Virus record (IMG/VR): IMGVR_UViG_3300032299_000539
Location: 1-38,995 of that record
Strand: one strand, 5' to 3'
Length of the DNA: 38,995 bases
Source: a virus
Of the stretch, positions 1 to 38,995 are shown piece by piece. Position 1 is the first letter of the stretch, and each line of letters begins with the position of its first letter. The notes under the pieces were generated by a model. It was not told the origin of the DNA. It worked only from the letters and a program-made list of their open reading frames with translations, and did no database searches. The position numbers and the translations under genes are program-made.

Positions 1-26
1 GTAGCCATCATTTTAGATTTCATCAT
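1..26 (-). CDS. 5' end of a leftward gene cut by the window edge
   Basis: Only eight codons are visible (M-M-K-S-K-M-M-A). The ATG overlaps the stop of the preceding leftward gene as ATGA, and a Shine-Dalgarno AAGGAG lies 8 nt upstream, inside the end of that gene. This is the same coupling used by its neighbours, so a real gene start is likely. Nothing can be said of its function. Joining it to the right edge of the window gives no continuing reading frame. Confidence 0.5.
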
Positions 27-697
27 TTCTTTTGCTCCTTGTAAAGATTGTTGAAAGTTTCTTCCGCATCCATATACGAATCATCTTGCTCCGCACAATA
101 GATATGTTGGTTGGGCCTGAAATCAGGCGCACCCTGTCCTGTTTGCCAATAGGCTGGACTTGTCACTCGAACTCGGTTGTTAGGCAAAGCCACAATATTC
201 CCAGTCCATTTACCCGCATCAGTTAGTATTAGCACATGACTCTGTTTATGCTGTGAAGGATCTTCAGACACACTACTCTCAGCATAGTCAACAGTGAACA
301 AATACCTACCTGTAAAAAATTCATTATTAATCTTACACAACCAAGGAGAAGGCTTTGCTCTCTCCAGACTAATGATGGAATGATTATAACTATTACAATC
401 CCAAGGCTGTGACAAGTGATTCATCATACGATCAGGCCATACCTCTAAAGGTATATCACCTACTAACGCAGCAAGAGGCATTCTCGCCCACATTGCTCCA
501 CCATGTACATTTGCTTGACTACCATCATCTGCTTCACAACCAGTGAAGATAACTTGAAAGCTCAAGCTCCTATCTGGAATGGTGGTAACAGCCACTGCTA
601 ATGCATGTATGTATTCTCCATGATAGTTTTGATGTCCATTCGTAAACTCTTTTCTAACCCAACATTTAAAATATGGGATGTTACTTGTCAGATACAT
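23..697 (-). CDS. Conserved phage protein of unknown function, 224 aa
   Basis: I recognise no catalytic motif. The protein has mixed composition, no membrane segment and no signal peptide, and is rich in aromatic residues with a central Ser-Glu-Asp stretch, like a soluble folded protein. The N-terminus (MYLTSNIPYFKCWVRKEF) and the phrase HGEYIHALAVAV look like a phage family I have seen in environmental phages, but I cannot name it. It is the largest gene of the small leftward cluster, and its stop overlaps the next start (ATGA). Role unknown; by position a late or virion-associated protein is possible. Confidence 0.75.
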   Translation of the reverse strand: MYLTSNIPYFKCWVRKEFTNGHQNYHGEYIHALAVAVTTIPDRSLSFQVIFTGCEADDGSQANVHGGAMWARMPLAALVGDIPLEVWPDRMMNHLSQPWDCNSYNHSIISLERAKPSPWLCKINNEFFTGRYLFTVDYAESSVSEDPSQHKQSHVLILTDAGKWTGNIVALPNNRVRVTSPAYWQTGQGAPDFRPNQHIYCAEQDDSYMDAEETFNNLYKEQKK

Positions 698-713
698 TGA
701 ACAATCTTTCTAT

Positions 714-992
714 TTACTTCTTCTTTTTAGGGGCTGCTTTAACAGGCGATTTTTTTACAGGAGCTTTGGCTGGCTTACCAACACCAATCATGATGGCAAT
801 CATAGGCTTCTTAGAAACAACACCACCCTTAGCCATCTTTGTAGGAGGGGTAGGAGCTTTCTTTGTGGCTTCAAAGGCTTTACGCTCTAGCTCATTGGCT
901 CTGTCCAAGTAGGTGTTACGCACCTCTTGAGGAACAGCAGTGTCTTTAGCCTTCTCTCTATACATCTTAACTTTTTCTGCATCGGTAGCCAT
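714..992 (-). CDS. Small lysine-rich protein with histone H1-like tail, 92 aa
   Basis: The N-terminal half (residues 1-45) is charged and probably helical. The C-terminal half is a low-complexity Lys-Ala-Pro tail ending in four lysines, like a histone H1 tail. Between them is a Met-Ala-Lys-Gly-Gly-Val-Val stretch; similar AKGG(L/V)V linkers occur in the fibre and in the 1756-aa virion protein of this phage. A nucleic-acid-binding role is plausible from charge alone. It is the fifth gene of a leftward operon of small basic proteins. An RBS (AAAGGAG) precedes the start. Confidence 0.75.
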   Translation of the reverse strand: MATDAEKVKMYREKAKDTAVPQEVRNTYLDRANELERKAFEATKKAPTPPTKMAKGGVVSKKPMIAIMIGVGKPAKAPVKKSPVKAAPKKKK

Positions 993-1007
993 AGTTTCTC
1001 CTTTTAG

Positions 1008-1277
1008 TTACCACTTAACCTTGTCTGCCCAATATGCAGCAGACATCTTACCCTTACTAATATTCTCAGCATGACGAGCTTTGAAGCTCTTCTGCCTAGC
1101 CTTGTCCTTAGCTGTGTCTGGACTAGCACCAGCACCACTAACACCTTGCTGTCCAAATCTAATTAGTTTAACTGTATCACCATCTTTGGCTAACACAGCA
1201 TGACTCTTCGTAGGATGTTTCGGTGTAGCCTTAGGCTTGTTATACCCGCTAAACTCTTCACTGCCTCTTTTAATCAT
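1008..1277 (-). CDS. Conserved small basic phage protein, 89 aa
   Basis: The protein is strongly basic and ends with AAYWADKVKW. The pattern RGSEEFSGYNKPK, VKLIRFGQQGVSGAG and KARHAENI is a recurring small-protein family in environmental phages; its function is unknown to me. Its start overlaps the stop of the upstream 77-aa gene as ATGA, so the two are translationally coupled. Four consecutive basic proteins suggest a set made together late, perhaps DNA-binding or packaged with the DNA; this is inference. Confidence 0.8.
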   Translation of the reverse strand: MIKRGSEEFSGYNKPKATPKHPTKSHAVLAKDGDTVKLIRFGQQGVSGAGASPDTAKDKARQKSFKARHAENISKGKMSAAYWADKVKW

Positions 1278-1507
1278 CTGAATTTGCTCACTTTCTTAGC
1301 AATGGCCTTAGGCTGTTTAACAAACTGTTTGCCTTCTGCTGTGCCTTTTCTCTTGGCTTTGGTGGTGGCAGCATACTCAGCAGAGCTTAAAGACTTGATG
1401 GCTGCTTCAGGAAGATAACGCTCTCCTGTTTTAGAAGAGGGCTTACCAGACTTAGTTGTCCACTTCTGCTCTGTCCATTCTTTTAAAGACTTCTGAGAAG
1501 CTTTCAT
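1274..1507 (-). CDS. Small basic protein, DUF5872-like, 77 aa
   Basis: Contains LKEWTEQKWTTKSGKPS, TGERYLPEAA and a basic C-terminus with KGKQFVKQP, written here as GKQFVKQPK. From memory this is the pattern of the small viral proteins called DUF5872; I cannot confirm the family number. No enzymatic residues are known. ATGA overlaps couple it to the genes on both sides. A nucleic-acid-binding or structural role is inferred from charge only. Confidence 0.8.
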   Translation of the reverse strand: MKASQKSLKEWTEQKWTTKSGKPSSKTGERYLPEAAIKSLSSAEYAATTKAKRKGTAEGKQFVKQPKAIAKKVSKFR

Positions 1508-1683
1508 TTATAACCACCTCCAGCAGCCTTGTACTTCTTAGCTACAAGCTGTGCTTTTCTAGCAGACCATTCTCCCGGATCTCCACCAGCAGACCCAGCT
1601 TTCACCCTAGCTACCAACGCCTTACGCATTGTAGGCTTAGTGTAATTGTTCGCAGCATTAACAGTGCTTTTCTTTGTTGCCAT
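1504..1683 (-). CDS. 59-aa basic protein, short gene easily missed
   Basis: Starts MATKKSTVNAANNYTKPTMR and ends KYKAAGGGYK, with a WSARKAQLVAKKYK segment. The same pattern recurs in small phage proteins I have seen beside DUF5872-like genes. RBS AAGGAAG precedes the ATG. Its stop overlaps the next start as ATGA, and it overlaps the end of the upstream 93-aa gene by 26 nt. At 59 codons it falls below common length cut-offs, but the frame, RBS and coupling make it a confident gene. Function unknown. Confidence 0.82.
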   Translation of the reverse strand: MATKKSTVNAANNYTKPTMRKALVARVKAGSAGGDPGEWSARKAQLVAKKYKAAGGGYK

Positions 1684-1939
1684 GTTGTTTCTTCCTTGGT
1701 AGGTGTCTATGCTCTTTCCATCCCTCAGCTCTCATAGCTTCTTCAACTCTGTCTAAGGGAAATACATATCCTGTACTTTTCTCTAACGCTGCCCTAACAT
1801 AATAGACATCACTGTGAAACAAATGCATCTTGTCTACATAGCCCCTGTGTAATGCCAATGAAGCCTGTGTAAATACACTGTAGGGATATGTGTTTGTTAA
1901 GCCTTTGTCTTCTAAGTCTTGTCTGGTGTATAAGTTCAT
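1658..1939 (-). CDS. Small protein of unknown function, 93 aa; first gene of leftward cluster
   Basis: Soluble, with many aromatic residues and a short basic tail. No domain is recognised. It is the first gene leftward of the non-coding region, so it should be the promoter-proximal gene of the leftward cluster. The RBS is weak. A start further in is possible, but the aromatic N-terminal part looks coding. A candidate leftward promoter lies about 470 nt upstream, which would give a long leader. Confidence 0.65.
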   Translation of the reverse strand: MNLYTRQDLEDKGLTNTYPYSVFTQASLALHRGYVDKMHLFHSDVYYVRAALEKSTGYVFPLDRVEEAMRAEGWKEHRHLPRKKQHGNKEKHC

Positions 1940-2406
1940 AATGCTTCATGCTAACACACTTTGTAACAATAACACAAGCATAGCCTAGCTAAGGTGGTAT
2001 GGTAGCATTTATTGCTACACATAACAACCTATCCCAATGTATGTCTATAAGTGTTGTTGACTGTTTATATCACATAGTGAGATACAACCAACTATACCTA
2101 ATATCTAGAACATACACCTAGAAAGCCCATAAGGGATGTGTTCATCTATGGCTGTTGTTAGCCCACCCTTTTAGCAACAGCTTTTAACAAGTACCCACAT
2201 CAAGTCTAGTCTGGTCAGTGTAAGGTGTTACCACTGCCAGTATTCAGAGCAAGAACAACACAGTGGCCCCTATGTTGTTCCCTCCGAGTCTTTTCTCTTC
2301 AGCAGCCGATTGCAAGCTCATTTCTTTACCCGTAGCCGGAAGGTAGCCTATACTTTTTCTTCGTATCGCCTGTATGTCAAATGCATACATGGTGCAGGTA
2401 GTGGTA

Positions 2407-2434
2407 GTTTTACACATATTGAAATCAATGTCAA
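2407..2434 (-). promoter_or_regulatory. Candidate leftward sigma-70 promoter
   Basis: On the minus strand, TTGACA (2429-2434) is followed after 16 bp by TAAAAC (2407-2412). The -35 is perfect, the -10 matches 4 of 6, and the spacer is slightly short. It points toward the leftward cluster starting at 1939 and would give a leader of roughly 460 nt containing three possible hairpins. Confidence 0.4.
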
Positions 2435-2513
2435 GCTTTTCTTATGGAAAGAATGAAATATGTTGTACCTCCCTAGCCTCTGGTCCATGTGGGGGTGTAC
2501 CTATAGGTTGCTG

Positions 2514-2544
2514 TTTAAGTATCTAATCTGAACTTTTAAGTATC
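2514..2544. repeat. Two direct repeats TTTAAGTATC, 21 bp apart
   Basis: Copies at 2514-2523 and 2535-2544. The 21-bp spacing is two helical turns, which puts both on the same DNA face, as expected for a cooperative regulator site. Which protein would bind is unknown. Confidence 0.5.
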
Positions 2545-2595
2545 AAGTGCATGAAACTTTAATAAGAATTGTTATCATCTATGTAGCTGCCTAGC

Positions 2596-2662
2596 ACTAG
2601 CGTGTACACATCTATTTTGTTTAACATACTAAACACTTTCTTATACTAGCGTGTACACATCT
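2596..2662. repeat. Two perfect 18-bp repeats ACTAGCGTGTACACATCT
   Basis: Copies at 2596-2613 and 2645-2662, 49 bp apart. Each contains the 8-bp palindrome GTGTACAC. Two identical 18-mers this close are very unlikely by chance. They look like paired operators or initiator-protein sites. Confidence 0.7.
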
Positions 2663-2853
2663 CTGTGAAGTTGACGGTGCAAATCGGTGCAGTTGATCTG
2701 TCCCTAATTATTTCTATGGCGGTGTGGACGCTGCTGTAAACCAGCCTTGGTTAACAAGTCTATTTTTCCTGATTTTTGTACGAGGCCATATACATATAGC
2801 GCCCTACCCCCCTGTGCCCCCGCCACCCCAGCGTTGCGCCAGCGCTGCGCCAG

Positions 2854-2877
2854 TGCAATGCGTTGCAATGCGTTGCA
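2854..2877. repeat. Tandem repeat TGCAATGCGT x 2.4
   Basis: A perfect 10-bp unit repeated 2.4 times, just after a GC-rich stretch with two near copies of TGCGCCAGC. One unit is about one helical turn, so it may be an iteron-like protein site. It lies about 260 bp from the DnaA-box cluster. Confidence 0.55.
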
Positions 2878-3054
2878 GATCTTGGGTGAATCAAAGACAT
2901 AGAATGCATTCAACTCAAGAATAAAAAATCTTCAATGAATTCAAGGACTTAGAAGATCTTTGAATACTGATTCAAAATCGGTTTTCAATGTCAAAAAACT
3001 GAAAATGTTGCCTATTTTTTAAGCATCACTTCGATGAATGAAAGGTGGTATATC

Positions 3055-3071
3055 TATAACTAAAAGTTATA
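3055..3071. promoter_or_regulatory. Perfect inverted repeat TATAACT-aaa-AGTTATA
   Basis: Arms 3055-3061 and 3065-3071 with a 3-bp centre, the layout of a dimeric repressor operator. It could also form a small hairpin. Flanking GGTGGTA and CTACCCC extend the symmetry imperfectly. Confidence 0.45.
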
Positions 3072-3072
3072 C

Positions 3073-3127
3073 TACCCCATCTACCCCATCCTTCATTGCC
3101 TAAATTTTAAGCAACATTTACCCCATC
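3073..3127. repeat. Three copies of TACCCCATC
   Basis: Copies at 3073-3081, 3082-3090 (in direct tandem) and 3119-3127. They sit just before the DnaA boxes, in the position iterons occupy in many origins. Confidence 0.5.
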
Positions 3128-3138
3128 CCCTTTTGAAG

Positions 3139-3205
3139 TTATCCACAGCAACCAACCCAGTTATCAACAACCCAATGACATGGCTCAATAACAAACTGTG
3201 GATAA
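3139..3205. other. Putative replication origin: DnaA-box cluster
   Basis: Two perfect consensus DnaA boxes lie in opposite orientation: TTATCCACA at 3139-3147 and its complement TGTGGATAA at 3197-3205. A one-mismatch box TTATCAACA lies between them at 3161-3169. AT-rich DNA follows (3210-3300), suitable for unwinding, and a TATAAT hexamer sits at 3228-3233. Iteron-like repeats lie on the left. Together this looks like an origin, or a control site, read by host DnaA. It would be unusual for a T7-type replication system. Confidence 0.6.
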
Positions 3206-3308
3206 GTCTCTATCAACTTTGTATTTTTATAATCGCATTTTTATGACAACTATGTTGGCATTAAAAAATGCTTAAAAATACAAAGATCTGCGTATACATG
3301 CCCGATCC

Positions 3309-3395
3309 CATGTCTTTCATTTAACAAAGAAACTATCCTTTTCACTTTAGTGAGAAAAGGAAATAGTTTCTTTTCTTAGTTAAATGAAAGACATG
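3309..3395. repeat. Long hairpin covering the first rightward start codon
   Basis: Perfect 17-bp outer arms (3309-3325 and 3379-3395) enclose a second, bulged stem: AAAGAAACTATCC pairs with GGAAATAGTTTCTTT apart from bulges. The ATG at 3384 lies in the right arm, so in RNA the hairpin would hide the start codon. As DNA it could be a cruciform or single-strand initiation site beside the putative origin. It has no terminal U-run, so a terminator is less likely. Confidence 0.7.
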
Positions 3396-3710
3396 AAGAT
3401 GAAAATCGAAACCGAATTGTTAGATTTAACGAAGTTAGTCTGTCAAGAGAAAGGCGATAGCCTTTTTTGTATCGATGAAAAGTGGCATACTGTTGTCAAA
3501 CCCTTTTTGAAAAAAAGGGAAGTGTCAGATGAAACCCTTCAAGATCTTCGGAAATTCATCCAAGATCTTATGAAGGCAATTCAGAAGAAAACTGACAGAG
3601 CATATGTTGTAGATGCTGGAAGCTGGGTCGATGTTGTTGCACTGGTTTCAAACGACAAGCAACATTTCACAAAAGCTTTCCAAGCTTTTAAAACTGAATT
3701 CAACTATTAA
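3384..3710 (+). CDS. First rightward early protein, unknown function, 108 aa
   Basis: Soluble, charged and mostly helical; no known domain. It is the first gene to the right of the putative origin. The start is uncertain: ATG at 3384, 3393 and 3399 are in frame, and the first two lie within the right arm of a long hairpin. The only SD-like sequence (AAAAGGAAA) is about 20 nt upstream of 3384, which is too far unless the hairpin brings it close, so its translation may be controlled by RNA structure. A first-expressed host-takeover protein is possible but not shown. Confidence 0.7.
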   Translation: MKDMKMKIETELLDLTKLVCQEKGDSLFCIDEKWHTVVKPFLKKREVSDETLQDLRKFIQDLMKAIQKKTDRAYVVDAGSWVDVVALVSNDKQHFTKAFQAFKTEFNY

Positions 3711-3737
3711 TTTTTTAACCTTCCTAAAGGAAACATC

Positions 3738-3974
3738 ATGGAATACATTCCACAAATTGGCTTGATTACATCAACTATTGCACTTGCTTTGTTATACAAA
3801 GATGAAGCTGTGTTAGCCTTGGCTAAGACCTTCGGTTACAAAGTAACTGGTGTTGGTTTCAAGAAATCACACTACACTCTCAGCAAAGCTGAGGCAATGC
3901 AATGGATGGGTTGTTATGACGAGGCACTGTTGTTTAAAGGTAAAACCTTTATCGGTGCTAAGAAAGCCCTCTGA
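3738..3974 (+). CDS. Small early protein with one hydrophobic segment, 78 aa
   Basis: Residues about 6-20 (QIGLITSTIALALLY) are hydrophobic and could form a membrane segment or a buried helix. The rest is soluble with several lysines. No family is recognised. It starts behind a palindromic RBS cassette (TTCCTAAAGGAA at 3721-3732, ATG 6 nt later), the first of at least seven in this phage. A strong promoter begins right after its stop codon. Confidence 0.75.
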   Translation: MEYIPQIGLITSTIALALLYKDEAVLALAKTFGYKVTGVGFKKSHYTLSKAEAMQWMGCYDEALLFKGKTFIGAKKAL

Positions 3975-4003
3975 TTGACATGGTCTTTATTGATCGCTAC
4001 AAT
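3975..4003 (+). promoter_or_regulatory. Near-consensus sigma-70 promoter
   Basis: TTGACA (3975-3980), a 17-bp spacer, then TACAAT (3998-4003): perfect -35, 5 of 6 in the -10, ideal spacing. It lies between two rightward genes and should start RNA near 4010, just before the 238-aa gene. The small inverted repeat GGCAA-tg-TTGCC (about 4016-4027) lies in the initial transcript. Confidence 0.85.
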
Positions 4004-4051
4004 TGAAACCTCAACGGCAATGTTGCCACAACCTTCCTGAAAGGAAACACA

Positions 4052-4768
4052 ATGTTCAAGTCTAAAGCTTTGCTTTCTGTATCGTCCGATGCTAAAACTG
4101 TCAAGGGAGAAGCCGTAGGCTTTTTGACTGGCATTCTCTATCTTGCTCCATCAACAACAACCAAGTGGAACACTTGTTCAATGGCAAAAACTGCTAAGTG
4201 TGACGTAGCTTGTTTATACAAAGCAGGACGGGGTGCTATGAACTCCGTTCAAACGGCTCGAATCAACAAAACCATTTGGTTTTTTACAGAGCGAAACAGC
4301 TTCATGCAACAACTTGTTGTTGATATTGCAAAGCTCATCAAGAAAGCCAACAAGCAAGGCTTACAGCCTTTGGTTAGATTGAATGGAACTAGCGACATTC
4401 GTTGGGAAAGCGTAGCTTTTACCGATGCCGATGGCATTGAATATGTAAACATATTTGCTGCTTTTCCTGAGGTTCAATTCTATGACTACACCAAAGATGT
4501 AAATCGTAAAGATTTACCTACCAACTACGATGTAACTTTCAGTTACTCTGGTGTTGAAGGCTTTCAGCCTTTTGTTCAAAAAGCTTTGCTTAACAACATG
4601 AGAATGGCAGTAGTGTTCCGTAAGGAACAAGACATTCCCCAAAGCTTTATGGGAATCCCTGTTGTCTCTGGAGACAACTCTGATGTTCGTCACCTCGATG
4701 ACAAAGTCATTGTCGGACTGTATGCCAAAGGTAAAGCGAAGCTTGATGCCACTGGTTTTGTGGTGTGA
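4052..4768 (+). CDS. Cys-motif phage protein resembling the GP88/DUF7227 type, 238 aa
   Basis: Residues 40-80 carry a clear motif: NTCSMAKTAKCDVACLYKAG (C42, C50, C54), then QTARINKT and a Phe-Phe pair. A later QPLVRLNGTSDIRWE segment sits where GP88-type proteins have a similar sequence. In such phage proteins the cysteines are thought to bind a metal or iron-sulphur centre, but no reaction is established that I know of. The family name is from memory. It starts behind an RBS cassette (TTCCTGAAAGGAA) and directly follows the near-consensus promoter, so it should be strongly expressed early. A long structured non-coding leader follows. Confidence 0.8.
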   Translation: MFKSKALLSVSSDAKTVKGEAVGFLTGILYLAPSTTTKWNTCSMAKTAKCDVACLYKAGRGAMNSVQTARINKTIWFFTERNSFMQQLVVDIAKLIKKANKQGLQPLVRLNGTSDIRWESVAFTDADGIEYVNIFAAFPEVQFYDYTKDVNRKDLPTNYDVTFSYSGVEGFQPFVQKALLNNMRMAVVFRKEQDIPQSFMGIPVVSGDNSDVRHLDDKVIVGLYAKGKAKLDATGFVV

Positions 4769-4876
4769 GCTAAAGCTCTTCGATAGCCTTGCCTGAAGCC
4801 CTAAGGGGCTTTGGAGAATGTTATCCAGCGTTCTTTATAGGGTGAAGCCCTGCTGTGAAGCAAAGCTTCAAACGAA

Positions 4877-4937
4877 TGTTCTTTAAAAATTGAGACTAGT
4901 GTCGGTGAGGGTGCTTGCTATTAGCAAGGTAAGCACC
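4877..4937 (+). promoter_or_regulatory. Putative antitermination site: boxA plus hairpin
   Basis: TGTTCTTTAAAAATT (4877-4891) closely resembles the boxA element of proteobacterial rRNA operons, bound by NusB and ribosomal protein S10 (E. coli: TGCTCTTTAACAA). A stem-loop (4910-4937) follows, as boxB follows boxA in lambdoid nut sites. A second boxA-like copy, GCGTTCTTTATAG (4828-4840), lies upstream and is also followed by a small hairpin. Such a site would help transcription run through the long small-gene array. Confidence 0.5.
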
Positions 4938-5116
4938 ACTGCTATGGACTAGCCTAGTCTATGCAAGGTGAATGCATAGGACATGCTTACATATCATGTT
5001 GATAATATGTGTGAGAGACAATTTCCATTGTGGCACTGGGGTCGGTGCTAGACAGTGGGTTTCTGCGAGGATGTTACTTACAGTAACTTCTTCACAGAAG
5101 CAATGTCGCTTCTCTT

Positions 5117-5128
5117 TTCCTAAAGGAA
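5117..5128 (+). promoter_or_regulatory. Palindromic RBS cassette TTCCTAAAGGAA
   Basis: It fixes the start of the next gene at ATG 5134, not at the upstream in-frame ATG 4972. The TTCC arm can pair with the GGAA of the Shine-Dalgarno sequence. Sister copies precede the genes at 3738, 4052, 5361, 5450, 7596 and 11018. Confidence 0.7.
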
Positions 5129-5133
5129 ACAAA

Positions 5134-5349
5134 ATGGTACTTGATACACCACAGAAAATCGAAGCCTTCCGTCTACGTTCACTAAGACAAGGTCTTAGAC
5201 TGGAGATGGTTGGAATGCGTTTAACTTCCAAGGGTAAGACTTGCTATGCAATTCTTAAGGGTATGGGTTACAAAGGTACGAAGCAACAGGTGTTTGATGC
5301 TGTCACCATTGACAGTGAAAATGCACTGGCTGAAGCAATCAATTCCTGA
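5134..5349 (+). CDS. Small early protein, unknown function, 71 aa
   Basis: A basic N-terminal half and a C-terminal helix. SKGKTCYAILKGMGYKGTK is suggestive of a small DNA- or RNA-binding fold, but I recognise no family. The start is set by the RBS cassette 5 nt upstream; the longer form beginning at 4972 would run through the structured leader. Its stop codon is followed at once by the next RBS cassette. Likely early and co-transcribed with the genes to the right. Confidence 0.7.
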   Translation: MVLDTPQKIEAFRLRSLRQGLRLEMVGMRLTSKGKTCYAILKGMGYKGTKQQVFDAVTIDSENALAEAINS

Positions 5350-5360
5350 AAGGAACTGAC

Positions 5361-5438
5361 ATGGAATATGTAATAGGTGTGCTCTGCTTTGCAGCATTTG
5401 TTGCTGTGAAATTTTGGTTATTAACAATCTTTTCCTGA
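5361..5438 (+). CDS. 25-aa single-span membrane micropeptide
   Basis: MEYVIGVLCFAAFVAVKFWL then LTIFS: almost the whole peptide is one hydrophobic span. It begins 5 nt after an RBS cassette (TTCCTGAAAGGAA, 5343-5355), and its stop codon TGA forms part of the next cassette. The exact RBS makes expression likely despite its size. Possible roles are an inner-membrane effector or a regulator of a host membrane protein; nothing in the sequence decides this. Confidence 0.6.
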   Translation: MEYVIGVLCFAAFVAVKFWLLTIFS

Positions 5439-5445
5439 AAGGAAA
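5431..5445 (+). promoter_or_regulatory. Palindromic RBS cassette TTTCCTGAAAGGAAA
   Basis: It contains the stop codon of the 25-aa peptide and the Shine-Dalgarno sequence of the next gene, so termination and re-initiation are linked. It selects ATG 5450 over the in-frame ATG at 5414. Confidence 0.7.
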
Positions 5446-5449
5446 CAAC

Positions 5450-5854
5450 ATGAGAGTGTTCGTATATTTCAACCTTCACAAGAAATGCTTCAGCATTAAA
5501 GCCTTGGAAGGTGACCGCAAAGGTAGAGTTGTTGCTCATAGCAACACTGTGTTGCTTGAGGGATGCAAGTTCAAGGTGTCCGAAGCAGGGCGACAGCGAG
5601 TGCTTCGAGAGAAGCGCAAGAATGTCCATGCTGGTGTTAGTGGCACTTGGATTAATGGCGACAGAGTCGAGAGCCACTATGAATTCCTTAGCATGGTAGG
5701 CAGACAAGTTACTTATAACCCTTATAAGTATGACAGCTTCGTCATCAAAGCCACTGAGCAATCAGTGGATAAGGCTGATGTTGTTGGTATGAAAGTGTTC
5801 GCTGATGCCGAAGGCATTAAGCGTGGTGTTATTTACATGAGGAGTTTTCCATGA
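5450..5854 (+). CDS. Early protein of unknown function, 134 aa
   Basis: A mostly beta-type N-terminal region (MRVFVYFNLHKKCFSIKALE), a basic middle (EKRKNVHAGV) and a C-terminus ending IYMRSFP. No known domain. The start is set by the RBS cassette 5 nt upstream. Its stop overlaps the start of the next small gene as ATGA. By position it is an early protein. Confidence 0.78.
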   Translation: MRVFVYFNLHKKCFSIKALEGDRKGRVVAHSNTVLLEGCKFKVSEAGRQRVLREKRKNVHAGVSGTWINGDRVESHYEFLSMVGRQVTYNPYKYDSFVIKATEQSVDKADVVGMKVFADAEGIKRGVIYMRSFP

Positions 5855-6021
5855 TTGATAGTAATCAATTGTCATCAGCACTGTGTGATATGTACGACAT
5901 TCGGTCTGCATTATCCACTCGAATGAAGAACAAACCCAAGGATGATGAAGGCACTGAGATCACCATTGGTGATTGCCTTGATGATGTCATCTTATTTCTA
6001 GAGGGGCTTTCAAATGAGTGA
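5851..6021 (+). CDS. 56-aa acidic protein, short gene easily missed
   Basis: Starts MIDSNQLSSALCDMYDIRSA and ends acidic. RBS GAGGAG lies 6 nt upstream. The start overlaps the previous stop (ATGA), and the end overlaps the next gene by 8 nt, so it fills the gap between two called genes exactly. No function recognised; acidic proteins of this size in phages are often inhibitors of host proteins, but that is only a class-level guess. Confidence 0.75.
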   Translation: MIDSNQLSSALCDMYDIRSALSTRMKNKPKDDEGTEITIGDCLDDVILFLEGLSNE

Positions 6022-6361
6022 ATACATGGATGATGACCAACATAAAGAGTTTATGTTTAAGTATGCAGTGATGGGGTTGTTGCAAGACAACCATCCTGCA
6101 GAACTAGCCCGACTCACTAGGGAGAGTGGTGAGAGGTGTAAGAGGGTGTGCCATGAGATTTATCTCAAGGACTGGGCATTGAATGAAGTTGATGACTGGT
6201 ATGTGGAACACATTGATGATGATCAGTATGTACTGTTTGCCAAGACTGTGTCTTGTGAATGGATAGATGAGGAAGGCGAGTACCGATGCTTCGATACTGA
6301 GGCTGAGGCACTGGAATATTTAACTAAATATTTGGAGAAATACAATGCGGAAAATCCTTAA
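6014..6361 (+). CDS. Acidic early protein, 115 aa
   Basis: Helical and very acidic, with ten or more Asp/Glu in the last third and two Cys near the middle. No domain is recognised. The C-terminal part (DTEAEALEYLTKYLEK) resembles the short helix seen in many small phage proteins that handle substrates through a DxEAEA helix. It overlaps both neighbours, so the three are translationally coupled. Confidence 0.75.
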   Translation: MSEYMDDDQHKEFMFKYAVMGLLQDNHPAELARLTRESGERCKRVCHEIYLKDWALNEVDDWYVEHIDDDQYVLFAKTVSCEWIDEEGEYRCFDTEAEALEYLTKYLEKYNAENP

Positions 6362-6539
6362 GAAGCATGGCTACGAAGTGTGGGTTAGATGGGATAGCGA
6401 AGCTGAAATATTTGAGTTGTTCTCTGACTCAGATGCAGTGGGTTACATTGGCTTTGCTGAGTCGATAGCAGAGGCTATCAAGATAGGCACTTGGCACATT
6501 GAAGAACAACATTCGGAGGCAACATGGAACGGATCATGA
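6345..6539 (+). CDS. Small acidic protein, 64 aa
   Basis: Two predicted strands (YEVWVRWDSEAEIFELFSDS) followed by a helix (ESIAEAIKIG): a small alpha-beta domain of unknown role. A good RBS (TTGGAG) precedes the ATG. It overlaps the previous gene by 17 nt and the next by 16 nt. Confidence 0.72.
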   Translation: MRKILKKHGYEVWVRWDSEAEIFELFSDSDAVGYIGFAESIAEAIKIGTWHIEEQHSEATWNGS

Positions 6540-6679
6540 AAGCCAGATACAAAGGTATCTGTTGCAAGACAGGGGCAATCATTAATGTCGGTGACATTAT
6601 TGTTTACAACAGTGTGACTCGAAAGGCTTGGCTCACTGTTGACATAGACAGGATGGTGGTACATGTTTGCTGTAGGTGA
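6524..6679 (+). CDS. 51-aa small protein with paired Cys, short gene
   Basis: Begins MERIMKARYKGICCKTGAII, followed by VGDIIVYN. The order 'basic strand, Cys-Cys, Thr-Gly, strand, VGD-x-I-V' resembles short zinc-ribbon-like phage proteins that read KA-Y-G-C--tG--I--GD-I. Two further Cys (VHVCCR) lie at the C-terminus, so four cysteines could bind zinc. RBS GGAGG is 4 nt upstream. It overlaps the previous gene by 16 nt. Confidence 0.7.
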   Translation: MERIMKARYKGICCKTGAIINVGDIIVYNSVTRKAWLTVDIDRMVVHVCCR

Positions 6680-6680
6680 C

Positions 6681-6842
6681 ATGAACACACTCCTCATATT
6701 CGAGACTGGTGTTGCTCGAAACGGCTATGACATTGGCATTGCTAAGGCACTGGGTGATGTAGACTTCGAGCTAACTGAGGATGAAATCCTCGACTTCTAT
6801 TACTCAACAATTAACTTTCCGAGGAACGATTATGGGACTTGA
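6681..6842 (+). CDS. 53-aa acidic protein, short gene
   Basis: Begins MNTLLIFETGVARNGYDIGI and ends FPRNDYGT. The chosen ATG is 1 nt after the previous stop, which suits re-initiation; an in-frame ATG at 6663 would add six residues. The reading frame stays open exactly until it overlaps the next gene by 11 nt. Function unknown. Confidence 0.62.
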   Translation: MNTLLIFETGVARNGYDIGIAKALGDVDFELTEDEILDFYYSTINFPRNDYGT

Positions 6843-7215
6843 TATGTATGCATTCACTGTCAATGCTGACAGTGTTGGTGATGCCACTGTTGATGTGGCA
6901 CTGGGTGATGGTGCTGAGCAGATCAGCTACTGGCGTAAGTTCAATGCTTTGCATGGTTGGATGGAGGATTTGTACCGCCTCAAAGGTGGTGTTAAAGCAG
7001 ACTTCAACTGCACTACAGTGAGGCTCACTGCTAACGATCTTGATCGTTTAGAAATGGACACTGGCAACAACAAGCTAGTGCCTCGCAATGGTTTCTTCTT
7101 TGGGGATACGTCTAGTATCCATCCCGAAGATCTTGAGAGTGTCGGTGACTTCGTCAAGGTGGCAAGGCAAGCCCTTGCTGATGGCAAGGCAGTGTTCTAC
7201 GATTCATGGTGGTGA
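6832..7215 (+). CDS. MGLDMYA-type phage protein, 127 aa
   Basis: N-terminus MGLDMYAFTV and the motif ISYWRKFNALHGWMEDLY mark a widespread small protein of phages and bacteria. Its function is not established; some database entries carry enzyme names I would not trust. The start is ATG 6832, with RBS CGAGGAA, rather than the upstream in-frame ATG at 6781. The C-terminal FYDSWW fits the family. Probably a soluble single-domain protein. Confidence 0.82.
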   Translation: MGLDMYAFTVNADSVGDATVDVALGDGAEQISYWRKFNALHGWMEDLYRLKGGVKADFNCTTVRLTANDLDRLEMDTGNNKLVPRNGFFFGDTSSIHPEDLESVGDFVKVARQALADGKAVFYDSWW

Positions 7216-7216
7216 T

Positions 7217-7405
7217 ATGCAGTTTAAAAACACAGACTACACAGGGAAGATTACCCTACACACAACAGAAGAATTTCTGTTGGAAGTTAACAGAGATAGG
7301 TCTGCACACTGGACAGACTACACTGTTGAAGATGCTCAACAATTTCCACAAGAAATTATTGATGAGTGGATGAATGATTCATACAACAAATGGGAGATCG
7401 TATGA
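7217..7405 (+). CDS. Small acidic protein, 62 aa
   Basis: Begins MQFKNTDYTGKITLHTTEEF. Soluble; no domain recognised. The start lies just after the previous stop, with GGTGGTGAT as a weak SD. Its stop overlaps the next start (ATGA). Confidence 0.68.
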   Translation: MQFKNTDYTGKITLHTTEEFLLEVNRDRSAHWTDYTVEDAQQFPQEIIDEWMNDSYNKWEIV

Positions 7406-7599
7406 GATACAGATACAAATTCATTGTGTGCTATCCCAATAGCACTAGCCCTGTTGCTTCTTTCAAGACATTGAAAGCAGCGAGAGCACACTCAGACAAG
7501 ATCGTTGAAGATCAATTGTTTGAGCATCAATTCTTTGGTAACAAGGTTTACCTACCCTTCATTAAGCGAGAACTAATCCTGAAAGGAAACACACAATGA
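7402..7599 (+). CDS. Small basic protein, 65 aa
   Basis: Begins MRYRYKFIVCYPNSTSPVAS. The composition suggests a small alpha-beta fold. RBS GGGAG. It ends within the RBS cassette of the next gene, whose ATG overlaps its stop codon (ATGA). Function unknown. Confidence 0.7.
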   Translation: MRYRYKFIVCYPNSTSPVASFKTLKAARAHSDKIVEDQLFEHQFFGNKVYLPFIKRELILKGNTQ

Positions 7600-8111
7600 A
7601 CAAGATCAGAATGAGAACAGACCTAGCAGAGGAAGGCATGTCAGTCCCTGCAGGTAAGGGCTTTGAAAACTATGACAACTTGGTAGATGTTATCTACCTA
7701 ACGGCTGATGACTTGGTTGATGCGGTGCAGGGCAATGACCCTGCTGACACTGACGATCATCCCTATTGCTATGTGAAGCTTCGTGATGGACGATGCTTCT
7801 ACATGGTGAGTGCTGACCTCGACTTCCCTGTGAAGATGAAGGTGAGTGAGAGGTTTGCTCTCAACCAATGGTTGTCTGCACATCCTGACACCATGTCTTA
7901 CGACACCATCTTAAGAATTCTTCAGATGGAAAACTTCACCTCTGGTGATTGGGGTATTGTTCCTTGGGAGTTAGTTGAGAATCACCCTAGTGATTATATT
8001 GTTGGGATGATTGAGGATACTCGAAGCTCATTCGAGAGCAGTGCCGATGACCTAGTGTATGGTGTGGCACTGCACAGTGTGATGGAAGGGGCATGTGATG
8101 ACTACGAATAA
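7596..8111 (+). CDS. Acidic protein of unknown function, 171 aa
   Basis: Soluble and strongly acidic, with a predicted beta-rich centre (CYVKLRDGRCFYMVSADLDF). No family recognised. It starts behind the RBS cassette TCCTGAAAGGAAAC at 7577-7590. One of the larger genes of the small-gene array, so possibly a main effector; no direct evidence. Confidence 0.75.
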   Translation: MNKIRMRTDLAEEGMSVPAGKGFENYDNLVDVIYLTADDLVDAVQGNDPADTDDHPYCYVKLRDGRCFYMVSADLDFPVKMKVSERFALNQWLSAHPDTMSYDTILRILQMENFTSGDWGIVPWELVENHPSDYIVGMIEDTRSSFESSADDLVYGVALHSVMEGACDDYE

Positions 8112-8277
8112 GCGATACAAAGTGTGGGCTAAGAATATCACTTACCACTATGCTTTCATTGAGGCCACAGATGATGAGGAAGCATGGGACAAGGCTCTCT
8201 CTATGGATGCCTCAGATTTTCTTGATGGTAATCATATTGATTGGAATATTTATAGCACTGAGGAGGTGAGTGAATGA
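8098..8277 (+). CDS. Small protein with DpnD/PcfM-like pattern, 59 aa
   Basis: The layout is two strands then a helix beginning ATDDEEAWDKAL: a strand, then an 'EA-DEEEA---A' helix. This resembles the small DpnD/PcfM-type domains of phages and plasmids, but the match is weak. ATG 8098 is preferred to the GTG at 8095 because of RBS GGAAGG. It overlaps the previous gene by 14 nt and the next by 4 nt. Confidence 0.68.
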   Translation: MTTNKRYKVWAKNITYHYAFIEATDDEEAWDKALSMDASDFLDGNHIDWNIYSTEEVSE

Positions 8278-8471
8278 GCAAGATAGAATTTACTGCAGAC
8301 TTTTTTGGTAGGTGTTATGTAGCTACCCTGCCTAACCTATCCAAGGCTATGAAGCCTAAGGATGTAGCATCCACCTTCTACACCCCGAAGACGAAGGGCT
8401 ACTATGCCTTCATCAAGGGCATGGAAAAGGAACTGGCAAACCCAACAACTCTCAAGGGAGAACAGAAATGA
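8274..8471 (+). CDS. Small protein sharing a FYTPK...YAFI module, 65 aa
   Basis: Contains KDVASTFYTPKTKGYYAFI followed by KGME. The next gene carries the paralogous KEIATSFYTPKSKVWYAFI followed by RGME. The shared block of about 25 residues is the core of this protein. No function known. RBS GAGGAGGTG is strong. ATGA overlaps link it to both neighbours. Confidence 0.75.
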   Translation: MSKIEFTADFFGRCYVATLPNLSKAMKPKDVASTFYTPKTKGYYAFIKGMEKELANPTTLKGEQK

Positions 8472-8920
8472 ATCAAATTGTTAAAACAACCGAAGGTTAC
8501 AGGGTGCTGATGTCCAATGGAGACTATGCTTGTGATGAGCATGGTAACAATGTATTCACCACCTTTGATCAAGCAAGAGATCTGTGGGGTGTCTTGCCTA
8601 TAACTAAGCAGGAAGAGACTGCCCGAATCTTTGGGCAACACTATGCTTATGTTCACCCTAGTGAGGTCAATAACTGGGAGCCTAAGGAAATTGCAACCAG
8701 CTTCTACACTCCGAAGTCTAAGGTTTGGTATGCATTCATCCGAGGCATGGAAAGACATGAAAGATTTCCTGTCATTGCCAAGGGTGCTAAGGCTGACATT
8801 CGAGGTGTGCTGAAGCGACTGACAGAGTCGGCTGACAAGTACATTGATGATGGTAAGTGGATTGATGCACTGTCTAAAGACATTGCTGATGCTAAATATA
8901 TTTTGGAGAATAACCTATGA
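8468..8920 (+). CDS. Longer paralogue of the FYTPK...YAFI module, 150 aa
   Basis: An N-terminal region (TEGYRVLMSNGDYACDEHGN) of unknown fold is followed by the module shared with the previous gene (residues about 65-100) and a helical C-terminus. The arrangement suggests duplication of one module, with gain of an N-terminal domain. RBS GGGAGAA. Function unknown. Confidence 0.78.
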   Translation: MNQIVKTTEGYRVLMSNGDYACDEHGNNVFTTFDQARDLWGVLPITKQEETARIFGQHYAYVHPSEVNNWEPKEIATSFYTPKSKVWYAFIRGMERHERFPVIAKGAKADIRGVLKRLTESADKYIDDGKWIDALSKDIADAKYILENNL

Positions 8921-9189
8921 TGAGAGATCCTTGGAAAGACAAACACTTTGGCCCTGTTGAAGAGGTATTCCTACCTAAGCAAGTGCTACCACCACCCTAC
9001 ACCCTGCGTTGGGAGTTCAGCAATGGACATGGATGGCAACACTCTTTCGATGAAAGAGGACAGATGGAAATGTACATGACTAAGTGTGGCCTTCGGTCAC
9101 ATCCAAACATAACAAAGCTTAGCTTTACAGTGGGAGCTACTGGTAAGACAGTGGTACTGGCAGGAACTATTGAGGAACTAACGGCATGA
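8917..9189 (+). CDS. Small early protein, 90 aa
   Basis: A proline-rich N-terminus then a probable small beta domain (YTLRWEFSNGHGWQHSFDE). No family recognised. RBS TTGGAG. Two adjacent ATG codons (8917 and 8920) are possible starts. The end overlaps the next start. Confidence 0.72.
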   Translation: MMRDPWKDKHFGPVEEVFLPKQVLPPPYTLRWEFSNGHGWQHSFDERGQMEMYMTKCGLRSHPNITKLSFTVGATGKTVVLAGTIEELTA

Positions 9190-9482
9190 CAGAACAGAAG
9201 ACATTCACCATCACTGTATACACCGATGCAGGACATGGATGGGGCAAGGTGAAGCGTAAGGTGTTAGAGAACTTGGGCATTGCCCCTGATGTAAGCAGCT
9301 ACAGCTACCAATATAAAGACAATGTGTACCTCGAAGAGGACTGTGACTTGTCGTTGTTGTTACAACGCTTACACTCTGACAATGTCGCCATCAAGTGGGT
9401 CACTAAACACACCGATGGTGACAGCAAGATCCGTTCTTATGAAAGATACTCATATGTACAAGATACAAACCCGACTGCGTGA
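9186..9482 (+). CDS. Conserved small phage protein, 98 aa
   Basis: Contains TVYTDAGHGWGKVKRKVLENL, here given as TDAGHGWGKVKRKVL, then SYSYQYKDNVYLEEDCDLSL. This matches a small phage family I have seen that begins 'tv-tD-GHGW-aVkr', with a central VYLEEDCD. No function is known. RBS GAGGAA. Confidence 0.78.
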   Translation: MTEQKTFTITVYTDAGHGWGKVKRKVLENLGIAPDVSSYSYQYKDNVYLEEDCDLSLLLQRLHSDNVAIKWVTKHTDGDSKIRSYERYSYVQDTNPTA

Positions 9483-9651
9483 CAAGTGGCATTGCCTAGA
9501 ATTCTATGTGACAGACAGTGGTGATTACAAACCTAAGCGTTATCACACATTGAACGATGCATCACTGGCACTGGAACGATTCCTCGATGGGTTATTCTTT
9601 GCCAACAAAGAACAGGTAGAGTGTGGAAACTTTCGTATTGTTAAGGAATGA
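9454..9651 (+). CDS. Small protein of unknown function, 65 aa
   Basis: Begins MYKIQTRLRDKWHCLEFYVT. A strand-helix protein with no known domain. The start is uncertain: ATG 9454 or the in-frame ATG 9439; neither has a strong RBS, and 9454 has GAAAG at suitable distance. The gene overlaps the previous one by about 29 nt. Confidence 0.62.
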   Translation: MYKIQTRLRDKWHCLEFYVTDSGDYKPKRYHTLNDASLALERFLDGLFFANKEQVECGNFRIVKE

Positions 9652-9652
9652 A

Positions 9653-9820
9653 ATGAATACAAAGATGTTAAAACATGTACGACAATTGTTCAACACACAA
9701 GGTGTTGAGAAGCGTATCAACAGACACAACCAACGACAGTGGGTGCGAAGCATTAGGCACTTGGGAGACAAGTGGTTGTTAGCTAAGCATGTACAACGAA
9801 AGGACTCAGCCAATGTATAA
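9653..9820 (+). CDS. Small basic protein, 55 aa
   Basis: Ends HLGDKWLLAKHVQRKDSANV and contains NRHNQRQWVRSIR. Nearly identical patterns (N--N-R-WVRSVR-LGD-WLLA) occur in other phage proteins of this size, so a real conserved family is likely. Very basic, perhaps nucleic-acid binding. RBS AAGGAATG. The next ATG overlaps its end. Confidence 0.72.
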   Translation: MNTKMLKHVRQLFNTQGVEKRINRHNQRQWVRSIRHLGDKWLLAKHVQRKDSANV

Positions 9821-9920
9821 AGCTCCACCACCCCCTCCACCTCCACCACCACCATCATGGCCTTTCCCTACTCAGCCATTACCTGCCACCATACCACCTG
9901 AGCCTAGACATGAGCGATAA
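9813..9920 (+). CDS. 35-aa polyproline micro-protein
   Basis: MYKA is followed by ten consecutive prolines, then SWPFPTQPLPATIPPEPRHE and R. It overlaps the previous gene by 8 nt. An RBS (GAAAGGA) lies 8 nt upstream. Ten prolines in a row should stall ribosomes unless rescued by EF-P, so the peptide may be a slow, regulatory translation event controlling the genes behind it. It could also be a binding partner of a proline-recognising protein. Confidence 0.55.
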   Translation: MYKAPPPPPPPPPPSWPFPTQPLPATIPPEPRHER

Positions 9921-9981
9921 AACTCTGTACACTTGGTTCGTTATATGCTCCATTGTGGCACTGGTGGCTGTATGGATATGA
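9910..9981 (+). CDS. 23-aa single-span membrane micropeptide
   Basis: MSDKTLYTWFVICSIVALVA then VWI: a short polar head and one membrane span. It overlaps the polyproline gene by 11 nt, and its stop forms an ATGA with the next start. No strong RBS of its own, so it probably depends on coupling with the upstream peptide. Confidence 0.5.
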   Translation: MSDKTLYTWFVICSIVALVAVWI

Positions 9982-10136
9982 GCTTCACCTTAGGGTTTGT
10001 TCATGGTCTACGCAGTTTGCCTTTGTCTAAAGAGTGGATGAACAAAGACTATGTCTTAGGCTATGCCGAAGGACAGAAAACAAAACGATTGTTTCTTGAA
10101 CAAGAAAAGGAAAGGTTCTACGAATATGTTAAGTGA
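9978..10136 (+). CDS. Small protein, 52 aa
   Basis: Begins MSFTLGFVHGLRSLPLSKEW and continues with KDYVLGYAEGQKTKRLF. This 'GF-HGLR-LPL-KEW---DYVLGYAEGQ' pattern recurs in phage small proteins. ATG 9978 overlaps the previous stop; an upstream in-frame ATG at 9933 would lie inside the membrane micropeptide. Function unknown. Confidence 0.68.
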   Translation: MSFTLGFVHGLRSLPLSKEWMNKDYVLGYAEGQKTKRLFLEQEKERFYEYVK

Positions 10137-10344
10137 TGTGGACATTCGAGACTTCGACAAACAACCAGTGACACCACTGTATTCAGTGAAGCCTAAGACC
10201 TATGTGCAATGCCCTCGCACTGAGGCTGTCTTCTACTTCGATCACATTGATGGTATGTATAGCTACTGCCTAGATATGTTCGGAGATACTATTCATCTAG
10301 CCGCTTGGACAGATGTGATACCTCTGGTTAAAAAGCCAGAGTAA
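10126..10344 (+). CDS. Small protein, 72 aa; last of the early array
   Basis: Begins MLSDVDIRDFDKQPVTPLYS. Two Cys lie in the middle; no family recognised. The start at 10126 uses AAAGG upstream and overlaps the previous gene by 11 nt. The end is followed by a structured non-coding element and an HNH gene. Confidence 0.68.
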   Translation: MLSDVDIRDFDKQPVTPLYSVKPKTYVQCPRTEAVFYFDHIDGMYSYCLDMFGDTIHLAAWTDVIPLVKKPE

Positions 10345-10345
10345 A

Positions 10346-10476
10346 CTGTGGTATAACTACAGACATAGCGTTAGTTGCTGATACCCTCTAACGCTACAGT
10401 GAAGCCTAGTTAGGTTACCTATGCAGCAATGCGCCATCTTAGTATCAGTAAGATGGGGGTGGCCTATCTAGGCTTC
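10346..10476 (+). ncRNA. Structured RNA element upstream of the HNH gene
   Basis: Two folded parts. First, ACTGT/ACAGT encloses the perfect hairpin AGCGTTAG/CTAACGCT (10367-10395). Second, a 76-nt domain is closed by GAAGCCTAG (10401-10409) and CTAGGCTTC (10468-10476). It contains small hairpins TAGG-tta-CCTA and GCA-gcaa-TGC (a GNRA-type loop) and the 8-bp hairpin CCATCTTA/TAAGATGG (10434-10456). TTTGTTT follows, so it could end as a weak terminator. It has cloverleaf-like size but no T-loop, so it is not a tRNA. Confidence 0.5.
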
Positions 10477-10495
10477 TTTGTTTGTAGGAATCACC

Positions 10496-10888
10496 ATGCT
10501 ACCTGAACAACAGAATGCCTATTATGAAGCCTTCAAAGAGGCTGTGAATGTACATGCAAGGGCTTATTATCAAACCAACAAAGACGCTATACGCAAAAAA
10601 CGGAAAGCTTATCTCAAAGCGAATCCTCATATTATGTATACCGCAATGGCAAAACGAAGGGCAAAAAAACTGCAAGCCTCACCCCCGTGGGCTAATAAAG
10701 AACACATAGACAGTATTTATTATCTGGCTTCAATTAATAGAAAGGCAGGATATGATGTGCAAGTTGATCACATAGTCCCTCTTCAAAGCAAGTTAGTGTG
10801 TGGGTTACATTGCGAATCCAATCTGCAATTGTTGCAAGGTAGCGACAACATGACCAAAGGAAATAGGCGCTGGCCTGACCAATGGTAA
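10496..10888 (+). CDS. HNH endonuclease, 130 aa
   Basis: The C-terminal 45 residues hold the HNH motif: QVDHIVPLQSKLVCGLHCES, then NLQLLQGSDNMTKGNRR. The first His (in VDH) and the Asn and His/Asn of the later part match phage HNH nucleases. The N-terminal half is basic (RKKRKAYLKANPH) and probably binds DNA. Start ATG 10496 (RBS TAGGAA) is preferred to an in-frame TTG at 10478. It is probably a free-standing homing-type endonuclease that entered between two transcription units, beside the structured RNA and before a promoter. Confidence 0.85.
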   Translation: MLPEQQNAYYEAFKEAVNVHARAYYQTNKDAIRKKRKAYLKANPHIMYTAMAKRRAKKLQASPPWANKEHIDSIYYLASINRKAGYDVQVDHIVPLQSKLVCGLHCESNLQLLQGSDNMTKGNRRWPDQW

Positions 10889-10940
10889 CATCGTTAGTTT
10901 TAAAGACTGACTAATCTGTAAGGGTATTTTGTTAACACCG

Positions 10941-10970
10941 TTGACACTACCCTTAATTTTGTTTTAAAAT
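10941..10970 (+). promoter_or_regulatory. Near-consensus sigma-70 promoter
   Basis: TTGACA (10941-10946), then TAAAAT (10965-10970, 18-bp spacer) or TTAAAA (10964-10969, 17-bp spacer). It starts the unit carrying the DUF932-like protein, the ADP-ribosylglycohydrolase, the integrase and the replication genes. Transcription would begin near 10977. Confidence 0.8.
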
Positions 10971-11017
10971 TTGTTCGTCAGTTGCTGACACTCATCAACC
11001 TTCCTAAGGAAAACATC

Positions 11018-11860
11018 ATGGCTAAACACCTCATCTTCTCTCGCAATGCTAACAACTCTGCTCTCTCTGCTGAGCGTATTCAACAGCTTGCACCTGCCGC
11101 TTTCAGCACAACCAAGGCTGAGAAACTTACAGATCGTTATGTGTCATTGAACACAAGCGACATCATCCCAGTGATGCAAGACTATGGATATGCACCAGTG
11201 CAAGCAGCACAGAAGCGTAGCCGTAGCCTCAACCCTGCTCACTCAGCCCACATGTTAGCCTTCGCTAAGACATGGGACATTGACTTTGGCACTGGTGACA
11301 TTCGCCCTGAGATTATTTTGTACAACTCTCACGATGGTTCAGGCTCTGTGAAGTTGTTTGCAGGTTGCTTCCGTTTCATCTGCTCCAATGGACTCATTGC
11401 AGGTGATGGCTTCCAGTCTCGCATCTATCACAGCAAGGCACTGAGTGGCTTTGAAGACATGCTTCGTAACACTGTGGCTACATTGCCCACCATGATGGAG
11501 CGTCTTGAGAAACTGCGTGGAGTGACACTTGACCCACATCAGTCAGTGATCATGGCTAAGCGTGGTGTTGAGACACGTTGGGACATGCTCGAAGAGCAGA
11601 CCAATGGTGTGTATGCTACCCCTCAAACCATTGCTGATGTGTTGAAATTTTCCCGTCAAGAAGACAACTACATGGATGCCTTCACTGTGTTCAACCGCAT
11701 TCAGGAAGGTGTTGTTCGTGGCAATGCTTTCGTTAAGAGCTTGTCTGAGAAGCACCCCAATGGTGTGACTCGTAAGGCTCGCCCTGTTAATAGTGTGAAA
11801 GAAAACATCCGCATCAACTCAGAGTTGTGGAACATTGCCGAAGACATTGCCTTCGCTTAA
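11018..11860 (+). CDS. DUF932-family phage/plasmid protein, 280 aa
   Basis: The central part reads RPEIILYNSHDGSGSVKLFA, then GCFRFICSNGLIAGDGF, typical of DUF932 proteins (pattern 'N-HDG---ykl--G-fR--CSNGL--G'). Members are common in phages and plasmids; no activity is firmly established. The start is ATG 11018, 6 nt after the RBS cassette TTCCTAAGGAA, rather than the in-frame TTG at 10982. A near-consensus promoter lies just upstream, so it should be well expressed. A GC-rich hairpin after the stop separates it from the ADP-ribosylglycohydrolase gene. Confidence 0.85.
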   Translation: MAKHLIFSRNANNSALSAERIQQLAPAAFSTTKAEKLTDRYVSLNTSDIIPVMQDYGYAPVQAAQKRSRSLNPAHSAHMLAFAKTWDIDFGTGDIRPEIILYNSHDGSGSVKLFAGCFRFICSNGLIAGDGFQSRIYHSKALSGFEDMLRNTVATLPTMMERLEKLRGVTLDPHQSVIMAKRGVETRWDMLEEQTNGVYATPQTIADVLKFSRQEDNYMDAFTVFNRIQEGVVRGNAFVKSLSEKHPNGVTRKARPVNSVKENIRINSELWNIAEDIAFA

Positions 11861-11869
11861 TCAACCAAG

Positions 11870-11889
11870 GCAGGGGCTTAGTCCCCTGC
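11870..11889 (+). promoter_or_regulatory. Intercistronic hairpin GCAGGGG-cttagt-CCCCTGC
   Basis: A perfect 7-bp GC-rich stem without a U-run, between the DUF932-like stop and the RBS (AAGGAAA) of the next gene. It probably stabilises or processes the mRNA or tunes translation; it is not a normal terminator. Confidence 0.55.
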
Positions 11890-11901
11890 ATAAGGAAATA
11901 C

Positions 11902-12744
11902 ATGCATCAAGATAAAGCAATTGGTATGTTCATGGGTCTGTTCATTGGAGATGCACTGGGTGCTCCATTGGAATTCATCAGGCCACATGAGATGACACAC
12001 ACATTGACAGAGATGGAGGGTGGTGGTGTGCATAACACTGCCGAGGGTGAATGGACAGACGATGGTGCTATGGCTGTGGCTATTGCCGATGCATACATCA
12101 GTAACCAATACTTCAACCCTGAAACCATTGCCTTCAACTTCAAGATGTGGAAGAAGACAGGTCACTTTGGCACTAGAGATTATGTCTTTGACATAGGCCG
12201 TACATGTAGCGAGGCCATCGATAGAATGGCAGTGACACATCCATATGCAGGGAGCTGTAGTTTCAATGCCAGTGGCAATGGTTCTATCATGCGAGTAGCT
12301 CCCATTGTGCTTGCCAATCACAACAATTTGTCTAATGCTGTGGCACAGGCTGTGGCTGTGTCATTGATGACACATGGCAACATAGACACCATCAACTACA
12401 TATCAGGGTTTGTCACTGAGCTTATGTCAGGGAAGAAGGAGGACAGCTTCAACTACCTCCGCTACTATCGTGACCCTAACAGTGGTGGCACTATCATGCA
12501 TGCCTACATCACAGCATGGGAATGTGTAGAAGAAACATCAAGCTTTGAGAAAGCTTTGATCATGGCAGTGAACAAAGGTTATGACGCTGACACTGTTGGT
12601 GCTGTCACTGGTATGTTGGCAGGGCGTAAGTATGGCTTGAAAGGTATACCCACTAGATGGCTAGACAAGCTAGTGAAGAAGGATGAACTCATTGATATGG
12701 CAGAAAAACTTTATGCACTGGGAGGTGATGATGGAAAAGAATGA
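11902..12744 (+). CDS. ADP-ribosylglycohydrolase (ARH/DraG family), 280 aa
   Basis: This family removes ADP-ribose from modified proteins or nucleic acids using two Mg ions. Visible motifs: GLFIGDALGAPLEF near the start; the metal motif WTDDG (residues 51-55; many members read TDDT or TDDS, so Gly55 is a variant); FNASGNGSIMRVAP; and GYDADTVGAVTGMLAG (226-241), with metal ligands D228 and D230. Length is normal. ATG 11902 with RBS AAGGAAA is chosen; upstream frame would run into the DUF932 gene. In this phage it may reverse host-applied ADP-ribosylation or a mark made by a virion protein. Confidence 0.9.
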   Translation: MHQDKAIGMFMGLFIGDALGAPLEFIRPHEMTHTLTEMEGGGVHNTAEGEWTDDGAMAVAIADAYISNQYFNPETIAFNFKMWKKTGHFGTRDYVFDIGRTCSEAIDRMAVTHPYAGSCSFNASGNGSIMRVAPIVLANHNNLSNAVAQAVAVSLMTHGNIDTINYISGFVTELMSGKKEDSFNYLRYYRDPNSGGTIMHAYITAWECVEETSSFEKALIMAVNKGYDADTVGAVTGMLAGRKYGLKGIPTRWLDKLVKKDELIDMAEKLYALGGDDGKE

Positions 12745-12916
12745 TATGGAAGCAGCGTTCCCCGATCAATACAGAGATGGCATGACTTTGCGTGACTACT
12801 TCGCAGCTAAAGCTATGGCTGTGTTGATGACCAGTTCGTGGAGCATTCCACATGCTGAAGTGGCAAGCAAAGCTTATTGGTTTGCTGAAGAGATGATGAA
12901 GGCGAGAGAGCAATGA
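12731..12916 (+). CDS. Small phage protein, 61 aa
   Basis: Contains GMTLRDYFAAKAMAVLM and YWFAEEMMKAREQ, a pattern typical of small phage and prophage proteins ('GMTLRDyFAakAm... aYa-ADaMlkAR'). Its role is unknown. Start 12731 is 5 nt after RBS GGAGG; ATG 12728 is too close. The end overlaps the integrase start as ATGA. Confidence 0.78.
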   Translation: MEKNDMEAAFPDQYRDGMTLRDYFAAKAMAVLMTSSWSIPHAEVASKAYWFAEEMMKAREQ

Positions 12917-14013
12917 CACTACCTCGCTATGTGGCACTGGCTAAAGCCTCTGAAGGTGTAACTAAGTACAGGTACAACCCACCACAGGATGCTGTTGATG
13001 CAGGTGTGGTGGCTAGGCGTGTGCTTGGCACTGACAAGTCTAAAGCCTTTGCTTTAGCTGAAGAGCTGAATGCACAGCTAGACAACTGGCGTAAAGAACT
13101 TCGCTACCTTAAAGATATTTCAGAAGATACGAAGGTGGTTGATCTTATCAAAGCGTATAAGAACAACATCACTTATACCAAACTAAGTATAAAGGCACAG
13201 CGTGACTACATCTACTATCTACAGGGATGGCAGGATAGCAAGGCCAATGGCATACCTCTATATCAATGCAAGCTAGGCAGCTTAGTCACTCCGCATTGTC
13301 AGAAGATATATGAACAACATGCTGAGCACAGTGTTAGCCTAGCTAACCACACCTTAGCTGTCTACAGGTTGCTATTTAATTTCGCTATTCGTCATGGCTA
13401 CATCACACACAATCCATTCAGCAAGGTGCTGAGAAGATCAGACAAACCTCGCAGGGTGGTGTGGACAAGAGAAGATGTTAGAGCATTCATGAACACTGCT
13501 TACAGCACATTCAAGTGGCGTAATGTAGGACTCATTGTGCAGATGGGTTATGAATATGGACAGCGTATGGGTGATATGCGTAAGCTTAGATGGGATCAGG
13601 TAGATCTAGAGAAGGGTGTGTTGCACTTGGAACAAAGCAAGCGTAGGTCTAGGGTGACTATACCGACAAGTGCAGGGCTGTTAGCTATGCTGAAGCAACA
13701 GCATGCTGAGTTTGGGTGGCAGCAATATATTGCACCATCCAACAATCCCGATAGGAAGGGTGGCCTACTGCCTTACAGCTTGTTCAATCTGTCTAGAGTG
13801 GCTAAGCAAATCATGACTGAGGCAAGTCTGCCTAGTGACTTGGTGTTGCAAGACCTACGAAGGACAGCCATCACAGAGATGATTGAGGTGGGTGTACCCA
13901 TCACCAACATCATGTCAGTGTCAGGCCATGCCACACCGCAGAGCCTAACACCATACATCAAGAACACTTTGCGTAGTGCAACAGTGGCTCAGGATATGAG
14001 GGAGCTTATATGA
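12913..14013 (+). CDS. int: Tyrosine recombinase / phage integrase, 366 aa
   Basis: Site-specific DNA recombinase with an N-terminal arm/core-binding region (about 70-170) and a catalytic domain (about 180-366). Catalytic residues: R218 (YGQRMGDMRKLRW), K243 (EQSKRRSR), R316 (LQDLRRT), H339 (SGHAT) and nucleophile Y348 (PYIKNT). The usual His of the HxxR box is Gln313, a known kind of variation. The protein would integrate the phage, but no repressor or attachment site is recognised, so lysogeny is unproven. It overlaps both neighbours by 4 nt. Confidence 0.93.
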   Translation: MTLPRYVALAKASEGVTKYRYNPPQDAVDAGVVARRVLGTDKSKAFALAEELNAQLDNWRKELRYLKDISEDTKVVDLIKAYKNNITYTKLSIKAQRDYIYYLQGWQDSKANGIPLYQCKLGSLVTPHCQKIYEQHAEHSVSLANHTLAVYRLLFNFAIRHGYITHNPFSKVLRRSDKPRRVVWTREDVRAFMNTAYSTFKWRNVGLIVQMGYEYGQRMGDMRKLRWDQVDLEKGVLHLEQSKRRSRVTIPTSAGLLAMLKQQHAEFGWQQYIAPSNNPDRKGGLLPYSLFNLSRVAKQIMTEASLPSDLVLQDLRRTAITEMIEVGVPITNIMSVSGHATPQSLTPYIKNTLRSATVAQDMRELI

Positions 14014-14300
14014 GATATAGATGTTCTAAATGTAAGCAGGTGTATGAGAGGGACAGTGGCAAGGCTTGGATAAAAAGCTATTGCAATGAGACAGATCAGT
14101 ATGCTAGATTGATAAAGGAGAAAAGAGATATGACACTAAGTCAAATGGAACAAGAGGCAGTTGTTGTTGAACAACTTGAATGGCTAATTAAATATGAACT
14201 TAAGCATGATGCTGAAGATCAAGACTGGGAACTTATCAATGCATTAACAAGAGTGTTGAAAGAGTTTGAACCAATAAACTTTGTGGAGGAAAAATCATGA
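14010..14300 (+). CDS. Small protein with Cys pair at N-terminus, 96 aa
   Basis: Begins MRYRCSKCKQVYERDSGKAW, then a further Cys (SYC): a likely zinc-binding CxxC knuckle. A helical remainder (LSQMEQEAVVVEQLEWLI) follows. No exact family. RBS GAGGGAG. Overlaps the integrase end by 4 nt and the next start by 4 nt. Confidence 0.75.
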   Translation: MRYRCSKCKQVYERDSGKAWIKSYCNETDQYARLIKEKRDMTLSQMEQEAVVVEQLEWLIKYELKHDAEDQDWELINALTRVLKEFEPINFVEEKS

Positions 14301-14443
14301 GTGCTTGGCTAATTGCAATTGTTGGTGTAGTGTATGCAGTGGTGGCAGTGGATTTGCTGCTCAAGGGTAGCACTGGACTAGGCATAGCCTTTATTGGTTA
14401 TGCACTGGGCAATGTGGGTTTGTATATGGAGGCAGCGAAATGA
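14297..14443 (+). CDS. 48-aa two-span membrane protein, short gene
   Basis: MSAWLIAIVGVVYAVVAVDL, then a short polar loop with KGSTG, then IAFIGYALGNVGLY. Two membrane spans joined by a short loop resemble small phage membrane proteins with 'Y--vAvD---kG--G-aiaF-GYALGNVGL', whose role is unknown. ATGA overlaps at both ends. It lies far from the lysis cassette, so a holin role is unlikely. Confidence 0.78.
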   Translation: MSAWLIAIVGVVYAVVAVDLLLKGSTGLGIAFIGYALGNVGLYMEAAK

Positions 14444-14814
14444 AACCAATAGCATGGTATGACCCAAGCAATGGCATGGTGAGTACAGACCAAGACTGCC
14501 CTTTGTTTACACCGCTTGGTCAGATATGGCCTTTGTATGCAAAGGAAGAAGCGAAGGATGAGCCTGTGGCTTGGGCGATGTTGCATGACAATGGACATTT
14601 CATTGATGCAATACACCCTAATGAACACGCAAGAGTAGAAGGCGAATACATCACACCTCTTTACACCACCCCAACACAGCGCACATGGGTAGGGCTGACT
14701 AATGAAGAGAAAGAAAAATTCAAAGGAGATTGGATTAGCACCAATATCCACTACGCAAACATTAGCGAGTTAATGGATGTCATTGAGCAAACCTTGAAGG
14801 AGAAGAACACATGA
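14440..14814 (+). CDS. Phage protein with RTWVGLT module, 124 aa
   Basis: N-terminal residues PIAWYDPSNGM and DEPVAWAMLHDNG are typical of a repeated short domain in phage accessory proteins. The C-terminus has QRTWVGLTNEEKEKFKGD and ends LKEKNT. The next gene repeats the RTWVGLT and LKEKNT parts. The last codons (AAGGAGAAGAACACATGA) encode KEKNT while also providing the RBS and ATG of the next gene. Function unknown. Confidence 0.75.
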   Translation: MKPIAWYDPSNGMVSTDQDCPLFTPLGQIWPLYAKEEAKDEPVAWAMLHDNGHFIDAIHPNEHARVEGEYITPLYTTPTQRTWVGLTNEEKEKFKGDWISTNIHYANISELMDVIEQTLKEKNT

Positions 14815-15107
14815 CACCAAACACAATTGAATTTCAGACGACAGGAATAGACACAGGTCGTTGGGTGATGCGTATCACAGAAGACAGACGTATTGAAGTG
14901 AACGAGGATGTTGAGGTGACAGAGGCGGCACAAAAAGTTTTAGAAGCCATGCGGTATTTGCTTTTACAACAGAAGCGCACATGGGTAGGGCTGACTGATG
15001 AGGAGATTAGATTGCAGTGGTCTGAATTTTGGGAGGCCGAGTGTCATCCTTGGGCAATTGAATTTGCCAAAGCCATTGAAGCCAAATTAAAGGAGAAGAA
15101 CACATGA
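14811..15107 (+). CDS. Paralogue with RTWVGLT module, 98 aa
   Basis: The C-terminal half (KRTWVGLTDEEIRLQWSEFW ... LKEKNT) is paralogous to the previous gene, and the N-terminal half differs. The DNA AAGGAGAAGAACACATGA recurs at its end, serving again as the RBS and start of the next gene. Module duplication by recombination within the array is likely. Function unknown. Confidence 0.75.
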   Translation: MTPNTIEFQTTGIDTGRWVMRITEDRRIEVNEDVEVTEAAQKVLEAMRYLLLQQKRTWVGLTDEEIRLQWSEFWEAECHPWAIEFAKAIEAKLKEKNT

Positions 15108-15316
15108 CTGAATGGACTAAAGAAGAAGACGATGAGTTTGCTCGCATCGAGCGAGAGAATGCTACGAAGGGACAGCCTTATCACTTTGATATTTTTGTTT
15201 CTCCATCACAGCGCAACCAAGTATTGGAGGAGGCTGCGAAGATGTGTGAAAGCCATTGGGAAAAAGATGGTGCGGCTTTATGGTGTGCTAAAGCAATCCG
15301 AGGGATGAAGAAATGA
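15104..15316 (+). CDS. Small acidic protein, 70 aa
   Basis: Begins MTEWTKEEDDEFARIEREN. The C-terminal part (EEAAKMCESHWEKDGAALWCA) resembles a helix seen in many phage accessory proteins ('EAA-mCe------dg---a-aIR'). Start uses the RBS embedded in the end of the previous gene. Confidence 0.72.
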   Translation: MTEWTKEEDDEFARIERENATKGQPYHFDIFVSPSQRNQVLEEAAKMCESHWEKDGAALWCAKAIRGMKK

Positions 15317-15567
15317 AAGTACATGAACTTGAAAACCTCATCATGGCAGCGTGGATAACTAAAGAGGACATCGACTCCATCCTGTGGGTGTTGATGGACA
15401 GAGAGAAGACACCAACAGAGGATGAGCTAGCCAACTTATTAATTGGACTGCACACCCTTCACGATGCTAGAATGGCTAAGCTGTTTCATGGATATGAGCA
15501 AGTATTAAAGACCAACAAAATAACTTACAAGGGCTATGACATTTCTAAAAACCCATCTACCTTGTGA
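15313..15567 (+). CDS. Small helical protein, 84 aa
   Basis: Helical and acidic with one Trp-rich start (LIMAAWITKEDIDSILWVL). No family recognised. Its end overlaps the primase-helicase by 32 nt, suggesting coupled translation. Confidence 0.7.
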   Translation: MKVHELENLIMAAWITKEDIDSILWVLMDREKTPTEDELANLLIGLHTLHDARMAKLFHGYEQVLKTNKITYKGYDISKNPSTL

Positions 15568-17149
15568 GACATGTGGTAGCAGTGATGGCTTATCACTGAA
15601 TGAAGACATGTCCACCAAATGTTTTGTATGTAATAAATATACACCCGCAACTAACAATGAAAGACTTGAAGTGATTGATGTTGATACAGAAACGAAAGAC
15701 ACAAGCTCTTTCCTGAAGGAATATAACGAAGGCTACAGTGTGAGCGTAGCTGACAGACGCATTAACAAAACCACAATGGAAAGGTATGGCGTTGTTAGAA
15801 GCAACGGCTTCTACTACTTTCCCTATTACGACAGCAACTCACAACTGGTGGCAGCCAAGCGTAGGGAAGTGAAGGACAAGAAGTTCACCACTGTGGGTGG
15901 ATGGAGCAAGGGTACATTGTTTGGACAAAACCTCTACCCATCCAATGGCAAATACCTCACCATCACTGAAGGTGAGTTTGATGCACTGGCTGCATACCAA
16001 TTGACAGGTAGTAAATATCCAGTGGTATCTATTCGCACAGGTGCAGGTAGTGCATTGAAGGATGCTAAAGCAAACTACGAATACATCAACAGCTTTGAAA
16101 ACATTGTGCTGTGCTTTGATGGTGATGAGGCAGGACAGAAGGCAGCAAAGGAAGTTGCTGAATTGTTTGGCAGCAAGTGCAAAATATTTAAACCAGACCC
16201 TGCATACAAGGACGCATGCGAGTGGCTAGCAGATAACAAAGAAGCTGCATTCGTAGCCCGTTGGTGGGCAGCAGAGCCTTTCGTTCCTGATGGTATTGTC
16301 AGTGGCACTGGGCTGTGGGAGTTAGTGTCTAAACCAATGGAAGCAGCAGATTGTTTCTACCCTTGGAAGGGATTGAACGATATCACCTATGGTATCAGAG
16401 CAGGTGAGCTTGTTACATTCACAGCAGGTAGTGGCTTAGGTAAGAGTCAAACTCTTAGAGAAATTGTTTGGCACTTGCTACAGAATAGCAGTGATAACAT
16501 TGGCTTGATGTTTCTTGAAGAGAGTGTGAGAAAGACTGGCTTGTCAATGATGAGCTTAGCTGCTGACACACCATTACATCTACCAACATCTGAAGTGTCA
16601 GAAGCTGTACGCAAGGATGCCTTTGATAAAACACTAGGCACTGGACGCTTATACTTCTTTGATCACTTCGGCAGTACAGCCATTGAAAACATTGTCAATC
16701 GTGTCAAGTATATGGCTAAGGGATTGGGATGTAAGTATGTATTCTTAGACCACTTAAGCATCATCGTATCCAGTCAGGACAATGGTGATGAGCGTAAAGC
16801 CATTGATGAAATTATGACCAAGCTTCGCATGCTTGTGCAGGAAACTAGCATTGCTCTCATCATTGTTAGCCACCTCAAGCGTCCCTCAGATAAGGGACAT
16901 GAGGAAGGTGCAACCACTAGTCTAGCTCAGCTTCGAGGCAGTGCTGCCATTGCACAGCTTAGTGACATGGTGATATCGCTAGAGCGTAATGGTCAAGCTG
17001 ATGATCCCATTGAGCGCAACACCACCAAGGTGAGGGTGTTAAAGAATAGATACAGTGGACAAACTGGTCCTGCTTGCAGTTTGCTTTATAACAAAGACAC
17101 TGGCAGAATGTTCGAGATTGATGACACAATGGAAGGACTTATGCTATGA
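15536..17149 (+). CDS. T7 gp4-like DNA primase-helicase, 537 aa
   Basis: This enzyme makes RNA primers and unwinds the phage DNA fork. The zinc domain has C10, C13, C29 and C32, with the same spacing as T7 gp4 (CxxC-x15-CxxC). TOPRIM motifs are ITEGEFDALAA (about 142-152) and LCFDGDEAGQKAA. The helicase domain has Walker A GSGLGKS (K303), Walker B YVFLDHLS (D405) and IIVSHLKRPSDKG. Length is near T7's 566. The start has a close-set RBS (AAGGG), and a later start would lose C10. It overlaps the previous gene by 32 nt. Confidence 0.95.
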   Translation: MTFLKTHLPCETCGSSDGLSLNEDMSTKCFVCNKYTPATNNERLEVIDVDTETKDTSSFLKEYNEGYSVSVADRRINKTTMERYGVVRSNGFYYFPYYDSNSQLVAAKRREVKDKKFTTVGGWSKGTLFGQNLYPSNGKYLTITEGEFDALAAYQLTGSKYPVVSIRTGAGSALKDAKANYEYINSFENIVLCFDGDEAGQKAAKEVAELFGSKCKIFKPDPAYKDACEWLADNKEAAFVARWWAAEPFVPDGIVSGTGLWELVSKPMEAADCFYPWKGLNDITYGIRAGELVTFTAGSGLGKSQTLREIVWHLLQNSSDNIGLMFLEESVRKTGLSMMSLAADTPLHLPTSEVSEAVRKDAFDKTLGTGRLYFFDHFGSTAIENIVNRVKYMAKGLGCKYVFLDHLSIIVSSQDNGDERKAIDEIMTKLRMLVQETSIALIIVSHLKRPSDKGHEEGATTSLAQLRGSAAIAQLSDMVISLERNGQADDPIERNTTKVRVLKNRYSGQTGPACSLLYNKDTGRMFEIDDTMEGLML

Positions 17150-17376
17150 AGAAGTGGGATGGATTTGATGTTGCCATTATAGGCACAGCCTCTGTATGGA
17201 ATGGTAACGAGCGTGTTGAAGTGTTGGTCTACGATGTTGAAAAGATGGTGGAGACATTGATTGACAGAGATGGTATGTCCGGTGAGGATGCTATTGAATA
17301 CATCGACTTCAACATTGAGAATGCTTACATAGGAAAGGACACACCTGTAGTGGTGTGGCAATATCATGACGAGTGA
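17146..17376 (+). CDS. Conserved small phage protein beside primase, 76 aa
   Basis: Pattern WDGFDVAIIGTASVWNGNERV then EVLVYD is a family I have seen between replication genes in environmental podoviruses ('WDGlDdAIiGta-vWn-neRvevLVYd'), ending PVVVWQY. No activity is known. RBS AAGGAC. It overlaps the primase by 4 nt and the next gene by 11 nt. Its fixed place suggests a replication or nucleotide-linked role; this is inference. Confidence 0.82.
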   Translation: MKKWDGFDVAIIGTASVWNGNERVEVLVYDVEKMVETLIDRDGMSGEDAIEYIDFNIENAYIGKDTPVVVWQYHDE

Positions 17377-17566
17377 TGGAGGAAAGGGACACACTCAGCG
17401 TCCCAAATCAATAGCTGATGAGGAATGGGCTACTAGATGGAATGCCATCTTTGGTAAAGACTCAATAGAAGATTACAAACAGTCGGAAGATATTGACAAC
17501 CTCCGACAAAATGATAAGGACAAGGACGATGATCTTCTTAGACATAGAGACAAACCTGAAACATGA
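17366..17566 (+). CDS. Small hydrophilic protein, 66 aa
   Basis: Begins MTSDGGKGHTQRPKSIADEE: the short GGKG--(P/Q)RP motif is common in small phage proteins that precede DNA polymerase. The tail is almost entirely charged (NDKDKDDDLLRHRDK), so it is probably disordered. It overlaps the polymerase gene by 38 nt. Function unknown. Confidence 0.65.
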   Translation: MTSDGGKGHTQRPKSIADEEWATRWNAIFGKDSIEDYKQSEDIDNLRQNDKDKDDDLLRHRDKPET

Positions 17567-19244
17567 CACCATTTGGTTGTGTGTTACTAAGCACAACACC
17601 ACTGGTGAGGTGAGGCACTGGCGGGAAGCCGACAGCTTGCAACAATATTTAGATGGTGAGCAAGTGGTAGGCCACAACATCATTGGCTTTGATGCTCCAG
17701 TGCTGAAGAAGGTATGGGGTATTGTCATTCCAGACAATAAGCTAGTGGATACACTGGTGATGTCACGCCTGTACAAGCCCGACATTGACATTGTCATTCC
17801 TGAGCAGGGCAAAGCCCCTAGTCCACACAGCCTAGAGGCATGGGGCTATCGCTTAGGCAGCCACAAGATTGGCTTCACTGACTTCGATGGTGGGTGGACA
17901 CAAGAGATGGCTACCTATTGTGAGCAGGATGTTCAACTTTTAGAAAAACTGTATGTTTTTCTGACAACAACAATGGTGAAGGAAGGGTTTTCCCTACAAA
18001 GCATTCAGCTTGAGCACGAGGTAGCCATCATTTGCAGAGGGATGGAAGACAACGGCTTCATGTTAGACATTGAGAAAGCTATGGTACTTAGTGCAACACT
18101 TAGTGGACGTATGTCTGACATTGAAGAGGATATGCAGAAGGTGTTTCCTCCCATTGTAGAGCAACGCTTCTCTGAGAAGACAGGCAAGCAGCTCAAGGAT
18201 AAGATTACCGTTTTTAATCCCGGAAGTAGGCAGCAAATTGCTGAGCGATTGGCAGGGCTTGGTGTTGTCTTTACAAAGAAGACAGACAAAGGCAATGTCA
18301 TTGTTGACGAAGCTGTGCTTGAGAAGATTGACTTGCCAGAGGCTAAGCTTGTAGCTGAATACTTAATGATTCAAAAACGTGTAGCCCAGATAAGTAGTTG
18401 GCTTGAACTAGTTGGTGACGATGGGCGAGTGCATGGTAGGGTTACTACCAATGGAGCAGTGACAGGCAGGGCCACACACAGTAGTCCGAATATGGCACAG
18501 GTTCCTGCGGTGGGTAGTCCCTTTGGTGCTGAGTGTAGGGAAATGTGGCGTGTACCTAAGGGATATAAGCAGGTGGGTGTTGATCTATCAGGCATTGAGC
18601 TGCGTTGCTTAGGCCACTACCTAAATGATCAAGAATGGATGGATGAATTGCTTAAGGGCGACATCCACTGGTTTAATGCACAGAGTTTTGGCTTGGTGGA
18701 GAAGGGTACTACCAAGGACGATAACAATCCAGAGCACAAGAAGGCTAGGAACACCACAAAAACCCTGACATATGGGGTGTTGTATGGGGCAGGAGCTGCC
18801 AAGGCAGGATCGATTGTTGGTGGAAACAGCAGCAAAGGCAAGAAACTTATTGATAGTTTTATTAACAATACGCCCGGCCTTTCTGCCCTGAAGAAGAAGA
18901 TATCTAGGCTGATGGCTAAGGGTCATCTCCCTGCACTGGATGGACGCAGGGTGTGGGTTAGATCTGAGCATGCTGCCTTGAATACATTGCTGCAAAGTGC
19001 AGGTGCTATCATTGCAAAACAATGGCTCATTGAATCAACAAAGCTGTTGCAAGAGAAGGAAATAAATGCTAAACTATTAGCGTTTGTTCATGACGAAACA
19101 CAATGGGAAGTGAGAGAAGATCAGGCAGAGGAAGCAGCTAGGCTCATCGAGCAAGCAGCAACCAAAGCAGGTGAAGCTCTTAAGTTCCGGTGTCCAGTAG
19201 ATGCCGAAGGAAAGATTGGTAACAACTGGCGTGAGTGCCACTGA
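17529..19244 (+). CDS. Family A DNA polymerase with proofreading domain, 571 aa
   Basis: The replicative polymerase. The exonuclease domain has D5 and E7 (MIFLDIETN), D55 (HNIIGFDAPVL) and Y130-x3-D134 (YCEQD). The polymerase domain has motif A VGVDLSGIELR (D352), motif B RNTTKTLTYGVLYGAG and motif C VHDETQ (H521, D522, E523), where T7 has VHDE. It is shorter than T7 polymerase (704 aa), so the thioredoxin-binding insert may be missing. Start ATG 17529 is chosen because it places MIFLDIE at the N-terminus and has AAGGA 8 nt upstream. Confidence 0.95.
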   Translation: MIFLDIETNLKHDTIWLCVTKHNTTGEVRHWREADSLQQYLDGEQVVGHNIIGFDAPVLKKVWGIVIPDNKLVDTLVMSRLYKPDIDIVIPEQGKAPSPHSLEAWGYRLGSHKIGFTDFDGGWTQEMATYCEQDVQLLEKLYVFLTTTMVKEGFSLQSIQLEHEVAIICRGMEDNGFMLDIEKAMVLSATLSGRMSDIEEDMQKVFPPIVEQRFSEKTGKQLKDKITVFNPGSRQQIAERLAGLGVVFTKKTDKGNVIVDEAVLEKIDLPEAKLVAEYLMIQKRVAQISSWLELVGDDGRVHGRVTTNGAVTGRATHSSPNMAQVPAVGSPFGAECREMWRVPKGYKQVGVDLSGIELRCLGHYLNDQEWMDELLKGDIHWFNAQSFGLVEKGTTKDDNNPEHKKARNTTKTLTYGVLYGAGAAKAGSIVGGNSSKGKKLIDSFINNTPGLSALKKKISRLMAKGHLPALDGRRVWVRSEHAALNTLLQSAGAIIAKQWLIESTKLLQEKEINAKLLAFVHDETQWEVREDQAEEAARLIEQAATKAGEALKFRCPVDAEGKIGNNWRECH

Positions 19245-19277
19245 CGATACAAGTGGGTTTTCATATTGGAGAATATT

Positions 19278-19697
19278 ATGAGTGAAGAAAAGAAAGCCAT
19301 CAAGATTAAAGCTGATGTGTTCTGGTGTCAACACAATAAGGTGAATGACATGTCTGGTAAGTTTCAGCTTAACCTGTGTAACCTGTCTGATGCTGCTGTT
19401 GAAGCACTGGAAGACATGGGCATCAGTGTACAAACTGGTGAAGACAAAAAGGCTGACATGGGCAAGTACATCACTTGCAAATCAGAGAAAGCTATTCGTG
19501 TCTTTGATACAGACAACGATGAAATTACCGAAGCCATTGGCAACGGTAGTAAAGGCAAGGCGTTGGTATCTACATACTCTTGGACTTACAAGAATAAAAA
19601 AGGTATTAGCCCTTCATTAAAGAAGCTGGTCATTACAGACTTGGTAGAGTATTCCGCTGCTAGCGGTATTGATGCAAACGATGAGGACGTATTATGA
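19278..19697 (+). CDS. ssDNA-binding protein, T7 gp2.5-like, 139 aa
   Basis: Binds single-stranded DNA at the fork. Pattern GKFQLNLCNLSDAAVEALED, YITCKSEKAIRV, GNGSKGKALVSTYSW and KKLVITDLVEYS matches small T7-type SSB proteins. The acidic C-terminus (DANDEDVL) is the usual partner-docking tail. The start is ATG 19278 (RBS TTGGAG). It sits between the polymerase and the exonuclease genes, as in related phages. Confidence 0.85.
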   Translation: MSEEKKAIKIKADVFWCQHNKVNDMSGKFQLNLCNLSDAAVEALEDMGISVQTGEDKKADMGKYITCKSEKAIRVFDTDNDEITEAIGNGSKGKALVSTYSWTYKNKKGISPSLKKLVITDLVEYSAASGIDANDEDVL

Positions 19698-19879
19698 ACT
19701 TGAATATCACATTGACATTGGACCAATTGAACTTGGTACTGGCAGCACTTGCTAAGCTTCCCTTTGAAGCTGTTACAGACACCATCGCTGTCATTCGACA
19801 GCAAGGTACTGAACAACTTCAAGCAGCAGAAGCAGCAGCATCTGCTGAAGCACCAGTGGTGGTTGAAGAAGTTGCTTAA
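19694..19879 (+). CDS. Small Ala/Glu-rich protein, 61 aa
   Basis: An N-terminal helix (TLDQLNLVLAALAKLPFEAV) followed by an Ala-Glu-rich, probably disordered tail. Similar short proteins occur near replication genes in other phages I have seen. ATGA overlap with the SSB gene; the stop overlaps the exonuclease start by one base (TAATG). Function unknown. Confidence 0.78.
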   Translation: MNLNITLTLDQLNLVLAALAKLPFEAVTDTIAVIRQQGTEQLQAAEAAASAEAPVVVEEVA

Positions 19880-20580
19880 TGAAAGCACTATTCGATAGCG
19901 ATATATTCGCCTATCGTGCAGCATCCGCATGTGAGGATGAAGACGAAGCAACGGCACAGCGAACACTGGATCGTTTAATTGTTGATGTCCTCATGTGTGG
20001 TGTTGATAGCATCTACCCTGATTGCTTTGTAGATGAGTGGCACATGTTCTTAACAGGTAAGAACAACTTTAGATATCAGATAGCCACCACTGTTCCTTAC
20101 AAAGGGAATAGAGTGGACAAGCCTAAGCCAAAGCATCTAGCTTTCCTTAGAAGCTATCTAGTAAAAGAGTGGGGAGCTACCATCTCTGATGGGCAGGAAG
20201 CTGATGATGCCATCGCTATTGAAGCAACAAGACTTGGTGACGATTGTGTCATCGTGTCTTTAGACAAAGACTTAGATCAGATTGTTGGTTGGCATTACAA
20301 CTTTGTAAAGCACTTGGGCTATTACATCAAACCAGAGGAAGCTCTAGTTAAGTTGTACACGCAGATGCTAACAGGGGATGCTGCTGATAACATCAAAGGA
20401 TTGTTCCGTGTTGGTCCAGTGAAAGCAGCCAAAATAATTGGGGACACAACAGATGAGCTTGAGCTATACAACAAAGTGTTGGAAGCTTATGAAGGTAATG
20501 CTGAGAGAGTGTTAGAGAATGCTCAGCTTCTTTTTCTACGAAGATATGAAGGACAGATATGGACTCCTCCACAAACTTAA
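19879..20580 (+). CDS. 5'-3' exonuclease, T7 gp6/FEN-like, 233 aa
   Basis: A metal-dependent nuclease that removes RNA primers and processes DNA ends. Motifs: FDSDIFAYRAA at the start, QEADDAIAIEA (acidic cluster), VIVSLDKDLDQIVGWHYN and QMLTGDAADNIKGLFRVGPV (helix-hairpin-helix with GD-ADNI). These are the usual PIN/FEN metal ligands. Length is somewhat shorter than T7 gp6 (about 300 aa). The gene is coupled to the neighbours by overlaps, fitting a replication operon. Confidence 0.93.
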   Translation: MKALFDSDIFAYRAASACEDEDEATAQRTLDRLIVDVLMCGVDSIYPDCFVDEWHMFLTGKNNFRYQIATTVPYKGNRVDKPKPKHLAFLRSYLVKEWGATISDGQEADDAIAIEATRLGDDCVIVSLDKDLDQIVGWHYNFVKHLGYYIKPEEALVKLYTQMLTGDAADNIKGLFRVGPVKAAKIIGDTTDELELYNKVLEAYEGNAERVLENAQLLFLRRYEGQIWTPPQT

Positions 20581-20897
20581 AACCTAATGACATTGCCCTC
20601 ATCCTACGCCCCACCATTGTGGATGGTAAATATACAAACACCTTTCAAGTGTTAGTCAGTGGCTTTGGTCCACTAACTATCAGTGAAGATGATGTTAATA
20701 ACTTGATTGGTATGGCTACGATATTGGCATCAGTAATTCCACACATGGAAGAAGATGAGCAACTAGCTAACAAGATTGTTGAATATTGTGGCAAGATGTT
20801 TGGTGATCTTGGTGACTTTGTTTACAACCCAAACCACGATAGCTTTGGTGATGGTAGCTTCACCATTAACACTAAAACAGTTGGAGGTGTGCAATGA
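20559..20897 (+). CDS. Small protein of the replication operon, 112 aa
   Basis: Begins MDSSTNLKPNDIALILRPTI. A beta-rich start followed by a helical middle (NLIGMATILASVIPHMEED). I do not recognise a named family. The RBS (AAGGACAG) lies in the end of the exonuclease gene, which it overlaps by 22 nt. Confidence 0.78.
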   Translation: MDSSTNLKPNDIALILRPTIVDGKYTNTFQVLVSGFGPLTISEDDVNNLIGMATILASVIPHMEEDEQLANKIVEYCGKMFGDLGDFVYNPNHDSFGDGSFTINTKTVGGVQ

Positions 20898-21157
20898 ATG
20901 TAGATGATACACTGGCAACAAGAGCCACTAGATATGGTAACTATAAAGAAGATGTCTCTAGAGTTTCTCAAGCATTGAAAGATATTTTGAGATCTGGTGA
21001 AGTATGGAAAGAGATGGATGATGATATGAAGGAAAGCCTTGATCTCATCTGTAACAAGATGTCTCGCATTGTTAATGGTGATCCTTGGTATCATGACTCA
21101 TGGCATGACATCATTGGCTACGCTAGACTGGTTGAAGAAAGAATTGAAAAGCTATGA
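20894..21157 (+). CDS. DUF6378-like protein, 87 aa
   Basis: Pattern RATRYGNYKEDVSRVSQALK ... ICNKMSRIVNGDPWYHDSWH then DIIGYARL. This matches from memory the small phage DUF6378 proteins ('RG-rYGdf---a-i-q-lk... KiaRI-nGd---DsW-DiaGYa-L'). The alternating acidic and His residues (DSWHD) are like those of MazG-type nucleotide pyrophosphohydrolases; a dNTP-related role is only inference. RBS GGAGG. Confidence 0.82.
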   Translation: MNVDDTLATRATRYGNYKEDVSRVSQALKDILRSGEVWKEMDDDMKESLDLICNKMSRIVNGDPWYHDSWHDIIGYARLVEERIEKL

Positions 21158-21330
21158 TCACAGTAGACATTAGTTTAAAAGTATTCTTTAAACCAGAAGA
21201 CCTGCCTAATGTCTATCTGAATGAAGAAGTGTTGAGCGAGGTGATCATTGAAAACCTCACAGCCTCATTGGAAAAAATGGATTCATATGAATTGGTATTC
21301 AAGCATGTGGATGTGGAGGGACTAGAATGA
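21154..21330 (+). CDS. 58-aa acidic protein, short gene
   Basis: Begins MITVDISLKVFFKPEDLPNV and ends HVDVEGLE. ATGA overlaps join it to both neighbours, so it fits exactly between two genes and is surely translated. A strand-rich start and a charged helix follow. Function unknown. Confidence 0.78.
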   Translation: MITVDISLKVFFKPEDLPNVYLNEEVLSEVIIENLTASLEKMDSYELVFKHVDVEGLE

Positions 21331-21527
21331 AAATCAACTCTGTAACAATTAGAGAAGCAAGCAACGGCTATGTTGTTGAACATCTTGCTGAATCCGAATA
21401 TGATAAATTCCTGTCTGAGTTTGTTGCTCTGGATGTTGACGAAGCACTGGCAATAACCAGAGATTTATTTGTGCATTACGATGCTGCTGACATGTCGCAT
21501 TTAGTAGATACACCAGTTGGCAGATAA
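21327..21527 (+). CDS. Small acidic protein, 66 aa
   Basis: Begins MKINSVTIREASNGYVVEHL. A small alpha-beta protein with an acidic helix (VALDVDEALAITRDLF). RBS TGGAGGGA. Overlaps the HNH gene by 11 nt. Function unknown. Confidence 0.75.
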   Translation: MKINSVTIREASNGYVVEHLAESEYDKFLSEFVALDVDEALAITRDLFVHYDAADMSHLVDTPVGR

Positions 21528-21900
21528 CAAAAAAAGAAATGGTGGCGAGTGGACTGACTCTAGGTTCAGAAGCTTTGTCACCTCTGCTCTTCGTGCTGCG
21601 TCTAGACGTTGGCCTCCTAAGTTCAAAGCTTTGAAAGAAGCTTTTGTTGGTAGGAAGACTAACAAGAAGACGGGCAAGCTGGCAATGCATTACAAGTGTG
21701 CAAAGTGTAAGAAGCATTTTGTTGCTGCTGATGTACAGGTAGATCATGTGTTACCAGTGGTAGATCCTAAAGTAGGCTTTGTTAGTTGGGACATGTTCAT
21801 TGATCGTATCTTCTGTGAGATAGAGAACTTGCAAGTGATGTGTAAGCCCTGTCATAAAGTTAAGACAGAACTAGAGAAGGCAGAAAGGAAAAAGAAATGA
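21517..21900 (+). CDS. HNH-type endonuclease, TTG start, 127 aa
   Basis: A family common in phages ('GGEWTDSRFRSFVTSALR' then 'ASRRWPPKF'). It has two zinc-type pairs (CAKC and CKPC), HNH core DVQVDHVLPVV, and NLQVMCKPCHKVKT. The core His is in VDH, and the second part ends CH. No in-frame ATG exists before the conserved start, so it must begin at TTG 21517 and overlap the previous gene; translation is probably low. Beside the exonuclease it may act in DNA processing or host DNA degradation. Confidence 0.85.
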   Translation: MADNKKRNGGEWTDSRFRSFVTSALRAASRRWPPKFKALKEAFVGRKTNKKTGKLAMHYKCAKCKKHFVAADVQVDHVLPVVDPKVGFVSWDMFIDRIFCEIENLQVMCKPCHKVKTELEKAERKKK

Positions 21901-22082
21901 ATGCAATTTTATTAAAAGAACATGAAGATGGTAGTGCTACTTATTCATTTGATATGACATCTGAAGAGCGTGAGACACTGCTTAGTCTGGGTATAATAAC
22001 AGCCCTTAAAAACGGCATCAAAGAAGGAAGTAAATATGTTGGTGACATTGATGTTAACAACACACAAGACAACACAATCTGA
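21897..22082 (+). CDS. Small conserved phage protein, 61 aa
   Basis: Begins MNAILLKEHEDGSATYSFDM; the phrase LLKEHEDGSATYSFDMT and LGIITALKNGI is a recurring small phage family. No function known. RBS AAGGAAAAAG. It is the last gene before the terminator. Confidence 0.78.
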   Translation: MNAILLKEHEDGSATYSFDMTSEERETLLSLGIITALKNGIKEGSKYVGDIDVNNTQDNTI

Positions 22083-22102
22083 GGTATAACTACCTTTCCT
22101 CT

Positions 22103-22124
22103 GGGAGCTTTGGCTCCCTTTTTT
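22103..22124 (+). terminator. Rho-independent terminator
   Basis: GGGAGC-tttg-GCTCCC followed by six T: a 6-bp GC-rich stem with a 4-nt loop. A second small hairpin (GGTA-taac-TACC) precedes it at 22083-22094. It closes the replication unit before the RNR genes, which therefore need partial read-through, antitermination or an unseen promoter. Confidence 0.9.
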
Positions 22125-22144
22125 ATCACTCTTTAGGAATATTT

Positions 22145-23926
22145 ATGGCAAAGTTTAAGGTCAACATTGACCTGTCTCGGGATAGTTTGTTTGATGAATT
22201 AGGTATCCAGAGACTCCGAGAAAGTTATATGAAAGAGGAAGAAGTTAGTCCTCAAGAAAGATTTGCTTATGTATCAGAATCATTTGCCTCAAACCAAGAA
22301 CACGCTCAAAGACTATATAACTACAGCAGTAAGCACTGGCTTAGTTACTCTACACCCATCCTATCTTTTGGTCGCTCTAAGAGGGGGCTTCCTATTAGCT
22401 GCTTTCTTAATTACATGGACGATAGTGCAGAAGGCTTGGTCGATAACCTATCAGAAACTAACTGGCTATCCATGTATGGTGGTGGTGTCGGTGTGCATGT
22501 GGGCATCCGCAATAGTGATGATAAGTCTACTGGTGTTATGCCCCACCTTAAGATCTACGATGCTAGCTCATTGGCCTACCGTCAAGGACGTACAAGACGG
22601 GGCAGCTATGCTGCCTATCTAGACATCCATCACCCTGACATCATCCAGTTCTTAGAGATGCGTAAGCCTACTGGTGACCAGAATGTACGCACACTAAACC
22701 TACATCATGGCATCAACATCACTGATGAATTTATGACCATCATTGAGAAGGCCATGAAAGACCCAGACTTTGATGACAGCTTCCAACTAAAGAATCCTGC
22801 CACTGGTGAAGTGGTGGAGACAGTGTCTGCTAAATATCTGTGGCAGAAAATATTGGACCTACGCATGCAGACGGGTGAGCCATATCTAGTCTTTATTGAT
22901 ACAGCTAATAAGGCTATGCCTAAGTGGTTGAGTGATAAAGGCTTGAAGATTAATGGCAGCAATCTATGTACAGAAATCTTCTTACCAACTAATGAGAAAC
23001 GAACAGCAGTTTGTTGCTTGTCTTCTCTCAACTTAGAATACTATGATGACTGGAAAGATGATAAGCAGTTCATCTTGGATGTTATGGAAATGCTAGACAA
23101 TGTCTTGCAATACTTTATTGATAAAGCACCATCAACAATTACTAGAGCTAAGTACAGCGCAATGATGGAGCGTAGCATTGGAGTGGGTGCGCTAGGCTTC
23201 CATGCTTTTTTACAGAAGAAAGGTGTAGCCATCGATGGTGTGATGGCTAAGAGTTATAACAATGAAATATTTAAACATATACATGCTTCGTGTCTACGGG
23301 CTGATGCTGTCTTGGAGCAGCAGCGTGGTAGTTGTGTCGATGCTGGCCTTGATAATATTAGTAGAAGGTTTAGTCATCACACTGCTATTGCTCCTAATGC
23401 CAGTAGCAGTCTTATTATGGGGAATACTAGCCCTTCAGTCGAGCCGTACAGAGCGAATGTTTTTAGGCAGGACACACTTAGTGGAGCATTCGTCTATAAG
23501 AATAGGTTCTTGAAGGCACAACTTGCTGCACTGGATATGGACAATGACGATGTGTGGGCATCCATCATTAGCAATGAAGGATCTGTACAGCACTTAGACA
23601 TTCCTGAACAGTTGAAGGAAGTATTTAAAACTGCTATGGAAATTGATCAGAGGTGGCTCATTGAACTAGCAGCAGACAGACAACAATACATTGACCAAGG
23701 CCAGAGCATTAACCTGTTCTTCCCTGCAAATGTATCTATTAAATATTTGCATGCCATCCACTTCCTTGCTTGGAAAAGTGGATTGAAAAGCTTATACTAT
23801 CTTCGTTCAGAGAAGGTAAGGAAAGCAGATAAGGTTGGTGCTCAAATCAAGCGTCAGAAGATTGAAGATGATATTGATTTGAAGCAGGTGGCTGATGGTG
23901 AAACTTGTTTAGCATGTGAGGGATGA
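22145..23926 (+). CDS. nrdA: Ribonucleotide reductase large subunit, class Ia, 593 aa
   Basis: Converts ribonucleotides to deoxyribonucleotides with NrdB. The redox pair is C86 (PISCFLN) and C290 (AVCCLSSLN). The active site is N273, C275, E277 (NLCTEI). Radical transfer tyrosines are Y551 and Y552 (LYYLRSEK). The C-terminal shuttle cysteines are C588 and C591 (TCLACEG). At 593 aa it is shorter than E. coli NrdA (761) and starts directly at the catalytic domain. The ATP-cone that allows dATP inhibition is therefore missing. The start uses AGGAA and follows the terminator. Confidence 0.95.
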   Translation: MAKFKVNIDLSRDSLFDELGIQRLRESYMKEEEVSPQERFAYVSESFASNQEHAQRLYNYSSKHWLSYSTPILSFGRSKRGLPISCFLNYMDDSAEGLVDNLSETNWLSMYGGGVGVHVGIRNSDDKSTGVMPHLKIYDASSLAYRQGRTRRGSYAAYLDIHHPDIIQFLEMRKPTGDQNVRTLNLHHGINITDEFMTIIEKAMKDPDFDDSFQLKNPATGEVVETVSAKYLWQKILDLRMQTGEPYLVFIDTANKAMPKWLSDKGLKINGSNLCTEIFLPTNEKRTAVCCLSSLNLEYYDDWKDDKQFILDVMEMLDNVLQYFIDKAPSTITRAKYSAMMERSIGVGALGFHAFLQKKGVAIDGVMAKSYNNEIFKHIHASCLRADAVLEQQRGSCVDAGLDNISRRFSHHTAIAPNASSSLIMGNTSPSVEPYRANVFRQDTLSGAFVYKNRFLKAQLAALDMDNDDVWASIISNEGSVQHLDIPEQLKEVFKTAMEIDQRWLIELAADRQQYIDQGQSINLFFPANVSIKYLHAIHFLAWKSGLKSLYYLRSEKVRKADKVGAQIKRQKIEDDIDLKQVADGETCLACEG

Positions 23927-23927
23927 T

Positions 23928-24887
23928 ATGGTAAGAACAAAAGCAGATATTACGCAAGAGCGTACAACATTCAAACCATTCAAATATCCTTGGGCATATG
24001 ATGCTTGGCTTCAGCATGAGCAAAGCCATTGGCTTCATACTGAAGTGCCTATGTCTGAGGATGTTAAAGACTACAGAAAACTCAGTGCTAATGAGCAAGA
24101 GTTTCTTACTAAAATCTTACGCTTCTTTGTACAAGGTGACTTAGACATTGGCAGTGGTTATCATGACCACTACATTCCAGTGTTCAAACAACCTGAAGTA
24201 AGAATGATGATGAGTGGCTTTGCAGGTAGGGAAGCTTTGCATGTGGCAGCATATGCTCACCTCATTGAAACCTTGGGCTTGCCTGAATCTACCTACAATG
24301 AATTCCTCCAATACAAAGAGATGGTGGAGAAGCACGACTACATCAGCAATCTGAATGCAGCACCAATGGCTGAAAAAATTGCAGCCATCTCTGCCTTTGG
24401 TGAAGGCATGCAACTATTCTCTAGCTTTGTAATGTTGCTAAACTTTGCAAGGAATGGTAAGCTTAAAGGGTTGGGCCAAATTATTGCTTGGTCCATCGTT
24501 GACGAAACTCAACATGCTGAAGGCATGATTAAGGTCTATCGTGAATACGTTAAACACCATCAGAATGAAACGACTTCGGATCGCATTAAAGAAATTGCAC
24601 ATCAAATGGTGGGTCTGGAAGATCAGTTTGTGGATCTGGCTTTTTCAATGGTCGAGGTTGAGAAGCTTACGAAAGAAGAAGTGAAGCAATACATCCGCTA
24701 CATTGCAGATCGTAGACTCATCTCTATGGGAATGAAGGGCATCTACAAGATTAAGAAGAATCCTCTGCCGTGGGTGGATGGTATGCTTGGTGTTAGCCAC
24801 ACCAACTTCTTTGAGCAGCGTGTAACAGATTACAGCAAGGGTGCTACCACTGGTACATGGGATGATGTATGGGGTAAGGCAGCATGA
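23928..24887 (+). CDS. nrdB: Ribonucleotide reductase small subunit, class Ia, 319 aa
   Basis: Makes the tyrosyl radical for NrdA with a di-iron centre. Ligands by spacing with E. coli: D71 (QGDLD), E102 and H105 (REALHVAAY), E159 (FGEG), and E193 and H196 (DETQHAEG). The radical tyrosine is Y109. D71 to E102 is 31 residues, as in E. coli D84-E115. ATG 23928, just after the NrdA stop, has RBS GAGGGAT. It is one operon with nrdA. The C-terminus ends TWDDVWGKAA and lacks the usual long docking tail. Confidence 0.95.
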   Translation: MVRTKADITQERTTFKPFKYPWAYDAWLQHEQSHWLHTEVPMSEDVKDYRKLSANEQEFLTKILRFFVQGDLDIGSGYHDHYIPVFKQPEVRMMMSGFAGREALHVAAYAHLIETLGLPESTYNEFLQYKEMVEKHDYISNLNAAPMAEKIAAISAFGEGMQLFSSFVMLLNFARNGKLKGLGQIIAWSIVDETQHAEGMIKVYREYVKHHQNETTSDRIKEIAHQMVGLEDQFVDLAFSMVEVEKLTKEEVKQYIRYIADRRLISMGMKGIYKIKKNPLPWVDGMLGVSHTNFFEQRVTDYSKGATTGTWDDVWGKAA

Positions 24888-25090
24888 TAGTTGTTAATGT
24901 CAGACAAGGCATAGGACTAGACATTGAATATAATGATGACATATGTCACATTGTTAATGATGGTGGAAACACTGATAAGTTGTATGCATATAGTGGTATA
25001 CTAATCAAGTTGCCTTTCATTAGCATCTACATTGGTGAGTTTGATGAAATCGGATCGCTCACTAATAGCAATAAATCTACAGGGGAATAA
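24884..25090 (+). CDS. Small beta-rich protein, 68 aa
   Basis: Begins MIVVNVRQGIGLDIEYNDDI. Predicted as a small beta protein. A glutaredoxin or thioredoxin is common after NrdB, but the CxxC motif is absent. ATGA overlap with nrdB suggests co-translation. Function unknown. Confidence 0.7.
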   Translation: MIVVNVRQGIGLDIEYNDDICHIVNDGGNTDKLYAYSGILIKLPFISIYIGEFDEIGSLTNSNKSTGE

Positions 25091-25091
25091 C

Positions 25092-25283
25092 ATGCAAGTC
25101 AAGTCTGAACGATCTGCACCACTGCGTATTCAATTTGAACAAGGCTATAAAGCTTTCAGACACGGATGGATGGTCAATCAATATGACCCACTGTCTGTGG
25201 CAGGTAAAGAATGGCAACGGGGATTTGACCGTGGCTACTTCGATAACATTGAAAGACTCAATGGCTACCAAGCGGTTCGATAA
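25092..25283 (+). CDS. RMF/CrpP-like small protein, 63 aa
   Basis: The core reads QGYKAFRHGWMVNQYDPLSV, followed by KEWQRGFDRGYFDN. The pattern 'GY-Af--G---N-Y------W--GF--G' resembles ribosome modulation factor, which pairs ribosomes into hibernating 100S particles, and related small CrpP-type proteins. The match is by pattern only. Start ATG 25092 with RBS AGGGGAA. If real, it could help switch host translation off. Confidence 0.6.
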   Translation: MQVKSERSAPLRIQFEQGYKAFRHGWMVNQYDPLSVAGKEWQRGFDRGYFDNIERLNGYQAVR

Positions 25284-25719
25284 AGAACTCCACGACACCT
25301 ACGACAAGTTTGGAAGAGATGTAGTTAAAAGCTATGTCTCTTCTTTTTGGAATATGGAAGCTAGAGATAATCCCAATAGATATGGGATTGATCTGCATCT
25401 GTATAAAGATGATTTGTTGGTGGGGTATGCTGAGGCAGAGGTCAGACTATCGTGGAAAACTGTAGAGTTTCCATACGAAGATTTGAATGTACCTGCTAGG
25501 AAGAAGAAGCTCTTAACACAAGAGATGCCTACACACTTCTTCTCAATTAACAAAGATGGAACAGCCTTGTTTCATTGCGAAGCTGCTGCTGTATTAGCTT
25601 CAGAAATTAAAGAGTCTAGAAACAAATATGTCTACCAAGGAGAACTCTTTTACAAGGTTCCTCTTGATAGACTTTCTTATGTAGTATTATCTACGACTGG
25701 CGAGGCCACCCTTAGCTAA
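25261..25719 (+). CDS. Possible restriction-endonuclease-like protein, 152 aa
   Basis: Contains YGIDLHLYKDD, then AEAEVRLSWKTVEFPYEDLN, then VPARKKKLL and PTHFFSINKDGTAL. Asp in the first motif and Glu-x-Glu near the Lys-rich part could form a PD-(D/E)xK site; this is a motif guess. ATG 25261 is chosen; an upstream in-frame ATG at 25135 would overlap the previous gene fully. The last 33 nt overlap the converging 1756-aa gene on the other strand. Confidence 0.62.
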   Translation: MATKRFDKELHDTYDKFGRDVVKSYVSSFWNMEARDNPNRYGIDLHLYKDDLLVGYAEAEVRLSWKTVEFPYEDLNVPARKKKLLTQEMPTHFFSINKDGTALFHCEAAAVLASEIKESRNKYVYQGELFYKVPLDRLSYVVLSTTGEATLS

Positions 25720-28700
25720 GCCAATTCTCTTTTTAGTTTCTTTATCTCTGTAGGTTCCACCTACCAAGTCTCTAATAGCATCAACAGCTTTAATCTCTTC
25801 TCTATTGATATCTTTTAATACAGAGCTAGGTGTGTCCATGCCTACATTGTATTTACGCAACACTTTGAATTGATCTTCCAATACTCTCAAAGCTTCTGCC
25901 TTATCTTTATTACCCACTTTTTCAAGAGAAGCAATTACTTTAGGAATGAAGTCATCAACTTCCATGTAGATGTCGGATTGATTCTTAGCGAACATCTTTA
26001 ATCTACCTGCTGTTGTTTGACTACTCTTAATGATAGGGGTTTCTCCAGCTTTTAAAGCTGCTGCGCCACCTGTCTCTCTAAATTCATTCCTGATAATACT
26101 ACGAATGGTTCTGTAAGCATTCAAGGATTGGACTTCTTCACTCCCCCTACCACCTTCTTTAATAGGCTTCATAGTTTCTGGAACAAGAAAATCATCCTTT
26201 ATACTTTGTAACTTGTACATAGCCATTCGTTTAACTTTATCTTGTTGTTCGGCTAAAGGAATCTTCTTTTCTGTCTCTCTCATGTTTCTACTAATAGCAA
26301 GCTTTTCACTCTCAGTAAAAGCATCTTCTGTTTCTTTTAAGCCAAGAGAACGAGGAATACCTAAAGGACGAGCAACAGTAGGACTACCAGTGATAGAACG
26401 AGCTATGGTATTCATGTCACCATTACCAGCAGACTTTCTATATTGTTCCATAGGCATGTTAATTCTTCTAAATTCATAATCAGCGTATGGAATCTTAGTC
26501 TCTAAAATATTAGCAGGTTCTTTGCCACCAAAGCGAGGATCACTTAGATTAAATCTAATGTCTTTAGTAAAGGAAGTTGCTCCAATATTTAACTCAGTGT
26601 GCCAAGTGTCTGAAATATTTTGTGGGTCAGTAAACCCTCTCTTTAAAATATCATCAGCATTTGTTTCTGTACCATGATAGAGGGTTACTGGTGGCCTATC
26701 TTTATATTTAACACGCAAATCATCCAGCTTCTTTTGTAATGGAATAGAGAATGAAACAAAATCTTCTACAGCTTTTGGATCATTAACATCTACTTCTTTA
26801 CCTTTGGCTGCTCTGTATTCACCCTGAGCTACAGCAATAACATCATCCTCAATCTTACCTGCCACATTAGGCATTTCAATAAGTTTATCAAAGGCGTTAG
26901 TTCTAAGGTCTTTTAGTGAAGAGAGTGTGTTTTGTCTTGTCTCTAAACCAGTACCAAACTTAGGTTTATTAAGATTTATTTCAGACAGTTCCTTCATATA
27001 AGGAGATATAGGTTCTTCCATAGGAAGATCTGTTTTAATTTCTGGAACCACTTCAGGCTCTATCTTAGGGGGTGGAACAGCCTCAGCTTCTGATACAAGC
27101 TTTTCCATCTCAACATCAACTGGCTTAGGCTGAGATACAGCAGGACCATACTTGTTCTTAACATAGGGTGTCTTAGCAATAGCAGATGCAGGTGCAGCTA
27201 GTGCTTGTGCTGTTTGCTGTGTAACAGGAGTAACAGAATGCTTGGTAATAATATCACCAAGAGACATTGTTCCTCTTTTAATACCAGCCTCAGCAGCTTC
27301 ACCAACAATCTTCTTAGCCATTGAGCCGCCAACACTCATCTTCACAACACCACCAGCAGCATAACCAGAACTAATTAGTCCTGTATCTTTAGCTAAAGTA
27401 ACTGCTTCTTTGTAGTCTGTAGCTGGATCAAAAGGTCTACCAAACACTTCTCTAAACTGACTACTAATGACTTTCAGCTTAGAAGCTGTAAGCTTCTTCA
27501 TTTGATTTTCATACAGAGAAGCTTTACCAAGATCTCTTACATCACCGCCTACAGCATATCCGGGCAGCTCTCTCATGGCTGCAGCAATTGCTAGAGCAGA
27601 AGCATAGTCTTTGGTTGTTTCTAAATCCTTACCTTGTTGTTGTTTATATGTTTCAACAACAACACGCTTAAGTTCTGCTGGTAGCTTAGAGTATTGTACT
27701 TCGTACAAGCGAGGTTGTTTACCAGCAGCAAAAGCTGCTGCTTCATCTTTACTAGTAGCAATTTCTTTAGCTGTTTTCTGCGCCCACCCAATCAGATTCT
27801 GTAGAGCTATCTTCTGCAGATCTTTACTAGCTTCTGAATAGAAACTAGTATTCTTAAGATTGTCAAACTGTTCCATAACCAATGGAGCCATAACCTTACG
27901 AGCTTCAGCATCTACAATCTTGTCACCAGTGGTGGTGAAGATTTTATTAAAAGGTACTTTGAGTCGAGAAACTTCACCTTCAAGTTCAGAAGGCACTCCT
28001 TTAATAGCAATACCCGATAACATCTTCAATGGACCATTGTCATTAAAGGCTGCTGTTTCTCTCAATGGTGGTTGATATACTGGAAGCTCTTGTTTCAATA
28101 TAGGAGTACGCTTCATCAACTGTTGTGTAGCTGAAGAAGTAAAGCCTTCCTCACCTGCCGGAATCTGATAAGCATCTCTAGGCAGAGTTTCGTTACGATC
28201 AATAGCACCAATGATGTCGCTGATCTGTTGGAAAGGAACAAGTGCTCTACCTAAATATTCACCAACCCACTCACCAAAGAATGTCTTAACTTTGTTATTT
28301 GCTGTGTCTTCGCCAGTCCCTGCATTGGATTGTGCTTCAGCAAACTTATCACCAAGCCATGAATATGTACCTGCTGGTGCTTTGAAACCAGTCATGGCTT
28401 CTAAAAATTCTTTAGATTTAAATTCGTCTGTTCTACCATTTTGAAATTTAACAAGGTAGTCACCTAGTGCTAAGAAAGGAGCAGCAGGAAATAAAGCTCT
28501 AGCATCTACAGTGGAGCCATCAGGATTCTTTGTGTTGTACCACTCAGTGTCTTGATTTTCTTGTCTATATTTATAAGCAGCATACAAAGCAGCAGTGCCT
28601 ACAGCACCTTTAGAAAAGTTCTCAAGTCCTATAGTGACTTGTTTAGTTCCCATATCAGCTTCACCCTTAGCCATCTTTGTCAAACCAGCAGCAATGTCTG

Positions 28701-30957
28701 TGCTGCCAGATAAAACACCAGTAGGCATGTGCTTATATGTCCACTCCATAGCATTAGCCATGAAGCGTGGGAAAGGAATAACTGTAGAGCCAATAGGACC
28801 AAGCTCTTCAATAAACTTCACAGCATGGAACATTGGGCCTTTGGTAGGCATCTTGCTGAATGTACCTGTTAGTGCTTCATTAACAGCATTCTGTAACACA
28901 TCAAAAGGTACTTGCTTACCTTGGGCAATAACGTCATACATGTTAATACCAACACGGCTTAATTGCTTCTCCACTGAGGAAGTGAACATAGCCTTGCGGA
29001 AGAAAGCATCCTGTGCTACGTTGAATGTGTTAGCAATTTGTGCTGCCTTAGACAAGTCATTAGGACCAGCTTCGCCTGTTGTCTTAACCATCCTTCGATA
29101 TAAAGCAGGAGTACCATTAAGCAAAGCTTCTGTCACTTCAGAAGACAAGTCTCTTTGGCCTAAGTAGAAAGCAGAGCGTACAGCATCATCATAGACACCC
29201 TTTAAGCCACCAGTGAAACTACCTGTTACTGGCTTACCAGTGGCAAGTTCTCCTGCTGTCTTTCCTAGTCTATATAAAGAAGATTCAATAGCTTCTGCTG
29301 CTGTACCAAAGGTAATGACAGACACACCAGAGAAGGCGTTCCTAAGAGTTGTAGAAAGCTGAGACACCATCAAGGCTTTTAGCTCTCTATCAAGACGCAT
29401 ACCAAAGTCTCTAACACCAGTGAATGCAGAAGTTACAGCACTTCTATCACCATACATCTTATTCAGTTCAGATGCAGCAGCAGGGTCAATGTTCTTCAGT
29501 TTGTTTTGTAAGCGAGCAACTACAGATAGGCTCTGCAAAGAACGAGCAGCATCCCCTGCTGAAGTTCTAAACATCTTAGCAAACTCATCTGGTGTTACAT
29601 CGGCAGAGGCCAATGCTCTCTCGAACACAATGTCATCAAATGTATCTACAGATTCTAGTGTACGTTTAATAGCATCAGAAACTTTCTCTGTAGCTTGAGG
29701 AGCAAGCTCAGGCATTTGTTTCCAAATGTCTTGAGCAATCAGTGTAGCTCTCTTGTTAAGATCGTTCCTAACTTCCATCTGAGCTACAGACGTAGGCTGG
29801 CCTTGAGCATCAAGAAGCTTACGTCCTTCATAGATGTCATAAGCATCTTCCAATGCTTTATCTGTTGGATCTTTTGGTGTTACTTCTACCTTAGGTGCAG
29901 GTGTTGTTGGTTCACCAACAGCTGGCTTTCTAGATTTAAGAATTTCATTTAGTTGACTAGTCTTACCTTTGACAGCTCCACGCAGGAAAGGAAGTACTTC
30001 TACTGTTTCAGTGACAGCACCAATAGCACCAGCTAAGGCAACTTCTTTTCCTCTAACACCTTCTTGCAGTCTCTTCTCTCTATCTTCAACATATGTTTTT
30101 AATAGAGCTTGTCCTGTTGCATCTAATGTAGCAGGATCAATCTTTTTAGCTTGATCAAGCTCAGCTTGAGCTACATTCAATTCAATCTTTTGAGTAGTGA
30201 CATTCTGAGCAGCGGTGGTAATGCCACCAACAGCAGGAGTAGCAGTAGCCATCCCAACACCTTTAGCGGAAGTTAGTGCAGCTTTGGTTCCTTTTTCTGT
30301 TATTAGTTTAGATAGGCCACTAGTAGCCACCTTACCAGTACCTAAGGTTAGGGCTGTAGATGGGCTACTAATAATACTAGAGATAGCATCGATTACTGGA
30401 CGGAATCCCTTTTGTCCTCTATTCTTTTCATCAAACACACCAGCAGTGTTCTTGAACAAATCATAAGCAGCACCTGCTTTTAAAATGTCTTCTTTCTTGG
30501 CATTGTTTAAATACTGCATCTCCCCCACACTATCAATTTCATTACCAAAATCAAGTCTCCTCATGTGTGTAGCGAAACGATTAACAAAGTCTTGTTTTGT
30601 TTCACCTTTTCTAGGAGTGCCTTCTTGCTGCCCAAACCGAGCAAGAGCATATTCTTGAATAACTTTATAGTTGTTGTTATCTTTCCACAAAGCATCAAAA
30701 GGAATCTTCTTTGCTTCTTCTTCTCTAATATCTGCTGCTCTTTTCACCAAAGCTGTAGCTTTCTGTGGACGAACAAAGAAGGAGGGTTTAGTTAAATCTT
30801 CTACTGGTGTAGGGGCAGCAGTTTGAGGTGCTGGTGCAGAAACAAAAGAAGAAAATTCATCTTTCTTTGTAGGAAGAAAAGAAGAAAACTCATCTTGTGG
30901 AGGAGAAGCAGAAGCCCCCGTAGGGGCTGCAGTAAAGAGGTCAAATTCATTTGCCAT
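25687..30957 (-). CDS. Giant internal virion protein with putative ADP-ribosyltransferase domain, 1756 aa
   Basis: Likely injected with the DNA. The N-terminus has DEFSSF repeats and is Ala/Pro-rich. The middle is helical, with a region (VSQLSTTLRNAFSGVSVITF) like large polyvalent virion proteins. An AAGGVVKMSVGGSMAKK linker (near 1210) leads to the C-terminal part. This part has VTLYHGTETNADDI (H1428, G1429, T1430), NIGATSFTKDIRFN (S1462) and ILETKIPY (E1486), in the order of ADP-ribosyltransferase His/Ser/Glu motifs. The function is inferred. The gene ends convergent with the 152-aa gene and is the last of the leftward late operon. Confidence 0.85.
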   Translation of the reverse strand: MANEFDLFTAAPTGASASPPQDEFSSFLPTKKDEFSSFVSAPAPQTAAPTPVEDLTKPSFFVRPQKATALVKRAADIREEEAKKIPFDALWKDNNNYKVIQEYALARFGQQEGTPRKGETKQDFVNRFATHMRRLDFGNEIDSVGEMQYLNNAKKEDILKAGAAYDLFKNTAGVFDEKNRGQKGFRPVIDAISSIISSPSTALTLGTGKVATSGLSKLITEKGTKAALTSAKGVGMATATPAVGGITTAAQNVTTQKIELNVAQAELDQAKKIDPATLDATGQALLKTYVEDREKRLQEGVRGKEVALAGAIGAVTETVEVLPFLRGAVKGKTSQLNEILKSRKPAVGEPTTPAPKVEVTPKDPTDKALEDAYDIYEGRKLLDAQGQPTSVAQMEVRNDLNKRATLIAQDIWKQMPELAPQATEKVSDAIKRTLESVDTFDDIVFERALASADVTPDEFAKMFRTSAGDAARSLQSLSVVARLQNKLKNIDPAAASELNKMYGDRSAVTSAFTGVRDFGMRLDRELKALMVSQLSTTLRNAFSGVSVITFGTAAEAIESSLYRLGKTAGELATGKPVTGSFTGGLKGVYDDAVRSAFYLGQRDLSSEVTEALLNGTPALYRRMVKTTGEAGPNDLSKAAQIANTFNVAQDAFFRKAMFTSSVEKQLSRVGINMYDVIAQGKQVPFDVLQNAVNEALTGTFSKMPTKGPMFHAVKFIEELGPIGSTVIPFPRFMANAMEWTYKHMPTGVLSGSTDIAAGLTKMAKGEADMGTKQVTIGLENFSKGAVGTAALYAAYKYRQENQDTEWYNTKNPDGSTVDARALFPAAPFLALGDYLVKFQNGRTDEFKSKEFLEAMTGFKAPAGTYSWLGDKFAEAQSNAGTGEDTANNKVKTFFGEWVGEYLGRALVPFQQISDIIGAIDRNETLPRDAYQIPAGEEGFTSSATQQLMKRTPILKQELPVYQPPLRETAAFNDNGPLKMLSGIAIKGVPSELEGEVSRLKVPFNKIFTTTGDKIVDAEARKVMAPLVMEQFDNLKNTSFYSEASKDLQKIALQNLIGWAQKTAKEIATSKDEAAAFAAGKQPRLYEVQYSKLPAELKRVVVETYKQQQGKDLETTKDYASALAIAAAMRELPGYAVGGDVRDLGKASLYENQMKKLTASKLKVISSQFREVFGRPFDPATDYKEAVTLAKDTGLISSGYAAGGVVKMSVGGSMAKKIVGEAAEAGIKRGTMSLGDIITKHSVTPVTQQTAQALAAPASAIAKTPYVKNKYGPAVSQPKPVDVEMEKLVSEAEAVPPPKIEPEVVPEIKTDLPMEEPISPYMKELSEINLNKPKFGTGLETRQNTLSSLKDLRTNAFDKLIEMPNVAGKIEDDVIAVAQGEYRAAKGKEVDVNDPKAVEDFVSFSIPLQKKLDDLRVKYKDRPPVTLYHGTETNADDILKRGFTDPQNISDTWHTELNIGATSFTKDIRFNLSDPRFGGKEPANILETKIPYADYEFRRINMPMEQYRKSAGNGDMNTIARSITGSPTVARPLGIPRSLGLKETEDAFTESEKLAISRNMRETEKKIPLAEQQDKVKRMAMYKLQSIKDDFLVPETMKPIKEGGRGSEEVQSLNAYRTIRSIIRNEFRETGGAAALKAGETPIIKSSQTTAGRLKMFAKNQSDIYMEVDDFIPKVIASLEKVGNKDKAEALRVLEDQFKVLRKYNVGMDTPSSVLKDINREEIKAVDAIRDLVGGTYRDKETKKRIGLAKGGLASRR

Positions 30958-30960
30958 TAA

Positions 30961-32406
30961 TTATTCCCAGTTAGTACCGTTCCACTTTTTAATAGCTGTG
31001 CCATCTGCTGTTCTGTATCTCTGACCAACAATCAATTTATTTGTGTCTGGTTTACCATCTGCTGTATAAGGCAAAGGAATAGCAGGAGTGGGGGTTGATC
31101 TACCGCTTGCTGTAGATGCTGCTGGCACTACAGGGGCAGTGGGTGTAGCAGGTGCAGCAGGTGCTGGAGTTCCTGCAGCAGCAGCCTTAGCAGCCGCTAC
31201 ATCTTCGGTAGTTAACACATTACCACCAGCTACAGCTTTTCCATTTCTAAAGTTTATACCAATAGATATTAAAGCGTTCTTATGAAACTCAGACTTAGGA
31301 ACACCATTAACGGTGAAGTCATTAATAATTTCGTTTTTAGCTTTAGTCATCGCAGCTTTAAACTCTGTGTCACCAATTGCTTTAGGTGTCATAGTAATTG
31401 TACCATCCAAGGCAACCGTAGAAATAAACTTACCCGGAATTAGCTCTTCCATTCTAGAAGACACTGATCTATTAGCAATGGTAATCCAATTGCTTTGTGT
31501 TGTTTTTTCAGGTGCTGAAGGTGCTGGAAGCTCACGAAGCAATACTTTACGTTGTTGTAAGAGAGCTTCTAAATTCTTAGCTTTGCTTGGGTTCTTTTCA
31601 GACATGGCCTTTTGAATTTCTGATACCATATCGCTTTGAATCTCAGCTTCAGATTTCTTTTCAACCCTCATCTTCTCATTCAAGATGACAAGCCTACCAA
31701 TGTTAGCATCAGCTTTAGCAATTGCCTGTGGATCACCAGACTGTTGAGCAGTGAGAAACTCAGCCTTGAGCCTCTTCTCCATCTTATCAAAATCTTCCGG
31801 CTTAGTTAAAGCAGAAGGATCCACCCTACCCATATTAGAAACAAAGGAAGAGGATGGCTTATATGTAGACATCAAGTCTTCTAAAGACACACCAAGCTTA
31901 GCTGCTGTTTGTTTAGCAACAAGTAAATTTCTTCTAGCTGTTCTCTTCTCAAAGAAGGAAGCATCTTCAGGAGCAGCAAACAAAGACTCAGCATTCACTG
32001 CTGCTTCTTTCTGCAAGCGATAAACATCATCAAAGTGTTTATTAATATCAATAGTAGGATCAACTCCTTCAACTTGCTTAATGAAACCTCTGTTTGTTTT
32101 CTTAAACCACTCTGGATCATCATCCAGTTTCTTAAGAATACTTTCAGCTAGTTTAGGTTTAGTGGCAATATTAATTAGTTGACTATTATCCAAAGGACCA
32201 TCAGCAAACTCAATACCTCTAAGAGAATTAACAACCTTAGTTGCTGATGCTCTTTCTGTTTCAAGTTCTTTTCTTCTCTCAAGTCTAGTTGTATAAGAAG
32301 CTTTTAGTTTCTCTTGAATAGCAGCAGTATTAAGTTCATCTTCCTGCTTGGTCTTTTCAGTGAACCCCTCAAGAGCACCTTGTAATAGTGGAATTAAAAA
32401 AGACAT
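30961..32406 (-). CDS. Probable internal virion protein, 481 aa
   Basis: Helical and coiled-coil-rich, with many Lys/Glu stretches from about 20 to 330. An Ala-Pro-Thr linker (about 405-445) and a short C-terminal domain ending LIVGQRYRTADGTAIKKWNG follow, like small binding modules at the ends of virion proteins. It lies between two virion genes in the late operon, 3 nt from the 1756-aa gene, so it is probably made with it. The specific role is unknown. Confidence 0.82.
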   Translation of the reverse strand: MSFLIPLLQGALEGFTEKTKQEDELNTAAIQEKLKASYTTRLERRKELETERASATKVVNSLRGIEFADGPLDNSQLINIATKPKLAESILKKLDDDPEWFKKTNRGFIKQVEGVDPTIDINKHFDDVYRLQKEAAVNAESLFAAPEDASFFEKRTARRNLLVAKQTAAKLGVSLEDLMSTYKPSSSFVSNMGRVDPSALTKPEDFDKMEKRLKAEFLTAQQSGDPQAIAKADANIGRLVILNEKMRVEKKSEAEIQSDMVSEIQKAMSEKNPSKAKNLEALLQQRKVLLRELPAPSAPEKTTQSNWITIANRSVSSRMEELIPGKFISTVALDGTITMTPKAIGDTEFKAAMTKAKNEIINDFTVNGVPKSEFHKNALISIGINFRNGKAVAGGNVLTTEDVAAAKAAAAGTPAPAAPATPTAPVVPAASTASGRSTPTPAIPLPYTADGKPDTNKLIVGQRYRTADGTAIKKWNGTNWE

Positions 32407-32885
32407 TACATATTTCCTTTAGACATCAAACCCTTATTAACAGGAACTAAAGATTGAATAGCTTCTTCAGTTTTAGCTTCTGAACTATTAACAACTTTTT
32501 CTACAAGAGTTCTGTCTAAAACTTTACCTTTTAATTTATCTTCTTCATCTATGAAATATTCAATATCATTTAATTCAGCTAAGGTGATAAACAATTCAAC
32601 AATGACAGGCATTACTAAGAAACCTACATCAACAGTGTGAATACCTTTCATCATATTAAACATGATGACTCCATTAGCCAACGACTGAAGAGGAACACCT
32701 AGCTCAATTGCATCAATAACTTTATCAATAGCATCTTGATCTTCTGTAAGTTTATCGATATAAAAATCAGCTACCTGTTGAATTGTTACAAATTGAGGAG
32801 GTTGTTCCCAAGGCATACTGCCCGGTTCTGTTGTCAAAGACATGCCGGGAATTGGAGCTTCTAAAAAATCTTCATCCTTTATCAT
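32406..32885 (-). CDS. Virion-associated protein, 159 aa
   Basis: Begins MIKDEDFLEAPIPGMSLTTE and continues with PWEQPPQF, a phrase recurring in late genes of environmental podoviruses as I recall them. A helical middle with hydrophobic stretches (VGFLVMPVIVELFITLAELN) follows. RBS GGAG. Its stop overlaps the next gene by one base. Probably structural; not more can be said. Confidence 0.8.
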   Translation of the reverse strand: MIKDEDFLEAPIPGMSLTTEPGSMPWEQPPQFVTIQQVADFYIDKLTEDQDAIDKVIDAIELGVPLQSLANGVIMFNMMKGIHTVDVGFLVMPVIVELFITLAELNDIEYFIDEEDKLKGKVLDRTLVEKVVNSSEAKTEEAIQSLVPVNKGLMSKGNM

Positions 32886-33087
32886 TTAAAAGCTCCTTCT
32901 TTTGTTTACGAATAATCTCAACATACTTAGCCACTTGTTGCTCAGCAGTCATCTTACCTTCTGGTGCTGCTTCCTTCTTTGTTGGGCGATCCACAATACC
33001 TTTCGATACTGCAGTGGGCTTGGATACTGACATGTTCTTTTCAACAATGCTATTTATCTTGCTGTAATACTTCTTAAAATTCTGCAT
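32872..33087 (-). CDS. Small basic late protein, 71 aa
   Basis: Begins MQNFKKYYSKINSIVEKNMS and contains two helices with a Pro/Lys-rich linker. It overlaps the next gene by 14 nt and follows the fibre gene by 2 nt. Function unknown; late by position. Confidence 0.75.
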   Translation of the reverse strand: MQNFKKYYSKINSIVEKNMSVSKPTAVSKGIVDRPTKKEAAPEGKMTAEQQVAKYVEIIRKQKKELLNDKG

Positions 33088-33089
33088 AA

Positions 33090-36000
33090 TTATTTCTTCT
33101 CCAGATCATTCAATCGTGTAGAAAGCAAATCAACCTTAGTGATGAGTTCATTAACGGAAGCCACTAACAAACCAGTAATTGCTGCATAATCTACCATGTC
33201 CCAATTTGGATTAAATGGGGTGGGCTTAACAGCTTCTGGCAACACCTTCTTAACTTGCCCTGCCAATACACCCATTGTAGTGATTGTACTATTATGACCA
33301 AAAGGCTCAGTCTCTACTTTATAAGTATAGGAGTATCCACCAATTTCTTTAATTTTATCTAAAGCATTAGTGATTGGCCCTTGTATATCCTTCATTCGTT
33401 CATCACTTGACATGAGAAGCATAGCTGTTGCCTTAGCTGCTGTAGTTATGAGGCTTCCTGTTGCTTTGGTCTTTTCTGCTGCTACCCCTGCATTTTTTGT
33501 GGCATCTGCTTGTATTGCAGAAATTGCAAGTTTGTTAGCTCTATCTTCATCGTTTTGTCCTTGTTGCCAAGCAAAAGAAACACTGTCTCTATAAAGCTGT
33601 GTCTGATTATTATATTCTGCCAATGTCATATTCTGTGACAACTGTGCATTCAAGCTGTTTGCTGCGTTTGTAGCTGCTGTGTTAGCAGTTGAAATCTCTC
33701 TTAGCCACTGAGCATTAGATTGATCAATAACCAATCGTTGAGAAGCATTAAAAGCTTGTCTTTGATTCTGTGCTTCTGTATTAAACTTAGCTATAGAGTT
33801 TGCTTGATCAGTGTTAAACTGACTAACTGCTGTAGTTTGTGTTGCATTAAATTGACTAACTTGTGTAGCCATTGTTGCATTAAATTGAGTGACTTGATTT
33901 TCACTAGCAGCATTAAATTGCTTAGCAGCATTGGCAGAAGCAGTGTCTGATAACAATGCTTGTGTTGTTGCTTGTGCTTTAAACAATATGGCTTGCTGTG
34001 TATTGTCTAAGTTCTTCATGTCCATAGCTAGGAAAGCCTGAGCATTAGTAACAGCAGCTTGCTGTCTAGCATTCAGGTTTGCCATGTCCATAGCAGCATA
34101 ATTAGCAGCATTGGCTAACACTGTGGCTTGCTGATTACTTAAATCAGCTAAGTTAACTTGCTGGATAAGCTGTGAGTTTGCCAGTGCTGTTTGTTGGTCT
34201 GCTGTGAAATTAATGTTAGCAATCTCAGACACACGGGCAGCATTGGTTATAGACACTTGCTGTCTATTGCTAAGCTCTTGTCCTTTTAACGCTGCTTCAA
34301 TTTGAGCATTAGCCAACGCTGTCTGTTGTTTGTTAGACATGTTAGCAACTTCAATTTGCATAGCATTGGTTGTGTTATACAAACGTGTTTGTTGTTCTGC
34401 TGTAAGATTTAAATTTCTTTCTTGCAATACAGAAGAAACATTAAACAAAGCTGTTTGTTGCTTGTTCTGCAACACTTGACCTTCCATAGCTGCTCTAGCT
34501 TGGAAGTCTTGAATGAATGCTTGTTGTTTATTTGTTGCATCAAACTTAGCATCTTCAAAGTTTTGTGTGCTTTGAAGCATTGCTGTTTGTTGTTCATTAG
34601 AAAGCTCTTGACCAACAATGGCTGCTCTAACTTGCAGGTTAGCAAGAGATGTTTGTTGACGAGCATTCAGATTTGCTAAATCAATTTGTATATTCTCAGC
34701 AGATCTTTGCATAGCTGCTTGCTGTGCATTGCTAAGATTGATGTTATTAACTTCAGCATAACGAGCAGCATTAGTAATAGCTACCTGTGTTTTAACACTT
34801 AAGTTCTTTTCTTCAGCCGCAGCTTTAAGCTGTGCATTAGCTAACACAACTGCTTGTTGATTAGAAAGATTTTGGCTTTGTAAAGCAAAGGAATTAGCAC
34901 TGTTCTGTAAAGCAGCTTGCTGACGATTGTTTAGGTTAGCTAAGTCCATGTTCTGCAAAGCAGCAGCATTTGCAAGAGACACTTGTTGTCTATTGTTTAG
35001 GTTTGTTAAACCCATTGTTGCAAATGCCTGAGCATCTGCAGCAGCAATAGGAACAGCAGATTCCATAGCAGCTTGTACAATGGCAGCACCAGCCATGCTA
35101 CTTGCTCCTAGACCTCTAGCTGCCATAGCAGCATTAGCAGCTCGCATAGCACCCGCAGCCCAAGCAGGAGTGCCATCATTAAACTGCTGCATCAGCTTAT
35201 CCATCTGACCAGCAACAGTAGCAGCAGCTTCAACAGTACCTGTCTGTGCTGTAGCTAATGACTGACTAAAGCTTCCTTGCTGTGCTGTAGCTACAGCTGC
35301 ACTGTTCAATGCATCCATTGTTGCAGCCACAGCTTGTACAGCTTCAAGCTGTAAGCCTTGCTTAGCTACATCAACCAGTTCTTGCTGTGTTACAGCACGT
35401 TGCTGAGAAACAGCAGTGGAAGTGGCTGTTGTTTGTTGGGAAGTAGCAGAAGGAATCTCTGCCGCTTTAGCTGCAGGTAACACAGCAGGAGCATCCATTG
35501 AAGCATATCTAACTTCAGGAAGTGTATATTCTGTTTCTGCTTTAGCTTGAGGAGTGCCTGTAAGTTGTGCTGCTTGTGCTGCAAATGTTTTATCTGTAGT
35601 GGCTGCAGTAGCTTTAGCTGGTCCACCAACATCTGCCATTGTAGCAGCTTTAGCTAGTTGTCCTTCTGTTAATGCCAAGTCAGGAACATTTGCCACTTGT
35701 GCTGCAGCAGGAGCAGTAGGAGCTTTTGCAATAGCTTCTTTAGAAATCTGTCCTTGTGCCGCTGTAACTTGTGCCTCTTTTGATACTGCACCAGTAGCTC
35801 CAGTGACACCAGCCAATGCTTCTCCAACTGCAGGAGCAGCTTTAGAAGCTTCATATGTAGCCGCTGGCCCAGTTTGAGTGGCTGTAGCTTGTCCTGCCGT
35901 GGCAGTAGCAGCCCCTGTTACCTGTGTTGCTGTCTCACCAGCCCTGCTTTCTGTGCTTATTTTTTGAGCATCAGTAGGAGCAATTTGTGCAGCAGTTACT

Positions 36001-36560
36001 TGAGAAGCTTTTCCAGCAACGGGAACAGGAGCAATAGGTGCTACAGCAGGTGTTGATCCTCTTGTGGCAGAAGCTGCTGGGGTTGCTGTCCCTGCTGCTG
36101 ACTGTATTTCTGATGGCTGTAATGCTGCATTTCCTGCAGCACCCTTAGGTACTTGGATGTAGTTAGGCGTACCATCATCATTATACCCTTGCTGCATCAC
36201 ATCGTAGTCTTGTCCTGAAGATGTTGCTGGTGTTGTTGGTACTGGAAGTGCTACAGATTGTGTAGGTGGATTCAAAGTGGGTAAGTTATCCTCACCACTA
36301 GAGAAAGGCATACCAACTCCCATGCCTGAACCACCATCCTCATTAACACCAGCAACAAGATCACCACCAACACGATAGTTACGTTTATTTTTTACAAGCC
36401 CACCCTTAGCCATACGCTCAGCATACTTACCAGTGATGGCAGAATACTTAGCCTCTAACGCAGGAGAGGAAGCAATGAACTCATCAAAGCCTTGCATAGG
36501 GCCATCATAGCCTAGTTTTCTAGCTACTATTTCCTTTTGTTGTGCTGTAAAATCTTTCAT
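33090..36560 (-). CDS. Tail fibre with S74 self-cleaving chaperone, 1156 aa
   Basis: The N-terminus (1-80) ends in a Gly-rich AKGGLV linker. Residues about 130-450 are Ala/Thr/Gln-rich low-complexity sequence. The long middle (about 480-920) is a repeat of about 33 residues with LxNxQQxAxxNA, coiled-coil-like and rich in Gln/Asn. The C-terminus has SDERMKDIQGPI (S1052, K1057), the S74 peptidase motif; by homology to endosialidase it cleaves before S1052, releasing a 105-residue trimerisation chaperone after folding. It ends in a coiled coil. Likely the host-binding fibre, or a central fibre; the receptor is unknown. Confidence 0.88.
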   Translation of the reverse strand: MKDFTAQQKEIVARKLGYDGPMQGFDEFIASSPALEAKYSAITGKYAERMAKGGLVKNKRNYRVGGDLVAGVNEDGGSGMGVGMPFSSGEDNLPTLNPPTQSVALPVPTTPATSSGQDYDVMQQGYNDDGTPNYIQVPKGAAGNAALQPSEIQSAAGTATPAASATRGSTPAVAPIAPVPVAGKASQVTAAQIAPTDAQKISTESRAGETATQVTGAATATAGQATATQTGPAATYEASKAAPAVGEALAGVTGATGAVSKEAQVTAAQGQISKEAIAKAPTAPAAAQVANVPDLALTEGQLAKAATMADVGGPAKATAATTDKTFAAQAAQLTGTPQAKAETEYTLPEVRYASMDAPAVLPAAKAAEIPSATSQQTTATSTAVSQQRAVTQQELVDVAKQGLQLEAVQAVAATMDALNSAAVATAQQGSFSQSLATAQTGTVEAAATVAGQMDKLMQQFNDGTPAWAAGAMRAANAAMAARGLGASSMAGAAIVQAAMESAVPIAAADAQAFATMGLTNLNNRQQVSLANAAALQNMDLANLNNRQQAALQNSANSFALQSQNLSNQQAVVLANAQLKAAAEEKNLSVKTQVAITNAARYAEVNNINLSNAQQAAMQRSAENIQIDLANLNARQQTSLANLQVRAAIVGQELSNEQQTAMLQSTQNFEDAKFDATNKQQAFIQDFQARAAMEGQVLQNKQQTALFNVSSVLQERNLNLTAEQQTRLYNTTNAMQIEVANMSNKQQTALANAQIEAALKGQELSNRQQVSITNAARVSEIANINFTADQQTALANSQLIQQVNLADLSNQQATVLANAANYAAMDMANLNARQQAAVTNAQAFLAMDMKNLDNTQQAILFKAQATTQALLSDTASANAAKQFNAASENQVTQFNATMATQVSQFNATQTTAVSQFNTDQANSIAKFNTEAQNQRQAFNASQRLVIDQSNAQWLREISTANTAATNAANSLNAQLSQNMTLAEYNNQTQLYRDSVSFAWQQGQNDEDRANKLAISAIQADATKNAGVAAEKTKATGSLITTAAKATAMLLMSSDERMKDIQGPITNALDKIKEIGGYSYTYKVETEPFGHNSTITTMGVLAGQVKKVLPEAVKPTPFNPNWDMVDYAAITGLLVASVNELITKVDLLSTRLNDLEKK

Positions 36561-36868
36561 ACTTTTCTTGGTTTCTCTATTGCTTCAGTCAAATAAGCAA
36601 GCATATCTCTGTTATCTCTTAGAAGTGCTATCACTCCTACAGTTACACAATACACTTGTCTCTCTGACATTTTTAATTGGAAGCAGTCGTCTATAGCGTG
36701 AATACATTCATGTAACAATGTATCTACAGCCGCCAAGGGGTGCTGACCAGACTTAATTTTAATTGAATAGTCTTCATAACTATACTCACCTAGTTGGCTG
36801 GGAAGTTCGTCCACAACCTTTACAGGTACTTCTCTGCCTACAATACTAAGAGAAGTTGGTAACATCAT
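36557..36868 (-). CDS. Zincin-like HExxH protein, 103 aa
   Basis: LLHECIHAIDD holds HExxH (H53, E54, H57), and E69 (KMSERQ) could be the third zinc ligand. The surrounding helix is followed by VGVIALLRDN. This is the pattern of small phage zincin-like metallopeptidases; the substrate is unknown. It lies between the fibre and the lysis genes and ends overlapping the fibre start by 4 nt, so a role in virion maturation or lysis is possible. The RBS is weak (AAAGAG). Confidence 0.82.
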   Translation of the reverse strand: MMLPTSLSIVGREVPVKVVDELPSQLGEYSYEDYSIKIKSGQHPLAAVDTLLHECIHAIDDCFQLKMSERQVYCVTVGVIALLRDNRDMLAYLTEAIEKPRKV

Positions 36869-36911
36869 TATAACTCTTTATTTAATGTGATAACACAAAT
36901 ATTACATTTAG

Positions 36912-37415
36912 TCAACTATTGAAAAGCTTAATCTCAGCTTTCCTTCGTTTAACTAAACCGGGGAGTTCTCTGCCTCCTCCTTTTGTCCACTGCATAAAAG
37001 CTTCAGCAGCTCCCTCCCAGTCATCTCTATTAATCTTCATTCTAATAGTAGATCTTTGAAAGTTCCCTAAGCCAGCATTGAATGCAAAAGAGACACACGC
37101 ATCGAAAGACCCTTGACGACCATTAAGAGCAGGAGCAAGTCGAAGAACACCACGTTCAAAACTACTGACATCATCTTCGAATAATTTATTGATCTCTTCT
37201 TTAGACCATACACGATTGTCTTCCTGCTTCAATTGATATTGTTGTCGAATACTACCATTATATCCCTCTTTTGCCACCACTGGAAGTCTTATCTGTTCCT
37301 GATAAAGAACATGACCATAGCCGATTGTCCAGACATGAGCAGGGCATAGGTAAGGCTTGTTCCTATACCCCTCATACTGGTGCATCAGATCAGCCCCAGC
37401 TTTACTCAGCTTCAT
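36912..37415 (-). CDS. Endolysin, GH24 lysozyme, 167 aa
   Basis: Cuts the peptidoglycan sugar chain. Catalytic triad E15-x8-C24-x5-T30 (YEGYRNKPYLCPAHVWTIG, then YGH): the Asp of T4 lysozyme is Cys, as in other phage members. The rest (SFAFNAGLGNFQRSTIRMKI, KGGGRELPGLVKRR) is typical GH24. No signal or anchor sequence is seen at the start, so export depends on a holin. ATGA-type overlap with the 3TM holin gene. A 43-nt gap separates it from the HExxH gene. Confidence 0.95.
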   Translation of the reverse strand: MKLSKAGADLMHQYEGYRNKPYLCPAHVWTIGYGHVLYQEQIRLPVVAKEGYNGSIRQQYQLKQEDNRVWSKEEINKLFEDDVSSFERGVLRLAPALNGRQGSFDACVSFAFNAGLGNFQRSTIRMKINRDDWEGAAEAFMQWTKGGGRELPGLVKRRKAEIKLFNS

Positions 37416-37915
37416 TTCTTAGACCAAGAGCGTGAACCGAACCAGAATCCAATGATTCCACCTAGCATAGCCATCTCATCGCTAGAGAAAATAATGTCAG
37501 ACAACCTAATCAAGTCATCCATGTTCAAAACCAAATGAGGGTTTTTGTACACATAGTATGCAATCCATGTATTGACAGCACACAACTCTAAAACAAAGAT
37601 ATAGGTCACTATCGGGCGTACAGTACCAATAAAGTTGACCACCCATGTACTAGCCCTAGCCAAGACCTTTTCATCGTGCTTTAGAGCCGCCTCAGTCATC
37701 TGTGCATCAGTCTGCATAGCAATCTGATCTGTGCGGATTTCCTCAATCTTTTGTTGGGCAGCAAATCCTTGTGCAGCTAACTGTAACTCACGCTCTGTTT
37801 GTATTCGAGCCAAAGCTAACTCATGCTTTTGATCTGCCTTGTTCTGGAAAAACTCCAGTAACTTAGGCAAGCCAGAAATTAGCAAGCCACCAAGTGTAGA
37901 AAATAGTGAAAGCAT
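37412..37915 (-). CDS. Putative 3TM-type holin, 167 aa
   Basis: A hydrophobic N-terminal segment (LGGLLISGLPKLLEFF), an amphipathic helical middle, then two C-terminal spans (IVTYIFVLELCAVNTWIAYY and AMLGGIIGFWFGSRSW). The pattern, ending GFWFGSRSWSKK, resembles the GTA_holin_3TM family. It lies directly before the endolysin with a 4-nt overlap. Probably forms the membrane lesion that frees the endolysin. The 74-aa protein upstream could be a second holin. Confidence 0.8.
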   Translation of the reverse strand: MLSLFSTLGGLLISGLPKLLEFFQNKADQKHELALARIQTERELQLAAQGFAAQQKIEEIRTDQIAMQTDAQMTEAALKHDEKVLARASTWVVNFIGTVRPIVTYIFVLELCAVNTWIAYYVYKNPHLVLNMDDLIRLSDIIFSSDEMAMLGGIIGFWFGSRSWSKK

Positions 37916-38064
37916 TACAGTCCAATCTTTTCAAGTAATAAATTAACAATCTTGTTAGACAAATCGTCAGGTAAAAACCTGAGAAACCCTAGAAACCACC
38001 ATGCAGCATATCCATAGCAGAGAACCTTGCAAAACAAATTAAATTGTTTTTGATATTCATTCAT
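37915..38064 (-). CDS. 49-aa membrane protein of the lysis cassette, short gene
   Basis: Begins MNEYQKQFNLFCKVLCYGYA and continues AWWFLGFLRFL, a membrane span rich in Cys and Trp, then a soluble tail. The start overlaps the 166-aa gene's stop (ATGA), and the stop overlaps the holin start (TAATG). The exact tiling makes it a real gene. It may be a lysis accessory or antiholin; unproven. Confidence 0.75.
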   Translation of the reverse strand: MNEYQKQFNLFCKVLCYGYAAWWFLGFLRFLPDDLSNKIVNLLLEKIGL

Positions 38065-38561
38065 CGCCCACCACAACGTCTAGTGGTTTCACAGAACTCC
38101 ATCAATTCATAGATTCCGATAAACACTAAAAACAAAACAAAGGCAATAGCAGTAATAGCAATTACTATTTCTTTTTCTTCTTGTTCTTTTTGTTTAGCTT
38201 CTTTCTCAGCCTTCTTTAGTGCGCTAATCTCTCTAGCATCTTCCAAATCCATTTCAGCTTGTCTAGCTTTAATCTTGTTCCAAACATCGATCTTGCCTGT
38301 CTGCATGAACAACATCTGCAATTCTTTTTCAAAGGCTCTAGCTTGCTCTAGAGCCATCTCAATCTGAAGGGCTGTTCCCATGTTGGAACCCTTCTTATCT
38401 CTCTTAGCCTGAAGCATGGCCTTAGTTGCTACAGACTTGGCATCAAACATCTTGCCAATCATTGGGGCAAGAGAGCCTAAATCATTGGCTACCTTGCTGG
38501 CCTTTTTCACCATGCTGATTGCTGACTGTATGCCAGCTAGGGCTGTCATCGGATCAATCAT
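38061..38561 (-). CDS. Late coiled-coil membrane protein, 166 aa
   Basis: The N-terminus (MTALAGIQSAISMVKKASKV) is amphipathic. A Lys/Glu-rich coiled coil (about 90-130) leads into a membrane span (IVIAITAIAFVLFLVFIGIY) and a short Cys-containing tail. Similar proteins accompany lysis genes in environmental phages as I recall them. The layout could suit a spanin-like or holin-regulating part, but it is C-tail anchored, unlike the classical Rz. ATGA overlaps at both ends. Confidence 0.78.
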   Translation of the reverse strand: MIDPMTALAGIQSAISMVKKASKVANDLGSLAPMIGKMFDAKSVATKAMLQAKRDKKGSNMGTALQIEMALEQARAFEKELQMLFMQTGKIDVWNKIKARQAEMDLEDAREISALKKAEKEAKQKEQEEKEIVIAITAIAFVLFLVFIGIYELMEFCETTRRCGGR

Positions 38562-38722
38562 CGCTCAACCTTTTTCCATTCAATGCACACAACTTTTCTG
38601 TTGTACACATCTCCAGTCCATGTCCATCGGACACACCTATACTTCTCCTCCTTGGACGAAACAGGGAAAGATGTTATTAATAAAAATATTAATGATGCAA
38701 CTTGTTTTCTATGGCTAGCCAT
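38558..38722 (-). CDS. 54-aa secreted protein overlapping the holin-like gene
   Basis: Begins with a short basic stretch and a hydrophobic stretch (MASHRKQVASLIFLLITSFP), a signal peptide likely ending VSS. A mature 31-residue part follows with two Cys (C30, C46) and RWTWTGDVYNRKVV. No lipobox Cys, so it is not a typical outer-membrane spanin. It overlaps the upstream gene by 34 nt in another frame and the next by ATGA. Similar secreted 'W-W-GDVYNRKV-C--W' peptides occur in other phage lysis cassettes I have seen. Confidence 0.75.
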   Translation of the reverse strand: MASHRKQVASLIFLLITSFPVSSKEEKYRCVRWTWTGDVYNRKVVCIEWKKVER

Positions 38723-38913
38723 ATAGCACCACAGAATGCACCAATAACTAAAATGGGTTTCACTGCTCTAGCAAGCCATTCAAGAACAACGAAAGCACCA
38801 GAAGCTGCATTGAATGCAGCAACTACAGCTTCTGTGCTCTTGTCTAGCTTGTCTACTTTAGCTTCGACAGCACACAGACGCTCATAGATTTGGGCGTGTG
38901 TTACGTCTTCCAT
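38689..38913 (-). CDS. Holin-like protein with one membrane span, 74 aa
   Basis: An N-terminal coiled-coil (AQIYERLCAVEAKVDKLDKS) and a C-terminal span (ARAVKPILVIGAFCGAIWLA). Size and layout fit a small phage holin or holin-associated protein. It lies first in the lysis cassette and overlaps the secreted 54-aa gene. A membrane role is sure; a holin role is inferred from position. Confidence 0.75.
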   Translation of the reverse strand: MEDVTHAQIYERLCAVEAKVDKLDKSTEAVVAAFNAASGAFVVLEWLARAVKPILVIGAFCGAIWLAIENKLHH

Positions 38914-38914
38914 G

Positions 38915-38995
38915 TTATGCTGATGGTGCTGTTGACCAAGGCGTACCTGTGGCAGTCACAGGGTTTTTCTTTAACTCAATCTGAGCCGCCAAAGA
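38915..38995 (-). CDS. 3' end of a late gene cut by the window edge
   Basis: The last 26 residues are visible: SLAAQIELKKNPVTATGTPW, then STAPSA and stop. The stop lies one base before the ATG of the holin-like gene on the minus strand, so the genes are co-transcribed. The visible piece is too short to identify. It marks where the missing morphogenesis genes begin. Confidence 0.7.
   Translation of the reverse strand, partial: SLAAQIELKKNPVTATGTPWSTAPSA

What the first reader, a model, noticed from the sequence alone, without database searches (positions are those of the whole stretch)
25687..30957. Possible ADP-ribosyltransferase domain in an injected virion protein, paired with an early ADP-ribosylglycohydrolase
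The C-terminus of the 1756-aa late protein has, in order, YHGT (H1428), ATSFTKD (S1462) and ILETK (E1486) with the spacing and hydrophobic surroundings of an ADP-ribosyltransferase fold. The early gene at 11902-12744 is a clear ADP-ribosylglycohydrolase. T4 uses injected Alt ADP-ribosyltransferase; a writer in the virion plus a newly made eraser in one phage would be a timed, reversible modification system. I know of no described podovirus example. Seen: the motifs. Inferred: the fold and the pairing.
Basis: partly seen in the sequence, partly recalled or inferred. Interest (0 to 1): 0.85.

Follow-up and report, generated by a model that had tools for sequence, protein, structure and literature searches.

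The report
Virion ADP-ribosyltransferase with matching phage eraser
An uncultured virus of bacteria carries, at the end of a large protein probably injected into the host, a previously unrecognised enzyme domain predicted to attach ADP-ribose tags, and it always travels with a separate gene for an enzyme that removes such tags, so the two probably work as a pair.

Summary
In 63 distinct relatives H1428 and S1462 are invariant, but E1486 is not (5/63). An invariant E-x-E, E1542/E1544, sits 82 residues after S1462, the usual ART spacing. Two AlphaFold2 models (window; 47%-identical relative L163; pLDDT 86) give Foldseek lists in which all top-50 PDB hits are ADP-ribosyltransferases. No Pfam or NCBIfam family or PDB sequence profile recognises the domain. 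The early gene is a clear DraG/Tri1-type ADP-ribosylglycohydrolase (Pfam E 7e-53) with catalytic motifs intact. Although 13 kb apart on opposite strands, the two are always found together: in HMO-2011-like records of 49 kb or more, 13/13 with the ART module have the hydrolase and 0/18 without it do; all three state changes on the core-protein tree involve both, and one lineage lost both. The ART module is a cassette: separate gene in some relatives, fused here, absent from HMO-2011. Best reading: an injected ART effector with an enzymatic antidote or eraser. ART in a podovirus virion protein and phage ART-ARG pairs are each already described, so this is a new variant of a known kind. Activity and injection are untested.

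The parts
25687..30957 (-). 1756-aa late protein carrying the ART domain at its C-terminus (predicted ejection/internal virion protein; orthologue of HMO-2011 phage1322_22)
   Evidence: ORF and translation; residues 466-914 match HMO-2011 and CRP phage orthologues at about 27% identity; same gene position as in HMO-2011
28078..29610 (-). residues 450-960, core shared with HMO-2011-type phages with or without the ART module
27343..27363 (-). residues 1199-1205 (YAAGGVVKM region): fusion point between core protein and ART-bearing module
   Evidence: relatives L098, L078, L076, L081, L083, L090, L074, L080 encode the module as a separate downstream ORF; HMO-2011 orthologue ends without it
25690..27345 (-). 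residues 1205-1756: C-terminal module (linker, ART domain, helical tail)
26242..26730 (-). residues 1410-1572: predicted ADP-ribosyltransferase domain
   Evidence: AlphaFold2 pLDDT 86.2 and 86.3; Foldseek top 50 all ARTs
26674..26676 (-). H1428, predicted catalytic His of strand 1 (LYHGT)
   Evidence: invariant 63/63
26572..26574 (-). S1462, predicted Tyr/Ser position of strand 2 (GATSFTKD)
   Evidence: invariant 63/63
26500..26502 (-).
   Evidence: E in 5/63, otherwise mostly Y or Q
26326..26334 (-). E1542-T-E1544, ExE motif; E1544 is the best candidate for the catalytic glutamate
   Evidence: both Glu invariant 63/63; 82 residues after S1462; start of a strand in the model
11902..12744 (+). 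ADP-ribosylglycohydrolase (DraG/Tri1/ARH type), 280 aa, early strand
   Evidence: PF03747 E 7.1e-53; nearest solved structures 2cwc, 6dre, 2woc
12052..12063 (+). WTDD motif of the hydrolase (residues 51-54)
   Evidence: T52, D53, D54 invariant in 17 phage homologues
12370..12375 (+). TH motif of the hydrolase (residues 157-158)
   Evidence: invariant; catalytic TH motif of ARGs as described in PMC9503650
12583..12606 (+). DADTVGAV metal-binding motif of the hydrolase (residues 228-235)
   Evidence: D228, D230, T231 invariant
12913..14013 (+). tyrosine integrase downstream of the hydrolase; fixed neighbour used to locate the hydrolase slot in relatives
   Evidence: PF00589 E 7.8e-17

Best explanation
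Residues about 1410-1572 of the 1756-aa late protein form an ADP-ribosyltransferase of the diphtheria-toxin/PARP-like (H-Y-E) side of the superfamily, in H-S-E form (H1428, S1462, E1544). It rides as a C-terminal cassette on the conserved HMO-2011-type protein that is most likely ejected into the host with the DNA, where it would use NAD+ to tag a host macromolecule at once. The phage also makes a DraG/Tri1-type ADP-ribosylglycohydrolase from its early strand. The hydrolase most likely removes the tags this ART adds: mainly as an antidote that protects the infected cell and phage machinery, above all when large amounts of the ART are made late and before packaging, and possibly also to end the first, injected wave of modification. 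Shown: motifs, conservation, fold prediction, intact hydrolase motifs, joint presence and joint loss. Inferred: NAD+ transferase activity, injection, target, chemistry match between writer and eraser, timing.
For: H1428, S1462, E1542 and E1544 invariant in 63 distinct domains down to about 40% identity. AlphaFold2 models of the window domain (pLDDT 86.2, pTM 0.77) and of a 47%-identical relative (86.3, pTM 0.81, five models 82.8-86.3). All top-50 PDB fold hits are ARTs in both searches: best 1dtp E 3.5e-3 prob 0.99, 9g7o E 6.7e-3. Viral fold library: best is a family member, next a phage NAD+ ADP-ribosyltransferase and the IIV6 PARP-like protein. Hydrolase: Pfam E 7e-53, nearest solved structures 2cwc and 6dre, catalytic motifs invariant. 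Co-occurrence in records of 49 kb or more: 13/13 against 0/18. Further records holding both hydrolase and core protein also carry the ART: G074, G086, G092, G093. Three changes of state on the core tree, both traits changing together each time, one-clade tree rejected. Sister genomes G034/G036, 93-97% identical over much of the early region, differ by a precise hydrolase deletion and loss of the ART module.
Against: No curated sequence profile recognises the domain as ART; profile comparison with a phage PARP-like family matches only around HGT (p about 0.01). Fold E-values are individually modest (best 3.5e-3), TM-scores mostly 0.3-0.47. Only three state changes exist, so the linkage is not beyond chance by a formal sign test, and G034/G036 also differ at about a dozen other segments. 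The writer and eraser are not adjacent. Characterised DraG/Tri1-type hydrolases mostly serve arginine-specific R-S-E ARTs, while this domain looks H-Y-E-like. Virion location is not shown.
Confidence: 0.62

Rival explanations
1. The ART is active and injected, but the hydrolase counters host-made ADP-ribosylation (defence ARTs such as DarT- or CmdT-like) or soluble ADP-ribose signals, not the phage's own ART. The two co-occur because both belong to one clade's accessory set.
For: The genes lie 13 kb apart on opposite strands. Phage ADPr-processing enzymes as counter-defence are argued in PMC9503650. Sister genomes differ in other accessory segments too.
Against: Predicts genomes with hydrolase but no ART; none seen among 13+18 near-complete records. 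The hydrolase was deleted in the same lineage that lost the ART. PMC9503650 itself argues that ARGs prefer macromolecular adducts.
Confidence: 0.2
2. The domain has an ART fold but is a pseudo-enzyme or binding module (as in PARP13), used structurally or to bind a nucleotide or host protein.
For: No sequence-level match to active families. Tyr of the H-Y-E triad is Ser here. PARP13 (2x5y, 4x52) is among the fold hits.
Against: H, S and both Glu of ExE are invariant across divergent relatives, typical of catalysis. Strict association with an intact hydrolase.
Confidence: 0.12
3. Not an ART: an unrelated small alpha/beta domain whose HGT and SFT motifs resemble ARTs by chance, such as an oligomerisation or head-tail packing domain of the ejection protein.
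For: Fold E-values above 1e-3, TM about 0.4; no profile hit.
Against: Two predictions on different members give hit lists made up entirely of ARTs across several independent ART families. Motif order and spacing H-34-S-82-E match the superfamily. Co-inheritance with an ADP-ribosylglycohydrolase would be unexplained.
Confidence: 0.06

Closest known systems
ART domains of phage polyvalent proteins (ART-PolyVal / Tox-ART-HYD2), prototype Roseovarius Plymouth podovirus 1 virion RNA polymerase (PMC5512222)
   Same: ART in a very large late, virion-associated protein of a podovirus; His in strand 1
   Different: That family is H-Y-D; here H-S-ExE and no PolyVal Pfam match. The core is the HMO-2011-type protein, not an N4 vRNAP/MPTase protein.
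T4 Alt (packaged and injected ART)
   Same: Works-like: ART carried in the virion to modify host proteins early
   Different: Alt is of the R-S-E clade; this domain has His instead of Arg at the first position and PARP/diphtheria-like fold hits. T4 has no phage-coded eraser as far as I know (own knowledge).
ART-ARG pairs of Aeromonas phages (Aeh1 ORF131 PARP-like and ORF132 ARG; PMC1524935, PMC9503650) and DraT-DraG
   Same: A phage coding for both an ART and an ADP-ribosylglycohydrolase
   Different: There the genes carry consecutive numbers and are read as a toxin-antitoxin pair. Here the ART is fused to a late structural-strand protein and the hydrolase is unlinked and early.
Tre1-Tri1 and Imm-ARG enzymatic immunity (PMC3482391; PDB 6dre)
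   Same: Hydrolase homologous to enzymes that protect against an ART effector by removing its tag
   Different: T6SS/polymorphic toxin setting and R-S-E ART effectors; here a phage with an H-S-E domain.
Phage PARP-like proteins (Vibrio phage KVP40.0290, Bacillus phage G gp53)
   Same: HGT motif and PARP-like annotation or weak profile match; the nt-1 protein appears in the viral fold list
   Different: Stand-alone proteins of large myoviruses; sequence similarity to this domain limited to the HGT region.

Membership tests
ADP-ribosyltransferase superfamily | split beta-sheet ART fold | tested here: met
   Predicted, not solved: two AlphaFold2 models; all top-50 PDB fold hits are ARTs
ADP-ribosyltransferase superfamily | three conserved active-site positions (His/Arg, Tyr/Ser, Glu) in order and spacing | tested here: met
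Clustering of the three in the model was not measured (coordinates not available)
ADP-ribosyltransferase superfamily | recognised by a curated ART profile | tested here: not met
   no ART family in Pfam or NCBIfam; only a trace phrog_5470 RNA 2'-phosphotransferase match E 0.16 in 2 members
ADP-ribosyltransferase superfamily | NAD+ binding and transfer | not testable with these tools
   needs an assay
H-Y-[EDQ] clade (PARP/diphtheria-like) | nearest structures in this clade, with H, Y and E | tested here: inconclusive
   fold hits are almost all of this clade but Tyr is replaced by invariant Ser
ART-PolyVal / Tox-ART-HYD2 | H-Y-D active site and profile match | tested here: not met
   no Pfam match; Ser and ExE in place of Y and D
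T4 Alt/VIP2 family | R-S-E active site | tested here: not met
   invariant His at the first position
T4 Alt-like injected effector (works like) | packaged in the virion and delivered with DNA | not testable with these tools
   inferred from fusion to the HMO-2011-type late protein and late-strand position
ADP-ribosylglycohydrolase (PF03747) | profile match above the curated cut-off | tested here: met
   180.6 bits against 26.2
ADP-ribosylglycohydrolase (PF03747) | metal-binding DD/DxDT and TH motifs | tested here: met
   invariant T52-D53-D54, T157-H158, D228-x-D230-T231
Tri1 equivalog (NF041672) / DraG equivalog (TIGR02662) | score above the equivalog cut-off | tested here: not met
   172.8 against 490 and 135.7 against 337
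ART-ARG toxin-antitoxin locus | adjacent genes in one operon | tested here: not met
   13 kb apart on opposite strands
HMO-2011-type podophage group | homologous late protein and gene order (late block meeting RNR genes tail to tail) | tested here: met
   about 27% identity, so a divergent branch

The most novel reading that the evidence does not exclude
These podophages run a two-stage, self-limiting ADP-ribosylation programme: an ART ejected from the virion modifies the host at entry, and a newly made early hydrolase strips the tags once phage functions take over and keeps the newly made ART harmless until packaging. Writer and eraser are inherited as one functional unit although unlinked in the genome.
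Probability: 0.3. Interest if true: 0.85.

Novelty: new variant of a known kind. Interest (0 to 1): 0.62.

Why it matters
It adds an ART family that current profiles miss, in a widespread group of uncultured HMO-2011-like podophages, and gives a rare case where a probable ejected effector and its enzymatic eraser are strictly co-inherited although unlinked. The sister genomes G034 and G036 (with and without both genes) make it testable whether an early eraser is an antidote to a phage's own injected effector, and ADP-ribose-specific detection could then reveal the host target.

Tried and rejected
E1486 as catalytic residue: rejected by conservation. Pfam, PHROGs and NCBIfam scans and PDB sequence profiles for the ART: no informative match. 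Sequence search of the domain in deposited phages and in 84,980 prokaryote genomes: nothing, so the family is so far confined to uncultured HMO-2011-like phages. Profile-profile bridge to phage PARP-like proteins: only the HGT motif aligned. Apparent exceptions (ART seen, hydrolase not) were checked with the neighbouring integrase and primase: the contigs end before the hydrolase slot, or hold no integrase. L143, with no ART hit, is merely cut by its contig end. Direct evidence of virion location for this protein group: none found in the papers held.
Full report
What was checked. The ORF at 25687-30957 is on the minus strand and encodes 1756 aa. The three motifs are at the stated residues and each occurs once. 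The ORF at 11902-12744 on the plus strand is an ADP-ribosylglycohydrolase by Pfam (PF03747, E 7.1e-53) and PHROGs (E 6e-48).

What the window is. Residues 466-914 of the long protein match the corresponding late proteins of Puniceispirillum phage HMO-2011 and Roseobacter CRP phages at about 27% identity. Gene order agrees: late genes on one strand meet ribonucleotide reductase and other early genes on the other strand. The window is thus an uncultured, divergent HMO-2011-like podophage. The HMO-2011 orthologue is 1128 aa and ends before the region in question; CRP-603 and ctYwJ313 orthologues are 1152 and 1218 aa and also lack it.

Conservation test of the motif. Relatives were collected from viral contigs and aligned. 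In 63 non-redundant domains, H1428, G1429, S1462, F1463, D1466, E1542 and E1544 are invariant; E1486 is Glu in only 5 (earlier sets). The better triad is H1428, S1462 and E1544, spaced 34 and 82 residues apart. From general knowledge, PARP1 has H862, Y896 and E988, spaced 34 and 92.

Fold test. AlphaFold2 on residues 1388-1600 with 53 sequences gave pLDDT 86.2 and pTM 0.77, but the other four models scored 74-77. A second prediction on relative L163 (47% identical) with 60 sequences gave 86.3, pTM 0.81, and all five models at 82.8-86.3. In Foldseek against the PDB every one of the 50 best hits is an ART for both models: diphtheria toxin fragment (E 3.5e-3, probability 0.99), exotoxin A, cholix, Jlx, tankyrases, PARP10, PARP13, RES toxin and, once, pertussis S1. 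Individual E-values are modest and TM-scores mostly 0.3-0.47, so the argument rests on the unanimity of the lists plus the invariant residues. In the viral library the best hit is a family member called 'large polyvalent protein associated domain', followed by a phage NAD+ ADP-ribosyltransferase and an iridovirus PARP-like protein. Sequence profiles do not see the relation, and a comparison with a phage PARP-like profile aligns only the HGT motif.

Anatomy of the module. In several relatives (L098, L078, L076, L081, L083, L090, L074, L080) the ART-bearing part is a separate ORF directly after the core protein's stop codon. In the window it is fused, at about residue 1205, after a YAAGGVVK sequence that resembles the C-terminal AKGGLASRR of the whole protein. 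In L171 the slot holds a short different domain, and related copies of that domain occur in about 20 other viral contigs. So this end of the protein is a place where cassettes are exchanged. The ART family was not found in deposited phages or in prokaryote genomes.

The hydrolase. Its nearest solved structures are 2cwc (ADP-ribosylglycohydrolase), 6dre (annotated ADP-ribosyl-(dinitrogen reductase) hydrolase; from my own knowledge this is Tri1) and DraG. It falls below the NCBI equivalog cut-offs for both Tri1 and DraG, so it is a family member but not assigned to either. GDALG, WTDD, TH and DADT are conserved in 17 phage homologues. In the window and in sister genome G034 it lies just upstream of the integrase.

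Linkage test. Records of at least 49 kb: ART present in 13 (G001, G002, G004, G008, G010, G012, G014, G015, G016, G017, G034, G035, G089), hydrolase in all 13. ART absent in 18 (G036, G047, G057, G059-G061, G063-G068, G090, G091, W02-W05), hydrolase in none. Smaller records with the hydrolase and the core gene all have the ART (G074, G086, G092, G093). Records with ART but no visible hydrolase end before the slot or hold no integrase. On a careful tree of the core region the state changes three times (3-3 over bootstraps) and both genes change together each time; a single ART+ clade is rejected. G034 and G036 are 93-97% identical over much of the early region. G036 lacks the hydrolase by a gene-precise deletion that leaves its start (ATGACGTTAGA), and its ART module (1745 bp) is replaced by 386 bp. 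Caution: three changes cannot reach significance in a sign test, and the pair differs at about a dozen other segments, so the linkage is strong in pattern but limited in independent events.

Mechanism. Most likely an ejected ART effector with a phage-encoded eraser. An antidote role is favoured because the ART is made late in bulk, the hydrolase is a homologue of an immunity enzyme, and the hydrolase is lost when the ART is lost. A timed reversal of the injected wave is possible and not excluded. A hydrolase aimed at host ART defences would not predict the joint loss. Early and late are inferred from strand and gene content, not from expression data.

Prior art. ARTs are the commonest predicted protein-modifying domains of phage polyvalent proteins, and one sits in the virion RNA polymerase of a podovirus (PMC5512222). 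About 3% of sipho- and podoviruses carry ARTs, ARGs are much rarer than macrodomains in viruses, and an ART-ARG pair is described in Aeromonas phages (PMC9503650; also PMC1524935). Enzymatic Imm-ARG immunity is described in PMC3482391. What is new here is the unrecognised H-S-ExE family, its cassette nature in HMO-2011-like phages, and the strict co-inheritance with an unlinked hydrolase.

Noticed in passing
window 25687-30957 (residues 1134, 1199, 1747), 714-992 (residue 53), 33090-36560 (residue 50); also G034: A short [YML]A-x-GG-[LVD] motif recurs five times in three of eleven late-strand proteins (0.23 expected by shuffling). It sits at the end of the protein, at the fusion point of the ART module and inside other late proteins; it may be a processing or packing signal.
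   Followed up: partly
L171:8080-8469 (residues about 1187-1300): Where the ART module is missing in G036, the slot holds a short domain (YDYRAAWKAG...HPTAWKEYFMRDTG) whose homologues occur at 54-85% identity in about 20 other viral contigs (L429-L450), so it looks like a mobile cassette.
   Followed up: partly
L289:4600-4730 against L288:3560-4520: Gene-precise deletion of the hydrolase in G036 leaves its upstream region and the remnant ATGACGTTAGA, pointing to loss rather than absence of gain.
   Followed up: yes
L069: ART domain about 50% identical to the window's while the core protein is only 39% identical, suggesting the ART cassette is exchanged between cores.
   Followed up: partly
L382:101-1219 (KVP40.0290), L384:101-1207 (nt-1), L380:10182-11315 (phage G gp53): KVP40-type 'hypothetical proteins' carry a YHGTS motif and are relatives of a protein annotated as a PARP catalytic domain; the phage G protein scores PF00644 E 2.5e-4.
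   Followed up: partly
window 36557-36868 (-): 103-aa late-strand protein with an HExxH-like motif (LLHECIHAID) and no Pfam match; possible small metallopeptidase.
   Followed up: no
window 33090-36560 (-): 1156-aa tail-fibre-like protein with many degenerate ANLNNRQQ-type repeats ending in a Peptidase_S74 chaperone domain.
   Followed up: no
window 12913-14013 (+): Tyrosine integrase directly downstream of the hydrolase in an otherwise lytic-looking genome; an integrase is also present in HMO-2011 beside the primase.
   Followed up: no
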